From: Vitis vinifera
Lineage: Eukaryota > Streptophyta > Magnoliopsida > Vitales > Vitaceae
Length of the DNA stretch: 64,000 nt
Assembly (NCBI RefSeq): GCF_030704535.1
Contig: NC_081813.1
Coordinates: 3,434,001-3,498,000 of the forward strand
Reading direction: 5' to 3'
The translations under genes and the position numbers were made by a program. How positions within the stretch are numbered: position 1 is the first letter of the stretch; each line of letters begins with the position of its first letter. Below the pieces are notes generated by a model. It did not search any database, had not been told where the DNA came from, and was given only the letters and a program-made list of their open reading frames with translations. This document shows, piece after piece, positions 1 through 64,000 of this stretch.

Positions 1-101
1 CACCCCTACCATCCCAAAAAAACCCACAAATATTTATTATATTCTATAGTATTATGAAGCATTTCCACCCCTACCATCCCCAAATAAAACCACAAATATT
101 T
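1..101. repeat. short direct duplication at the window edge
   Basis: A motif beginning CACCCCTACCATCCC followed by an A-rich stretch and CACAAATATTT occurs at the first base and again from about 66. The period is about 65 bp. It may be the end of a longer tandem array lying left of the window. Confidence 0.6.
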
Positions 102-309
102 TTATAGAAGTACACATGAAGGTACATTGTATATGTACATGGGCAGTGCCCACATTGTCACTATGTGGAAAGGGGCATTGGCCTAATTGTATTTTTTGTG
201 ACATGTGATATCGAGGACTCTAGACATGCATGTGGCTGATGATGAGGAGCCCTTAAGCACATGCCCCTTCATCAGTTAGCATGCCTGCAACCCTCTTCTT
301 CTATGCAGA

Positions 310-310
<1 letters not shown>

Positions 311-341
<31 letters not shown>
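311..341. repeat. (TA)n microsatellite
   Basis: About fifteen uninterrupted TA dinucleotides are visible. Nothing in this stretch supports a gene; the 69-residue open frame across it is low-complexity (YIYIYI) and is not coding. Confidence 0.9.
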
Positions 342-343
<2 letters not shown>

Positions 344-811
344 AAGTCTGAGCATGGCTTTGGTGTCTATTGTCTAGGGATCTTTCCATGTTATTTGGTG
401 AGACGATGCAATAATTCTTGTCCCCTCCCACCAGCCCAAATGCCTTTAGTGAAAATGACTCTTGGGTGTAATTTTTTTTTCTTTTTTTGATAAACCCAAG
501 TCAATTTTGCCTAATTTGATGTTGAAATTGCGGCTTATGATTAAGGAAATTTGAATTTTGGTTCAAATTTGAATTGGGTTTGGAGGCATTTTTTTTTTGT
601 TTGTGGAGGGAAGTCGCTATCGGTAGGTGATGGTCCATAAAGCTAGTAAATTGCTTGGTTCCATGGAAAAGTTGGGTGGTGGTTTTCTTTCATGTAGTGT
701 GATATGGCTCCAACCTATTTTACCAATACATAAGAAAATGCCACTCAAAGTAATTAAGAGTTTGCCCATGGGCTTGTTAGGGTTTAAGAGCCTTATTAAT
801 TAATTAAATTC

Positions 812-812
812 A

Positions 813-845
<33 letters not shown>
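812..845. repeat. (TTA)n microsatellite
   Basis: About ten TTA/ATT trinucleotides in a row, in AT-rich intergenic DNA. Confidence 0.9.
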
Positions 846-1465
846 AATCACTTTTAGCTTAAACATTTAGTAAATTGAATTATTAAATTATTATCAATTT
901 TTGTAGTGTAGTGATTTGGAATCAATTTCTTTTATTTTGATACAAAAAATTCAACTTTTCATTAAATAAATCATTTTATTTTTTAAAAACCGTTTTTAAT
1001 ATTTTTATTTAAATCTTTGAAAAAAAACAAAATTTTTAGTTGAATCATTCAAAGTATAACGAGATTGCTGAAGTTATAAAAATATTAGTTTTTAAATATT
1101 CATTTATTAGGATGTTGAATAATTGATAATTGATTTCATATGTCACAATTTTTGTTCCAAAAAATCAAATTATTGGTGAAAAAGAGATAATGTAATTTAA
1201 TGCAATATTATTATGTATAATAAAATCTAATAAAATATTTAATAGCTAGCTGTAAAATTATTTCATATTTTTAATATATGTAACATAACTAATAATCTAA
1301 TTTAATATAAAACATTTAATAATATAATATAATTATTATTTATTATATACAATATTAAATATTTTTGTTTCTAATATTATTAATATAGAAAGAAGTTAGC
1401 ATTTGGAAAATATTATTGAAGTAAATAATTTATTTCTTTAAAACTTATTTTTGAAAAACTACTTA

Positions 1466-1787
1466 AAGCTTGTTTGATAATTATTTTCAAGGACAAGATT
1501 TGTTTTTATAAAAAAAAAAAAAAAAAAACATTTTTGATAACATTGGTGTTTTTAGATAATATCTTTTAATTGTTTTTAATCATTTTTTCAAGACTGTCTT
1601 TAAAAAATAATTATACTAACATATAGAATGATTAAAAATAAAACATTAAACATGAAATTTATTTCTAAAACATATTTAAAAAAATATTAAGATCATGTTA
1701 AAAATATTTCAGGTTTCAAATATTAGAAAACAATTCTCAAATACTATTTTTAAAAATTGTTTTCAAAATTAATTACTAAACAAACCC
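1466..1787. mobile_element. Tourist-like MITE, 322 bp, TTA target duplication
   Basis: The ends are imperfect inverted repeats: the left end reads AAGCTTGTTTGATAATTATT and the right end, read on the other strand, GGGTTTGTTTAGTAATTAAT. TTA is present immediately outside both ends (1463-1465 and 1788-1790). The inside is AT-rich without an open frame. Three-base TTA/TAA duplications and TGTTTG-containing ends are typical of PIF/Harbinger-derived MITEs. Related internal sequence (AAAAATAAAACATTA and following) recurs near 31.37-31.43 kb. Confidence 0.6.
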
Positions 1788-1790
1788 TTA

Positions 1791-4700
1791 TTAGTTGAAA
1801 AAGATTTTCTCACTTTTACTTTACCAAATATATAAATATAAAAATTAACAAAAAAAGGATTTCTCAAGATTGAGTTTGTGTAGAAGTGATCATCATCAAA
1901 TCTTGTAATGTATAATGCTTTTGTTAGTAACATTTTCGACGTAAACGTTTCTAAAGAGAATTACTTAATATTTAAACATGATCTTAAGAAAATATTTTGA
2001 TCGTGTTTTTGTTAGTATATTACATAACAAAATATTATTTTTAAAGAAATTATCAACCTAATTTTTATAGGGAGCGTTTTCAAATATTAGGAAATACTTT
2101 TAATCTCTTTCAAAATCACTTATTAGGGTGAGACATCATTCACCTAGTGGAAAATTTTCAAATCGCCCGTAAACTTCTTTTTAGAACCATGACAAGTTGC
2201 CAAATAAAGAGAAGAAAGTAGGCAAAAGCTCAAGTAATTGGAAACTGTAAAGCTTTGAATTGATTTTTGGTTGATTACAACTAGAAAGTGGCCTTGTTTT
2301 TTCTCTTTTGGCATGTCACTTGAGAAAAATGGGCTGCACACACCCATCCTCTTTTCCCCATCTCATGCAAAATTTTCAAAGAACATACATTCCCAAAGGC
2401 ACATTCAAGACATGAAACAAGTGGAACCCAAGTATCCCTTTAAGCTGCTAGGAAGTATCAAACTCTTGAATCCCCAAAAGCCCCCTCAAGTTGGAGGCAT
2501 CTGGAGGCCACTCTGCAGCCATAAGGCAAGTAACTGCGACAGAAAAAGGGGGTCTTATGAGATGCTAAAAGAGCCCCCACATGGATGGCATTATTGAATA
2601 TTCAACATGGGCATATAGGAATGAATAATAAATAGTAATGGGGACCATGGTTGAGGCTTCTTTTTTCCAAATGGGATTGGGTGTATGTGAAGTATATGGA
2701 AACTAATAGAAAGTCACCCACCCTTGGCCACATTTTGGTGACCTCATCTTCATGTGGCATAGTAGATTGTTCACCGGCATTAGGTTCAGTTCCCACTAGT
2801 TAAGGAGATAAAAAAGAGAACCAAGAAGAAACACAAAATTGTGATATCTCAACTCCGATATGAGATATGATAAAGAGTTTTTCATATTAAATGTGGTACT
2901 GACGATAAGCTTCTTCTAATCGAGTAGATGAGAATTTAAGCTACAAGGGTTTATAGGGATTCTATTTGTTTAGTCTCGTAATCCTATGAGATCTAACAAT
3001 GACATTGTATCTATATGAAAGATTACTATGATATCTTATATCGATTAGAAAAAAAATATTTTTAACATCATATATGTAATGGACTTTTTTTTAATTAATT
3101 ATATAGACAAGGCTATGAATACATATTAATGTATTCAAAGTGAACAATATCTATAAAAAAAGGAAAGTCGGTATGATCATATCTTAGTAGTTTAAGCTTG
3201 AAAAACATTATAAGCTTAATTGGTTAATGAAAAAAAGTTTTTTATTGAACTCAGAACAAATAACGTCTACGCGAGAAAAAACGAATATGAATCATATCAC
3301 AATAGTTTAAACTTTTAAAACGTTAAAAGCTTAATTTATGGTAGAATTATAGTTGATTAGAATATTATCTACATGAGAGATAACAGAAATAGAACATATC
3401 CTAATAACTTAAGCCTTTAATAAGACGTCTCAAGTTTGAATCATCTGGTCATAATAAGAATCAAGACATAAAAAGAAACGCAAGCATCAACATGGCTTAG
3501 AGAATATAGAATAATGTCCAACCAGGCCTCATGTCATCATAATTCGATTAGTTTAGAAAATAATTGAAGACACCATAGCTTGTTCACGTGCAAGTACTAT
3601 TCTAGATGAAAGTTTAACGTTCATATATCTTCCTTTTTCTTTTCTGCTACAACTTGTATTATAATTACAATGTGACAGAACAGTGAAGAAAGTGGGAGAG
3701 CTTTACACTACTGGAGAAGAAAAGAAGTAACAGCTATGGAGTTTATATAAACTAACTTTTGCTCTTGAACAACTCCACATTAGCTAAGGGGTCACATGGC
3801 TAGATAAAAGCCAGTTGGGCTATCTATTCATAGGCTCATTTCACATGTACCAGCTGCCAAGCAAAAAATGGCCAATCTGCAAATGAATAAATCTGTTGAG
3901 CTCATGAATATCGTCATTGACAATGATTGGTTGCAGTGATTGTTGAACTTTCCAGTGGGTCTCTTTTACCAACTACACCATCTTATCATATTATAGCTCT
4001 TTTAAGTGTTGGACAATGAGGTTTGTAGCTATTTGGGAAGATATTTCCAATGAAAATGCCAAAATATTCTAGTGGTACAGAGCGTTCCAAGTATGGATTC
4101 TTAAATATATATGATGAGATTTAAATTATTGAATCATGATTGAAATAAATGAAAGTAAGGCATAAGGATATAAATCATGAGACTTTAAATTATGTGATAC
4201 CATTTGATTGATGATGTCTTTCCATACCTACCGAAAAAAAAATCTGTTTGACATCGTAAATAAACCCTATTTCAAAGCATTCCACATCAATTTTTTGGGA
4301 TGTGGTGATGATATAAGTGGTTAGAATTGATGAGAATCAAGGCGAAGGCCCATATGAGTATGCAGTTGGCAAATGCTCAAACCCTCCACTATATCATAAG
4401 ATACATGAAAACTTTGCAGGTATAGATCACTGATAGCTTAATATACATAATGGGTCAATTCTTGGATAATTTAAGTTTTTTTTTGGATATAATTTAAGCT
4501 TAATATACATTAATTTCTTCTAATTTCATGTAATGACTTACTTCTATTTTAAAACATGTTTAGATATATAGTTTCAGGAATCTATTATATATAAAATATT
4601 AAAAACTTCTTTAATTCATCATCCAACGTAAGATATTATATTCACTTTCATACTTATATAACATTATCTTTATGTGTCACGAGATCATGGGGTCATTTAG

Positions 4701-5650
4701 ATAAATACATTCCTTATAGAATCAAACAAATAGAGTTCTACATAAGGATCAAAGATTGACTTTAATATGAATCACCATTAATTCCTTTTGAGGTAGATAT
4801 AGTTTATTCTGAATTCAATAGACTTCTGCGTTTTTAAAATATGTCTAGAGTTAAAGAGGAACTTGTTACATATATTATACCAAGAACTTAAGATATCATA
4901 TTCCATCTTCAAAGTTCGGTGAGACAAGAGAAGGCAAGCAATAGACGAATGACATGGTCCTCTATGACTACATGAATGTGTGCCTTTCTATAGGCATGGA
5001 TGAGTGAAAAAGGACTTGATGGTGAAACCCAGTCAGCATGGGTCACAGCCATGTTCTGTGGTGGGCTGAGCCAACCTTACTGCTTCTAAAGACGATCATC
5101 AGAAGCATGTGACCCATCAAACAATTTTCTTTAAGAGCCATTATTGACAGCTTAGGATGCTTTACCGGGGCCAAAAACAACCAAGTCTAAATACAAAAAA
5201 AATGTGACAACACAGTCTCCATAGAAACAAGACAGGCAACATATAAGAAGGCACATCAAATCAATGGATATGGACACCTTACAGCTACCAAATCCAATCA
5301 ATTCCAGATACCCCAATCCCAGTACCCCTCTGCCACCAAATCAAGAGCTTATATCATATAAAGATGTAACAGCCATCACCCAAAATGGGGGCCAAAATAT
5401 TCTGACAGGAGGGATCAATAAACCTGTGGCCCAGCTCCACCAACCAGAAATTGTACATAATGGAAAGGTGATTGGCTCCATGAAATTATGGACTTGGTAA
5501 GGTCAAGAAAAAAGAAGAAGATTCACTTTGTGAAGTAGAAAGGCACACGGGAAAGCAATGAACTGATTTTTTGCTTTGTTTTTTGACCTCAAATTCGCTG
5601 CAGTTAAGTCAACTGAACCCGTGAGGATAGCGAAATTATCTTAGATTGTC
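1791..5650. other. intergenic DNA, no supported gene
   Basis: AT-rich DNA with scattered short open frames that lack any recognisable domain or coherent exon structure. A less AT-rich patch at about 2400-2800 has open frames of 64-108 codons on both strands, but I see no homology or splice context. From about 3170 to 3430 there are three loosely similar ~120-bp segments sharing a 'CATATC...AGTTTAAGC' theme, probably decayed repeat. A 78-codon frame at 5264-5500 precedes the small gene starting at 5744; it is not clearly part of it. Confidence 0.5.
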
Positions 5651-5661
5651 TCGCTATATAG
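5651..5661 (+). promoter_or_regulatory. possible TATA box of the 110-aa protein gene
   Basis: GCTATATAGG lies about 90 bp upstream of the ATG at 5744, a reasonable distance for a short 5' leader. This is motif plus position only. Confidence 0.4.
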
Positions 5662-5743
5662 GTCATTCAAAGCAGGAGGCAATGGCAAATGACATAGTTT
5701 CTGGTGATGGGCTGCAACCCAATCTGTTGGTTCAGAGTTTTCC

Positions 5744-6795
5744 ATGGCTAAAGTTTGTTGTTCCATTGAAATGGAGCCCAGGACCTTGAATGAAGGACAG
5801 CTCCACCATGCTAGGGTAATTAATCTCTATCTTTTCTTGGCTGTTTCCTTCATTTATTTTAGAATCTCTTTGTTGCCCATTTTGTGCTTAGATCAGATGT
5901 ACTAGTACTTTGTACTGAAAATTATAATTCGATATGCTCCACAGAAATGGAGCCCAGGAACTTGAACCAAGGACAATAATATTCAGTTCTGTCAATTAGG
6001 GTGACTTCTTTCTTTTCTTTGATGGTTTCACACCATTCTTACTTAGATTAGATCTAGTAGTGCTTACTTGCTACTAAAAATTGTAATTAGTTATGTGCCC
6101 TTAGAATGTTATCTTCTTTTTGTTGCCAAGAAAATGGGAACTGAACCTTTTTTTTTTTGGGAAGTGTTATAAGAATTAGTTTTGAAAAACAATTTTTGAG
6201 AATTGAAAGAGATTTTCTTATGTTTTTGAGAAAATGGGAACATGCTTTGCTACTTTTTCTTTCATTCTGAATGATGAAAAACTGTTTTATAAAACAGTTG
6301 TCAAACAAAACCCGCAGCAAAATTTGGATTAAAGAACAAGGCTTGAAGTGAACTGGTTCATATCAGGTCATAGGCTTCATGGCAATCACCTTAGCCACCA
6401 TAAAATTTGTATACAAAAAGTCTCAAGAAAGTACTAAAATTTTGTTCTATTTGTTGCAGGAAGCAGCTGTGGACATAGTACAAAAGATGGAACCAAAGGA
6501 AGCCTCAAATGTATTCGCGGATGTATGCTTCTGCAACACTTTCAGCCTCTTTACCAACAAGGATTTTAAATAATTGCTTGATAAATTGATTGTGCAGGGA
6601 ATGAGACAAGTGGTTACAGTGAAGGAGATGGAGCAGCTGGAGCAGATGGCGGAAAAAGAGCAACTTGAGAAGCTTGCTGAGTGCAATGAGACGGCTCCGG
6701 CCATTGGAGGACCCTGCCAGTGCTCATGCTTCCCCACCAACTTAGAATCCCCTGATCAAGCTGGCCCTAGGGAGCCTCTTTCAGCTCCCTTCTGA
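5744..6795 (+). CDS. small conserved plant protein, 110 aa, three coding exons
   Basis: Coding exons are 5744-5815, 6460-6522 and 6598-6795. All junctions are phase 0: donors G|GTAATT and T|GTATGC, acceptors TTGTTGCAG and TTGTGCAG. The product begins MAKVCCSIEMEPRTLNEGQ, continues with EAAVDIVQKMEPKEA and an acidic helix-forming stretch (VKEMEQLEQMAEKEQLEKL), then a Cys-rich patch (CQCSC) and a C-terminus ending REPLSAPF. I believe proteins of this layout are conserved among flowering plants as uncharacterised proteins, but I cannot name a family or function. There is no signal peptide or membrane segment. The KMEPKEA and CQCSC segments would be the best search seeds. A polyadenylation signal AATAAA is at 6995-7000. 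Intron 1 carries a duplicated copy of part of exon 1. The start was chosen because it is the first ATG giving an open exon that splices in frame. Confidence 0.75.
5936..6095 (+). repeat. partial exon-1 duplication inside intron 1
   Basis: From about 5943 the sequence AAATGGAGCCCAGGAACTTG repeats exon 1 (from about 5769) with one change, and the similarity continues into the following intron (a TTTCTTTTCTTTGATGG-like tract, then an AGATTAGAT/AGATCAGAT tract). The period is about 174 bp. The copy lacks the ATG region and would read out of frame, so it is most likely a dead duplicate. Confidence 0.7.
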
Positions 6796-6994
6796 AGCTT
6801 TTTTAATTTTTTTTTCCACTGGTAGCATCACTATCATTAGCCAGTGGCTTAGATGACTGGTTGGCTTGGCTCATACAATATCGTTGGGTTCTGGTTATTG
6901 ACCATTAAATCCTTGTATTTAACCATACTGTAAGCCATTGAAACTTAGATTTGTGATGAATAACAACATTTGTAATCTTGTTGATTGTAATTTC

Positions 6995-7000
6995 AATAAA
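6995..7000 (+). terminator. polyadenylation signal AATAAA of the 110-aa protein gene
   Basis: AATAAA is 200 bp beyond the TGA at 6793-6795, in a T-rich context typical of plant 3' ends. Confidence 0.5.
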
Positions 7001-7960
7001 AGGGTCAGTTGGGCTCCTTTAATCTCACTTTTGGGGGTCCCTAGTGAAAGAGAACATATTGTCCCATTTGTTTGTGAGGTTAAACCAATTTTCACAAGTT
7101 TGCATCCTTTCATAAGCATATCTTGCTTTCATTGCCAACTGTTTTCAAAAAATAGTTTTAAAAAACTGTTTTTATAATCTATTAAATAATTTTTTTTTAA
7201 AACTTAGATATTTTTAACTTATTTTTTTTATGTTTTAAAATATATTTTAAAATAATTTTTATGTATTTAATTATTTTTTAAAATAGTTATTATAAAATAA
7301 AAATAATTAAAAGATGTTATCTAAAATATTATTATTTTTATTTTAAAAAACAAAAAAAAAATTATTTTTTGTTTTCGTTTAATATATTTTTCTATTTTTT
7401 TAAATAAAAAAAATTTTAAAACATAATTTCTAATTTTCTTTTTTTGGGTTTTTTTTCCATTTTATATTCAAATAAATTGAAATTTGTGTAAAAATTTGAA
7501 TTAGAAGTGAATGCAAAGTATTTATTCAGATTTAAGATTTTGGATAAAATTTAAAATTTTTGACAATTTTTTTAATTTAATAAAATACTTGAAAATAAAA
7601 GTATATTTAAAAAATCAAACAAAGCTAAAATATCTTAAGTCGCTTCAGAGTTCAGACAAGGAAAAAAATACAGTGCTTAATCTGTAAATATCTTACATGT
7701 CAGGAAGAAGCCCAAAAATGTAAATTTGAAAATATTAAATAAATGTGTTTTTTTTTTTTTTTTCTAGTGCCAATACATAATAGTTGTGTCTTGTGGTTGT
7801 GGGTTGTACTTGCACCCAAGGTATAAAAATAATAAACAACTCAATGACGAAAAGAACCCTCATCAGTAATCGCTCATGCACGGTAACGTGGGAAAGGGTA
7901 TAAGGGCATTTTCGTCATTTAAGTGACGGGTGCCAAAGTCCATAATTTTGAATTTGGATC
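7001..7960. other. AT-rich spacer and upstream region of the NUP35 gene
   Basis: 7140-7640 is almost pure A/T with repeated TTTTAAAA-type motifs, resembling decayed MITE sequence of the kind at 1466-1787. No gene is visible. From 7780 the composition becomes more balanced as it enters the promoter of the next gene. Confidence 0.5.
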
Positions 7961-7964
7961 AAAG

Positions 7965-8000
7965 TTCTAGGGTTTTTGATCCTTAATACTTAGGGTTTCC
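7965..8000 (+). promoter_or_regulatory. two telo-box-like motifs near the NUP35 transcription start
   Basis: CTAGGGTTTTTG (about 7967) and TTAGGGTTTCC (about 7989) are reverse-complement forms of the plant telo-box AAACCCTA. This element is common at the 5' ends of growth and ribosome-biogenesis genes. They sit just before the presumed non-coding first exon. Function is inferred. Confidence 0.45.
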
Positions 8001-8009
8001 GTTTTCTTT

Positions 8010-11000
8010 CATTTTGGTTCCTCTGCATCTCTCAGGGCTCTTTCGGGGGGAAAACGTAAAACGCAGGTCCTCTCTCTTTTTCTCTCTCTCTCTCTGTATA
8101 ACTGTGTGTAATATGGTTTTGAATTTGAATCACAAACGTTAATTTCCGTTTGGTTGCTGAGAAGCTGCTAGAAAATAGGAGACGTTTGAATTTTGAATAT
8201 AGAAGTCTCATTTATTGAGATTCGAGATAATATAATTGACGGAGCTCAACTCAACTATTTGGTATAGTGTCGTTTTTCCTTTTCCTATCGGGAAATGAAA
8301 ACAATAGAAAACTTGCAGTCTGATTTTTTCTTTTATTTTGCTGTTTTCTTTCTTGGAAGCCAAATTGAGGGCCTGCATAATTTCTTCAATTTATTTTTAT
8401 TTTTAGTTTTTGAAATTTTTGGTTAAACTCTGATACGTTATTGAGAAATTTTTGCTTCCTGGGATTGGTTTTGGAAACTGATTCTTTGCCACTTTGTGAA
8501 AATCGGAGTATCTAAAGTTCATTTTCTGCTAATTTTATGCTCGGTTTATTTTCTGATGAAACCTAGTGTATGAATCCTAAATTTGAACCTTTGATGCTTA
8601 ATGTTTTTCCTATATTTGGAATATAGAAAAAATGACTCGCCCAACATAGAGTAATGTACTTCCCTGGGTACAACAGTGGAGTTTTTTTTCACCAAAACAA
8701 AGAAATCATTAGTCTCTTGGCAAAGAGAATGAGAAACGGCTACTTGTTTCTGGAAATGAAAATGGTGAAAGTGGTGCAGAATGCATGTTTCCTATCCTTC
8801 TTTGAGAAGAATCTGAAAATTAGAAACTTTCAGAAAATGGGAAAAATAAGAAAGTTTTCTAACAAGTTCTTCATTTTCATTTTTGTGGATAAGAAAGCCT
8901 TTTTTTCTTTTTCTTTTTCTCACTAAACCAGTTTCATTTTAAATACCAAATGGGTCCATAATGATTTGAAAATTTTATTTTATTTTCTTTTCTCCGTGTT
9001 TCATCTGCCAATGTATGGTTAATTATTTCTCCATTGAATTGCAGATACCTTAGTTCCTTCTGGAAATATCAAAACAATGAGCACAACAGTACAGAGAACC
9101 CCCAGGTCGGGAAGACAGTCATTGTTTTTCCAGGATTTGGCATCTCCTGTTTCTTCCAGGAGAGGAAAATTCACAAGTTCAGGTCAGGCAGCAGCAGTAT
9201 CGGCACTATGGCATGACAATTTTGCGGGTTCAGATCTTCCACCCCCTCCTATGTATACCTTGGAAGACCGCTCAGATTTTTCTCCTGAATCTGGAATTCT
9301 GGATTACCCAGTATCCCCTGAAATCAAGTCAGACTTGAGGACTCCTGTTCATGGTTCTGGTCGGGATTTTTTAACTCCAGTAAAAGGCAAATCTGAGGCA
9401 AGCACTTCTTCAGCAAGTTTGAGCTGGTGGTCCCCTGCTAAGTCTGGTGGTGATCAAGAAGAGAAAGGAAAGGGTTCTCCTGTAGAGGGTGTGGTTCAGC
9501 CTGGTGCTTTAATAACGCTTCCACCCCCGAGGGAAGTTGCAAGGCCTGAGATGCAGAGGAATTGCTTACCTGCAGGGAATCTTGATGAGGAAGAATGGGT
9601 TACTGTTTATGGGTACTTTATTTATTTTTTATTATCATTCTCTTTTATTTATTCATTATCTTTGGTCTATTTGTTCTTGTGTATCCTGTCTGTGACTCCA
9701 AGCTCTTTTTCCTTTGCGCTTTTAGTCACTTAAAACAGTTTTGATTGAGATAGTTTACTTTTCCAAAGTTCACCAGATTTAGTTCATGGACTCTTTGGAA
9801 CTATATGATGGAAGATGATACTAATATGCTGTACCTTATTAGCAGATGCTTGTTATTATTACTATCATTATTGTTTTTGTTGTTTTTATAGTAGTGCAAT
9901 GCAGCTTATTCAAAATATATGGAGTTTGGAATGTTGGTTCTGATTGGGGCATTGGATTATTCTACCTTTTCCTTGATAATAGTGACCTTTTAAATTATAT
10001 AGTAGTAGTTTCATTCTTTAAGGGCATTTAATGTCCCACAGGATATCTGTTTGTTATATGACACTTCAAATGAGTTGATTTTTATTTTCTTCTTACATTA
10101 ATGTATGCCATCATTTTTGAGAAATACGATCATGCACTTCTTTTTTTATTACTTATAGTAACCTCTGTAGCTTAATTTCTTCCTTGTACTATTTTTCTTC
10201 AATGAGTCATATTCTGTTCAGTAGTGACTTGAGTCTAAATGAGGGAATACACCTTCAGATGCTATGTAAAATTAATGTAGGTACTTCATTTTTGTTTGCA
10301 CCTCCTTAATTTGAGGTCACAAATAGCAATCGTGTAGCTCAAAGAGTGTTTCACATTTTTGAGTGGGTTGAAAGCCAACCCAAGGTCAATCCAATGGATT
10401 ACATGTTTGTCTTGAATAATACAATCTACTGGTAAACTGCAAACCAAATCAAGCTTGACCCAAGTTGTGCCTGTTTTAAGACCAATCATATGTATATATA
10501 TAGGTTTTATTTGCATTTAGGTTTTTCTTAAGCTGTTTTCTTCCATTTTTGTTGCTATTCATATGCCACTGAAATCATATTTGGAACTGCAATTTTAACA
10601 TGGAGTCCATCATAGAAACACATGAACTAAATAATGTACATATATGTATATATGTATGTATGTATGTATAGGTTTTATTTGGTTTTTCTTTAGCTGTGTT
10701 CTTCCATTTTTTTTTGGCTATTGATATGCCACTGAAATCATATTTGGAACTGCAATTTTAATACGGAGTCCATAATAGAAACAAAAGAACTAAATAGTAA
10801 ATACATATTCATGATCTTATAAAGAAAAAAAGGAGAAAACTCTAATAGATCAAGCAGAGACGAAGAATAGAATAAGAACTGGAGGAAACGGAGAATTTAA
10901 GGTGAGGGTGGACTAGTTGTAATAACTGCAAGCATTAGGAATAAAACCAAGAAAATCAAGGTTAGGTCCTTCAGTGGATCATAAAAGAGTCTCATCCTAT

Positions 11001-13077
11001 GCTTCAATTCTTGGTTATGAGTTCTTTTCATAGGTAACCGATATGTATGCTTTTGTTTGTGGTCCTTTCTTTTGGGGCTGTCATGCTACGTGGAATTGAA
11101 CCTAGAACCTCCTCTACCCCCCCTCCCACCATGCATTTTATTCCGTATATAAACTTATTTCAACAACCATTGATATTCTGATCATAGAGGCTAGGATGGC
11201 TTGCTCAATGACCTAGCCCAATTCCTACCTGAATCATGATTGGGATCATGTTGATTTTTTCCAACTCAATTCCACACAGCTGTTGAAGTACTTGCCCAAG
11301 CCCTAGTGGTAGGGTCAAGAACTCAAGCATGTTTCTTCCTTCTGTGGGCATGAACTTAAGAGAATTCAAGCCTAGGGACAACTTATAAGCACTTACCTTG
11401 AGCGCACTGCATCTAGAACTATGTCTATGATAGTGCCTTCATTGTTGGTGTGGTACTTTATGTAGTTGCAATATTTACATTTTGTTTTATCAAATACATA
11501 ATACCCATCTAGACCCCTAACACTAATTTTCAATCTCTCTTTCCAGATTTTCCCCAGGGGATACTAATTTAGTTCTGCGAGAGTTTGAAAAGTGCGGTGT
11601 GATTTTGAAACATGTGCCAGGCCCACGAGATGCTAATTGGATACACATTTTATATCAGGTTCTCCTTCCTTCCCATGATTTTAAGTTTGATTGGTTCATG
11701 CTTTTCTATTATTAAGCATTCATATCCTCATTTTCTTTAAAAGATGTTATCATCATTTTGTCAAGAAAAAAGTGAGCAGCCGTGATCATAAGATGTATAT
11801 ATGTAGTGAAAATAAGAATAAAAAGGGTAATAGAAGTGAAAGATATCCTTGTTCCTTGTAACTACTCATGAGTCCTTCCTGGAAACCAAGAAAACAAGCA
11901 AGTTGAACCTGACTTCAATCTTGTTTGGAAATTGTGTTAGGTTAGCATTTTCAGTGAAAAAGCCCTATGTACTTCACTTCAAAGCCAATTGGGTTCATAC
12001 TCGTCTGGGAGGTTCTGTGATTGAAAAATTCCCCCTGCATGTATATATTATCCCCTCTTTTCTTTAATGTATTTGATGACACTGGTGGTGCATAACGTTA
12101 AAACAATCCACTTTAGATGGTTGAATTCTCATTTCTTGGAATTAGCAGTCATCTTACCGTGTTCTGGTTTCTTTTTGGGCTATATTAATGATAATGTTTT
12201 ATCTTTAATTGATAGGTTTGACTTTTGTTTTTTCCCTTTGATTAATGGGTTGTTATAACATATTTTTCATTATTATCTAATTGTTTATTAACGAAAACAT
12301 GGTTTCACTGCCATAGCATTTTGTAGAAAAGATTTCCAGAAATACCTATTAGCGCATTTTAAAAATATCTCCAGTGCTATATTTAATATTTTATATGTTA
12401 GTCACATTAGATACTCTCTACTGAGGCTTTGCCTATCAAAAAATATATTAGTCACATTAGGTGAATGAAAAATTCTATTATTGTAATATGGGATTCAAGT
12501 TCTACTGTTACATGTGATGTCTGCCATGGGGGATTTAATTTGACAATCTAATCTGTCCATATGCCCCCCATGCATTGTGCTCACCCTTCATGATGAATTA
12601 CTCTCTGCATTTGCTTTAGTGGCAGGATGTCTGCCCTTTCCAGCTAACTGTGGTTGCAGTGGGACTTCTTTGAGCGAACCGGAGTATCTAGTGTTAAAAG
12701 TAGAGCTAGTTGAATCACAGTTATTGTTTGATTGTCTTGTTTCTGTTTCATTTTTTATTTTCCTTCTGCAGAATCGATCTGATGCTCAGAAAGCTCTCAG
12801 CAAGAATGGGATGCAAATAAATGGAGTTCTTATTGTGGGCGTGAAACCATTGGATCCAATGCAGCGCCAGGCTCTGAATGAAAGGCTTAACAATCAAGGA
12901 TTTATGACTTTACCCCCTCCAGCATCCAGTAGAAGCTTGGAGTCAAACCCTTTGAGAGTCTCTCCTCGCCCTTATTATCTTCAAAATGGAAGTAATGCCC
13001 GACAGTCATCTGGTGCCATTGCTTCTCCAGCAAAATCAGTGGTGTCAAAGATCATGGATTTGATGTTTGGTGTGTAG
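8010..13077 (+). CDS. NUP35: NUP35/NUP53-type nucleoporin (MPPN family), 317 aa
   Basis: A non-coding exon ends near 8066 (CGCAG|GTCC). Coding exons are 9077-9612, 11547-11658 and 12772-13077, with acceptors TTCCAG and TTCTGCAG; the leader splice acceptor is TTGCAG at 9044. The spliced protein is 317 aa, close to plant NUP35 length. The N-terminus is disordered, Ser/Pro-rich and carries phosphosite-like TP/SP motifs (MSTTVQRTPRSGRQSLFFQD). The RRM-like NUP35 domain starts at EEEWVTVYGFSPGDTN and continues through KCGVILKHVPGPRDANWIHI, NRSDAQKALSKNG and INGVLIVGVKPLD. The C-terminus ends in a short amphipathic segment (SVVSKIMDLMFGV), which in this family binds membrane. The protein is a nuclear pore scaffold component. 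The exon 1-2 junction splits the Gly codon of VYGF, which confirms the splice sites. No promoter TATA box is obvious. Confidence 0.92.
10492..10798 (+). repeat. tandem duplication (~165 bp period) inside a NUP35 intron
   Basis: GCCACTGAAATCATATTTGG and its surroundings occur at about 10565 and again at about 10728. Both copies are preceded by AGGTTTTATTTG and an AT/GTAT dinucleotide run. The two copies differ at several positions and are intronic. Confidence 0.85.
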
Positions 13078-13780
13078 ACAAACAAACCGGTTTCTTGCTC
13101 TCTTATTTGTGCTTTTATGGTGTGCTTTCTTCTGATGGCAAAACATGCATGATGAGATAGTAATATTAGAATTGAGGTTTAGGAGCGCATCTTTTCAGCT
13201 TTCATCGGCTTCTGACAAGGGTCTTTTGGAAGTTCCATTGTTGGCCCAGATCGGCAGGTTAAATTCTTGTTGTGGTTATGGTTATTGGCTAAAAATATAG
13301 ATGACCTATTATTCCAGATTGAGAAATGTTACCAATTCCTCCGGGTTCAGAAATTGTTCATTTCTTTTTGTTATGGTCATGGGGCTTGTATAAGGTCTTA
13401 CAAGACCACTCCTTGAATGTTGTGACAGCAGATTATCAATTGAGATCAAAATTTAAGTATGCTATACTGACTCATCTGAAGATTTTTGTTATTTTTATGG
13501 CTAAACACTGTTGGCATGTTGATGGGGCAATACACTGATCTATCAATGGATAAGGGAAAGTGAAAGAACAATCCAGGTACCTGTGTTTTTTTTTTTGTAT
13601 ACTGTACGTGAAGTTGAACACACTTGAGTCACTCCAGAAGTGGAATTAATTAATGACTTGTCCCAACTTTTGATTTTTCTGTGAAGGTGACCTGCTCCAG
13701 GCTCCAGGCTCCATGCATTTATTGGGTGTTTGGTGTTTGGTGAGTTATTTCAGTGGTTACAAATTGTCTTTATGTTCTCT
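13078..13780 (+). other. 3' UTR and downstream region of NUP35
   Basis: Non-coding sequence follows the TAG at 13075-13077. It is less AT-rich than the surrounding spacer for several hundred bases, consistent with a 3' UTR. No clear AATAAA was identified. A short CTCCAGG duplication is at about 13694-13706. Confidence 0.4.
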
Positions 13781-13782
13781 TA

Positions 13783-14084
13783 GGCTATGTTTGTTCCCTA
13801 AAGTTTGAAGGAAACTAGGAGGGAAAGAAAATTGGGAGGAAAAGTAGGAGGAAAGAAAAAATATAAAAAAATAAATTTGAAGTCAATAAATTATTTTTAT
13901 ATATTATTTCAAATTTTTTTTTAATGGATATAACTCTTTTATATATAGATTAAATAATTTAAAAATATACAAATTTCTTAATAATCTTAATTATATTTAA
14001 TTTTTTTTCACATTTTTTTATAGTAAGATCAAATATAAGAAAATCATTTTTTTTTTCTAATACTTTATGTAACCAAACATAATT
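13783..14084. mobile_element. MITE, ~302 bp, TTA target duplication
   Basis: The left end GGCTATGTTTGTTCC is mirrored at the right by AACCAAACATAAT. TTA flanks both sides (13780-13782 and 14085-14087). The inside is AT-rich and homologous to the element at 58035-58333 (shared AATAAATT, AATAATTTAAAA-like and TAAGAAAATCATTTT-like stretches). The family is likely PIF/Harbinger-derived. Confidence 0.65.
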
Positions 14085-17000
14085 TTAGTGTCTTTTTGTA
14101 GAGGTTTTCTTGATCAACCAGATTGAGATAAAAATAGAAAAATAGTACTTTCTTACCGATGATGATGCATCAAACAGAAATGAAACAATTCAAATTTATA
14201 AATGTAACCCATCACATATTTAATTTTCCATGGAAAATACTCAATCTTTTCTTGTAGAGGTAACATTTTCTTTTGAAACTCTTGTAAAATACAGGTTATA
14301 TTTGAAGTTTAAAGATGGGAGGATTTCATTCTTTTAATCAAATAACCCATGAACTAATGGTGATGTATTGGATTACAGAATAATGCTTATCTTCATTTGG
14401 ATCAAAGAATAGCATAGGGACATTATTTTTAGTCACTCTGGTTGTTGCAGAAGCTGCACTTTTCATTGGGTTTGGTCTGGTGATGGCTAAACTCAAAAGC
14501 ATCATGTCAGTTCAGGAGTCCAGAAATTTAGGCCTGTTCAAAATTCACGAGCACGGCATGGGCCTGGTTTGCAGACGCTCATGTTTCCAAAGAAACTTGG
14601 ACCACATGTGAATAAGTCAAGTGGGTCTTCCCTTCCCAATGAATATGAAAGTTTTGTATCTGTCTGTGTGCCTCCAAGCTTAGGATTTGTTTAATAGCTT
14701 ATCTTTCAATTTCATGTCCCCTCACCTACATTTACTTCTAGTCCAGATTTAAATTCCGTTTTGCAGAAAACATTTTTAGCATAGAAAATTAGAAAACGCT
14801 TTTGGAAAGTGTTATAAAGAAAAATCAAGTATTTGAAAAAAATAAATTAAAAAGTACTTTTAAAAAAAATCATTTGAAGTATTCTTAGGATTGATTCTCC
14901 TAAACACATTTTTAGAAAAATTACTTTAACTAAAAACACTTCAAATAAAATACTTTTAAATACATTCTTAAAATTCATTTGATAATGTTTTTAAAAAACA
15001 TTTCTAGCATACAAAATGTTTTTTTTTTAAAAAAAAAAAAATTAAGTATTTGTGAAAAATTGAAAAATCACTCATTGTGTTTTTTAAGATGCATTGTGAT
15101 TTTTTCAAGACACTTTTAGGAAAAATATTTTTATTAAAAGTATTTTGAATAAAAAATATTGTCAAATACAGTGTTTATTTCTATTTGATGAAAGTCAAAA
15201 ATTTTAAAATGCAATAATAATATTATAAATTTTTTATTAAAAATAAAAAATTATTATATAAGCCGAAACACAGCTTTTGATAACAAACAACACTTTCCCG
15301 ATTTCTATACTAAATGTTTTTTTAAAATTCTATTTTTTTTAAATAAAATTAGTTAAACATTTATTAAGTTTAAAAAGACACTTTTAACTTTTTAGAATTA
15401 ATCCAAACATGGATTTTTTTTTTGATAAAAAAAAATTAATTGCTTTTTTTGATAAAAAAAAATTAATTGCTTTTTTTTTTTTAATGAAAATATATCTAGT
15501 AACATGTCCAAATAAAAAAATATAATTGCAAAAAATTAAAATTTGTCTGTGATTCCATTAAAAACAGAAAGTAAAAATATTAAAAATAAATAAATCTTTG
15601 TTTTGATACGTTAAGGTAAGCCATCAGAAGCTTCATCAAATCAATGTGGAGACGCCATCAACATGAGTATGAGTTTCCTTAGTAAATTCTTGAGGAAACA
15701 TAAGGGAGAATTGTGCTTTAAAGTTAGTTGGGTTGGATGGTCAGGCCAAGTTCCTCTTGTTAGTATTTTCAACCAATAATAGATTTATATGTATATAATG
15801 AATATTTTAAAGTTTTTCTCTTTTAAAGATAATCAATTCAAATATCAAATTTTTTTTGACTTATTTAATAACAAAATTTAAAATTCACAAAATTAGTAAA
15901 TTAGAGCCACAAATTTAGTCACTTTGACAATGGTGTGGTTGTCAGCCGACGACAATGTTGGATTGGAACTAGGGGGCGACAACAACGTAGAGCAGAAAGT
16001 AAAAGGGATAGGTTTGAGGGACAAAATGTCATCGTTTCGATGCAAAATGCTTAAAAACAATGTCGTTTTGAAAGAAAGAAAGAAAAAAAAAAAAAAAAAG
16101 CGTTTTGAACCATTCAATTCATCCAAAATTGCCTAGGTCAAATAGTTCACCCGTCCAACAATTGGTTATGATGGTTTGAGGTAGGTTCAAAAGCTGTCCG
16201 ACTCAAAGGTGCAAACTAGACCGAAATGGTGACCAACCCGTTCGGTTTGATTTTTAAAATCATGCTCAAAACCCAATGAAAGAGTAGAAATTGAGGTGAA
16301 TGATATTATTACTTTAAAAAAGATCCCTAAATTACCCTTGGCTATTAAATTAAAAAACTAACCGACCACCCCCCTTCTCTCATCCTCTCTTTCGCTCTCT
16401 CACCTTTCTCTCACCTATTTATTAGTGAGACAAAGTTAAATGATTTTTCAATCTTTTTTCTCCAACAAATTGAATATGAGAAATAAATGGTTAAAAATTA
16501 TTATTACCAAATACATTTTTGAAGTAAATAATTTTTAAAGTTCTCATCAAACATTATTTTTTTTGTTTTTTTTCAAACTTACATTATATATAGTAAATAT
16601 TTTTTAAATACCTTGAAAACTTATATAATATATAATAAATATTATTATTTATTTCAAACTTATATTATTTCTCATATATATTAAACAATTTTTAAATATC
16701 TCATAAAATATTAGTATTCTTTGTTTTTTCTAACTTGAAAATTAGACATCATCAATTTTTTTTTCCAAACTTATAGAATATATAATAAATATTTTTTAAA
16801 TTCCAAATAAATTATTATTATTATTATTATTATTAACTTGCAAATTAAACACATGGTGTTTATTATTTCAGAAATAATGTAAACACTCACATGCATATAT
16901 ATATATATATATATATATATTAATTAAGAAGACAATATTTCTAAGACAAATTTACCACCCTTCCAATAATTTTATAAGTATAAATAGGGTAATTGGCATA

Positions 17001-17540
17001 GTTAAAGTCTTCAAGATATTCAAAATTTCTTAATTCCAAAATTACCTAATTGCTCCCCCACACTAATCCTAAATATTTTAAAATAAAGATTTAAATATTT
17101 AAAACCATTAAAATAAATATTTCCTTATTAAAGAAAATTTTTAAAAGTAACAAGATAAAAATTATGAAATCTTCAAAATTATAATTACAACAAATATTTT
17201 TAATTTTAAAACTAATTTCATAATTTAAATTAATGATTTTAAAAAAATAAAAATGTCACAAAAATAAATTTTGTTTATTTTTAATTCAGTTTAAATATAA
17301 TTTTTTAATCTTTACTGATAACAACGAAATTATGTTTATAAGGGTAAAATAGTAAAAATATATATTTTATTTAGTTTACTTATAATGAACAATTCAAATA
17401 TAATTAATTTTGATTTTATTTCCTATGTGTTAATTTTGATAGGGAGGGTCATAATAACATAGTTTGGTAAAAAAAAAAAAAAAAAACTATTAATAATCGT
17501 CCTAATGTCAAGTTTAAGTTATTTACAAATCGTACAAAAC
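14085..17540. other. AT-rich intergenic DNA, no supported gene
   Basis: The region contains decayed repeats. 14760-15400 is rich in AAAACACTTTT-type motifs. A 30-bp duplication around TTTTTTTGATAAAAAAAAAT lies at 15415-15480. A CT-rich tract is at 16370-16420, a (TTA/ATT)n microsatellite at about 16811-16835, and a (TA)n microsatellite at about 16894-16920. The open frames at 15893-16136 overlap on both strands and end in poly-A/poly-T; I do not regard them as genes. Confidence 0.5.
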
Positions 17541-17551
17541 CTATTAGGAGT

Positions 17552-18955
17552 CTTGTACACTTAGTAGATTTCTCTTGTACAGTTACTATAATACCCTTAT
17601 ATAGTGACACAAATGTCATATTTCTCATAAGTTATGTGTCTATATAGGTGTGTTAATCATGTTTTCAATGGTTTGAATGAGAAAATGGTGGATAACTTAG
17701 TGTCAAATTTTTTTCTCAAACATCATTACAAGGAAAAGTATTGAAATTTTGATGTGGGAGTTAAATAAAGTACATGACATGGGTGTATAATCCGTGGGTG
17801 ATAATGATAATAAAATAGTAGTTTAAAATCGATTGAAATCTTTCATAAAGAATACCCTTGTACACTTGGTACATTTGCTTTGTACAGTTAGTATAATACC
17901 CTTGTACAATGTTATAAATTTCATATCCCTCATGAGTTATGTGTCCACATAGGTGTGTTAACCATGTTTCTAATGGTTTTATTGAGAAAATGGTGGATGA
18001 CAAAATGTCAAATTTTTTTCCCCAAACATCATTATTGGGGAAAGTATTGAAATTTCCATGTATGAGTTAAATAAAGTGCATGACATGAGTATACAATCCG
18101 TGGGTGATAAAGAAAATAAAAGAGTTGTTCAAAATATATTGAAATCTTTCACAAATCGTAGCCTTGTACACTCTTATATACTTAGTGCATTTCCCTTATA
18201 CAGTTAGTGTAATACCATTGTATAGTGACGCAATTTCATATTTCTCCTAATTATGTATTCATGTAGGTGTGTTAACCATGTTTCTAATGGTTTTTGTTGA
18301 GAAAAAGATGGATGATTTAGGATCAATTTTTTCTCCCAAACATCATTATTGGGAAAATATTGGAATTTCAATATGGAAGTTAAATAAAGTACATGACATG
18401 GATATAAAATCTGTAAGTGACAAGGAAAATAAAAAAAAATGGTTTATAATCAATTGAAATCTTTCACAAAGGGTAACCTTATATACCCTTTATATACTTA
18501 GGTGGTGTTTGTTTTTTTACTTAATTCTAAATAGAACCTTAATGCTTAATAATATTAAATATTAGGTTGTTTGTTTTTGTAGTATTTTATTTCTATTAAG
18601 TATTAAAAAGTAAAAAAAATCAATATGTTATTTTTTCTATTTAGAAAAAGCTACATATTTTGGCTTTTTCTATTTGGTAAAAAGTTTATAATAAGTCATG
18701 AAAAAGTAGAAAAACAAACAACCTAAATTCTAAAACTAAATTGTTTTCAGCAAAAAGCCAAAAAACAAACATCACCTTAGTACATTTCTCTTCTACAGTT
18801 AGTAAATACCATTGTACAGTGACACAAATTTCATATTCCTATAGTGAATGTGTACCTATATGTGTACTAAACATGATACCAGTAGTTTGGTTGAGAAAAT
18901 GACGAAAAACATAAATTCGATTTTTTTTTTTTTTTTGTGATCATATTATATTATA
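17552..18955. repeat. tandem repeat, four copies with ~306-bp period
   Basis: The anchor CTTGTACACTTAGTAGATTT (variants CTTGTACACTTGGTACATTT and so on) starts copies at about 17552, 17858, 18163 and 18478. Each copy then carries TACAGTTAGTATAATACC, a GTTATGTGTC..ATAGGTGTGTTAA segment, GAGAAAATGGTGGATGA and TAAATAAAGTACATGACATG. The fourth copy is split by the MITE at 18501-18776 and then decays. No coding potential is shared between copies. Confidence 0.9.
18501..18776. mobile_element. Tourist-like MITE, 276 bp, inserted in the 306-bp repeat
   Basis: The ends are inverted repeats: left GGTGGTGTTTGTTTTTTTAC, right AAAAAACAAACATCACC. TTA flanks both sides (18498-18500 and 18777-18779). The neighbouring repeat copies provide the empty site (ATATACTTAGTGCATTT at about 18178), showing that one TTA was duplicated. 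The GG..TGTTTGTTT end and 3-bp TTA duplication fit PIF/Harbinger. Rearranged copies of the same family lie at 30306-30948. Confidence 0.88.
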
Positions 18956-19088
18956 ATGAAAAAAATACATAATCGGCTAATTCCTTTATTTAAGTGTAAA
19001 CATATTATATATATTTTTATTATTAAACAAATAATAATAAAATTTAAAAAATACTCAATAAATGAAATTGAATTCTTTTTATTATTTT

Positions 19089-20317
19089 TGAGAAAATAAA
19101 GGCTATGATTAATTAAGAAAAACACCCAAGAGGGGGGTGAATTGGGTTTTTCAAAAATATTTTCAATAACAACAATTTCAAGCACAATATAAATGAAAGT
19201 AAAGAGATAGAGTTAGAGAATTCAAACTCGGGTTTTATAGTGGTTCGACACTTCCTTGCCTACGTTCACTTTCCTCAATCTCCTAACCAAGTGAGGGTTC
19301 CACTAACTTGAAGCTTCAACCAAGCTTCTAATCTTCTTACACTTGGATTCCGGCTCCAATGAGCTCTTACACAATCTCTTCAAGAATTACACCTCTTCAA
19401 GGCTTAAACGCTTGGCTTTTACAAGAATAAAACACTCAACCTAGCTTAAGGATGGATCAAATACAAAACAAGGCTAGGATGACTCACAAAGGTGCACTAA
19501 GGAGTATGCAAATGATGATTTAATGCACCAAGGAATAAATGAGAGCTTTTTGATCAAGAACAGGTAGGTAGACAATTGATTGCAAGTGTTCTCTTATTCA
19601 TAAATGAAGTGGAACTCTTAATTTATAGGTTTCTAAGCTCGATCATCAGAAACAGCAAAAGGTACTCTCGACCGATCGAACTATGGGTCGACCGGATCAC
19701 TAGCCGTTGGGCATTAAATGCTTTGACAGGTTATCGTTGCCTAGACCAGACCTCGACTGGACCTCGACGGGGAAGGGTGTGAACCTCAACCAGGAAGAGA
19801 AGGCTACTGGATGAGAGAGAGTGTTTTTTGACACTCCTCGACCGGTCCTCGACCGGACAGGGTCAACCGGTCGACCGGTTCCCTAACCGGTTGAGCCGGT
19901 TGGCCATAGCCTCGACCGGTTGAGCTTTTTGGCCCCGAAAACCTTCCTTTTGAAATTCTTTTTTTTTTCTACTACTTAGGCAAGGTCTTTAGGTGAATAA
20001 ATATGTCAGTTTTAAAACATTTTGCCTAAGGTACATTTGATAAAACTCGGGTTTGAATGAACTTGAAAGTTTAAAGAATAAACCGAGTTTTTCAAAGATG
20101 CATGAAATGGAATGAAAACCTTAAGTGCACCCATGCATTCATCTTACATTCATTTCCTATGATCAAGGGACTTCCAATAATCTCGGTATTGTATCCATTT
20201 GGTCCTTGGATGAATTTTCAAAATTATACCTGAGATTCTTTACCATTTAAAACAATTAGTCACTTAACCATGGTTTGTTATCATCAAAATCCGATTAGGA
20301 GAACCCTTGGGCTAACA
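19089..20317 (-). mobile_element. solo-LTR-like element, ~1.23 kb
   Basis: Read on the - strand the element starts TGTTAGCCCAAGGGTTCTCC and ends ...TTTATTTTCTCA, that is TG...CA. ATTTT is present on both sides (19084-19088 and 20318-20322), although a 5-bp A/T match in AT-rich DNA is weak. The inside holds repeat phrases familiar from plant LTRs (CCAAGAGGGGGGTGAATTGG and GTGGTTCGACACTTCCTTGC). It also has a dense cluster of ACCGGT/TCGACC motifs at 19660-19925, strikingly CpG-rich against its surroundings. No protein domain is present. The left boundary is the uncertain one. Confidence 0.55.
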
Positions 20318-20649
20318 ATTTTTCATATAAAAAATAATACTTAACAAGGTTTTCAATTTTCATTTTTAAAAACCGTTTTCATTTTTTAATTAAACGTATT
20401 TTCAAAAAGAGACAATATAGTAAATAAAAATTATTAAAAAAAACTAGAAAAATATTTTTAAACTAAACTCAAACATAGTTTATATAATTTTTAACTACTT
20501 GTTTTTAATTTAAAATGAGTAAATATATCATTCAACCCTTTCATATAAGAAAAATTTAATCTTTATTATACCATGTAATGATATAATCCACTTTTAAAAT
20601 TAGGTCATACGAAAACTTTTTAGGTGGATATTTAAAATAAAAACTACCC

Positions 20650-22480
20650 ATTCATCCTCTTTCCTTTTGTTATTTTTGATAAATTTTCAATTAATTCAAA
20701 TCATTAAAAAAATACTTAAGTAAATAAATTTGTAATATTTCATTTAACTTATTAGCAAAAGCCATGTTCAAAAAGTTATTAAAATAAGGAAGGAAGAAGA
20801 TTAAAAGAAAATTTAAACTTTTTATTTTATAATAGTAAAAAAAAAAAAATTTTAAAATACTTTTTAGTATAAAAGAAAAGAAAATAATGAATATATTTAT
20901 TTTAAATAGTCTTTTAATCATTAAATTATTTACTTCTAAAATGTAAAAGATAGTTTTTAAGATAATATAATTTATTATTTGAGACAAAAAGGATGAGATA
21001 AGTCAAATGCATATTTTTGTCGATTACTATTTCATATGATTGTTAGTTGTTACTATCTATCATTGTAATCAATCATAGGTGATAGGAGTAACTTTGGCCA
21101 ATTATGATACCGACATGGGTGATAGGAGGGTTTTTTTTTTTTAACTTCTACAACTAGTTTAAAAAAAAATTCTCAAAAAAATGGTACTTTGGAAAAAAAA
21201 AATCTTAAAATATGGTAGTTATAAAATTATTGATAAATCTACAACACTTTTTGCCACTTTAAAAGGTGTTTCTTGAAAAGACATTTTCCATATGTTCCAT
21301 ATTTTGATAAATTTTCAATTAATTCAAATCATTAAAAAAAAAAAACTTAGTAAACAAATTTGCAATATTTCATTTAACTTATTAGCAAAATTCATATTCA
21401 AAAAGTTATTAAAATAAAGAAGGAAGAAGATTAAAAGAAAATTTAAACTTTTTATTTTATAATAGTAAAAAAAAAAAACTTTAAAATACTTTTTAGTATA
21501 AAAGAAAAGAAAATAATGAATATATTTATTTTAAATATTATTTTAATCATTGTATTACTTACTTCTAAAATGTAAAACATGATTTTTAAGATATATAATT
21601 TATTATTTGAGATAAAAAGGATGAGATAAGTCAAATGCATATTTTTGTTTATTACTATTTCATATCATTGTTAGTTGTTACTATCTATCGTTGTAATCGA
21701 TCACAGGTGATAGGAGTAACTTTGGCCAATTATGAAGCCGACATGGGTGATAGGAGGGCTTTTTTAACTACTACAATTAGTTCAAAAAATTCTTAAAATA
21801 TGGTAGTTATAAAATGATTGATAAATCTACACCCTTTTTGCCACTTTAAAAGGTGTTTATTGAAATGACATTTTCCATATGTTCCATATTTTGATCATTT
21901 TTCAATTAATTCAAATCATTAAAAAAAAACTTAGTAAACAAATTTGCAACATTTCATTTAACTTATTAGCAAAAGTCATATTCAAAAAGTTATTAAAATA
22001 AGGAAGGAAGAAGATTAAAAGAAAATTTAAACTTTTTATTTTATAATAGTAAAAAAAATAAACTTTAAAATACTTTTTAGTATAAAAGAAAAGAAAATAA
22101 TGAATATTTTTATTTTAAATAGTCTTTTAATCATTAAATTATTTACTTCTACAATATAAAAGATAGTTTTTAAGATAATATAATTTATTATTTGAGACAA
22201 AAAGGATGAGATAAGTCAAATGCATATTTTTATCTATTACTATTTCATATCATTGTTAGTTGTTACCATCTATCATTGTAATCAATCATAGGTGATAGGA
22301 GTAACTTTGGCCAATTATGATGCCGGCATGGGTGATACAACTAGTTTAAAAAATAATTCTCAAAAAATGGTACTTTAGAAAAAAAATCTTAAATTATGAT
22401 AGTTACAAAACAATTGATATATCTACAATGCTTTTTACTACTTTGAATGGTGTTTATTGAAAAGACAATTTCCATATTTT
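20650..22480. repeat. three-copy tandem repeat, ~590-630 bp per copy
   Basis: The anchor GATAAATTTTCAATTAATTC starts at 20678 and 21306, with a variant at 21893. A second anchor, AGGTGATAGGAGTAACTTTG, is at 21077, 21705 and 22290. Copies share long A/T stretches and a segment reading TCATTTAACTTATTAGCAAA. A fourth fragment of the second anchor (GGGAGTAACTTTGGCC) is found at about 23465, beyond the inverted array. The 98- and 62-codon open frames on the - strand are A/T low-complexity and are not genes. Confidence 0.9.
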
Positions 22481-23380
22481 TTATATCAACAATACATATT
22501 AAAAAAAATAAAAAAATTAAACATGTCTCTTGAAGAGACATCTTTCATAATTCCATAAAATTGAATTTATATTAAACGTGTCTTTTCAAAAGACACTTTT
22601 CCATAATTTTTTTATTAGTCATATATGTTAAAAAAAATTGAATTTTTACTAAAGAAATATCATTTCCACAATACCATAACTTCAAATTTATACTAAATGT
22701 GTCTTTTGAAATGCATCTTCCACAATTTTTATATTAGTCACAAAAAAAAAAAAAATTGAATGTATATTGAAGACGTCTTTACAATTCCATAAAATTGAAT
22801 TTATATTAAATATGTCTTTTGAAAAAACACTTTTCACAATTTTTTTATTAGACACCTATCGAAAAAATTAAATTTATACTAAAAGTGTCTTTTGAAGGAA
22901 AACCTTTCAATACAAATTTGATTTTGTGGAATTATGGAAAATGTCTTTTGAAGAGACACCTTTAGAATAAGTTCAATTATCTTAATGGATGACTTATATA
23001 AGAAATGTTGAAGGTATCTCTTCAAGAGACATCTTTAATATAAATTTAATTTTGTGAAATTATAGAAAATATCTTTTAAGGAAACATTTTTAGTATAAAT
23101 TCAATTTTTTCACTATACAACTGATATGAAAATTGTGAAAAAGTATCTCTTTAAGATACATTTTTAATATAAATTTGACTTTGTAGAATTATAAAATGCA
23201 TCTCTTGAAGAGACACTTTTAATGTAAATTAAAATTTTTTTAACATATGTTATTGATATAAAAATTATGAAAGGTGTCTCTTGAAAATATATTTTTAATA
23301 TAAGTTTAATTTTTTTAACGTGTATTATTGATATAAAAATAATGAAAAGAGTTTTTTTAAAAGGCACTTTTTAAAGCCGT
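22480..23380. repeat. large inverted array of short palindromic subrepeats
   Basis: The left half (to about 22880) repeats a segment of type AAATTGAATTTATATTAAA followed by GTGTCTTTTGAAAAGACAC. The right half carries the same segments inverted (AATATAAATTTAATTTTGTG). The core is itself a near-perfect palindrome, for example GTGTCTTTTCAAAAGACAC at about 22580 and CATCTCTTGAAGAGACAC near 23200. About a dozen core copies are present. The whole block could fold back on itself, and it ends some 260-330 bp upstream of the CASP-like gene start. Confidence 0.8.
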
Positions 23381-23624
23381 AAAAAGGATGCTAGATTTGA
23401 AAATATTTTTTTAATGTATTGTATTTAAAAAAAATAATTTTATAATTATAAAAAATCCGGTGAAGGGAGTAACTTTGGCCTCTAGTCGGCTGAAAAGCAC
23501 AATTCTTGCCAAAACACAACCCCATTCACTGAACCAAACACCCCTGTAACAAGAGAAACAGTTTCACTGTTCAGTGACGGCCACGCGTCATCGTCACCCT
23601 TACCTTCCTCTCTCTCACTTGGCT

Positions 23625-23640
23625 CCTCCATTTTAAAACC
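23625..23640 (+). promoter_or_regulatory. possible TATA-like element of the CASP-like gene
   Basis: CATTTTAAAACC lies about 70 bp upstream of the ATG at 23706, after a CT-rich tract (CCTTCCTCTCTCTCAC). Motif evidence only. Confidence 0.3.
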
Positions 23641-23705
23641 TCCTCACTTCACACTCTACGAACAGATCCATCGCGCACGCACGCTATAGAAGTATAGAGA
23701 GAAAC

Positions 23706-26249
23706 ATGAACGGCCTGAAAACGCCGCCGGAAATCGGGATACAGCTGCCGGAGGCGAAAGTGGCGGCGGAGACGGGGACAATGAGCGGGCCGCTAGTGCC
23801 TCCCAGGTCTGACCGGAGTGTTCGCCGGGGAACTGACGTTGCTCACGTCGTTCTCCGGTTCGTTTGTCTTTTAACCTCGGTGATAGCTCTGTCGTTGATG
23901 GCCACAGCTAAGGAAGCTGCCTCCATCTCCATCTATGGTTTTCTCCTCCCGGTTTCCTCCAAGTGGTCCTTCTCCGACTCCTTTGAGTAAGATTCTCTGG
24001 TTCAGTTAGCTTCAAATTACCTAAATGCCCTTCTCTATTGTGTTGAACGATACTAATATTTTTGACAAATATTAGTATTTGAATATTATATTTTTGAAGA
24101 TGATCCATTTCCATTATTTTTTTCTTCAAAAACGATACTTTGGCATTAAACTCTTTTTTTTAGCTCAAGGTACCTGTCCTTAAAGCACAAGGTACAAGTA
24201 CTGTCTGTACTAATTGATTTCTGCGATTTGTATTGGTGTCCTGTATTTTTACTGACAAAAATGATCATGTGGTGTAGGTTGATTCACTGGGTTTTGCTCT
24301 GATATTTTGATAGTTTGCCATGTTGTGTGGGTGCTGTACTGATGCAGTTGAATGTTATATTTACCATGTAACCCTAGGGGTTGGTGGCTTTTGAGTGGAG
24401 ACAAGATTTTGGGGAATGGCTTCTTGTCACTTTTGATGGCATTTGAATGAATAGAAATACCCGTGAATGATTCTTGTTTTCTTTTGTTTCTTTTTTTTGT
24501 TTGACTCTGTTTTTGTCAAGACTCCTTTTTTGTCTTGAGACTTGTGGAATTATCCTTTTCCTCTTTTCTTGTATAGACTTATGGAAGCTCAGCTATCAGT
24601 CAATGCAGCTAACAGTACTAGATTTTGGATATATAGATGATCTTCATATTGAAATCTTTTTTTTTTTTCCTGATTTTGCATTACATGCTACAGAATCTAA
24701 CAGAGAAACAACTTGGGATGTTTTTATTTTTTTATTTTATCTTTTGGCGTATTGACACTGGGGGTAGTAATATTATGAGGCCTTTTGGCCATGTTTGAAG
24801 GATCGACTTGGTTCTCCACTGCCCTTACAATTGGAGATATACCCTGAAATTGGGCTAATATTAATTGTTGGACACAATAATTAGATGGAGCTTAGTGTTA
24901 TTCTTGAACTGGGAAGTGTTCAAAACAATTGTTTAATGAGCAGTTCTATTCATGCTTGGCCTTTGGCTTCCTGTAATTAAAAATAGATGGGATAGAATTG
25001 CAAAAATAGAAAATTGTGGAGCTTTTTTTTAGTTGATGTTGTCAAGGAATACATGTTGAAGCTTTTTTTGAATGTTCAAAAGTGGGTGAATTCTGTGGAC
25101 TTGTGTTTATCAGGTATTTGGTCGGAGTTTCGGCAGCTGTTGCTGCTCACGCTTTGCTGCAACTGATTATTAGCGTATCAAGGCTGTTGAGGAAGTCTCC
25201 AGTGATTCCCTCTCGGAATCATGCATGGCTCATTTTTGCTGGAGATCAGGTACATTTGTTTTTCCTTTCTTAAGAATTTGGAAATGTTTTCTTGTGACAG
25301 AACAATTATATTTTGCTGAAGAGCAATCAAAGTCAGGACTTTACCTAAGCTATTGAATCTTCCTCTAAGTCATGATATTGTGTTGGGAAAATTGAATAAA
25401 TGGATTTCTCTAGACCTTCTTTTCTCACCAAACCAATGCATCTTGAACTAATTGGTCAAAAGTTAGCTATTTAAGTCCTGCACATTTAAGAGGATATGGT
25501 TGAATTATAGGAGCAGATGAAAGCTGAAATCAGTTTTAGTTTGTACTAAGATTGAAAATTGGTGCCTGGACTTTGAGGGCAAAAGAATGCAGAATTGGTT
25601 GTGGCCTTTTCCTTCTTTTTTCATGACTTTTATACAATTTGTGTGTTCTCTTTAGCTGATAACATCAGAATTTGTCATCCATCTTCTTGGCTCTATCATT
25701 GATTTCATGTTTCTTAATCAAGAACACAAAATGTTGTTAAGCCTCCTTAAATGATGGTATTCTGTTGGGAAAGTTGAATCCCTGCATTTCTCTAGATCTT
25801 CTTTTCTCACCAAACAAATGCATATTGAACTAATTGGTCCAAATTTAACTATTTAGGTAATAACCATTGAAGAAAATATGACAAAATGACCGGAGCAGGT
25901 GAAAACTCGAATCAGTTTAAGTCTATACTAAAACTAAAAATTAGTGCCTGGATTTTGGTGGGTGGGGTGGGGGAGAGAATCTGTTTAACTACTTGCTTAA
26001 GTACAACTTTGTGTGACTATTTTGTTGTTGCAGGCCTTTGCATACGCGATGTTGAGTGCTGGGTCAGCTGCTTCAGGAGTCACCAACCTAAACCGCACGG
26101 GAATTCGACATTCACCTCTACCAAATTTCTGTAAGCCCTTACGTAGCTTCTGCGACCATGTTGCTGCCTCAATAGCCTTCACTTTCTTCAGTTGCTTCTT
26201 GCTTGCCACCTCTGCCATTTTAGATGTAATTTGGCTATCCAAGTACTAA
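23706..26249 (+). CDS. CASP-like membrane protein, 210 aa
   Basis: Coding exons are 23706-23986, 25114-25249 and 26034-26249. The first junction splits the Glu codon of SFE|YLVG. The second is phase 0 (GDQ|AFAY). The protein belongs to the Casparian-strip membrane domain family (formerly DUF588), with four transmembrane helices. These lie at about residues 40-60 ([20 protein letters not shown]), 95-115 ([19 protein letters not shown]), 131-151 ([17 protein letters not shown]) and 180-205 ([20 protein letters not shown]). Both ends are cytosolic. The conserved Arg in helix 1 (LRF) and Asp in helix 3 (GDQ) of the family are present. These proteins mark or scaffold plasma-membrane domains. The length fits the family, and I think it is closest to the CASPL3A type, which is from memory. 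Intron 2 holds a diverged internal duplication. Confidence 0.93.
25345..25975 (+). repeat. diverged direct duplication in intron 2 of the CASP-like gene
   Basis: Two copies of about 230 bp start near 25350 and 25742. They share TGTTGGGAAAATTGAAT-type sequence, CTTCTTTTCTCACCAAAC, TTGAACTAATTGGTC and a GTGCCTGGATTTTG-like end. Divergence is substantial, so the duplication is old. Confidence 0.8.
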
Positions 26250-27137
26250 ATTTCCACTTCATACAACTATGTTGTGCATCCTATATGAATATATATGGAT
26301 TTGAGAAAAGACCTGCAGTTCTGCAGCCTTCTGGGTACTGGTATTTTTGGGGTTCAGGGCACAGACTGTCTTTTGTAAAGAATGAAACAACCTCCTGTGA
26401 TGTGAATCACATAAACACTATATAATCGATGGCTGAAATGTCAAAATGCATGTGCAATTGTAGATTTTATAATTGGCTTGAGTTGGTAACTAAATTTGTG
26501 AGGTTAATTATTCAAGTTAAATTTCTGATGCCTAAATTCTTGAATAAATCTAGCTTCAATTTCTAGTGAAGCTTTCAGTTGATGCTGTTCCTAAAATAAA
26601 TTATGAAGTGTTTGGAATTGATGAACCTGATATCATTTGTTTTTGTTTGACATAGTTTGAATTACATGCCTTTTTGTAGAGTGAAGACCCTATTGTTGTA
26701 TCATTCCAAAATGTTGCATTGCTGTCAAAGTTATCTATGAAATATGAAGAATAATAACTAAAAGTCTAAAACAACTGTAAAATAATATTAGTGTTCTGCA
26801 CAGTATAGAAAATAGGAGAACTACTGAAAAAAAAGTTATGAAAAGAGGACAGTAGAGGGTTTAATGATAAGTTTCTTTAACCTGTAACTAAATTTATTGA
26901 GATGAGAGCTAGTGCACGAGGCAAGAAAAAGGAAAGAAGTAGAGAATCCATTTGTTGGAAGATGGAAACGAGAGATTTTAAAACTCAACCAGTCATCCAT
27001 TCTCGAACAATTTTAGAACAATCCTCTATAAAAAATTGAAAGCTTATCTACTTATAGCAAAACTAGGATGATGAAACTTGAGCTGAAATACTTGAAGAAT
27101 AAACACACATGAAACAATAGAAAATAAAAGATTGTAC
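26250..27137. other. 3' UTR of the CASP-like gene and spacer to CNL-1
   Basis: No gene is seen. The first few hundred bases are likely the 3' UTR of the upstream gene. The end of the stretch, from about 27137 leftwards, would be intron or 3' flank of CNL-1, because a conserved splice donor (- strand CTCAG|GTACAATC) lies at 27137/27138. Confidence 0.5.
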
Positions 27138-27259
27138 CTGAGAAAGCATGGGAGGAGACAGTAACTGGGCAGGAGTAAGGAACAGGAGCAACTTGTCCAC
27201 CATCCTAACCTTTCTTCAGAGATGGTGGATGCCTTTGAAAGTTGGGAGTGAAGGTGCAC

Positions 27260-30004
27260 TCAAGGGTCGAAGTAGGGAGTGAAAGTGCTCTTAAGGGTTT
27301 CATCCTCCCACTGCAACTCCTCCCACCAGCTTGATTCACCCTCGATTTTCTTTAAACTGTTGGTTGCACTGTTGGAATCCAATGGCAGCTTCCTCAGCGT
27401 TGGGCAATTATACACTGCGATCTCTGTGAGGGAAGGAAATGGCAAGGCCTGTTCAGGGATGCTCCTTAGATTTGGTAGATCATCCAAAATCACTCCTTTG
27501 AGTCTTGAGAATATGCCCAGGTTTTCTGAAACTCCACCCTCATCGCCTATCAGTTCTTCCATGGATTCACATTTAGTTACTCCAAGAAATTCAAGACTTG
27601 GGATGTAAATAAGCCATGCCAAGTGCAACAACTTTGGGAGTTGAGAAATAATTACATGGCAAAGGCATTGGAAGTTTGAGTTTACGATACCATCTGCTGC
27701 AAAACCCCATTCCCCAACCTTTTCCAAATCTACTTTCATTTCTTTCAACTCCTGACATCTCTCTATTGTTAGCATATGTAGATGTTTCATTTTGGCAATT
27801 GGAGTGAGGCATACCATCCAAGTTCCCAAGGCTTAAACATCTCATAGCATTCTGTAGCTTTTGGGACCTCATTAACTTTTCAAAAGACAACGCACCTTCT
27901 ATGGGAAAGCTGACCTCATTTATGTGTTCCAACCCTGCGAGCACCTCTAATAATGCTTTATTATCCTGCCATAAATAATTAGCTTTATTATCCTCCCATA
28001 AGTCAGCAGCTTCCTCCTCTTTCGATGAATAATGAGCTTTCTTCCTCTCTTCAAGTGAATAATTAAGTTCCATATCTAGATCTTGAGAAAAATGATCTCT
28101 GCCTTCAACTTGCATGCTAAATAATTCAATGATGAGAGTTTTGAAATTACTTCCTTAGGAATTGTTTTAAGACGTGGCATCCAATCCAATATCAAACACC
28201 TTATTCTTATCAAAGACTTAATCTCAGTAGGTAATTTTCTTAGCTTTGTATATGACAAATCGAGATATTGTAAAGTAACCAATCTATCAATTCCAACAGG
28301 TAACTCAGTTATTTGAGTACCTGACAAATCCAAAACTTTTATGATTGGCATGAGATGAAAGAATTCATAGGGAAATGTCTTCAGAATAACACTTCCAAAA
28401 ATTAAAGTTATCAGATTGTGACAAGATGGTGGTATTGCGAGTTTTTCCACACTTACATCCCACAGTGATATTTGCTTTGCCTCTTTCTACTTTAAAATTT
28501 GCTGAGCTTCCAAAGTACCATCTTCTACAACAACTTTGTTCTTGTTGCCACAATAATCTGAAGTTAACCACAAAGCCATATCACGAATAACATCATGCTT
28601 CTTGATTTGATTATCTTCATCACTCTCAAATAGACATGCAACCTTTAGATGCTCAATGATGTTATGCCCTTGGTTACGTGCTTCATGTAAGTTGTCAAAT
28701 TCATCCAAAAACCCTTCTCCAATCCAGAGGTTTATAAGATCATTATCTATAATTACATAGTCCTCTTGGAACACAGCAAGATATAGAAAACAAGATCTCA
28801 AGGTGCCATTTTGCAAGCTATCATAACTGAATTTCAAGACAGGAAATACATGATCTCCCATACCTGAAAACTTTGATGGATAAGTCTTCAACATTTGTAT
28901 GGCTCATTCCCATTCTTGTAGTGTACTCTTACCAGCCATGGCTCGCCCAATAGTAATGAGTGCAAGTGGCAAACCTTTGCACTCTTTAGCAGCAATTTCA
29001 GCTAGCTTAGGTATGTCTGGATGTGAACATAGAGTACTCTCTCCAACCTTCTTCTTGAACAAATTGATGGCCTCGTCTTGTGTCAAACACTCCACCTTAA
29101 TGCTCTTTTGAGCATCCATATCATGACAAACATCCCGAGATCGAGTTGTTAATATTACTTTGGACTTGTTTTGAGAATTAGGAGAAGGAACCCCCAGTTT
29201 TTGGAGATCAAGTCGCTCCCATACATCATCTAACAATATCACAAATCTTTTTGACTTCAGGGTATTGAAAATTTCTACTGCCTTTTCATCCTCGGCTCTA
29301 TTTCTCCATCTGTCATCGGGGATGTCTAATTTATTCCGAATGACTTCTTGTACTTTTCCCACATTTGCAGAGCTGGATACTACAATCCAAATGACTACTT
29401 CAAAATCATTGCTTGTTTTGAAGAACTCATTATTGACTTTGGTCATGAGGGTAGTTTTCCCAACACCTCCCATTCCGTATAATCCAATAATTCCCAGTTG
29501 TTCATCTAGGATGCATCTGCAAACCTCAGCGTACATCAGATCCAAGCCCACAGTCTTCTCCATTGGCCTCTCGTCCACCGGATCTTGAAGTAATCTATTA
29601 GCTACATCATTAATACAGCTCTTACTTAGATCAGCGATAGCACCAAGCTTTTTACTCGCTATCTTCCCGATCTTGTAGCTGGACCGGCAGTTCTTGGGAC
29701 AGCAACTTCCAAGGCATTTCCTCTGGATTTCTTGATTACCCTTTTGCAGTATTTCATCTACTTGTTTTTCCAAGACTCGTACGCTTTGAAGCCAGCCATC
29801 AACTTCCCGTGTTCGTCTCATTTGTCGGTTTTTCTCGGCAAGTTCCACCTTGGTCTTTACATCTTCAGCTATGTTCTTCAGCTCCTCCATGGCTTTGCTC
29901 AAAGATTCAAGGATTTCTTGCAGATCACCAATATAAACTGCGCGTTTGGTGGTGCAATCCCATAAGCGAGTGGCAACATCAAGGATTGGGCTCACGCAAT
30001 CCAT
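27260..30004 (-). pseudogene. CNL-1: broken CC-NB-LRR resistance gene
   Basis: The start at 30004 gives MDCVSPILDVATRLWDC, as in the intact paralogues. CC domain, P-loop (GMGGVGKTTL), kinase-2 (FVILLDDVW) and GLPL (GLPLALITIG) are all readable in the first frame. The frame then hits a nonsense codon at 28904-28906, where relatives encode Arg (QEWE*AIQMLK). A second in-frame stop at about 28484-28486 replaces the Trp of KWKEA. A frameshift near 28100 precedes the acidic insert (frame regained at NKALLEVLAGLEHIN). Another frameshift near 27810-27830 restores the LRR end (IAKMKHLHMLTIERC to FTPYFDP). If transcribed, it would give a 366-residue CC-NB protein without LRRs. Divergence from the other copies is clearly greater than theirs from each other. 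The proximal promoter also looks deleted relative to CNL-2. Sequencing errors could not plausibly explain four lesions. Confidence 0.9.
29455..29476 (-). promoter_or_regulatory. candidate miR482/2118 target site in the CNL-1 P-loop
   Basis: The coding strand reads GGAATGGGAGGTGTTGGGAA across the P-loop codons, the place where the miR482/2118 family is known to target NLR transcripts in many dicots. CNL-2, -3 and -4 differ more at this place (for example GGTATGGGGGGTGCCGGGAA). Targeting is inference; no alignment score was computed. Confidence 0.35.
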
Positions 30005-30103
30005 GGGTGGTAAGAAATCACAGAAACAAGACCCAGAAATTCGACCAGGAAAGAAGAAAAGAGCAGAGAATAGGTGATGAGGTGCTGAGAGAGGTTTGCT
30101 CAA

Positions 30104-30300
30104 ATCTATTATGCTTCAACTATCACATTTATCAAGTATTTAATAATTTAAAACCAAATTATTAATTGTTTGTTTGACTTGTGATCTCAATATCATATTA
30201 TGATGGATCAGGTTAAGCTACCAAGAAATTACTGAGAAAACACTGCAGCAAGACTATAACAGTTCCCTATTCATACGCTTCATCAATTTCTAAATCAAAA
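30104..30300 (-). repeat. CNL upstream block, copy 1
   Basis: The segment from ATCTATTATGCTTCAACTAT to ATATCATATTATGATGGATC matches segments upstream of CNL-2 (about 36770-36905) and CNL-4 (about 57030-57127). Here it lies only about 100 bp upstream of the start codon, against about 600 bp for CNL-2, implying loss of proximal promoter. Confidence 0.8.
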
Positions 30301-30305
30301 TTGCT

Positions 30306-30948
30306 GGTGTTTGTTTTTTTAGTTTTTTGTTGAAAATCATTTAGTTTTAGAATTTAGGTTGTTTGTTTTTTTACTTTTTCATGACTTATTATAAACTTTT
30401 TACTAAATAGAAAAAACCAAAGGTGATGTTTGTTTTTTGCTGAAAACCATTTAGTTTTAGAATTTAGGTTGTTTGTTTTTTTACTTTTTCATGACTTATT
30501 ATAAACTTTTTACTAAATAGAAAAAGCCAAAATATGTGGTTTTTTCTAAATAGAAAAAATAACACAATGATTTTTTTTACTTTTTAATACTTAATAGAAA
30601 TAAAATAATACAAAAACAAACAACCTAATATTTAATACTATTAAGTATTAAGGTTCTATTTAGAATTAAGTAAAAAAACAAACACCACCAAAATATATAA
30701 CTTTTTCTAAATAGAAAAAATAACACAATGATTTTTTTTTATTTTTTAATATTTAATAAAAATAAAATACTATAAAAACAAACAACCTAATATTTAATAC
30801 TATTAAGTATTAAGGTTCTATTTAGAATTAAGTAAAAAAACAAACACCACCAAAATATATAGCTTTTTCTAAATAGAAAAAATAACACAATGATTTTTTT
30901 TTACTTTTTAATATTTAATAGAAATAAAATACTATAAAAAACATCACC
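30306..30948. mobile_element. rearranged, partly tandem MITE cluster (family of 18501-18776)
   Basis: Pieces of the same MITE are repeated. A partial left end runs from 30306 to about 30415. A full-length inverted copy starts GGTGATGTTTG at about 30422 and ends AACACCACC at about 30689. Two further right-half copies end near 30849 and 30948 (ATCACC followed by TAA). Each internal copy keeps the AAATAGAAAAA and TTAAGTATTAAGGTTCTA motifs. Confidence 0.8.
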
Positions 30949-31179
30949 TAAATAAATTTGTCCAAATACTTCTCAATGATATGATTTGCATTGTATATAC
31001 TTCTCTAATTATATAATTTGCATTTTATATAAATATTTGCAAAAAATAATGGTACTTTTATCTGATAACATGATTCCTAACTTGAAGTGCAGCAGCACAT
31101 AATTTGGTGGAGCTTGGTGCTATTTCCTCTTTCGTCGAGAGTATGATTAAAATGCTACAATAGAGAATGAAAATGAAAA

Positions 31180-31540
31180 ATTTAGGCTATATTTCCTAGG
31201 TGTTTTTGAAAACCATTTTTTGTTCTCTATAACAATATAGAAAAAAAGAAGAAGGAGGCAGACGATATAAAACAATTTTCTATTTTTAAAATAAAAAATG
31301 GTGTTTTTAAATAATAATTTTAAATTATTTTTATTCGTTTTTTGATAATTATTTTAAAAAATAATTATGTAAAAAATGATTAAAAATAAAACATTATATA
31401 TAAAATTTATTTTTAAAACATATTAATAATGTAAAAATCATATTCAAAACATTTCAAGTTTGAAATACACGAAAATAATTTTAAAAATTATTTTTTAGAG
31501 TTGGTATTGAAAACAGTTACTAAATAAAACTTTATTTTTC
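31180..31540. mobile_element. decayed MITE-like sequence
   Basis: The internal stretch GATTAAAAATAAAACATTA followed by AAATTTATTTTTAAAACATA matches the MITE at 1466-1787. The end at about 31535 reads GTTACTAAATAAAACTT, like that element's right end. Boundaries are unclear. Confidence 0.4.
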
Positions 31541-31639
31541 TTCTTAATTAATGTGTTTGAATAGATTAGAAATGAGAATAAGAATAAAATATTTAATTTC
31601 ATGGAAACCAAAATGGATTTAGTTAGGATTTTGACATCT

Positions 31640-32290
31640 TCTTCCATATTTCCATGGCACATTTTAAGGGCATGGATTTTGAGGCATGCCCATGTCCAAA
31701 ATCTTTTGACCTACTAGCTGAACCCATATTTTTTAGTGAACATAAACTAGAACCCATCTAAATTATATCCTTTCAAAAACACATATAATAAAATATTACC
31801 TAAAATTTGTTTCAAAAACCACGTCCACCTGTAAAACCATCTTCTTCTTATGAGTGTTCATTTTAAATACCACTATAGGATAGTTTCAAGACCAACTTTT
31901 AGATACCTAAAATTAGATATCTTACATTTATTGAGGGGCAGTAGCTTCACACCTTACACACGAGAATTTTTCACTCAACTTTACACACAATACAAGCATA
32001 CAAGAATTTTTTTTTTTTTTTTTTTGCTTTTTAAATGACTATTTATGCAACCCATCCATCCTATGCACACAAAGCATCCAGTGATCCAACAATTGCGAGG
32101 AGTTTCAGCTGAGTCAAGTATTCTTCAAAGACTTGTCCTACAAACACAACATAGCAAATCAGGTGGATCATCATCTAAGTTGAAGAACAAATATACTTCT
32201 ATGAAATCTGAGAAAAACTGCTTTTCATTCTGAAACCTAAACAACAGGGAAGTAAATTTTAATATTTAGATTAAATTCAAGGAACCATTC
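31640..32290. repeat. CNL 3'-flank module, copy A
   Basis: Features in order are GGCATGCCCATGTC, ATATTACCTAAAATTTGTTTC, ACACAATACAAGCATACAAG, a poly-T run, TTTATGCAACCCATCC, AGCATCCAG and GAGGAGTTTCAGCTGAGTC. The same order recurs at about 40540-41040 and, split by a retroelement, at 60350-60850 plus 63578-64000. Confidence 0.8.
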
Positions 32291-32393
32291 ATGAATATTA
32301 TCAATCATAAAAATTTCCAATAACCGAAAAGGATAGGTGTAGACTATGAATTATTATGAGGGTATATATATTTATATTGTAGTAATTTATTTG

Positions 32394-33455
32394 AATAATT
32401 ACAAGCATATTAGAATATTTTTCTAAACTATTTTAAAATAAAAAAATATAATAAAAATAATAATAATTAATAAATGCAATAAAATAATAAAGTGACAAAT
32501 AACATGTAGAAAATTATTATATATATGATATCAAATTATATACATCATGAAAAATAGTAATATCATCATTTATGATAGTATATCTCATACCATAACAAAT
32601 ATATTCTATGAAATTTTAGTCATATTTATTTTCACAAAATTTTACATTTTCCTTTTCTATTTTTTAAAATTTCTTTAAATAATCTCATTTTTTTTAGAAA
32701 AGAAAAATAAGAAATAAAAAACTTTTTTGAAAAGTAAAAATAAAAAATAAAACTAGACAACATTTTCTCAACCAAATGCAACTTAAAATTTTCATAATAA
32801 TTCTATAAAGGAAGTAGTTTTTTCATAGTTTAAGTTACTCCGGGTAAAATAATTTTGAAAATAAGCATGTATGTGACTAATAGTTTTGATTAGGTAAGCA
32901 TGCATGGAACAAATAGTTTTGATTAGGTTTCATTGAAAGAAGACTTTGATTATGGGAACAAATAGAAAAATTAGTAAATGGAAAAAGATTGAGCTAATAC
33001 TAATGATGCATCAAGTACCTCGTTGGACCAAACGTTCTTCCTTAACCGACTTTACAAACATGAATTTTAGGATATGAGAATACAAAATACGATGACCACC
33101 AGAAAAAAGTAGGTTATTTTGTTTTCTGTAAAAAAAGGAAAATATAATGTTTTATAAATACTTTCTTTTTAACCTATAAGTCTATAACTAAATTTATTAA
33201 GATGAGTAACATTTGAGGAAGGAAAAAAAATAAAACCAAAGGAAAGAAAAGAAAAGAAAATATACCTTACCAATTCCAATATAAAACAAATTCTTAGCAG
33301 AAAAAAAAAATAATAAACAATGAAAACATGCTAGACATTTGAAAATTTGTCCACAGTACCTGAGAGAGCGTACATGGGAGAAGCAGGTAAAAGGGTGGGA
33401 AAGGGAAGGAGTGCAGCTTCTCTCCACCATTCTGTCATTTCTTCACAGACAGACT
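32394..33455. repeat. 3'-flank segmental duplication shared with CNL-4 (copy at 52226-53260)
   Basis: From AATAATTACAAGCATATTAG at 32394 rightwards the sequence matches 52226 onward almost base for base, through the 3' flank and into CNL-2/CNL-4. Left of that point similarity stops abruptly. A 33-bp tandem duplication around GATTAGGTAAGCATGCATGG (about 32890-32925) is present here only. Confidence 0.92.
33359..33360 (-). other. conserved splice donor downstream of the CNL-2 stop
   Basis: The - strand reads CTCTCAG|GTACTGTGG 96 nt after the stop codon. The same donor context is kept in CNL-1 (27137/27138), CNL-3 (41791/41792) and CNL-4 (53168/53169). The acceptor was not identified. Confidence 0.5.
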
Positions 33456-36170
33456 CTATTTGTTGAAGTAGGGAGTGAAAGTGAGCTGAATGGTTTCATC
33501 CTCCCACTGCAACCCTCGGCACCACTCTGATGTCCCGTCAATTGTCTTTAAACTGTTTCTTGCACTGTTTGAATCCAATGGCAGCTTCCTTAGGTTTGGG
33601 CATTCCCTCACCATGAGGGTTTCCAAGGAAGGAAATGGCAAAGCTCGTCTGCTGATGCTCCTTAGATTTGGTACAAAAAACAAGTACAAACCTTTGAGTC
33701 TTGAGAATATGCTAAGATTTTCAGGGACCCCACTCGCATCACCTATCACTTCTTCCATGGATTCACAGTGATATACACCAAGATGTTTAAGACTTGGGAT
33801 GTAAATAAGCCATGTCAAGTCCAACAACTTTGGAAGTAGATGAACCTGTACTGAGAGGAGGTTGTAGAAAATTGAGTTAGGGATATAATCTGCTACAAAT
33901 CCCCGTCTACCCCTCTCATTTTCTAGATTGACTTTTATGTCTTGTAGCTCCCCACATCTATATATTGTAAGGCTACGTAGATGTTTGATTCTTGGCAATT
34001 GGAGTATGCTCATACCTTCCAAGTTCCAAAGGTCTAAATCTCTCATAGCATTCAGTAGTTTTTGGGAGTTCAATAACTTTTGGAAAGACAGAGTACCTAC
34101 AATGGGCAAAGAGACCCAATTTATGTGCTCCAACCCTTCTAACTCCTCTAATAATGCTTTATTATCCTCATGTAAATAAATAGCCTTATCATCCTTCCTT
34201 GAATAATTGGCTTCCTCCTCCTCCTCCTCCTCTGTGGATGACGAAATATCATTTCTTTCTGACAAGTGATATGTAGATCTTATACTAAAAACTCTCAACA
34301 TTGAGAGATGTGATATTACTTCCTTAAAAATTATTTCAAGACTACCATTTAATATCAGATATCTTAGTCTTTTCAAAGTCGCAAACTCCGCGGACAATTC
34401 TCTTAGAGTTGTATTTGACAAATTGAGATATTGCAGTGTAATTAATTTTTCGATTCCAGTAGGTAATTTAGTTATTCCAGAATTTGACAAATCCAGAACT
34501 TTTATAACTGGCATGAAATGGAAGAATCCACTCGGAAATGTTTCCAGGCCTCTACTCCTAACAATTAAAGTTAAGAGATTGGGAAAAGATGGTGGTATAG
34601 TGAGTTCTTCCAAACTACTTGTCGCCAGGTGTAGCCGATGTGCCTCTTTCCACTTTGAAACTTGGTAAACTTCCACAGTATCAACTTCTTCTACCAAGAT
34701 TATGTTCTTATTGCCCCTATATTCTGAAGCTAACCATAAAGCCATATCACGAATGACATCATGCATTTTAACCCTATCAAATAGACCATTCTCGAATAGA
34801 CATACTGTCTTTAGATGCTCAATGATGTGGTGCCCTTGGTTTAATGCTTCATCTATGCTAGCAAATCCATCCAAAAACCCTTCTCCAATCCAAAGGAATA
34901 TAAGATCCTCATCCCAAATTTCATGGTCCTCTGGGAATATAGCAAGATATAAAAAACAAGTCCTGATGGTGTCGTTTGGCAAGTTATCGTAACTGAATTT
35001 GAGGACCGGAAATACATGATCTCCCATACCTGAAAACTTTGATGGATAAGTCTTCAACATTTGGATTGCTCGCTCCCATTCTTGTGGAGTCTTCTTGTCA
35101 GCCATAGCTCGCCCAATAGTGACGATTGCAAGTGGTAAGCCTTGGCATTCTTTAGCAGCAATTTCAGCAAGTTGGGGTATATCCGAATGTGAATTTAGAG
35201 TAGTCTCTCCAACCTTCTTCTTGAACAAATTAATAGCCTCATCTTCTGTCAAACACTCCACCTTAAGGCTTTTTTGAGCTTCCATATCCCGACAAACATC
35301 CAGAGAACGGGTTGTTAATATTACTTTGGACTTGTTTTGGGAATTAGGAGAAGGAACCCCCACTTTTTGGAGATCAAGCCGCTCCCATACATCATCTAGC
35401 AGCATCACAAACCTTTTTGCCTTCAAGACATTGAAAATTGCTACTGCTTTTTCATCCTCAGTTCTGTTTCTCCATCTATCATCCGGGATGTCTAACTTGT
35501 TCCGAATGACGTCTTGTACTTTTTCCACACTTGCTGGCCTGGATACTACAACCCAAATGGCGATTTCAAAGCTCTTGCTCGATCTAATGAACTCATTATT
35601 CACTTTGGTCATGAGGGTAGTTTTCCCGGCACCCCCCATACCGTACAACCCAATAATTCCGAGTTCCTCATCTTGGATGTATCTGCAAACCCCTGTAAAC
35701 ATCAGATCTAAGCCCACAGTCTTCTCCATCGGCCTCTCATCCACCGGAGCTTGAGGTAACCTATCAGCCACAACATCAAAGCGTCCCTTGTTCCTTAATT
35801 CAATCACAGCACCCAGCTTTTTAGTCGCTTTCTTCCCGAGCTTGTAGCTGGACCGGCAGTTTCTGGGGCAACAAGTTCCAGGGCATTTCTTCTGGATTTC
35901 CTGATCGCCTTTCTCCAGGATCTCGTTGACTTGTATTTCCATGGCTAGTACACCATGGAGCCAGCCGTCCACTTCATTCGTGCGCCTCATTTGCCGTTGC
36001 TCTTCAAGTTCAACTCTTCCCTTCACATCTTCATGTACATTCTTCAGCTCCTGCATTGCGTTTCTTAAAGAGTCCATATTTTCCTGTAGATCCCTGATGT
36101 AGACTGCATGCTTGGCTGTGCAGTCCCACACGCGAGTTACAACATCCAAGATTGGGCTCACACAATCCAT
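33456..36170 (-). CDS. CNL-2: CC-NB-LRR disease resistance protein, 904 aa
   Basis: Start at 36170 (MDCVSPILDVVTRVWDC). An upstream in-frame ATG at 36269 adds 33 residues not shared by relatives and was rejected. The protein has an N-terminal coiled coil (1-150) of the RPS2/RPS5 type with VDGWL at 67-71. The NB-ARC domain shows the P-loop GMGGAGKTT (177-185), RNBS-A FEIAIWVVVS, kinase-2 FVMLLDDVW (ending Trp, as in CNLs), TTR (286-288), GLPLA (344-348), RNBS-D CFLYLAIFPED and MHD (469-471). Degenerate LRRs follow to the end, broken by an acidic insert (Glu run at about 680-690). Expected role is intracellular detection of a pathogen effector, with ADP/ATP switching in the NB-ARC. A single uninterrupted coding exon is present. 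All key nucleotide-binding motifs are intact, so this is the best candidate functional gene here. Cys3 could be acylated; there is no MG myristoylation start. Confidence 0.95.
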   Translation of the reverse strand: MDCVSPILDVVTRVWDCTAKHAVYIRDLQENMDSLRNAMQELKNVHEDVKGRVELEEQRQMRRTNEVDGWLHGVLAMEIQVNEILEKGDQEIQKKCPGTCCPRNCRSSYKLGKKATKKLGAVIELRNKGRFDVVADRLPQAPVDERPMEKTVGLDLMFTGVCRYIQDEELGIIGLYGMGGAGKTTLMTKVNNEFIRSSKSFEIAIWVVVSRPASVEKVQDVIRNKLDIPDDRWRNRTEDEKAVAIFNVLKAKRFVMLLDDVWERLDLQKVGVPSPNSQNKSKVILTTRSLDVCRDMEAQKSLKVECLTEDEAINLFKKKVGETTLNSHSDIPQLAEIAAKECQGLPLAIVTIGRAMADKKTPQEWERAIQMLKTYPSKFSGMGDHVFPVLKFSYDNLPNDTIRTCFLYLAIFPEDHEIWDEDLIFLWIGEGFLDGFASIDEALNQGHHIIEHLKTVCLFENGLFDRVKMHDVIRDMALWLASEYRGNKNIILVEEVDTVEVYQVSKWKEAHRLHLATSSLEELTIPPSFPNLLTLIVRSRGLETFPSGFFHFMPVIKVLDLSNSGITKLPTGIEKLITLQYLNLSNTTLRELSAEFATLKRLRYLILNGSLEIIFKEVISHLSMLRVFSIRSTYHLSERNDISSSTEEEEEEEANYSRKDDKAIYLHEDNKALLEELEGLEHINWVSLPIVGTLSFQKLLNSQKLLNAMRDLDLWNLEGMSILQLPRIKHLRSLTIYRCGELQDIKVNLENERGRRGFVADYIPNSIFYNLLSVQVHLLPKLLDLTWLIYIPSLKHLGVYHCESMEEVIGDASGVPENLSIFSRLKGLYLFFVPNLRSISRRALPFPSLETLMVRECPNLRKLPLDSNSARNSLKTIDGTSEWCRGLQWEDETIQLTFTPYFNK

Positions 36171-36770
36171 TCCTTCCCTTGAGAGATGAAAGAAACAAGA
36201 GGTAAGATTCAAGAAAAGAAGAGAAAGTGGGAGAGCAGAGAAGCCTTGTGGTTGTCGAAAGCAGATCAATCTCTCTGATTAAGGAATTCCAATATGGAAG
36301 ACACCCCATCAAAGGCTGTTATCACCTTTTTCTTTTTCTCTTTACCACGCATTACTTTATTATATAATTTGTTTGCACACATCCCTTTCTTCTCGGCGTG
36401 TGGACTTTACTTTCTAAAAAGAAAAGAAAGTTTCTTGTCAAGATTCCAGAGTGTTTCTCATTTTGAGTCCCTGATCACATTATGGATCTGATTAGTCTGG
36501 GCTTTAGCATTTCAATATATCAGACTGCTCCTCATCCCTTTGAAGTGATTGATCAAGGGAGGCTATTGGTTATTAATGGAGCTGAATATGCAATCCTTTG
36601 GAAGGCGTTGTGCTGTGCAATGACATCTGATAATGGTGATTAGTGGCCCACAATCTTGATTAATGGTGGCGAAAGAGATAAGGCCACTACCATTCTCCTG
36701 TCCCACATTACTTCAATAATGCAAAGTAACGAGTACTCCACTACTCACCAGTTTCATTAAGCTTCTATTC
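36171..36770 (-). promoter_or_regulatory. promoter and 5' leader region of CNL-2
   Basis: About 600 bp lie between the start codon and the conserved CNL upstream block. The first 70 bp (GGAGAGCAGAGAA-type purine-rich leader on the + strand, CTTGAGAGATGAAA) match the CNL-4 leader at 55964-56030. No convincing TATA box was picked out. Confidence 0.4.
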
Positions 36771-36905
36771 CAAATCTATTATTTCCCCTTACCTACTCTG
36801 CTTCAACTATCATATTTAATCAAATATTTAATAATTTAAAATCAAATTATTAATTATTTGTTTCATTTATGGTCTCAATATCATATTATGATGGATCAGA
36901 TTACC
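36770..36905 (-). repeat. CNL upstream block, copy 2
   Basis: Contains CTGCTTCAACTATCATATTT and ATCATATTATGATGGATCAG, shared with the blocks upstream of CNL-1 and CNL-4. Confidence 0.8.
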
Positions 36906-36949
36906 CAAAAAAAGAAAGTAATATGATAGAAAACTGAAATTACTAAGAG

Positions 36950-37290
36950 ATTTCTACAATAAAATGTGAACAAATTAAGTGAAATTTGAATTGATCTTCA
37001 AAAATAGGTACCCATGAACAAAAACTAATCCAAATTTATTGGAGCAAATGTCCGAGCTAAAAGAATGTAAACAAAGTTGAAAATGGATTCACCATTAACA
37101 TCTTCAAGGCTTCAAGAATAAAAATTAAAATTTTCATAATGATGCTTTAAAGCTAGCAATTTTTCATAGTTATATGAAATAATTTTGAAAATAAGCATGC
37201 ATGGGACCATATAGTTGTAATTCAGTTTCATTGGAAAAAAAAAATCAGGAGACATAAATATCAAGTCTTTTTGTTTAAGATGTTTTCTAT
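36950..37290. repeat. orphan CNL 3'-flank remnant
   Basis: AAAATGTGAACAAATTAAG, GTACCCATGAACAAAAACTA and AATAAGCATGCATGGGACC follow the same order as the 3' flank of CNL-3 (41145-41430: AAAATGTAAACAAATTAATT, GTACCCATAAACAAACAACT, AATAAACATGCATG). No CNL follows it; only the coiled-coil relic at 39718 and a transposon lie to the right. Confidence 0.75.
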
Positions 37291-37769
37291 TTTTATTTTC
37301 AAAGAAAATAAAAAAAAAGTTGGAGAATATTTTTAGGGATCCATCTACACTATTAAAGTGTATTTTTTTTTTCTATAGGTATGGAAAGACATCATCAACT
37401 AGGTGGTAACACATATACATCTTCAAATTGGTTTTTTTTTTTCTTTTTTATTTTAATCACATTTATTTGTATCTTTGTACCCGATCTCATTTGTTTGTAC
37501 TCTTATTTGATGACCTTGATTTTACCATACACATTTAATAGTCTAGATCAAGGATGAAAATTTTTGTTTTTTTGGCCAAAATTTAGGCGAAATTTCGTGT
37601 TTCGGGTGGTGACGAAACGAAAGAGGAGGGCGAAATGTCAACGGCAGAAATATACATAAAAAAATCGCCTCCAGTTGGAAAATTTCGAAGAAAAATCGTT
37701 TTGTTTCGTTTTATTTTGGCGATTTTTCGCCGATTTTGTGAAAAAAGATTTGTACCTCTAACACCAAAA

Positions 37770-38101
37770 TCTGAACGGACGCGTTAATGGCGGGACCATC
37801 GACGGTGTGGTCAAGTTACACAGCCACGACTCGGACGGTGGTGTTAAGGCTTGGAGGAGAGTTAGGGCAGGTGAAGAGTGGTTGATTTTGTGGCAGAGAG
37901 AGAGTTGAGGCGATGAGTCTGACGAGCAGCGACAGAGTTGAGGCGATGAGTCTGACGAGCAGCGACGATGATGTTGGAGCCGACTTTGGCGAGGTCGAGA
38001 CAGAAGTCGCGGCCGAGGGCAGAGGAAGCACGGGTGACCATGACCACCTTGCCTTCTAGGTGGTGCCATGGCTGGAGGTGGTTGGAGACTTTGTTCACCA
38101 T
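37770..38101 (-). pseudogene. captured fragment of a short-chain dehydrogenase/reductase gene
   Basis: The - strand from 38101 reads [19 protein letters not shown], then [20 protein letters not shown] and [16 protein letters not shown]. This is the start of a classical plant SDR (FabG-like, NAD(P)-binding Rossmann fold). The cofactor motif TGxxxGxG is damaged (TRASSALG, with both signature glycines replaced). A 33-bp tandem duplication repeats [10 protein letters not shown]. After a frameshift the match continues as NTTVRVVAV*LDHTVDGPAI, with a stop where relatives have an acidic residue. The catalytic Ser-Tyr-Lys region is absent. It is broken and cannot encode an enzyme. The captured piece corresponds to the first ~90 residues of the parent protein. 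Confidence 0.82.
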
Positions 38102-38654
38102 TGGGTCTTGGCATCCATTAAAAGAAATAAACCTTTTGATTATGATATTTTTTTCTATTACCTATTTTTAGAATTTTGTCTTTTTTTAATATGCCTGAAT
38201 AAAGGAATAAATATTTTTTTTATTGGATCTTCTTATAATTTATTAAAAAAAATTACTCTTCTAATATTTCTTAATTTTTGATATTAGAAGAGCAATTATT
38301 TCTAAATGTAATATATTTAGATAAAAGAAAAAATTACATTTTTCTTGAAGAATTTTTTTTTAATATATTCCTAAATTATTAAAAGATTGTTATTTTTTAT
38401 TTTTTATTTTATACGTTAATAACTTATTAGGAAGATTGTTATTATTTTCTATTAGAGTCTAGAATGAAGGGATTTAAATGAAAAAGGAAATAATGGATTT
38501 GGAATAGAGGGAATTTTTAGGAGGAAAGAATTTTAAAGGATTTGATTGGATACTTTTGAAGTTTTTAATTTATGAGATTTTAATTTTATTAAAGTAAACT
38601 TTCTTTTTTTCAATATTGACTTATTACTCTTACCTTTTCTCTTTAAATTAAAAT

Positions 38655-38682
38655 TAATATATATATATATATATATATATTT
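38655..38682. repeat. (AT)n microsatellite
   Basis: About thirteen AT dinucleotides inside the Pack-MULE-like element. Confidence 0.85.
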
Positions 38683-39717
38683 TGTCTTTTGCACTTACAT
38701 ACTATTTCTGGCATTTTTTTGTTGGAACTTTTGTGGAATTTTTAATTATAGAATCTTCTCGAATAAATTATTTTAAATATGTATGAGGTTTCTTTTCTTT
38801 CCTTTTTTCAATATAATAGATGCCCAAATAGAGTGGAAGAAAAAAAGAATTTGCTACAATAATTAATGTATTTTTTTAGTATTTTTATTAGAATAAATAA
38901 TTCTCCAACTTGAGTGAATTCTCAATTTTAATCTCACTTATATCATTGTAGTTGTTATTTATTTTTATATCAAGTTTTTCATAAAGCTTCATAATGAGTG
39001 TATAATTACAAAATTCACATTTCTTATCGATCGACATGATATAATTACATTTAATATTGTAAATTATATCATACATGTATCAAATTCTTCAACAAAACAA
39101 TTTTAAATTGTCTATTATATTTCTAATTACATTGTTACGAGGTTTTTCTTACATTTTCATGAATTTTGATCAAATTTTGGCATATCGAAATTTTTTTTCA
39201 AAATATCCGCCGATATTTCTCCGATATATCCAATATATCCATAAAATCAAGTTATTGATATATTCATGATTACCGATATTTTCATCCTTAGTCTAGATTT
39301 AGAGTTCAGTAGGTATATATATATTATATGTTTGGATACTTATTTTTTGTTTCTATTTTTTAGGAAATTGAGTATAATGTGAAAATAATATTTTGATGTT
39401 TTCGAAATTTTTTAAATAAAATGAAAACAGTCATCTCATAAGTAAAAGGATAAAAATGAATAAAATAATTTAAAATTTGAGATACTTCATTGTTGGGAAG
39501 TGCTTCAAGTTCCTTTTGCGTTTGAATTGCTTTATTTTATGTTTTTTTTTCATTAATATGTTTACTTTGATACTTTGTTGACACAACAATTGGTCCCTAA
39601 GCCCAGATTAAAATTTGTGAAAAGCTCAAAAGGAACACAAAAACACAAAACGATAATAGAAGAAATTTTAGTTAAATGTGTAGTCAATTGTCCTCTTGTA
39701 AAGAAGTGATAGAAAGA

Positions 39718-39822
39718 TTCAATTATGTTTTTCATCTTCTCCATGGCATTTCTGAAAGATTCGAGGATGTTTTATATATTAAAGATATAAACTGCTTGTT
39801 TGCATTTTATTCTAATTCACCT
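39718..39822 (-). pseudogene. relic of a CNL coiled-coil coding region
   Basis: The + strand TCTCCATGGCATTTCTGAAA, GATTCGAGGATG and AGATATAAACTGC align without large gaps to CNL-1 29885-29945 (CTCCTCCATGGCTTTGCTCA, GATTCAAGGATT, CAATATAAACTGC). That part encodes the region between the DLQE and AMEELK motifs of the coiled coil. About 105 bp remain. No NB-ARC or LRR remnants are recognisable between this relic and the 3'-flank remnant at 36950-37290. Together with that remnant it marks a lost CNL copy. Confidence 0.75.
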
Positions 39823-40540
39823 ATGTTTATTAAATAAAATTAAAGAGTAAATAAAATTTCTATGGTCTATGTATGAAGTCAATTTTTTTTTTTTAAAAAA
39901 AAAATAATCATATCATGATTGGTATTAACAAAATGAATAATCTATACCTAAAATCATCAAATTTTCTAAATTATATATCATCATATAACCTTAATTTCTC
40001 TTAAAAGGATAATAAATTAGTACGAGTGAAATAAAATTCTGACATTCCATCATCAATAAATACAACTAAAAATAGTTAAAAGAAGTAAAAAATTATATAT
40101 AAATAATTAAAAAAAGTAAAATGTTTCGTCGTTTTATCTTTAATAACATCATAGTGAACAAATGATAAAATACAAATGTATCAATATTTTGTATTTTATG
40201 AAGTAAAAAGTTATTAATATGTTATTATTAAAAAAGATCAATTATATATTAAAGAGTGAAATATAATTTTTTTTATTTTTTTTTATTTTTTCTTTATTAA
40301 CTTTATATTTTACAATTTTTATTCACATTTTATTAAATTTATAGCTTTATGATTTTGTTGTTTGGTGATGACATAAATATGTGTATATATAAGCATAATC
40401 AAAGTCAACATGGCATAAATGGTTATGGTCTTCATCCTCTGCTTGTTTGAATTTTATTAAAAAAAAAAAAAGGAAAAAAGAAAAAATCAAATCAACCCGT
40501 GGGCCCATGCATTTTAAATGATAATTGAAAATGTTGACAA
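39823..40540. other. AT-rich spacer, no gene
   Basis: Very high A/T with no coherent open frame or recognisable element. Confidence 0.5.
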
Positions 40541-41450
40541 CGCTTTGTTTAAGGGCAAGAGTACTGAGGCGTGCTCATTTCTTAAGGTGTTATAATATAA
40601 ACTAGAAATTCTCTAAATATATCGTGAGATGGCAGGACATAAGCTCGAACCTCTTTAATGTATGTGCTTTTAAAAACTCGATTGGTGAAGTATTACCTAA
40701 AATTTATTTCAAATCTCAAGTTGAGAAATTGTCATTCTTAATACAAGCACTCCAATCAATTAAAGCCAATAAAAATTACAGTAGCTTCATGGTATGGCAC
40801 CTTACACACAATCCAAATATACTCATCTTTACACACAATATAAGCACAAAGGATTATTTATTTATTTATTTTTTTGTCTCTTTAATTTGGATGTTTATTT
40901 CTGCAATCCACCCTGTGCACACTTAGCATCCAGAAATTCAAACATTTGCAAGAAGTTTCAGTTGAGTCCGACCATTCTTCAAAATCTTATCCTACAAAAA
41001 CAAAAACAAAAAAAAAATAAAAAATAAGTGAATCTAAATATTTAACTTATATGCGAACAACAATTCATGAACGTTATCAATCATAACAGATTCTAATAAG
41101 TAGCTGCAAAGGATACATGTAAACTAGAGTTATTTACAATTTATATAATGAAAATGTAAACAAATTAATTCCAATTTGAAGTAATATTTAGAAATGTGTA
41201 CCCATAAACAAACAACTAATCCAAATTCTTTAGAGTTGTATGCCCAAGTTAAGATAATGTAGACAAAGTGTAAAATAAGTTCATTTTTAGCATTTTCATA
41301 ATAATTCTCCAAAGTAGGTATTTTCATGTTCTAAATTTCTCAAGAGTAAAATAATTTTGAAAATAAACATGCATGTAAGAGATGGTTTTAATTAAGTTTC
41401 ATTGTAAAAATAAAAAATCAAGAGACAGAAATATTAGGTCCTTATCTCTA
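40540..41450. repeat. CNL 3'-flank module, copy B
   Basis: Same ordered motifs as copy A (31640-32290): TATTACCTAAAATTTATTTC, a CTTACACACAATCC-type stretch, CAATCCACCCTGTGCACAC, TAGCATCCAG, AAGAAGTTTCAGTTGAGTC. It then continues through GTACCCATAAACAAACAACT to AATAAACATGCATG, the part also kept at 36950-37290 and 63840-63960. It ends about 180 bp from the CNL-3 stop. Confidence 0.85.
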
Positions 41451-41627
41451 GAACAAATAATAAATAAAAAGATTGAGATAATAGTAGTGATGCATCAAGT
41501 ATGTTATTGGATCCAAAAGTTATGCCTTAATCTGTTTTACAAACATGTATTTTAGGATATGGAAAGAGAAAATAGGATCAACATTAAGAAAAGTTATTTT
41601 ATTTGGAGTTTTATTAATAGTTTCTTT

Positions 41628-44552
41628 TTAAACTATAACTAAATTCATTGGGGTGAGTAATGCGTGAGGTAACGAAAAAAATAAAACAAAAGTGGAAATA
41701 AAAATAAATTTTATCCACTTATAACAAAAAAAACGTGAACATGAAAACACATGAGACATTTGAAACTTTGTCCCAAAAAAGAAGGCAGTACCTGAGAAAG
41801 CATCGGAGAAGAAGGTCATCTTCTCATTTTTTCCCAACCACGAGGTCTCTTTGAAGTAGGGAGTGAAAGTGAGTTGAATGCTTTCATCCTCCCACTGCAA
41901 ACATTGCCACCACTCCAGTGTCCCTTCAATTGTCTTCAAACTGTTTCTTGCACTGTTTGAATCTAATGGCAGCTTCCTTAAGTTTGGGCATTTTGTCACG
42001 TAGAGGGTTTTCAAGGAAGGGAATGACAAAGCTCGTCTGCTGATGCTCCTTAGATTTGGTACAAGATACAAGTACAAACCTTTGAGTCTTGAGAATATGC
42101 CAAGATTTTTAGGGACCCCACTCGCATCACCTATCACTTCTTTCATGGATTCACATTCATGTACAGAAAGATGTTCAAGACTTGGGATGTAAATAATCCA
42201 TGTCAAGTCCAACAACTTTGGAAGTTTATCAACACATACAATTTGGAGGTTGTAGAAAATTGAGTTTGGGATATAATCTGCTACAAATCCTCGTCTACCC
42301 CTCTCATTTTCTAGATTGACTTTTATGTCTTGTAGCTCCCCACATCTATATATTGTAAGGCTACGTAGATGTTTGATTCTTGGCAATTGAAGTATGCTCA
42401 TACCTTCCAAGTTCCAAAGGTGTAAACACCTCATAACATTTTGTAATTTTTGAGAGTTCAATAACTTTTGGAAAGACAGAGCACCTACAATGGGCAAAGA
42501 GACCCAATTTATGTTGTCCAACCCTTCTAACTCCTCTAATAATGCTTTATTATCCTCATGTAAATAAATAGCCTTATCATCCTTCCTTGAATATTTGGCT
42601 TCCTCCTTGTCTATGGGTGACGAAATATCATTTCTTTTTGACAAGATATATTCAAATCTTATGCTAAAAACTCTCAACATTAAGAGATGTGATATTACTT
42701 CCTTAAAAATTATTTCAAGACAACTATGTAATATAAGATATCTTAGGCTTTTCAAAGTCACAAGCTCCGCAGACAATTCTCTTAGATCTGTATTTGACAA
42801 ATTGAGATATTGCAATGAAACTAATTTACCAATTCCAGTAGGTAATTTAGTTATTCTAGCATTTGACAAATCCAGAACTTTTATAACCGGCATGAAATGG
42901 AAGAATCCACTCGGAAATGTTTCCAGGCCTCCATTCCTAACAATTAAAGTCAAGAGATTGGGAAAAGATGGTGGTATAGTGAGTTCTTCCAAACTACTTG
43001 TCGACAGGTATAGCCGATGTGCCTCTTTCCACTTTGAAACTTGGTAAACTTCCATAGTATCAACTTCTTCTACCAAGATTATGTTCTTATTGCCCCTATA
43101 TTCTGAAGCTAACCATAAAGCCATATCACGAATGACATCATGCATTTTAACACTATCAAATTCACCATTCTCGAATAGACATACTGTCTTTAGATGCTCA
43201 ATGATGTGGTGCCCTTGGTTTAATGCTTCATCTATGCTAACATATTCATCCAGAAACCCTTCTCCAATCCAAAGGAATATAAGATCCTGATAAAAAAATA
43301 CATGGTCCTCCGGGAATATAGCAAGATATAAAAAACAAGTCTTGATGGTGTCATTTGGCAAGTTATCGTAACTGAATTTGAGGACCGGAAATACATGATC
43401 TCCCATACCTGAAAACTTTGATGGATAAGTCTGCAACATTAGTATGGCTCGCTCCCATTCTTGTGGTGTGCTCTTGCCGACCATAGCTCTCCCAATAGTG
43501 ATGAGTGCAAGTGGTAAACCTTCGCACTCTTTAGCAGCAGTTTCAGCCAGCTGGGGTATATCTGGATGTGAATTTAGAGTGGTCTCTCCAACCTTCTCCT
43601 TGAACAAATTGATGGCCTCCTCTTCTATCAAACACTCAACCTTAATGCTTTTTTGAGCTTCCATATCGCGACAAACATCCAGAGAACGGGTTGTTAATAT
43701 TACTTTGGACTTGTTTTGGGAATTAGGAGAAGGAACCCCCACTTTTTGGAGATGAAGCCGCTCCCATACATCATCTAGCAGCATCACAAACCTTTTTGCC
43801 TTCAAGACATTGAAAATTTCTGCTGCTTTTTCATCCTCAGTTCTGTTTCTCCATCTCTTATCCGGGATGTCTAACTTGTTGCGAATGACTTCTTGTACTT
43901 TTTCCACACTTGCTGGCCTGGATACTACAACCCAAATGGCCACTTCAAAGTCATTGCATGTTTTGAAGTACTCATTATTGACTTTGGTCACGAGGGTAGT
44001 TTTCCCGGCACCCCCCATACCATACAATCCAATAATTCCCAGTTGTTCATCTTGGATGCATCTGCAAACCTCTGCATACATCCGATCCAATCCTACAGTC
44101 TTCTCAATTGGCCGCTCATCCACCGCAGCTCTAGGCAGCCTATCAGCCACATCGCTGAAACACCCTTTGCTCCTCAGTTTAGTGACGGCACCAAGCTTTT
44201 TACTTGTTATCTTCCCCATCTTGTTGCTTGACCGGCAGTTCTTGGGACAGCAGGTTCCGAGGCATTTCTGCTGGATTTCCTGATCACCTTTCTGCAGTAT
44301 CTCCCTGACTTCCTTTTCCAAGACTTGTACTCTGTGGAGCCACCCATCCACTTCATGTGTCCGTCTCATCTCGCGGTCTTCCTCAGCACGATCCACCTTA
44401 TTCTTCACATCTTCAGCCACGGTCTTCAGATCCTCCATGGCGTTTCTCAAAGATTCAAGGGTTTCTTGCAGATCAGTGAGATAAGCAGCACGTTTGGCAG
44501 TGCAATCCCATAAACGAGAGGCAGCATCAAGGATTGGGCTCACAAAATCCAT
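41628..44552 (-). CDS. CNL-3: CC-NB-LRR disease resistance protein (974-aa open frame)
   Basis: Start at 44552 (MDFVSPILDAASRLWDC). The coiled coil is at 1-150 (VDGWL at 68-72). The NB-ARC has the P-loop GMGGAGKTT (178-186), kinase-2 FVMLLDDVW, TTR, GLPLALITIG, CFLYLAIFPED and MHD (VKMHDVIRD). LRRs follow to FTPYF. All switch motifs are intact, so the receptor is plausibly functional. Relatives stop just after FTPYF, but here the frame continues KETSWLGKNEKMTFFSDAFS and then crosses a conserved donor (CTCAG|GTACTG at 41791). The last ~55 residues, hydrophobic and Phe-rich, are therefore probably intron read-through. The real C-terminus depends on an unseen exon. It is closer to CNL-2/4 in the LRRs (ELTIPPSFPNLLTLIV) and to CNL-1 in the coiled coil (VLEKEV..ILQKGDQEIQ), suggesting past exchange. 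Confidence 0.93.
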   Translation of the reverse strand: MDFVSPILDAASRLWDCTAKRAAYLTDLQETLESLRNAMEDLKTVAEDVKNKVDRAEEDREMRRTHEVDGWLHRVQVLEKEVREILQKGDQEIQQKCLGTCCPKNCRSSNKMGKITSKKLGAVTKLRSKGCFSDVADRLPRAAVDERPIEKTVGLDRMYAEVCRCIQDEQLGIIGLYGMGGAGKTTLVTKVNNEYFKTCNDFEVAIWVVVSRPASVEKVQEVIRNKLDIPDKRWRNRTEDEKAAEIFNVLKAKRFVMLLDDVWERLHLQKVGVPSPNSQNKSKVILTTRSLDVCRDMEAQKSIKVECLIEEEAINLFKEKVGETTLNSHPDIPQLAETAAKECEGLPLALITIGRAMVGKSTPQEWERAILMLQTYPSKFSGMGDHVFPVLKFSYDNLPNDTIKTCFLYLAIFPEDHVFFYQDLIFLWIGEGFLDEYVSIDEALNQGHHIIEHLKTVCLFENGEFDSVKMHDVIRDMALWLASEYRGNKNIILVEEVDTMEVYQVSKWKEAHRLYLSTSSLEELTIPPSFPNLLTLIVRNGGLETFPSGFFHFMPVIKVLDLSNARITKLPTGIGKLVSLQYLNLSNTDLRELSAELVTLKSLRYLILHSCLEIIFKEVISHLLMLRVFSIRFEYILSKRNDISSPIDKEEAKYSRKDDKAIYLHEDNKALLEELEGLDNINWVSLPIVGALSFQKLLNSQKLQNVMRCLHLWNLEGMSILQLPRIKHLRSLTIYRCGELQDIKVNLENERGRRGFVADYIPNSIFYNLQIVCVDKLPKLLDLTWIIYIPSLEHLSVHECESMKEVIGDASGVPKNLGIFSRLKGLYLYLVPNLRSISRRALSFPSLKTLYVTKCPNLRKLPLDSNSARNSLKTIEGTLEWWQCLQWEDESIQLTFTPYFKETSWLGKNEKMTFFSDAFSGTAFFFGTKFQMSHVFSCSRFFCYKWIKFIFISTFVLFFSLPHALLTPMNLVIV

Positions 44553-45751
44553 GGCTTGTAGGAGATCACAGAAACAAAACTCAGAAAGAAGAAAGAGGAG
44601 AAATCGGTGATGAGTTGCTGATAGAGGTGAGACTAATGAATGGTTGAAATTTGTTCACAAAGCAAAAAATCTAGTGTGGGGCACTTCATTTAAGAGTTCA
44701 GCCTTATCGTGGACTCCAGCACCCATGAATTTGGACCGTTTTAAGGGGATTTTGAAAGTGATTTTAAAAAACATTTTTTTTAACAATATAACCATTCAAA
44801 AAATCTCCAAATAATTCCTACTTTAATCATATGATAACTCTTTTATTAGGTGACATTTTATAAGACCAGTAATTTTATGGAGGATATTAGCACAAAGGGA
44901 CATCATTTTTAATTTATTTTAGCACAATGATAATCTTTTTTAAGAAGGATTTTTTCATAATAAACAAAAATAAAAGCTCGCCTAAAAATGATACAAAAAC
45001 AAGTTCAATATCATGTTTCTTAAAAGGGTTATGCTAGGTTATCGAAAAGTGCTTTTCCATACCCACTTTTTTAGGCTAATAGGGTAGAGACACATGACAT
45101 GTAAAATTAAAAAGAAAAAAAACAAAACCACTTCTTCAGGTCACCCAACCGGTTGCCATGGGAATTAATCCTATGCAACACACATTGTTAGATCTATTAC
45201 ATTAACCAATTATAAATTTGTTTAATGTAATTATTTTGTTTGGAAAATTTTTTTTACGAAACAAAAAAACTAAAGAAAAATTTGAAAAAATAAATTATAG
45301 TTTATTTATTTTTGTACTATAAAGTGATTAAACCCCACATAAAAATTAAATTTAAAATAAACCAAAAAAAAAAATAATAATTTGGTGATATAATCTATAA
45401 ATTAAGGAAAAGTAAATTTAATTTATTTTAACATCAAATAATTTGTTGACAAAATTTGATGAATATTTGAAGTGTGAAAAGCAATATAATTGGTTTATGA
45501 AGTTAAAAAAATGGGTAAACTAGAAATAAATTTTATAAAATATATATTAAATTAAAATTAAATTAGTTGTGTACTAATTATTAATTGAGAATATATGACT
45601 AAATTATTTCTTAGCTTTTCAAAAAAATTGGTTGAAATATTGAAAATACGAAAAAAGGTATAATTACTAATAATATGGAAATCCAAACCCCTAATTGATT
45701 TTTTCGGTAAATTTTCATTTTGAATTTTTCGATCCATTTCACACCCTCAAA
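44553..45751. other. CNL-3 upstream region and left flank of the satellite
   Basis: A purine-rich leader (GAAGAAAGAGGAGAAATCGG) follows the start codon, then AT-rich spacer. I do not find the upstream block shared by CNL-1, -2 and -4. CACCCAACCGGTTGCCATGG at about 45144 is a lone GC-rich patch. No gene is seen. Confidence 0.5.
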
Positions 45752-48700
45752 ATGTACTGAATTTTTTAGTATTTTTGGATTTGAATTTTTCCGGAAATCA
45801 TTTGACCACCTCCTAAGTGTAATGAACTTATTTAAACAATATCTAAGTCATATGAAGTCTCGAAAATATTTTAAAAACTTCAAACAAGTGGAGAATTGGG
45901 AGGGTATGAAGAATGTGAGAATTCCTCACATTCTTCATACCCTTATGAATTTTTTAATATTTTTGGATTTAGATTTTTCCGGATATCATTTGACCGTCTC
46001 CTAAGTGTAATAAACCTATTTAAACTATATCCAAGTAATATGAAGTCCAAAAAAATTTTAAAAAAACTTCAAACAAGTGAAAAATTGGGAGGGTACGAAG
46101 AATGTGAGGATTCCTCACATTCTTCGTACCCTTGCTAATTTTTTTAGTATTTTTGGATTTGGATTTTTCCGGATACCATTTGACCACCTCCTAAGTGTAA
46201 CGAACCTATTTAAACAACATCCAATCCATATGAAGTCCCAAAAAATTTTCAAAAGTGCAAAGAAGTGGAGAATAGGGAGGGTATGAAGAATGTGAGGATT
46301 CCTCACATACTTCGTACCCTTGTTAATTTTTTAGTATTTTTGGATTTCGATTTTTCCGGAAATCATTTCACCACATCCTAAGTGTAATGAACCTATTTAA
46401 ACATTATCCAAGCCATATTAAGTCCCAAAAAATTTTAAAAACTTCAAACAAGTGGAGAATTGGGAGGGTATGAAGAATGTGAGAATTCCTCACATTCTTC
46501 GTACCTTTGTGAATTTTTTAGTATTTTTGGATTTGGATTTTTTCAGATATCATTTGACCACTTCCTAAGTGTAATGAACCTATTTAAACAACATCCAACC
46601 CATATGAAGTCCTAAAAAATTTTAAAAACTCCAAAGAAGTGGAGAATTGGGAGGGTACGAAGAATGTGAGGATTCCTCACACTCTTCGTACCCTTGTTAA
46701 TTTTTCTGTATTATTGAATTTGGATTTTTCCGGAAATCATTTGACCACCTCCTAAGTGTAATGAACCTATTTGAACAACATTCAACCCATATAAAGTCCC
46801 AACAAATTTAAAAAACTTCAAACAAGTGGAGAATTGGGAGGGTACAAAGAATGTAAGGATTCCTCACATTCTTCGTACCGTTATTAATTTTTTAGTATTT
46901 TTGGATTTGGATTTTTTCGGATATCATTTGATCACCTTCTAAGTGTAATGAACCTATTTCAACAACATCCAAGCCATATGATGTCCCAAAAAATTTAAAA
47001 AACTCCAAAGAAGTGGAGAATTGGTAGGGTACGAAGAATGTGAGAATTCCTCACATTCTTCGTACCCTTGTGAATTTTTTAGTATTTTTGGATTTGGATT
47101 TTTCCGGATATCATTTGACCACCTCCTAAGTGTAATGAACCTATTTAAACAACATCCAACCCATATGAAGTCCTAACAAATTTTAAAAACTCCAAAGAAG
47201 TGGAGAATTGGGAGGGTACGAAGAATGTGAGGATTCCTCACATACTTCGTACCCTTGTGAATTTTTTAGTATTTTTGGGTTTAGATTTTTCTGGAAATCA
47301 TTTGACCACCTCCTAAGTGTAATGAACCTATTTAAACTATATCCAAGTAGTATGAAGTCAAAAAAAAATTTAAAAAGCTTCAAAAAAGTGAAGAATTGGG
47401 AGGGTACGAAGAATGTGAGGATTCCTCACATTCTTTGTATCCTTGTTATTTTTTTAGTATTTTTGGATTTGGATTTTTTTGGATATCATTTAACCACCTC
47501 CTAAGTATAACGGACCTATTTAAACAATATCCAAGCCATATGAAGTCCCAAAAAATTTTAAAAAGTGCAAAGAAGTGGAGAATTGGGAGGGTACAAAGAA
47601 TGTGAGGATTCCTCACATACTTCGTACCCTTGTGAATTTTTTAGTATTTTTGGATTTGGATTTTTCCAGAAATCATTTCAACACCTCCTATGTGTAATGA
47701 ACCTATTTAAACAATATGCAAACCATATGAAGTCTCAAAAAATTTTAAAATCTTCAAACAAGTTTAGAATTGGGAGGGTACGAAGAATGTGATGATTCCT
47801 TACATACTTCGTACCCTAGTGAATTTTTTAGTAATTTTGGATTTAGATTTTTCCGGAAATCATTTGACCACCTCCTAAGTGTAATGAACCTATTTAAACT
47901 ATATCCAAGTAATATGATGTCCAAATTTTTTTTAAAAAACTTTAAACAAGTGAAGAATTGGGAGGGTACGAAGAATGTGAGGATTCCTCACATTCTTCGT
48001 ACCCTTGTTAATGTTTTAGTATTTTTGGATTTGGATTTTTCCGGATATCATTTGACCACCTCCTAAGTGTAACGAACCTATTTAAACAACATCCAAGCCA
48101 TATGAAGTCCCAAAAAATTTTAAAAAGTGCAAAGAAGTGGAGAATTGGGAGGATACGAAGAATGTAATGATTCCTCACATACTTCGTACCCTTGTGAATT
48201 TTTTAGTATTTTTGGATTTGGATTTTTCTGGAAATCATTTCACCACCTCCTAAGTGTAAAGAACCTATTTAAACAATATCCAAGCTATATGAAGTCCCAA
48301 AAATTTTTAAAAACTTCAAACAAGTGGAGAATTGGGAGGGTACGAAGAATGTGAGAATTCCGCACATTCTTCGTACCCTTGTGAATTTTTTAGTATTATT
48401 GGATTTGGATTTTTCCAGATATCATTTGACCACCTCCTAAGTGTAATGAACCTATTTAAACAACATCCAACCCATATGAAGTCCTAAATTTTTTTAAAAA
48501 GAGCAAATAAGTGGAGAATTGAGAGGGTACGAAGAATGTGAGGATTTCTCACATACTTCGTACCCTTGTTAATTTTTTTATATTTTTGAATTTGGATTTT
48601 TCCGGAAATCATTTGACAACCTTCTAACTGTAATGAACCTATTTAAAGAACATCCAAACCATATGAAGTCCCAACAAATTTTAAAAACTTCAAACAAGTG

Positions 48701-51490
48701 GAGAATTGGGAGGGTACAAAGAATGTGAGGATTTCTCACATTCTTCGTACCCTTGTTAATATTTTAGTATTTTTGGATTTGGATTTTTTCAGATATTATT
48801 TTACCACCTTCTAAGTGTAACGAACCTATTCAAACAACATTCAAGCCATATGATTTCCCAAAAAATTTTAAAAACTCCAAAGAAGTGGAGAATTGGTAGG
48901 GTACGAAGAATGTGAGGAATCCTCACATTCTTCGTACCCTTGTTAATTTTTTAGTATTTTTGGATTTGGATTTTTCCATAAATCATTTCACCACTTCCTC
49001 AGTGTAAAGAACCTATTTAAACAATATCTAAGCCATATGTAGTTCCAAATAATTTTAAAAACTTCAAACAAGTGGAGAATTGGGAGGGTATGAAGAATGT
49101 GAGGATTCTTCACATTCTTCGTACCCTTGTTAATTTTTTTTGTATATTTGAATTTGGATTTTTTCGGAAATCATTTGACCACCTCCTAAGTGTAATGAAC
49201 CTATTCAAACAACATCCAAACCATATGAAGTCCCAACAAATTTTAAAAACTTCAAACAAGTGGAGAATTGGGAGGATACGAAGAATGTGAGGATTCCTCA
49301 CATTCTTCGTATCCCTGTTAATTTTTTTAGTATTTTTGGATTTGGATTTTTCCAGAAATCATTTCAACACCTCCTATGTGTAACGAACCTATTTAAACAA
49401 TATCTAACCCATATGATTTCCCAAAAAATTTTAAAAACTCTAATGAAGTGGAGAATTAGTAGGGTACGAAGAATGTGAGGAATCCTCACATTCTTCGTAC
49501 CCTTGTTAATTTTTTAGTATTTTTGGATTTGGATTTTTCTGTAAATCATTTCACCACTTCCTCAGTGTAAAGAACCTATTTAAACAATATCCAAGTCATA
49601 TGAAGTCCCAAAAAATTTTATGGAAATTTGGGAGGGTACGAAGAATGTGAGGAATCCTCACATTCTTCGTACCCGTGTGAATTTTTTAGTATTTTTGGAT
49701 TTGGATTTTTCCGGATATCATTTGACCACCTCCTAAGTGTAACGAACCTATTTAAACAACATCCAAGTCATATGATGTCCCAAAAAATTTTAAAAACTCC
49801 AAAGAAGTGGAGAATTGGTAGGGTACGAAGAATGTGAGGATTCCCCACATTCTTCGTACCCTCGTTAATTTTTTAGTATTTTTGAATTTGGATTTTTACG
49901 TAAATCATTTCACCACCTCCGAAGTGTAAAGAACCTATTTAAACAATATTCAAGCCATATGAAGTCCCAAAAAATTTTAAAAACTTTAAACAAGTGGAGA
50001 ATTGGGAGGGTACAAAGAATGTGAGGATTCCTCACACTCTTCGTACCCTTGTGAATTTTTTAGTATTTTTGGATTTTGATTTTTCCGGAAATCATTTCAC
50101 CACATCCTAAGTGTAATGAACCTATTTAAACTATATCCAAGTAATATGAAGTCCAAAATTTTTTTAAAAACTTCAAACAAGTGAAGAATTGGGAGGTTAC
50201 GAAGAATGTGAGGATTCCTCACATACTTCATACCCTTGTGAATTTTTTATTATTTTTGGATTTGGATTTTTTCGGAAATCATTTCACCACCTCCTAAGTG
50301 TAATGAACCTATTTAAACAATATGCAAGCCATATGAAGTCCCAAAAAATTTTAAAAACTTCAAACAAGTGAAGAATTGGGAGGTTACGAAGAATGTGAGG
50401 ATTCCTCACATACTTCGTACCCTTGTGAATTTTTTATTATTTTTGGATTTGGATTTTTTTCGGAAATCATTTCACCACCTCCTAAGTGTAATGAACCTAT
50501 TTAAACAATATGCAAGCCATATGAAGTCCCAAAAAATTTTAAAAACTTCAAACAAGTGGAGAATTGGGAGGGTATGAAGAATGTGAGGAATCGAATGTGA
50601 GGATTCCTCACATTCTTCGTACCCTTGTTAATTTTTTTGTATTTTTGAATTTGGATTTTTCCGGAAATCATTTGACCACCTCCTAAGTGTAACGAACCTA
50701 TTTAAACAACATCCAAACCATATGATGTCCCAAAAAATTTTAAAAACTTCAAACAAGTGAAGAATTGGAAGGGTACGAAGAATGTGAGGATTCCTCACAT
50801 ACTTCGTACCCTTGTTAATTTTTTAGTATTTTTGGATTTGGATTTTTACGGATATCATTTTGACCATATTCTAAGTGTAATGAACCTATTTAAACAACAT
50901 CCAAGCCATATGATGTCCCAAAAATTTTTAAAAACTCCAAAGAAGTGGAGAATTGGTAGGGTACGAAGAATGTGAGGATTCCTTACATTCTTTGTACCTT
51001 TGTTAATTTTTTAGTATGTTTGGATTTGGATTTTTCTGGAAATCATTTCACCACCTCCTAAGTGTAATGAACCTATTTAAACAATATACAAGCCATATGA
51101 AGTCCCAAAAAATTTTAAAAACTTCAAACAAGTGGAGAATTGGGAGGGTACGAAGAATGTGAGGAATCCTCACATTCTTCATACCCTTGTGAATTTTTTA
51201 GTATTTTTGGATATGGATTTTTTCGAATATCATTTGACCATCTCCTAAGTGTAATGAATCTATTTAAACAACATCTAAGCCATATGATGTCCCAAAAAAT
51301 TTTAAAAACTTCAAGCAAGTGGAGAATTGGGAGGCTACGAAGAATGTGAGGATTCCTCACATACTTCGTACCCTTGTTAATTTTTTAGTATTTTTGGATT
51401 TCGATTTTTTTGGAAATCATTTGACCACCTTCTAAGTGTAACGAACCTATTTAAACAACATCCAAGCCATATGATGTCCCAAAATTTTTT
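45752..51490. repeat. 187-bp satellite, ~31 units, each with a ~41-bp palindrome
   Basis: The anchor TCCTAAGTGTAA (with variants) recurs at 45811, 45999, 46189, 46376, 46563, 46750, 46937, 47124, 47311 and so on to 51243 and 51430: 31 anchors, mostly spaced 187 or 188 bp. One unit is short (172 bp, near 49.6 kb) and one long (201 bp, near 50.58 kb, an internal duplication of GAATGTGAGGA). Each unit reads GTATTTTTGGATTTGGATTT, TTTCCGGA.ATCATTTGACCA, AACCTATTTAAACAACATCC, CATATGAAGTCCCAAAAAAT, AGTGGAGAATTGGGAGGGTA, then the palindrome. Copies differ by several percent, so the array is not newly amplified. The many 60-98-codon frames across it are by-products of the repeat. Confidence 0.97.
46091..46131. 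repeat. example of the satellite palindrome (perfect copy)
   Basis: The left arm starts GGGTACGAAGAATGTG and ends AGGA. The right arm is its exact reverse complement ending CTTCGTACCC. Arms are 20 bp, with a single central T at 46111. About 30 related palindromes lie in the array. Roughly ten have a T-to-A change in the right arm (CATACTTCG for CATTCTTCG). Confidence 0.95.
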
Positions 51491-52225
51491 GAATTTGTCG
51501 AGACAATCTATGCATGAATCCAACATTTTACCACCTTACTTCATTAACTAATAAGCGGTTGACCGGTATAGTGCTACCGGTTTGCCTATATTCTCAGCCG
51601 GTAGCCACTGCCAATTCTTATGCTGAAGCACCAAAATGGGCAGTGTCTACCAGTGGCAAAAAAAAATTTCAACCGCTTCATATGATGGTCGACCGGTACA
51701 CAAATATCTTTTACATGTCATTTATGTTTTTGATCCGGTCATTCATACACTCAAATGGTATTACCCAATAATGACATAGATTGGCCAATTGTTGGTAGGG
51801 ATTGAAACCGCGAGTTTTGAATATAAGAGGAAACAAAATTAAAGAAAAAAAAAATACATTTTTCTTACCACCAATGCGTTGGCTTTTCATATGTCCTAAC
51901 ATAACCTTATTCATCATTCATGAGATGATATCACCCCACCTCATAATGTATAAGACACTATTACTTTCACCCATGCACATTACTTAGCCTAGCGGATATA
52001 GGGCAATGGGAAAAAATAATGACACATAGGGGTGACGACGAGACCAAAGCACCTTTCAAATATATTAGTGTGACTACAAACATGTATGATGAAGTATCGA
52101 TTGGTCTGAACCATTGTGTCTCAAGCAATTTAATACTCATCTTGTACGATCTCATCTTCTCATAAGAATTAGCAACGCTAGAATATGCAATATGAATGTT
52201 TTCATTAAAATATTTTTGTGTAGAA
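51491..52225. other. right flank of the satellite; ACCGGT-rich fragment
   Basis: Similarity to the satellite stops at about 51490. 51555-51725 carries several ACCGGT/CCGGTA motifs (GGTTGACCGGTATAG, TCGACCGGTAC) reminiscent of the LTR-like element at 19.1-20.3 kb. The rest (51.8-52.2 kb) holds no recognisable gene. Confidence 0.4.
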
Positions 52226-53260
52226 TAATTACAAGCATATTAGAATATTTTTCTAAACTATTTTAAAATAAAAAATATTATAAAAATAATAATAATTAAT
52301 AAATGAAATAAAATAATAAAGTGACAAATAACATGTGGAAAATTATTTTATATATGATATCAAATTATATACATCATGAAAAATAGTAATATCATCATTT
52401 ATGATAGTATATCTCATACCATAACAAATATATTCTATGAAATTTTAGTCATATTTATTTTCACAATATTTTACATTTTCCTTTTCTATTTTTTTTTAAA
52501 TTTCTTTAAATAATCTCACTTTTTTTAGAAAAGAAAAATAAGAAATAAAAAACTTTTTCGAAAAGTAAAAATAAAAAATAAAACTAGACAACATTTTCTC
52601 AACCAAATGCAACTTAAAATTTTCATAATAATTCTATAAAGTAAGAAGTTTTTTCATAGTTTAAGTTACTCCGGGTAAAATAATTTTGAAAATAAGCATG
52701 TATGTGACTAATAGTTTTGATTAGGTTTCATTGAAAGAAGACTTTGACTATGGGAACAAATAGAAAAATTAGTAAATGGAAAAAGATTGAGCTAATATTA
52801 ATGATGCATCAAGTGCCTCGTTGGACCAAACGTTCTTCCTTAACCAACTTTACAAACATGAATTTTAGGATATGAGAATACAAAATACGATGACCACCAG
52901 AAAAAAGTAGGTTATTTTGTTTTTTTTTTCCTGTAAAAAAAAAAAATATAATGTTTTATTAATACTTTCTTTTTAACCTATAAGTCTAGACTAAATTTAT
53001 TAAGATGAGTAACATTTGAGGAAGGAAAAAAAAAATAAAACCAAAGGAAAGGAAAGAAAAGAAAATATACCTTACCAATTCCAATATAAAACAAATTCTT
53101 AGCAAAAAAAAAATAAAAATAATAAACAATGAAAACATGCTAGACATTTGAAAATTTGTCCACAGTACCTGAGAGAGCGTGGGAGAAGCAAGTAAATGGG
53201 TGGGAGAGGGAAGAAGTGCAACTTCTCTCCACCATTCTGTCATTTCTTCATAGACAGGCT
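52226..53260. repeat. 3'-flank segmental duplication (copy of 32394-33455)
   Basis: It starts abruptly at GAATAATTACAAGCATATTA. From there to the CNL-4 stop it follows the CNL-2 flank with few differences, mainly homopolymer length and one 33-bp length difference. Confidence 0.92.
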
Positions 53261-55962
53261 CTATTTGTTGTAGGGAGTGAAAGTGAGTTCAATGGTTTCA
53301 TCCTCCCACCGCAACCCTTGCCACCACTCTGGTGTCCCTTCAATTGTCTTTAAACTGTTTCTTGCACTGTTTGAATCCAATGGCAGCTTCCTTAGGTTTG
53401 GGCATTCCATCACGCAGAGGGTTTTCAAGGAAGGAAATGGCAAAGCTTGTCTACTTATGCTCCTTAGATTTGGTAGGAGATATAATCTCAAATCTTCAAG
53501 TCTTGAGAATATGCCAAGATTTTCAGGGACCCCACTCGCATCACCTATCACTTCTTCCATGGATTCACATCCATGTACAATAAGACGTTCAAGACTTGGG
53601 ATGTAAATAAGCCATGTCAAGTCCAACAACTTTGGAAGTTGATTAACATGTACCCCGTGGAGGTTGTAGAAAATTGAGTTTGGCATAGAATTTGCTACAA
53701 ATCCCCGTCTACCCCTCTCATTTTCTAGGTTGACTTTTATGTCTTGTAGCTCCCCACATCTATATACTGTAAGGCTACGCAGATGTTTGATTCTTGGCAA
53801 TTGGAGTATGCTCATACCTTCCAAGTTCCAAAGTTCTAAATCTCTCATAGCATTCAGTAATTTTTGGGAGTTTAACAACTTTTGGAAAGACAGAGCACCT
53901 ATAATGGGCAAAGAGACCCAATTTATGTGCTCCAACCCTTCTAACTCCTCTAATAATGCTTTATTATCCTCATGTAAATAAATAGCCTTATCATCCTTCC
54001 TTGAATAATTGGCTTCCTCCTTCTCCTCCTCCGTGGATGACGAAATATAATTTCTTTTTGACAAGAGATATTTAAATATTGTGCTAAAAACTCTCAACAT
54101 TGAGAGATGTGATATTACTTCCTTAGAAATTATTTCAAGACTACCATCTAATATCAGATATCTTAGTCTTTTCAAAGTCGCAAGCTCCACAGACAATTCT
54201 CTTAGATCTGTATTTGAAAAATTGAGATATTGTAGTGTAACTAATTTACCAATTCCAGCAGGTAATTTAGTTATTCCAGTATTTGACAAATCCAAAACTT
54301 TTATAACCGGCATGAAATGGAAGAATCCACTTGGAAATGTTTCCAGGTCTTCATTCCCAACAATTAAAGTCAAGAGATTGGGAAAAGATAGTGGTATAGT
54401 GAGTTCTTCCAAACTAGTTGACAGGTATAGCCGATGTGCCTCTTTCCACTTTGAAACTTGGTAAACTTCCAAAGTATCAACTTCTTCTACCAAGATTATG
54501 TTCTTATTGCCCCTATATTCTGAAGCTAACCATAAAGCCATATCACGAATGACATCATGCATTTTAACCCTATCAAATCCATCATTCTCGAATAGACATA
54601 CTGTCTTTAGATGCTCAATGATGTGGTGCCCTTGGTTAAATGCTTCATCTATGCTAGCAAATCCATCCAAAAACCCTTCTCCAATCCAAAGGAATATAAG
54701 ATCCTGATTCAAAATTTGATGGTCCTCTGGGAATATAGCAAGATGTAAAAAACAAGTCTTGATGGTGTCATTTGTCAAGTTATCATAACTGAATTTGAGG
54801 ACCGGAAATACATGATCTCCCATACCTGAAAACTTTGATGGGTAAGTCCTCAACATTTGTATTGCTCGCTCCCATTCTTGTGGAGTCTTCTTGTCAGCCA
54901 TAGCTCTCCCAATAGTGACGATTGCAAGTGGTAAGCCTTGGCATTCTTTAGCAGCAATTTCAGCAAGTTGGGGTATATCCGAATGTGAATTTAGAGTAGT
55001 CTCTCCAACCTTCTTCTTGAACAAATTAATAGCCTCATCTTCTGTCAAACACTCCACCTTGAGGCTTTTTTGAGCCTCCATAGCCCGACAAACATCCAGA
55101 GAACGGGTTGTTAATATTACTTTAGACTTGTTTTGGGAATTAGGAGAAGGAACCCCAACTTTTTGGAGATGAAGCCGCTCCCATACATCATCTAGCAGCA
55201 TCACTAACCTTTTTGCCTTCAAGACATTGAAAATTGCTACTGCCTTTTCATCCTCGGTTCTGTTTCTCCATCTGTCTTCAGGAATGTCTAACTTGTTGCG
55301 AATGACTTGTACTTTTTCCACACTTGCTGGCCTGGATACTACTACCCAAATGGCGATTTCAAAGATCTTGCTCGCTCTGATGAACTCATTATTCACTTTG
55401 GTCATGAGGGTAGTTTTCCCGGCACCCCCATACCGTACAACCCAATAATTCCCAGCTCCTCATCTTGGATGCATCTGCAAACCTCTGTAAACATCAGATC
55501 TAAGCCCACAGTCTTCTCCATCGGCCTCTCATCCACCGGAGCTTGAGGTAACCTATCAGCCACAACATCAAAGCGTCCCTTGTTCCTTAATTCAGTCACA
55601 GCACCCAGCTTTTTACTCGCTTTCTTCCCAAGCTTGTAGCTGGACCGGCAGTTTCTGGTGCAACAAGTTCCAGGGCATTTCTTCTGGATTTCCTGATCGC
55701 CTTTCTCCAGGATCTCGTTGACTTCTAGTTCCATTGCTAGGACGCTATGGAGCCAGCCGTTCACTTCATTTGTGCGCTTCATTTGCCGTTGCTCTTCAAG
55801 TTCAACTCTTCCCTTCACATCCTGGTATGCGTTCTTCAGCTCCTGCATTGCGTTTCTTAACGAGTCCATATTTTCCTGCAGATCCCTGATGTAGACTGCA
55901 TGCTTGGCTGTGCAGTTCCATACGCGAGTGACAACATCCAAGATTGGGCTCACACAATCCAT
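53261..55962 (-). pseudogene. CNL-4: near-identical copy of CNL-2 with a P-loop frameshift
   Basis: Start at 55962 (MDCVSPILDVVTRVWNC). The frame is open to GLYGMG and then shifts to VPGKLPS and a stop, because the C-run on the + strand at 55425-55429 has five C where CNL-2 has six. This single-base deletion falls exactly in the P-loop codons (GGAGKT). The rest, from MTKVNNEFI to FTPYNK (714 codons), is fully open in the other frame and keeps kinase-2 (LVMLLDDVW), GLPLA, CFLHLAIFPED, MHD and the LRRs with the acidic insert. In-frame 3-bp losses relative to CNL-2 occur at VQ(D)VIRN, TS(S)LEEL and PY(F)NK. As read, it yields a truncated coiled-coil protein of about 186 residues. A homopolymer sequencing error would restore a full gene of about 900 aa, so the pseudogene status is provisional. 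Confidence 0.85.
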
Positions 55963-57030
55963 TCCTTGTCTTGAGAGATGAAATTCAACGAAAAAACAGA
56001 AAATGGAGAGATGGGTTTTGTGGGAGAGCAGCAGACTTTTTTTTTTTTTTTTGTCGAAACAGTTCTCTCTCTCTCAATGAGAGACTTCTATGGTCCCATG
56101 CACGCGGTAGGTACCGAAGCGTGAATTCCCTCTGTTGGATAAGTAAATCCAATCAAGGCCGTCTATTTGTTAGAGGGACAGCAATAATATTAGTATTTAA
56201 TTTCTTGTTCATCAAAGCTGAATAAAAAGGGTTAAGAAATTAATGAATGGATACATTTCTCATTTTAATTTTTAAAAATAATTTTATTTTTTATTTTATA
56301 AAAAGTAGCTACATAGCTTGTGTAGTTGAAAATATTGAAAGTAAAATTTTTCATTTTTTAAATTTTGAGAAATTTTTTTAACAACGTAATGGTAAATTTT
56401 CGTTTTTTAATAAAAGTTGTAATATTTTATATAAGAATAAAGTAAAGAATAAAAAGTGCATCCAATGAGTATAAAAGTGAACGAGAAAAACCGTAACATA
56501 AAAAATAATTTTAAAATTATAATATTTTTCAATTTCAAGTAGGCTTTGTCTTTTAAACATATAAATTCAGTATAAAAGTGAACTTGTTTTTCAAACAATG
56601 AGTTCAATGTAAATAAATTTATTTTTTAAAAAAATGGTTTTAATATAAAAATTTTTAGGATAAAAAAGGGATTTGTGTTTTGAAAAGCCGAATTCAATAT
56701 AAAAAATGAATTTGTTTTTTAAAATGAGGAGTTTAATGCAAAAATAAAAGAAATAATGAAAAATATTATATTTGTATATTTATTTTTTAAATAATTATAT
56801 TTTAATAATATTTTTTTTAAATGAATAAAAAATCAGGTGGGTAGTCTTGGGTATTGGCGCCACAATCTGTCGTGGGCTCTAAAAAAAATATATATATATA
56901 TTTTTTTTGCTGTCCAAGACATAGAAAGAAGAAAAGATAATAGAATAAGTGATTTGCCCAAATTTCAATCCACTAAAGGTTCCTTTTTATATGGCCATTT
57001 GCAGATTCATTAAGCCTCTATTTCAAATTT
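55963..57030 (-). promoter_or_regulatory. 5' leader and promoter region of CNL-4
   Basis: The leader (CTTGAGAGATGAAA, GGGAGAGCAGCAGAC) matches CNL-2 for about 70 bp and then diverges. 56250-56830 is AT-rich with repeated AATATAAAAATG-type motifs (GTTTAATGCAAAAAT, TTCAATATAAAAAATG). No TATA box was assigned. Confidence 0.4.
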
Positions 57031-57127
57031 ATTATTTCCAATTACGTATTCTGCTTCAACTATCATTTTAATTAATTATTAATTATTTGTTGGACTTTTG
57101 GTCTAATATCATTTCATGATGGATAGG
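57030..57127 (-). repeat. CNL upstream block, copy 3 (interrupted by a solo LTR)
   Basis: TCTGCTTCAACTATCATTTT and CATTTCATGATGGATAGG match the blocks at 30104-30210 and 36770-36905. Similarity to the CNL-1 upstream region resumes after the LTR, at 57933-58034 and again from 58334. Confidence 0.75.
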
Positions 57128-57132
57128 GTTTT

Positions 57133-57927
57133 TGGAGGTACCGGGCTTAATGGGTCCCATGGGTCCGCCCTTTGGAGGTACCGGGCTTAACCCATTCGGT
57201 TAGCCGATACCCCTTTGTAGAACCAAAGCCTTTGCCGAAAGAGTAACTAGAATAATCACGCGATCTGGGTAGTTTTTCCCGAATGCAATGGTTCTTGAAG
57301 TTGAGACGGTAAGCTGCTAGCCAAAAGAGAATGGCACCACCTCACCCGGATCAAAGGGAGATAGCCACCAGGGCAGTGTGCCCGAAAAATCAAGGCCTGG
57401 ATCTCCCAAGAGCCCTACTAGTCGATCCGGGAGAGTTGAACATGTCCGGGAGCACCGTACCGACTTGCACTCTGACTCATGTGGCATAAACACCAAAGGA
57501 ATTGCGACAAGACTAGTACAAGGAACGAGAGGCGAAGGAACAAAAGGGCAGTGACAAGATTAGTATGAGGAACAAGAGGCTGCAACTAGATTGATATGAG
57601 GAGCAAGTCCTAAAGCAAAGCTCTAACCGGTCTTGTTACCAACAAGTTCCAGTGGGCTTAGCCATGCACCGCTTGACACGGTTCCATCCACCCAACTGTG
57701 GACGCCATGCAACCTTTGATGTCCGCCCTCTTGACACACCACTCGACCAATCAGGTGATGATGGTTCGGAATCCCTATAAAATGAGAAGAAGAAGAAGCG
57801 AAAAGAGGTTTTTTGGTCTGACACAGAAAACCAAAGGCACAAATTAGAAGAGAAGGTCGAGCTTGAGGCAATCTAGTGCCGCGAATAGTCATCAAATCCT
57901 CACATCCAGAAAAGTTGTGCACCAACA
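57133..57927 (+). mobile_element. solo LTR, 795 bp, GTTTT target duplication
   Basis: The element begins TGGAGGTACCGGGCTTAA and ends GTGCACCAACA. GTTTT flanks both sides (57128-57132 and 57928-57932). It is much more GC-rich than its surroundings. An 18-bp repeat of GGAGGTACCGGGCTTAA occurs at the start (57134 and about 57173). CCCTATAAAATGAG at about 57773 is a TATA box in the place expected for an LTR promoter on the + strand. No second LTR or internal region is present. It sits within the CNL-4 upstream block. Superfamily is not determined (probably Gypsy). Confidence 0.85.
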
Positions 57928-58034
57928 GTTTTTGAATGAAAAATGCTTATACTCTAAATAAATGCACCAAGAATACAACATTACTCTATTCATAATCTTT
58001 AACAATTTTTGAAAGCAAATTGCTTATACTCTAA

Positions 58035-58333
58035 CACTATGTTTGGTTCCATAAAATTAAAGGGAAAATATGAAAAAAAGAAAATAAAGAGGAAATAGAG
58101 GAAAAATAAGTAAAGAAAAATAAAAAATAAATTTAAAATTAATAAATTATATTTATGTTTCTTCAAATTCATTTAACTTATTTTTCTTAATAATATGAAA
58201 ATTAAATAATTTTAAAATGCATCAATTTCTAACTAAATTTAGTTATGTTTGATTTTCTTTCCGTATTTTCTATAGTGAAACTAAACATAAGAAAATTATT
58301 TTCTTTAGTATTTTCCAAAAACCAAATAGAGTG
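58035..58333. mobile_element. MITE, 299 bp, TAA target duplication
   Basis: CACTATGTTTGGTTCC at the left mirrors GGAACCAAA-type sequence at the right (AAACCAAATAGAGTG). TAA flanks both sides (58032-58034 and 58334-58336). It is homologous to the MITE at 13783-14084. The flanking sequence ATAAATCTGTTCAAATATTT also follows the other MITE cluster near CNL-1 (30949 on). Confidence 0.85.
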
Positions 58334-60350
58334 TAAATAAATCTGTTCAAATATTTCTATAATGATACAATTCACTTTGCATGTAAATGTTCAAAAAATG
58401 AAAGCTTTCAACATTTCAATTAGGGATTCTTCATACTATTTTGCTCTTTTGTGACTTCACCTTTTGGTGGAACCAGTTAACTTTCTTATGGCTTTAAATT
58501 AAAATTTGCAAGTATATGAAATATATTGAAATTTTTAACAAAATCTAAGTAGAAAGATATATTGAAAGGGTTTATATAAGCCTCCAAGCTTTAAGGAATC
58601 GGTATATCGAATTTTTCAAAAACAATTTTCACAAATTTTCAAAAAATATTCTACCATATTCTTGTAGATTCACGATGAGTGCTCAAGTGCACTTACTACT
58701 TGAATGCTTCAAGATCTTGAGCACTGGATAAACGTTTGAACGATTCCAATACTTAAACACGACTTCCACCGCTTGAGTGCCCCCTACTTTTTTAAAATAA
58801 TAAATTAATCATTTTTAGTTCAAGAATAATACCGATCTTCCCTAACCTTTAAATGCCTAACTTGCTACTAACCAAATCTTTTTAGACATATCTATAACTT
58901 TCCAATTGAGCAGATAACAACCTTAAATCTTCAATAAAGAGTAAGTCAATATCTAAAAAGTTTTCTAAGTAAGAAAATAATTAAAACAAAATTGTGAACT
59001 TATAATGTGGACTCATTATCCTAAGAATTTATATTTTAAATTAGATGAATATCTTAATTCCCTTAAGTGAAGTTACTTATATCTATGAGCCTTTAAAAAA
59101 AAATGCAAAAGAAAAGATTCCAAGCATGAGAAAAAATGCCCTTTGAAAATAAAAAAAATAATTTCATGAATTGGAAAGGAAATAGAAAAGAAGTCACAAC
59201 AAAATTAATGTAATGGAAAATTACAATATTTGCATTCACATCCAAAAGTCATGTGACTATTTTTAATCCAAAAACATTATTCTCCTTGCATTTCTAATTT
59301 ATAAGAAAAAAAAAACACAAGAAATAAAGTTGAATGGAGTGAAGGTTGGTAATTGTGGATAATAATAAGAGATTCTGCTTATTGGGAAAGGTTTTCTAAA
59401 ATAATTCTCAGAAAAATAAATTTTAAAATTAATTTTGTGATATTTTTTTTTAAAAAAGTTTATATGGGAACATACAACACTCTTAACTTATTTTTTGTAT
59501 TTCCATATATTTCTTAAAAATAACTTTTATTTCTAATGTTTTATTTTTAGTCATTCTTGTATTTGTAAAATTATTTTTTAAAATAAATATTACAAAATGA
59601 AAACAACTAAAAATAATTTAAATATATTCTAAAAAAAACTATCATATTTTCAAGAGCCTATTTTAGGAAATTTGATTTTTCTGAAAAACAATCTCAAACA
59701 TAATGCTTATGTCTCATTTAGGCCTCTTATGATGGCATGAGGAATGTCTTATTTTAGATAAGCAAAAATAAAATCATTTTTTCGATTGTAACATAAAAAT
59801 AATACAAAAACAAGTTTCTTACCATGTTTTTTTAAAAACATATCTTGAAAAGTGCTTTTTTTTTTTTTTTTTTTTAAAATGTTAAAATACATTTTTAAAA
59901 ATTCAAGCACCTCAATAACCGAAAATAATAGCATATGTCTTCATTGCTTCTATTATTCAAAATGAAAATATTTTTAATTAAAACTTATTTTATGTTATCA
60001 AACAAATATGATGAAAAGTAAAAAATTATTAATTAAATAAAAATAAAGAAACACTTTCTTTTCTCTAAACCTATCAAATAATTTTTCAAGCAGTATCTTA
60101 AACATTTTTTTTTCTTTTTATCTTTTAAAATGACATATTAGAAAGGTTTTCAAAGTTTTGTTAAGAAAAAAAAAGGTAGACAAAATTTGTTTTGATAGAA
60201 TGGTTTTAAAAAAAATGGCAACTAAAATTTTAATAATAGTAAAAATAAATAAAATTATTCATTTATTTATTTTTTCAAGTCCTTCCTCCATAATCGTACT
60301 GTAGTCGCCTACAATTTGTTATTTATTTTAAAATTAGAGTTTTTTTTTCT
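58334..60350. other. AT-rich spacer between CNL-4 and the next 3'-flank module
   Basis: No gene is visible. 58334-58470 is homologous to 30949-31080 upstream of CNL-1. 59390-59700 resembles decayed MITE sequence (TTTTATTTTTAGTCATTCTT and TTTTCAAGAGCC-type motifs). The stretch at 58660-58800 with repeated CTTGAGTGC/GCTTCAAG motifs is unidentified. Confidence 0.45.
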
Positions 60351-60850
60351 TAAAATCCCTTGTGAGGACATGGTTACTGACGCATGCTTATGTCCTAAGG
60401 TGTTAGGATGAAGAATGTTTCAGTTTGGTGCTAGGTAATGTAAATAACCTCGATGTCTGAGATCCAACCCTCTCCAATTAAAAGGGGCCCTTTTAAATGC
60501 CCTCGACCTCTTGGTCTAAAACTCCTAACCTACTCTACTAAATTCATAATTTTAGAGAATATATATTAGAACCTATATAAAGTATGTTATTTTAAAAACA
60601 GAGTTGGTAAAATATTATCTAAAGTTCATTTCAAAAACTAAGTTCAGTTGTAAACCATTCTTGATACAAGCACTCAAACTAGTTGAAGCATATTACTGGA
60701 CATCTTACATTGGTTTGAGGTGTAGTAACTTTTCACTTTGCACTTCATACACAATACAAACATACAAGAGATTTTTTGGCTCAACTTTATATTGTAGTAA
60801 CAAAAACTTTAATGTAAAAATATTAGTTCAAGAAAAAAAATAAAATAATG
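60350..60850. repeat. CNL 3'-flank module, copy C/D left half
   Basis: GCATGCTTATGTCCTAAGG, AAAATATTATCTAAAGTTCA, ATACAAGCACTCAAACTAG and CATACACAATACAAACATAC match copies A and B in order. The module then stops and resumes at about 63578, so it was split by retroelement insertion. Confidence 0.75.
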
Positions 60851-60862
60851 CACACAAGTATA

Positions 60863-62450
60863 TGTTAGGATAGAGACTTCAAAAATATGACATGATGTAA
60901 TAGATTTGAAATTCATTATTTATTTAATGATATTTCAATTTCACTTTTATCTATCCTTATTCTATGCATTGTATTTTATGAACATTTTCTTTTATCATCT
61001 CTTGCATTGTATATGATTTGGGTGCATTAGGAGTTGTACAAAAGATCCAAGTCATAAGTTCCTTGCAAATAGTTGATTTGCTTATAATTGGTTCATGAAA
61101 TTGAGACTATAATACACCACCTTTTAATTGGAGGGATGGATGGTCTTGGTCATCGAAATAGGGTTCCCATGGTAAGTGTACTAGTGTGTATGGTTACATA
61201 TTGGACATGACCTATAATGAGTAAAGACATAAGGCTATCGAGTAATCATGACTTCACCAAGATGCTACACTGTATCGTCTTTCAACTTTGAGAGAATATT
61301 GAGCTTGTGTTAAAGTTACCATGACTTTAACTTATGGGTGAGATCTTGAAGTGATCATGTAGTCCCTATGGATTGGGTCATTGCTAATGGAAGTCAGTAA
61401 CAATAGATATTCTTAATAGAGACACCAAAATATCTCATGAACTTTGAGACTATGTGTCTCCTTAGGTGATTCTAAGGATGCGTGATCATGAAATTTGTGG
61501 TGTTGTAGTAATTTATTTAGTAAAATTTGACACATGCTCTTAGTGAGTAATAGTATGTTATTTGATCACATAATAAGAAGATTTATAATTCAAGTATGGT
61601 AGAGGTAATCTTGATAGACTAATAGTTGTCACTTTGTTAGATTATGGATACCAATTCATAGGAACACTATATACAGTGGATAGCAAGTCACAAACTCAAT
61701 CATTTAGTGTCTCATTATGATATACATAGGGTAGTATAGTGCAATTGATTCTCTATGATGAAATGTTGAGTTAATTTTAGAATTGGATTCTAAGGGAACT
61801 ATTATTGTCCTATAAGTCTTAGTGGTCCTTGCCCGACTTCATATTCTTTGATGACATAGTTTATAAGAGTTTGATGGATTTTTAGTTCACTTATGTGCAT
61901 AATGACATTTTGGTAATTATGTAAGGTTGCACAAGGGTGAGTGAACGGTATCTTTGAATAGGACTAATTGATTAATTTGAGTCTTATTGAATTAATTAAT
62001 TAATTAGTAACCTTTTTGAGTTATATTAAGTGACTCAAACTCTATTATGGGTTCAAGTCACTTAAGCCCAATAGAAAGTCTATAAATCCCTTTCTTGGGG
62101 GTTAAGGTTTTAGTCTTGTTGTCACTCCCTTTAGTCCTCTTAAAGAGAGAACCCTAACCTCCACACTTTAAGAGATTTCTATCATCTTAGTATTTAGACT
62201 TAAGGAAGAGTCATTAAGTGGAAGATTGTTGTGTTTATGAGACCTTTTATAGATTTAGAGCTTTATACATTGACAAAAATCGATATGAGAACATTTAGAT
62301 CTTAGGTATGGAATTATTCTCTAGATCTGTAGTATTATTTTTGTTTTTGAATACCATGTTCATGCTTTGCTTAGATCTAAAGAGCTTAGGATAGGATTGC
62401 ATGTGGCCTAATGATCCAAGGCCTAAGAACAAAGTAATTCGAAGTTCCCA
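60863..62450 (+). mobile_element. LTR-like sequence, ~1.6 kb, uncertain boundaries
   Basis: It begins TGTTAGGATAGAGAC and contains LTR-like phrases (AAGCCCAATAGAAAGTCTAT followed by AAATCCC, then AGAGAACCCTAACCTCC in a leader-like context). TATAAATCCC at about 62082 could be its TATA region. No coding domain was found. The 3' end is placed near 62450 only because the next element starts there. No target duplication was identified, so the call is tentative. Confidence 0.4.
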
Positions 62451-63577
62451 ATAAGGTACACAAGGTTTTAATATGATTCAACCAATCATGCCTACATCTA
62501 TAGATAAGAAAGAATCATTTTATTATACCATAAAGAATATTACAAAAGACAAAACTAGATATAACTATTAGGTTCTTGAAACATTTCATATTTCTCCACT
62601 CCTTGTATCTACATCTTGAGCCACTCGCTCTCTCGTTCCACCGGATGTCTCTCATTCTTCTTTACATCTCTATCTACATCATATAGTCTTTACAAGTTCA
62701 TCTTCATCTCATAATTAGCTTGTTTTCCTCATGACTTAGAAAGTTTATAGAAATATTTCTAATAACTTTTCTTATTCTATAAGAAAATCTAATATTATAA
62801 TGACATGTAGGAAATGTTCTATATAATATTATTTACAAAAGGAGATCTATACTAATTAGGAATTTGGGACACTTTCCAACAATCTCCATCTTGGATCAAA
62901 TTTCATTAAGTCAATCTTCCATATTTCTATGATACACATTTTGTATCACATCCCAATAAGAGAACAATTGACTATACCTTCAACTAAAATTCCTTTTATC
63001 ATCATTTTGTGTGCTCTGCTTTCTTTGGCTCTTCTAGAAATCATTGTCTTAAGCTTTGATATCAGTTGTTATGTATGAGGAAGTTTTGATACCAGTTTGT
63101 TGTGCCAGTGGAAGCTTTGATGTAAATGATGTTAGTGTAAGAATACAAAGATAAAATAGCCCGCACAAAGATACACGAGGTTTTAAGGTGGTTTGATCAA
63201 CTATGCCTACATCCACGGATGAGAGAGAATCATTCTAATACCATAGATAATATTACAAACAATTAAACTAGATACAACTATTGAGTTCCACAAAACATCA
63301 CATATTTTCACACTTCTTTTATTTATACCCTAAACCATGAACCTTCTCGTATTACATTCTTCCGCACATCTCTATCCACCTCATATAGTCTTTATGAACT
63401 CATCTCCATCTCATTACTTTTTCTTTTTATGACCAATAACATTTATAATGATATTCCTAATAATTTTCCTTATTCTATAAGGAAATCTAATATTATAATG
63501 ACATGAATATTATAAATATTCTATATAATATTCTTTACAAAAATGAATTTAATTAGAATTTGAGACATTTTCCAATA
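62430..63577 (-). mobile_element. short copia-like LTR element with a non-coding interior (TRIM-like)
   Basis: Two diverged direct repeats are present at about 62440-62881 and 63098-63577. Read on the - strand, the downstream LTR starts TGTTGGAAAGTGTCCC. It is preceded by a polypurine-like AAGATGGAGAT, the usual copia arrangement. The upstream LTR starts TATTGGAAAATGTC (63577) and ends CACAACA (63098). Three bases on comes TGGTATCAAAAC (63094-63083), close to the initiator-methionine tRNA primer-binding site TGGTATCAGAGC. The interior is only about 200 bp and non-coding. The far end of the downstream LTR is degraded. Confidence 0.7.
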
Positions 63578-64000
63578 CTTCAAACACAAGATAAGCACAC
63601 AAAGATTTTTTTTTTTTTTAGGTGATTATTTATGCAATCCATCCTATTCACATGTTGCATTCATTAATTCAACATTTGCAAGAAGTTTCATTTGCCTACT
63701 ATCTAATCAAAGAACAAATTTGCCTCTATGAATTTGAGGAAGAACTTCATTTCTTTCTTAAATTTATACAATATTAAAGGACAATATTTTATGAACATGA
63801 TTCACCCATAAAAATTTCCCCATCATTGGAAAAGATATGTGCAAGCTAGAGTTATATAGAATAAGGTACCCATAGACAAAGAACTAATCCAAATTTTTTT
63901 GAGTTGAATATGGGAGGTAGGATAATGTAAACAAAAGTTTAAAATAAAATGTTAATTTCATTCGTCCCCTCTAAGGTTTTGATTAAATAAACCTAATTTT
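63578..64000. repeat. CNL 3'-flank module, copy C/D right half (runs off the window)
   Basis: AAGCACACAAAGATTTTT, TTTATGCAATCCATCC, CAACATTTGCAAGAAGTTTC, GTACCCATAGACAAAGAACT and TAATGTAAACAAAAGTTTAA match copy B between about 40845 and 41295. In copy B the CNL-3 stop lies about 330 bp further on. Confidence 0.8.

What the first reader, a model, noticed from the sequence alone, without database searches (positions are those of the whole stretch)
45752..51490. A 187-bp satellite with a cruciform-capable palindrome in every unit, inside an NLR cluster
Seen directly: 31 anchors at near-constant 187-bp spacing, and between each pair a ~41-bp inverted repeat with ~20-bp arms and a 1-base centre. 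Such dense, evenly spaced palindromes are unusual. They could extrude hairpins, block replication, seed double-stranded RNA and small RNAs, or promote recombination. The array sits between CNL-3 and CNL-4. It may be a fragile site or silencing nucleus shaping NLR copy number, or the interior of an unrecognised transposon. I know of no described grapevine satellite with this design, but I could not search.
Basis: partly seen in the sequence, partly recalled or inferred. Interest (0 to 1): 0.85.

Follow-up and report, generated by a model that had tools for sequence, protein, structure and literature searches.

The report
Grape satellite inside giant jumping genes
The repeated palindromic DNA between two grapevine disease-resistance genes matches a described grape satellite, and it proves to be part of a family of very large jumping genes that carry it around the genome and in which it can swell to tens of thousands of bases.

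Summary
Confirmed: a 187-bp array, 30.6 copies, window 45760-51484, with a 43-nt near-perfect palindrome per unit, between two NB-ARC/LRR ORFs. It is not undescribed: grape satellite VvSat85 (PMC10845522) has the same monomer length and palindrome; its letters could not be compared. What I did not find in print is its address. The array lies just inside one end of giant Mutator-like transposons; 32 of 40 scored loci share the same sharp terminus. Fifteen elements of about 21-166 kb were delimited: 11 have exact 9-bp target-site duplications by a fixed rule, two more if one base is reassigned, one has a mismatch, one none. Thirteen of 15 contain a match to a FAR1+MULE+SWIM transposase; the array was seen in the 11 examined. 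The window holds only a left-end fragment, fused at 52222/52223 to the flank of the next NLR gene. One related transposon end keeps the 19-bp palindrome arm, often as direct 20-bp tandems, and no excess of compensatory changes is seen. I therefore favour, without proof, a protein-binding array (compare VANC targets in Arabidopsis VANDAL elements) over a cruciform or silencing hairpin. A role in NLR copy number has no support here.

The parts
45026..45348 (+). Left terminus of the Mutator-like element (GGGTTATGCTAGG...), the ~323 bp also found inverted at the end of a short derivative on C13
   Evidence: Sharp start in 10 of 11 loci printed (L011 lacks it) and by the printing rule in 17 of 18 termini (L033 reads GGGTTATGTTATGG); 331-334 bp match to L074
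45349..45757 (+). Rest of the left subterminal region, shared by other copies
   Evidence: L015 735-bp left end matches window 45025-45757 at 91%; 40 scored loci in the genome, 32 of them from query base 1-4
45760..51484 (+). 187-bp tandem array (fits VvSat85), 30.6 units, 43-nt palindrome per unit
   Evidence: PMC10845522 passages
51494..52222 (+). Element interior just right of the array, with an ACCGGT-bearing stretch at about 51556-51700; about 80 bp lacking relative to L015
   Evidence: Matches L015 and L013 at 92-97%; ACCGGT at 51562, 51576, 51692
52222..52223 (.). Junction: element interior fused to the downstream flank of the NLR ORF 53264-55405(-); the element is truncated here
   Evidence: L013 and L015 continue with other sequence; window 52223 onward matches 32393 onward at 93%
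41631..44552 (-). Flanking NLR ORF (NB-ARC, winged helix, LRR); context only
53264..55405 (-). Flanking NLR ORF (NB-ARC, winged helix, LRR); context only

Best explanation
SHOWN: the array is a subterminal part of a family of giant Mutator-like transposons with a FAR1/MULE/SWIM transposase. The window holds the left end of one copy (terminus, 187-bp array, 0.7 kb of interior), cut off at 52222. INFERRED from that: the array reached this place by insertion of the transposon, as its sister arrays did on other chromosomes. INFERRED: arrays grow, shrink and homogenise locally, by unequal exchange or slippage, from about 6 units to tens of kilobases, so that the big ones are what cytology sees as satellite VvSat85. 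INFERRED, and the mechanism I think most likely (about 0.4 taken alone): the selected unit is the ~19-bp arm GGGTACGAAGAATGTGAGG, a binding site for a protein of the element (transposase or an anti-silencing factor), and the palindrome is two such sites head to head; the array concentrates that protein near the element's end.
For: Terminus sharp against differing flanks; 735-bp left end at 40 scored loci, 32 of them matching from query base 1-4. Right ends found and paired. Of 15 delimited elements (about 21-166 kb) 11 have exact 9-bp target duplications by a fixed rule; two more (L086, L092) become exact if one terminal C is counted as element (seen), one has a single mismatch, one has none; 0 of 210 non-self pairs agree. 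The MULE ORF (PF10551 E 7e-28, FAR1, SWIM) matches downstream on the same strand of 21 of 40 left ends, 0 on the opposite strand, 0 behind, against 0.47 on average and 5 at most in 2000 shuffles; a match lies inside 13 of the 15 elements. 18 of 20 sample points in nine long intervals between left end and right part are array, in element orientation. Units cluster by locus: nearest neighbour in the same array for 167 of 306, 21.5 expected. A related transposon end (L026:1-1400) carries 12 arm-like sites with at most 4 mismatches (0 in each of 200 shuffles), several as direct 20-bp tandems, and the ten best-kept unit windows there all overlap the arms (TRF).
Against: No binding protein is known. 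Within the family the palindrome is only slightly better conserved than the rest (0.945 against 0.917; 18 of 147 windows of that width score higher). Only one related end was examined and its own transposase and target duplication were not. The arm resembles neither terminus beyond chance (57 and 126 of 1000 shuffles score as well). The one copy read outside its array for 17.5 kb has no further arm sites, and it is the copy without a target duplication. Arrays were seen in 11 of the 15 elements, 4 were not looked at, and five of those 11 were fetched because they had an array. Many transposase matches carry stops or are partial.
Confidence: 0.82

Rival explanations
1. Passenger satellite: the array is inside the transposon but does nothing for it; tandem units arose by slippage or gap repair near the element's end and drift.
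For: Weak extra conservation of the palindrome within the family; a second tandem array of ~171-175-bp spacing grows from the left subterminal region in some copies, e.g. C19 and C1, so the region may simply be prone to tandem duplication; element length varies from about 21 to 166 kb and most points sampled in long intervals are array.
Against: The arm motif persists in a related end whose spacers have largely diverged. The array was present in all 11 elements examined; six of these (C2, C3b, C12, C14c, C17a, C19) had been picked by left end or right part, not by array.
Confidence: 0.38
2. The palindromes act as DNA or RNA hairpins: cruciforms, replication blocks, or double-stranded RNA feeding RNA-directed methylation (a silencing nucleus or fragile site).
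For: Very stable hairpin; excess of C-to-T changes (CG 0.094 at 6 sites, CHG 0.158 at 2 sites, CHH 0.062 at 59 sites, against A-to-G 0.017 at 120) fits past DNA methylation; VANC1/VANC6 target regions overlap RdDM targets in Arabidopsis (PMC10398659, passages). Of 29 double changes at paired positions 20 are complementary.
Against: Double changes are 29 against 25.6 expected by independence, so no excess. The related end keeps arms as direct tandems, which would not form this hairpin. The methylation footprint was computed over the whole unit, not the palindrome.
Confidence: 0.15
3. The array shapes copy number of the NLR cluster.
For: The element's truncation point coincides with the edge of an NLR duplicate flank.
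Against: A blunt junction inside the element is explained by one deletion; the arrays are on many contigs. A link with NLR genes elsewhere was not tested.
Confidence: 0.04
4. Assembly artefact.
For: Long arrays are hard to assemble.
Against: Units differ by about 11% within the window array, arrays at other loci stand in one orientation relative to a terminus, and a satellite of the same length and palindrome was found from sequencing reads by others (PMC10845522, passages).
Confidence: 0.01

Closest known systems
VvSat85 (grape satellite, PMC10845522)
   Same: 187-nt monomer, almost perfect 43-nt palindrome, interstitial and subterminal FISH signals on about ten chromosomes (passages)
   Different: Described there as a putative satellite; the passages read do not place it in a transposon. 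Its sequence (Data S1) could not be read here.
Jittery-like grape MULEs Jitvine-1 / Jitvine-2 (PMC2528002, section 8 read)
   Same: Multi-copy grape Mutator-like elements of the Jittery branch; that a FAR1-type transposase fits that branch is recalled, not tested
   Different: Published as 11.9 and 14.4 kb with no TIR or TSD listed; here about 21-166 kb with 9-bp duplications. No sequence comparison was possible; other published grape MULEs, such as Mutavine-1 (17.7 kb), are not excluded.
VANDAL elements with VANC target repeats, Arabidopsis (PMC5735166, PMC10398659; passages)
   Same: Degenerate termini, short motifs in non-coding tandem repeats that diverge fast; VANDALs as Mutator-like is recalled
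   Different: VANC motifs are 8-9 bases with demonstrated binding; no VANC relative or binding is shown here.
Tetris / TIR-220, Drosophila virilis (PMC4079207; passages)
   Same: A transposon placed by its authors in the Mutator superfamily whose ~220-bp internal repeats seeded satellite arrays
   Different: Foldback element without known transposase, repeats inside its terminal inverted repeats; here the array is beside one end of giant elements with a transposase.

Membership tests
VvSat85 | 187-nt monomer | tested here: met
   against passages of PMC10845522
VvSat85 | Almost perfect 43-nt palindrome | tested here: met
VvSat85 | Monomer sequence identity | not testable with these tools
   The published monomer is in a supplement that could not be read (no supplement look-ups allowed)
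Mutator superfamily (the element family) | MULE transposase domain in the element | tested here: met
   PF10551, FAR1, SWIM in the C17 copy; a match to that ORF inside 13 of 15 elements, not in C16 and C3b
Mutator superfamily (the element family) | 9-bp target-site duplication | tested here: met
   Of 15: 11 exact, 1 with one mismatch, 3 not by the fixed rule, of which 2 are exact one base over
Mutator superfamily (the element family) | Terminal inverted repeats | tested here: inconclusive
   Degenerate ends: score 14.5, reached by 2 of 1000 shuffles, one element
Window copy as a complete Mutator-like element | Right end and transposase present | tested here: not met
   The transposase gives no tblastn hit in the window at E 1 and the right-end stretch L074 matches only the left terminus
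VANDAL-type anti-silencing system | Encoded VANC-like protein that binds the repeats | not tested
   The PF09331 search did not complete; a Peptidase_C48 match is present in the C17 copy
Helitron | CTRR 3' end, no target duplication (recalled) | tested here: not met
   Ends and 9-bp duplications
Centromeric satellite of grape | Arrays at centromeres | tested here: inconclusive
   Found dispersed on many contigs, but centromere positions were not checked, and PMC13352677 counts 187 bp among grape centromere satellite unit lengths (passage); the abundant centromeric unit is 107 bp (PMC10199708)

The most novel reading that the evidence does not exclude
A Mutator-like transposon keeps its own binding-site array near one end, serving a self-encoded transposase or anti-silencing protein, and this functional array escapes copy-number control and becomes a cytologically visible satellite inside elements of up to about 166 kb: a satellite DNA born from a transposon's control region.
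Probability: 0.33. Interest if true: 0.78.

Novelty: new variant of a known kind. Interest (0 to 1): 0.5.

Why it matters
It offers a described grape satellite an origin and a means of dispersal, shows transposons delimited by exact 9-bp target duplications at about 130 and 166 kb, and gives a testable case of how a transposon's own repeats become satellite DNA. For annotation it means that such loci should be treated as one transposon and not as separate satellite, ORFs and unknown repeats.

Tried and rejected
Rejected: Helitron (a hairpin near the left end suggested it, but ends and 9-bp duplications do not fit). LTR origin (by eye the left end is not found twice per element). The first right end taken (GGTTAAAGGG) was only a point where copies diverge. 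The C13:27640177 end, first read as the right end of the 83-kb element, belongs to a short derivative beside it; by eye the 9 bases outside that end and outside the left end do not match. A higher-order repeat at 19 units in L016 (mean distance 0.065 against about 0.09 at other lags) was followed: no segment over 600 bp at over 96% identity. Resemblance of the arm to the termini is not beyond chance. Searches of the own genome for PF20167 and PF09331 did not complete, so those proteins are placed only where I read them.

Literature: no paper that puts this satellite in a transposon appeared in the listings; I read passages or a section of seven papers only, most subscription journals are not in that library, and supplements could not be read.

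Limits of counts: genome searches score only the best candidates (14; 40; 66), so loci are lower bounds. In one search, 341 of 795 aligned rows were kept (at least 170 of 187 columns), 306 of these 341 (sources with at least 6 units). In one search the 125-kb limit was chosen after seeing the positions (the C13 166-kb element falls outside it) and some contig lengths were rough guesses. In one search, 29 of the matches were entered by hand. Element lengths are good to a few bases.
Full report
WHAT IS THERE. Tandem Repeats Finder gives 45760-51484, period 187, 30.6 copies, 87% matches. I found 30 units with the + arm of the palindrome; 29 of 30 form at least 17 of 21 pairs in a 43-nt window with a 1-nt centre; 27 of 29 spacings are 187-189 bp, the other two 172 and 201 bp; 20 base-shuffled arrays gave none. 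The consensus palindrome is a very stable hairpin on paper (-34.9 kcal/mol, z -10.3). The neighbours are NB-ARC/LRR ORFs.

IT FITS A DESCRIBED SATELLITE. PMC10845522 (passages) describes VvSat85, 187-nt monomer, almost perfect 43-nt palindrome, FISH signals on about ten chromosomes. PMC10199708 (passages) reports a 187-bp unit as the main repeat of chromosome 14, scattered through it. PMC13352677 (passages) counts 187 bp among grape centromere satellite unit lengths, which sits uneasily with the dispersed places found here; centromeres were not checked. The genome held here has 495.6 Mb in 21 contigs, close to the 494.87 Mb of grape PN_T2T. The letters of VvSat85 could not be compared.

IT LIVES IN A TRANSPOSON. 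Fourteen array loci were scored in the genome. Their left flanks share about 735 bp that begin abruptly at the same bases, GGGTTATGCTA or close variants, in differing surroundings: 10 of 11 loci printed (L011 lacks it), and by the printing rule 17 of 18 termini (L033 reads GGGTTATGTTATGG). L012, L014 and L021 showed no intact left end within the 9.9 kb fetched. The 735-bp end has 40 scored loci, 32 matching from query base 1-4. Right of the array the copies share a further stretch. Between left end and right part lie from about 1 kb to over 100 kb; of 20 points sampled in nine such intervals, 18 were array in the element's orientation and 2, one on C13 and one on C2, were something else.

THE TRANSPOSON IS MUTATOR-LIKE. 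In the C17 copy the order is terminus, about 750 bp, about 6 array units, ACCGGT-rich inverted repeats, an ORF with a Transposase_32 domain (E 5e-24), a 675-residue ORF with FAR1, MULE and SWIM domains, and a stretch with a Peptidase_C48 match (E 7e-7). The MULE ORF matches downstream on the same strand within 125 kb of 21 of the 40 left ends, never on the other strand and never behind; shuffles gave 0.47 on average and 5 at most of 40. Many of the matches carry stops or are partial. Right ends were then found. For 15 elements with both ends read, the 9 bases left and right of the element agree exactly in 11 by a fixed rule; in L086 and L092 they agree if one more terminal C is counted to the element, though L092 lies in a TA microsatellite; L085 has one mismatch; the C17 21-kb copy (L082) has none. 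None of 210 non-self pairs agree, even with one mismatch. The elements measure about 21 to 166 kb, and 13 of 15 contain a match to the MULE ORF; C16 and C3b do not. Arrays were read in 11 of the 15 (L019, L017, L020, L026/L058/L059, L016/L054/L055, L010, L049, L048, L050, L060-L062, L029); C10, C5 and two on C14 were not examined for it. Five of the 11 had been fetched for their array; the other six (C2, C3b, C12, C14c, C17a, C19) were picked by left end or right part. Long spans also hold other DNA.

THE WINDOW COPY IS BROKEN. It runs from 45026 to 52222 and then meets, without overlap, the downstream flank of the NLR ORF 53264-55405(-), whose paralogous flank continues from 32393 (93% identity). 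Longer copies continue with element sequence. The window has no match to the transposase (tblastn, E 1) and none to the right end beyond the shared terminus. One deletion explains this. It is not evidence that the element drives NLR duplication.

HOW IT MAY WORK. Three sequence tests bear on function. First, 341 full units from 39 sources: palindrome columns match the consensus 0.945, others 0.917; 18 of 147 windows of the same width are better; double changes at paired positions are 29 against 25.6 expected, 20 of them complementary. So there is no excess that would show that pairing is maintained. Second, a related end at C2 (83% over 99 bp of terminus, head-to-head with the 130-kb element, 11 bases between) carries its own diverged repeats. 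In L026:1-1400 the arm occurs 12 times with at most 4 mismatches (none in 200 shuffles), in both orientations and several times as direct tandems about 20 bp apart; with up to 5 mismatches 82 of 187 same-width windows of the unit have no match there, and the ten best all overlap the arms, though an AT-rich window also reaches 15. Third, units are most similar to units of the same array in 167 of 306 cases (21.5 expected), while 10 of 29 window units are closest to L015 units, so arrays both travel with the element and change locally. C-to-T excess fits past methylation (only 6 CG and 2 CHG sites). I infer that the arm is a protein-binding site and the palindrome two of them. A second motif, ACCGGT, occurs 34 times against 1.85 expected in the 17.5 kb read of the C17 copy, in clusters beside the genes. 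In Arabidopsis VANDAL elements, with degenerate termini, VANC proteins bind short motifs in non-coding tandem repeats and remove silencing (PMC5735166, PMC10398659; passages). That is the closest working analogue, not a membership: a search for a VANC-linked domain did not complete. A passenger array remains nearly as likely.

NOVELTY. The satellite is in print. Grape Jittery-like MULEs are in print at 11.9 and 14.4 kb without TIR or TSD listed (PMC2528002, section 8); whether they are this family could not be tested. Transposon repeats becoming satellites are in print (Tetris, PMC4079207, passages). The union, a satellite as part of giant target-duplication-bounded Mutator-like elements, was not found in the searches named in Tried and rejected.

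Noticed in passing
C17 copy (L048, L051, L053); window 45148, 51562, 51576, 51692: ACCGGT hexamer clusters beside the element's genes, 34 against 1.85 expected in 17.5 kb.
   Followed up: partly
window 19841-19915: Five ACCGGT within 80 bp, outside this element; perhaps a remnant of a related one.
   Followed up: no
C19:20860233-20861870; also C1:21680704, C14:17246469, C14:19106777, C5:21213291: A second tandem repeat with spacing of about 171-175 bp, made from the element's left subterminal region, in some copies.
   Followed up: no
C13 near 27639641-27640177 (L074): Short derivative with one right-type and one left-type end beside the right end of the 83-kb element.
   Followed up: partly
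L026:1-1494 (C2): End of a related transposon, 11 bp from the 130-kb element and head-to-head with it, with diverged arm-bearing repeats.
   Followed up: partly
window 32393 and 52223: Two NLR copies share 3.8 kb at 93%, ending exactly at the transposon junction in one of them.
   Followed up: partly
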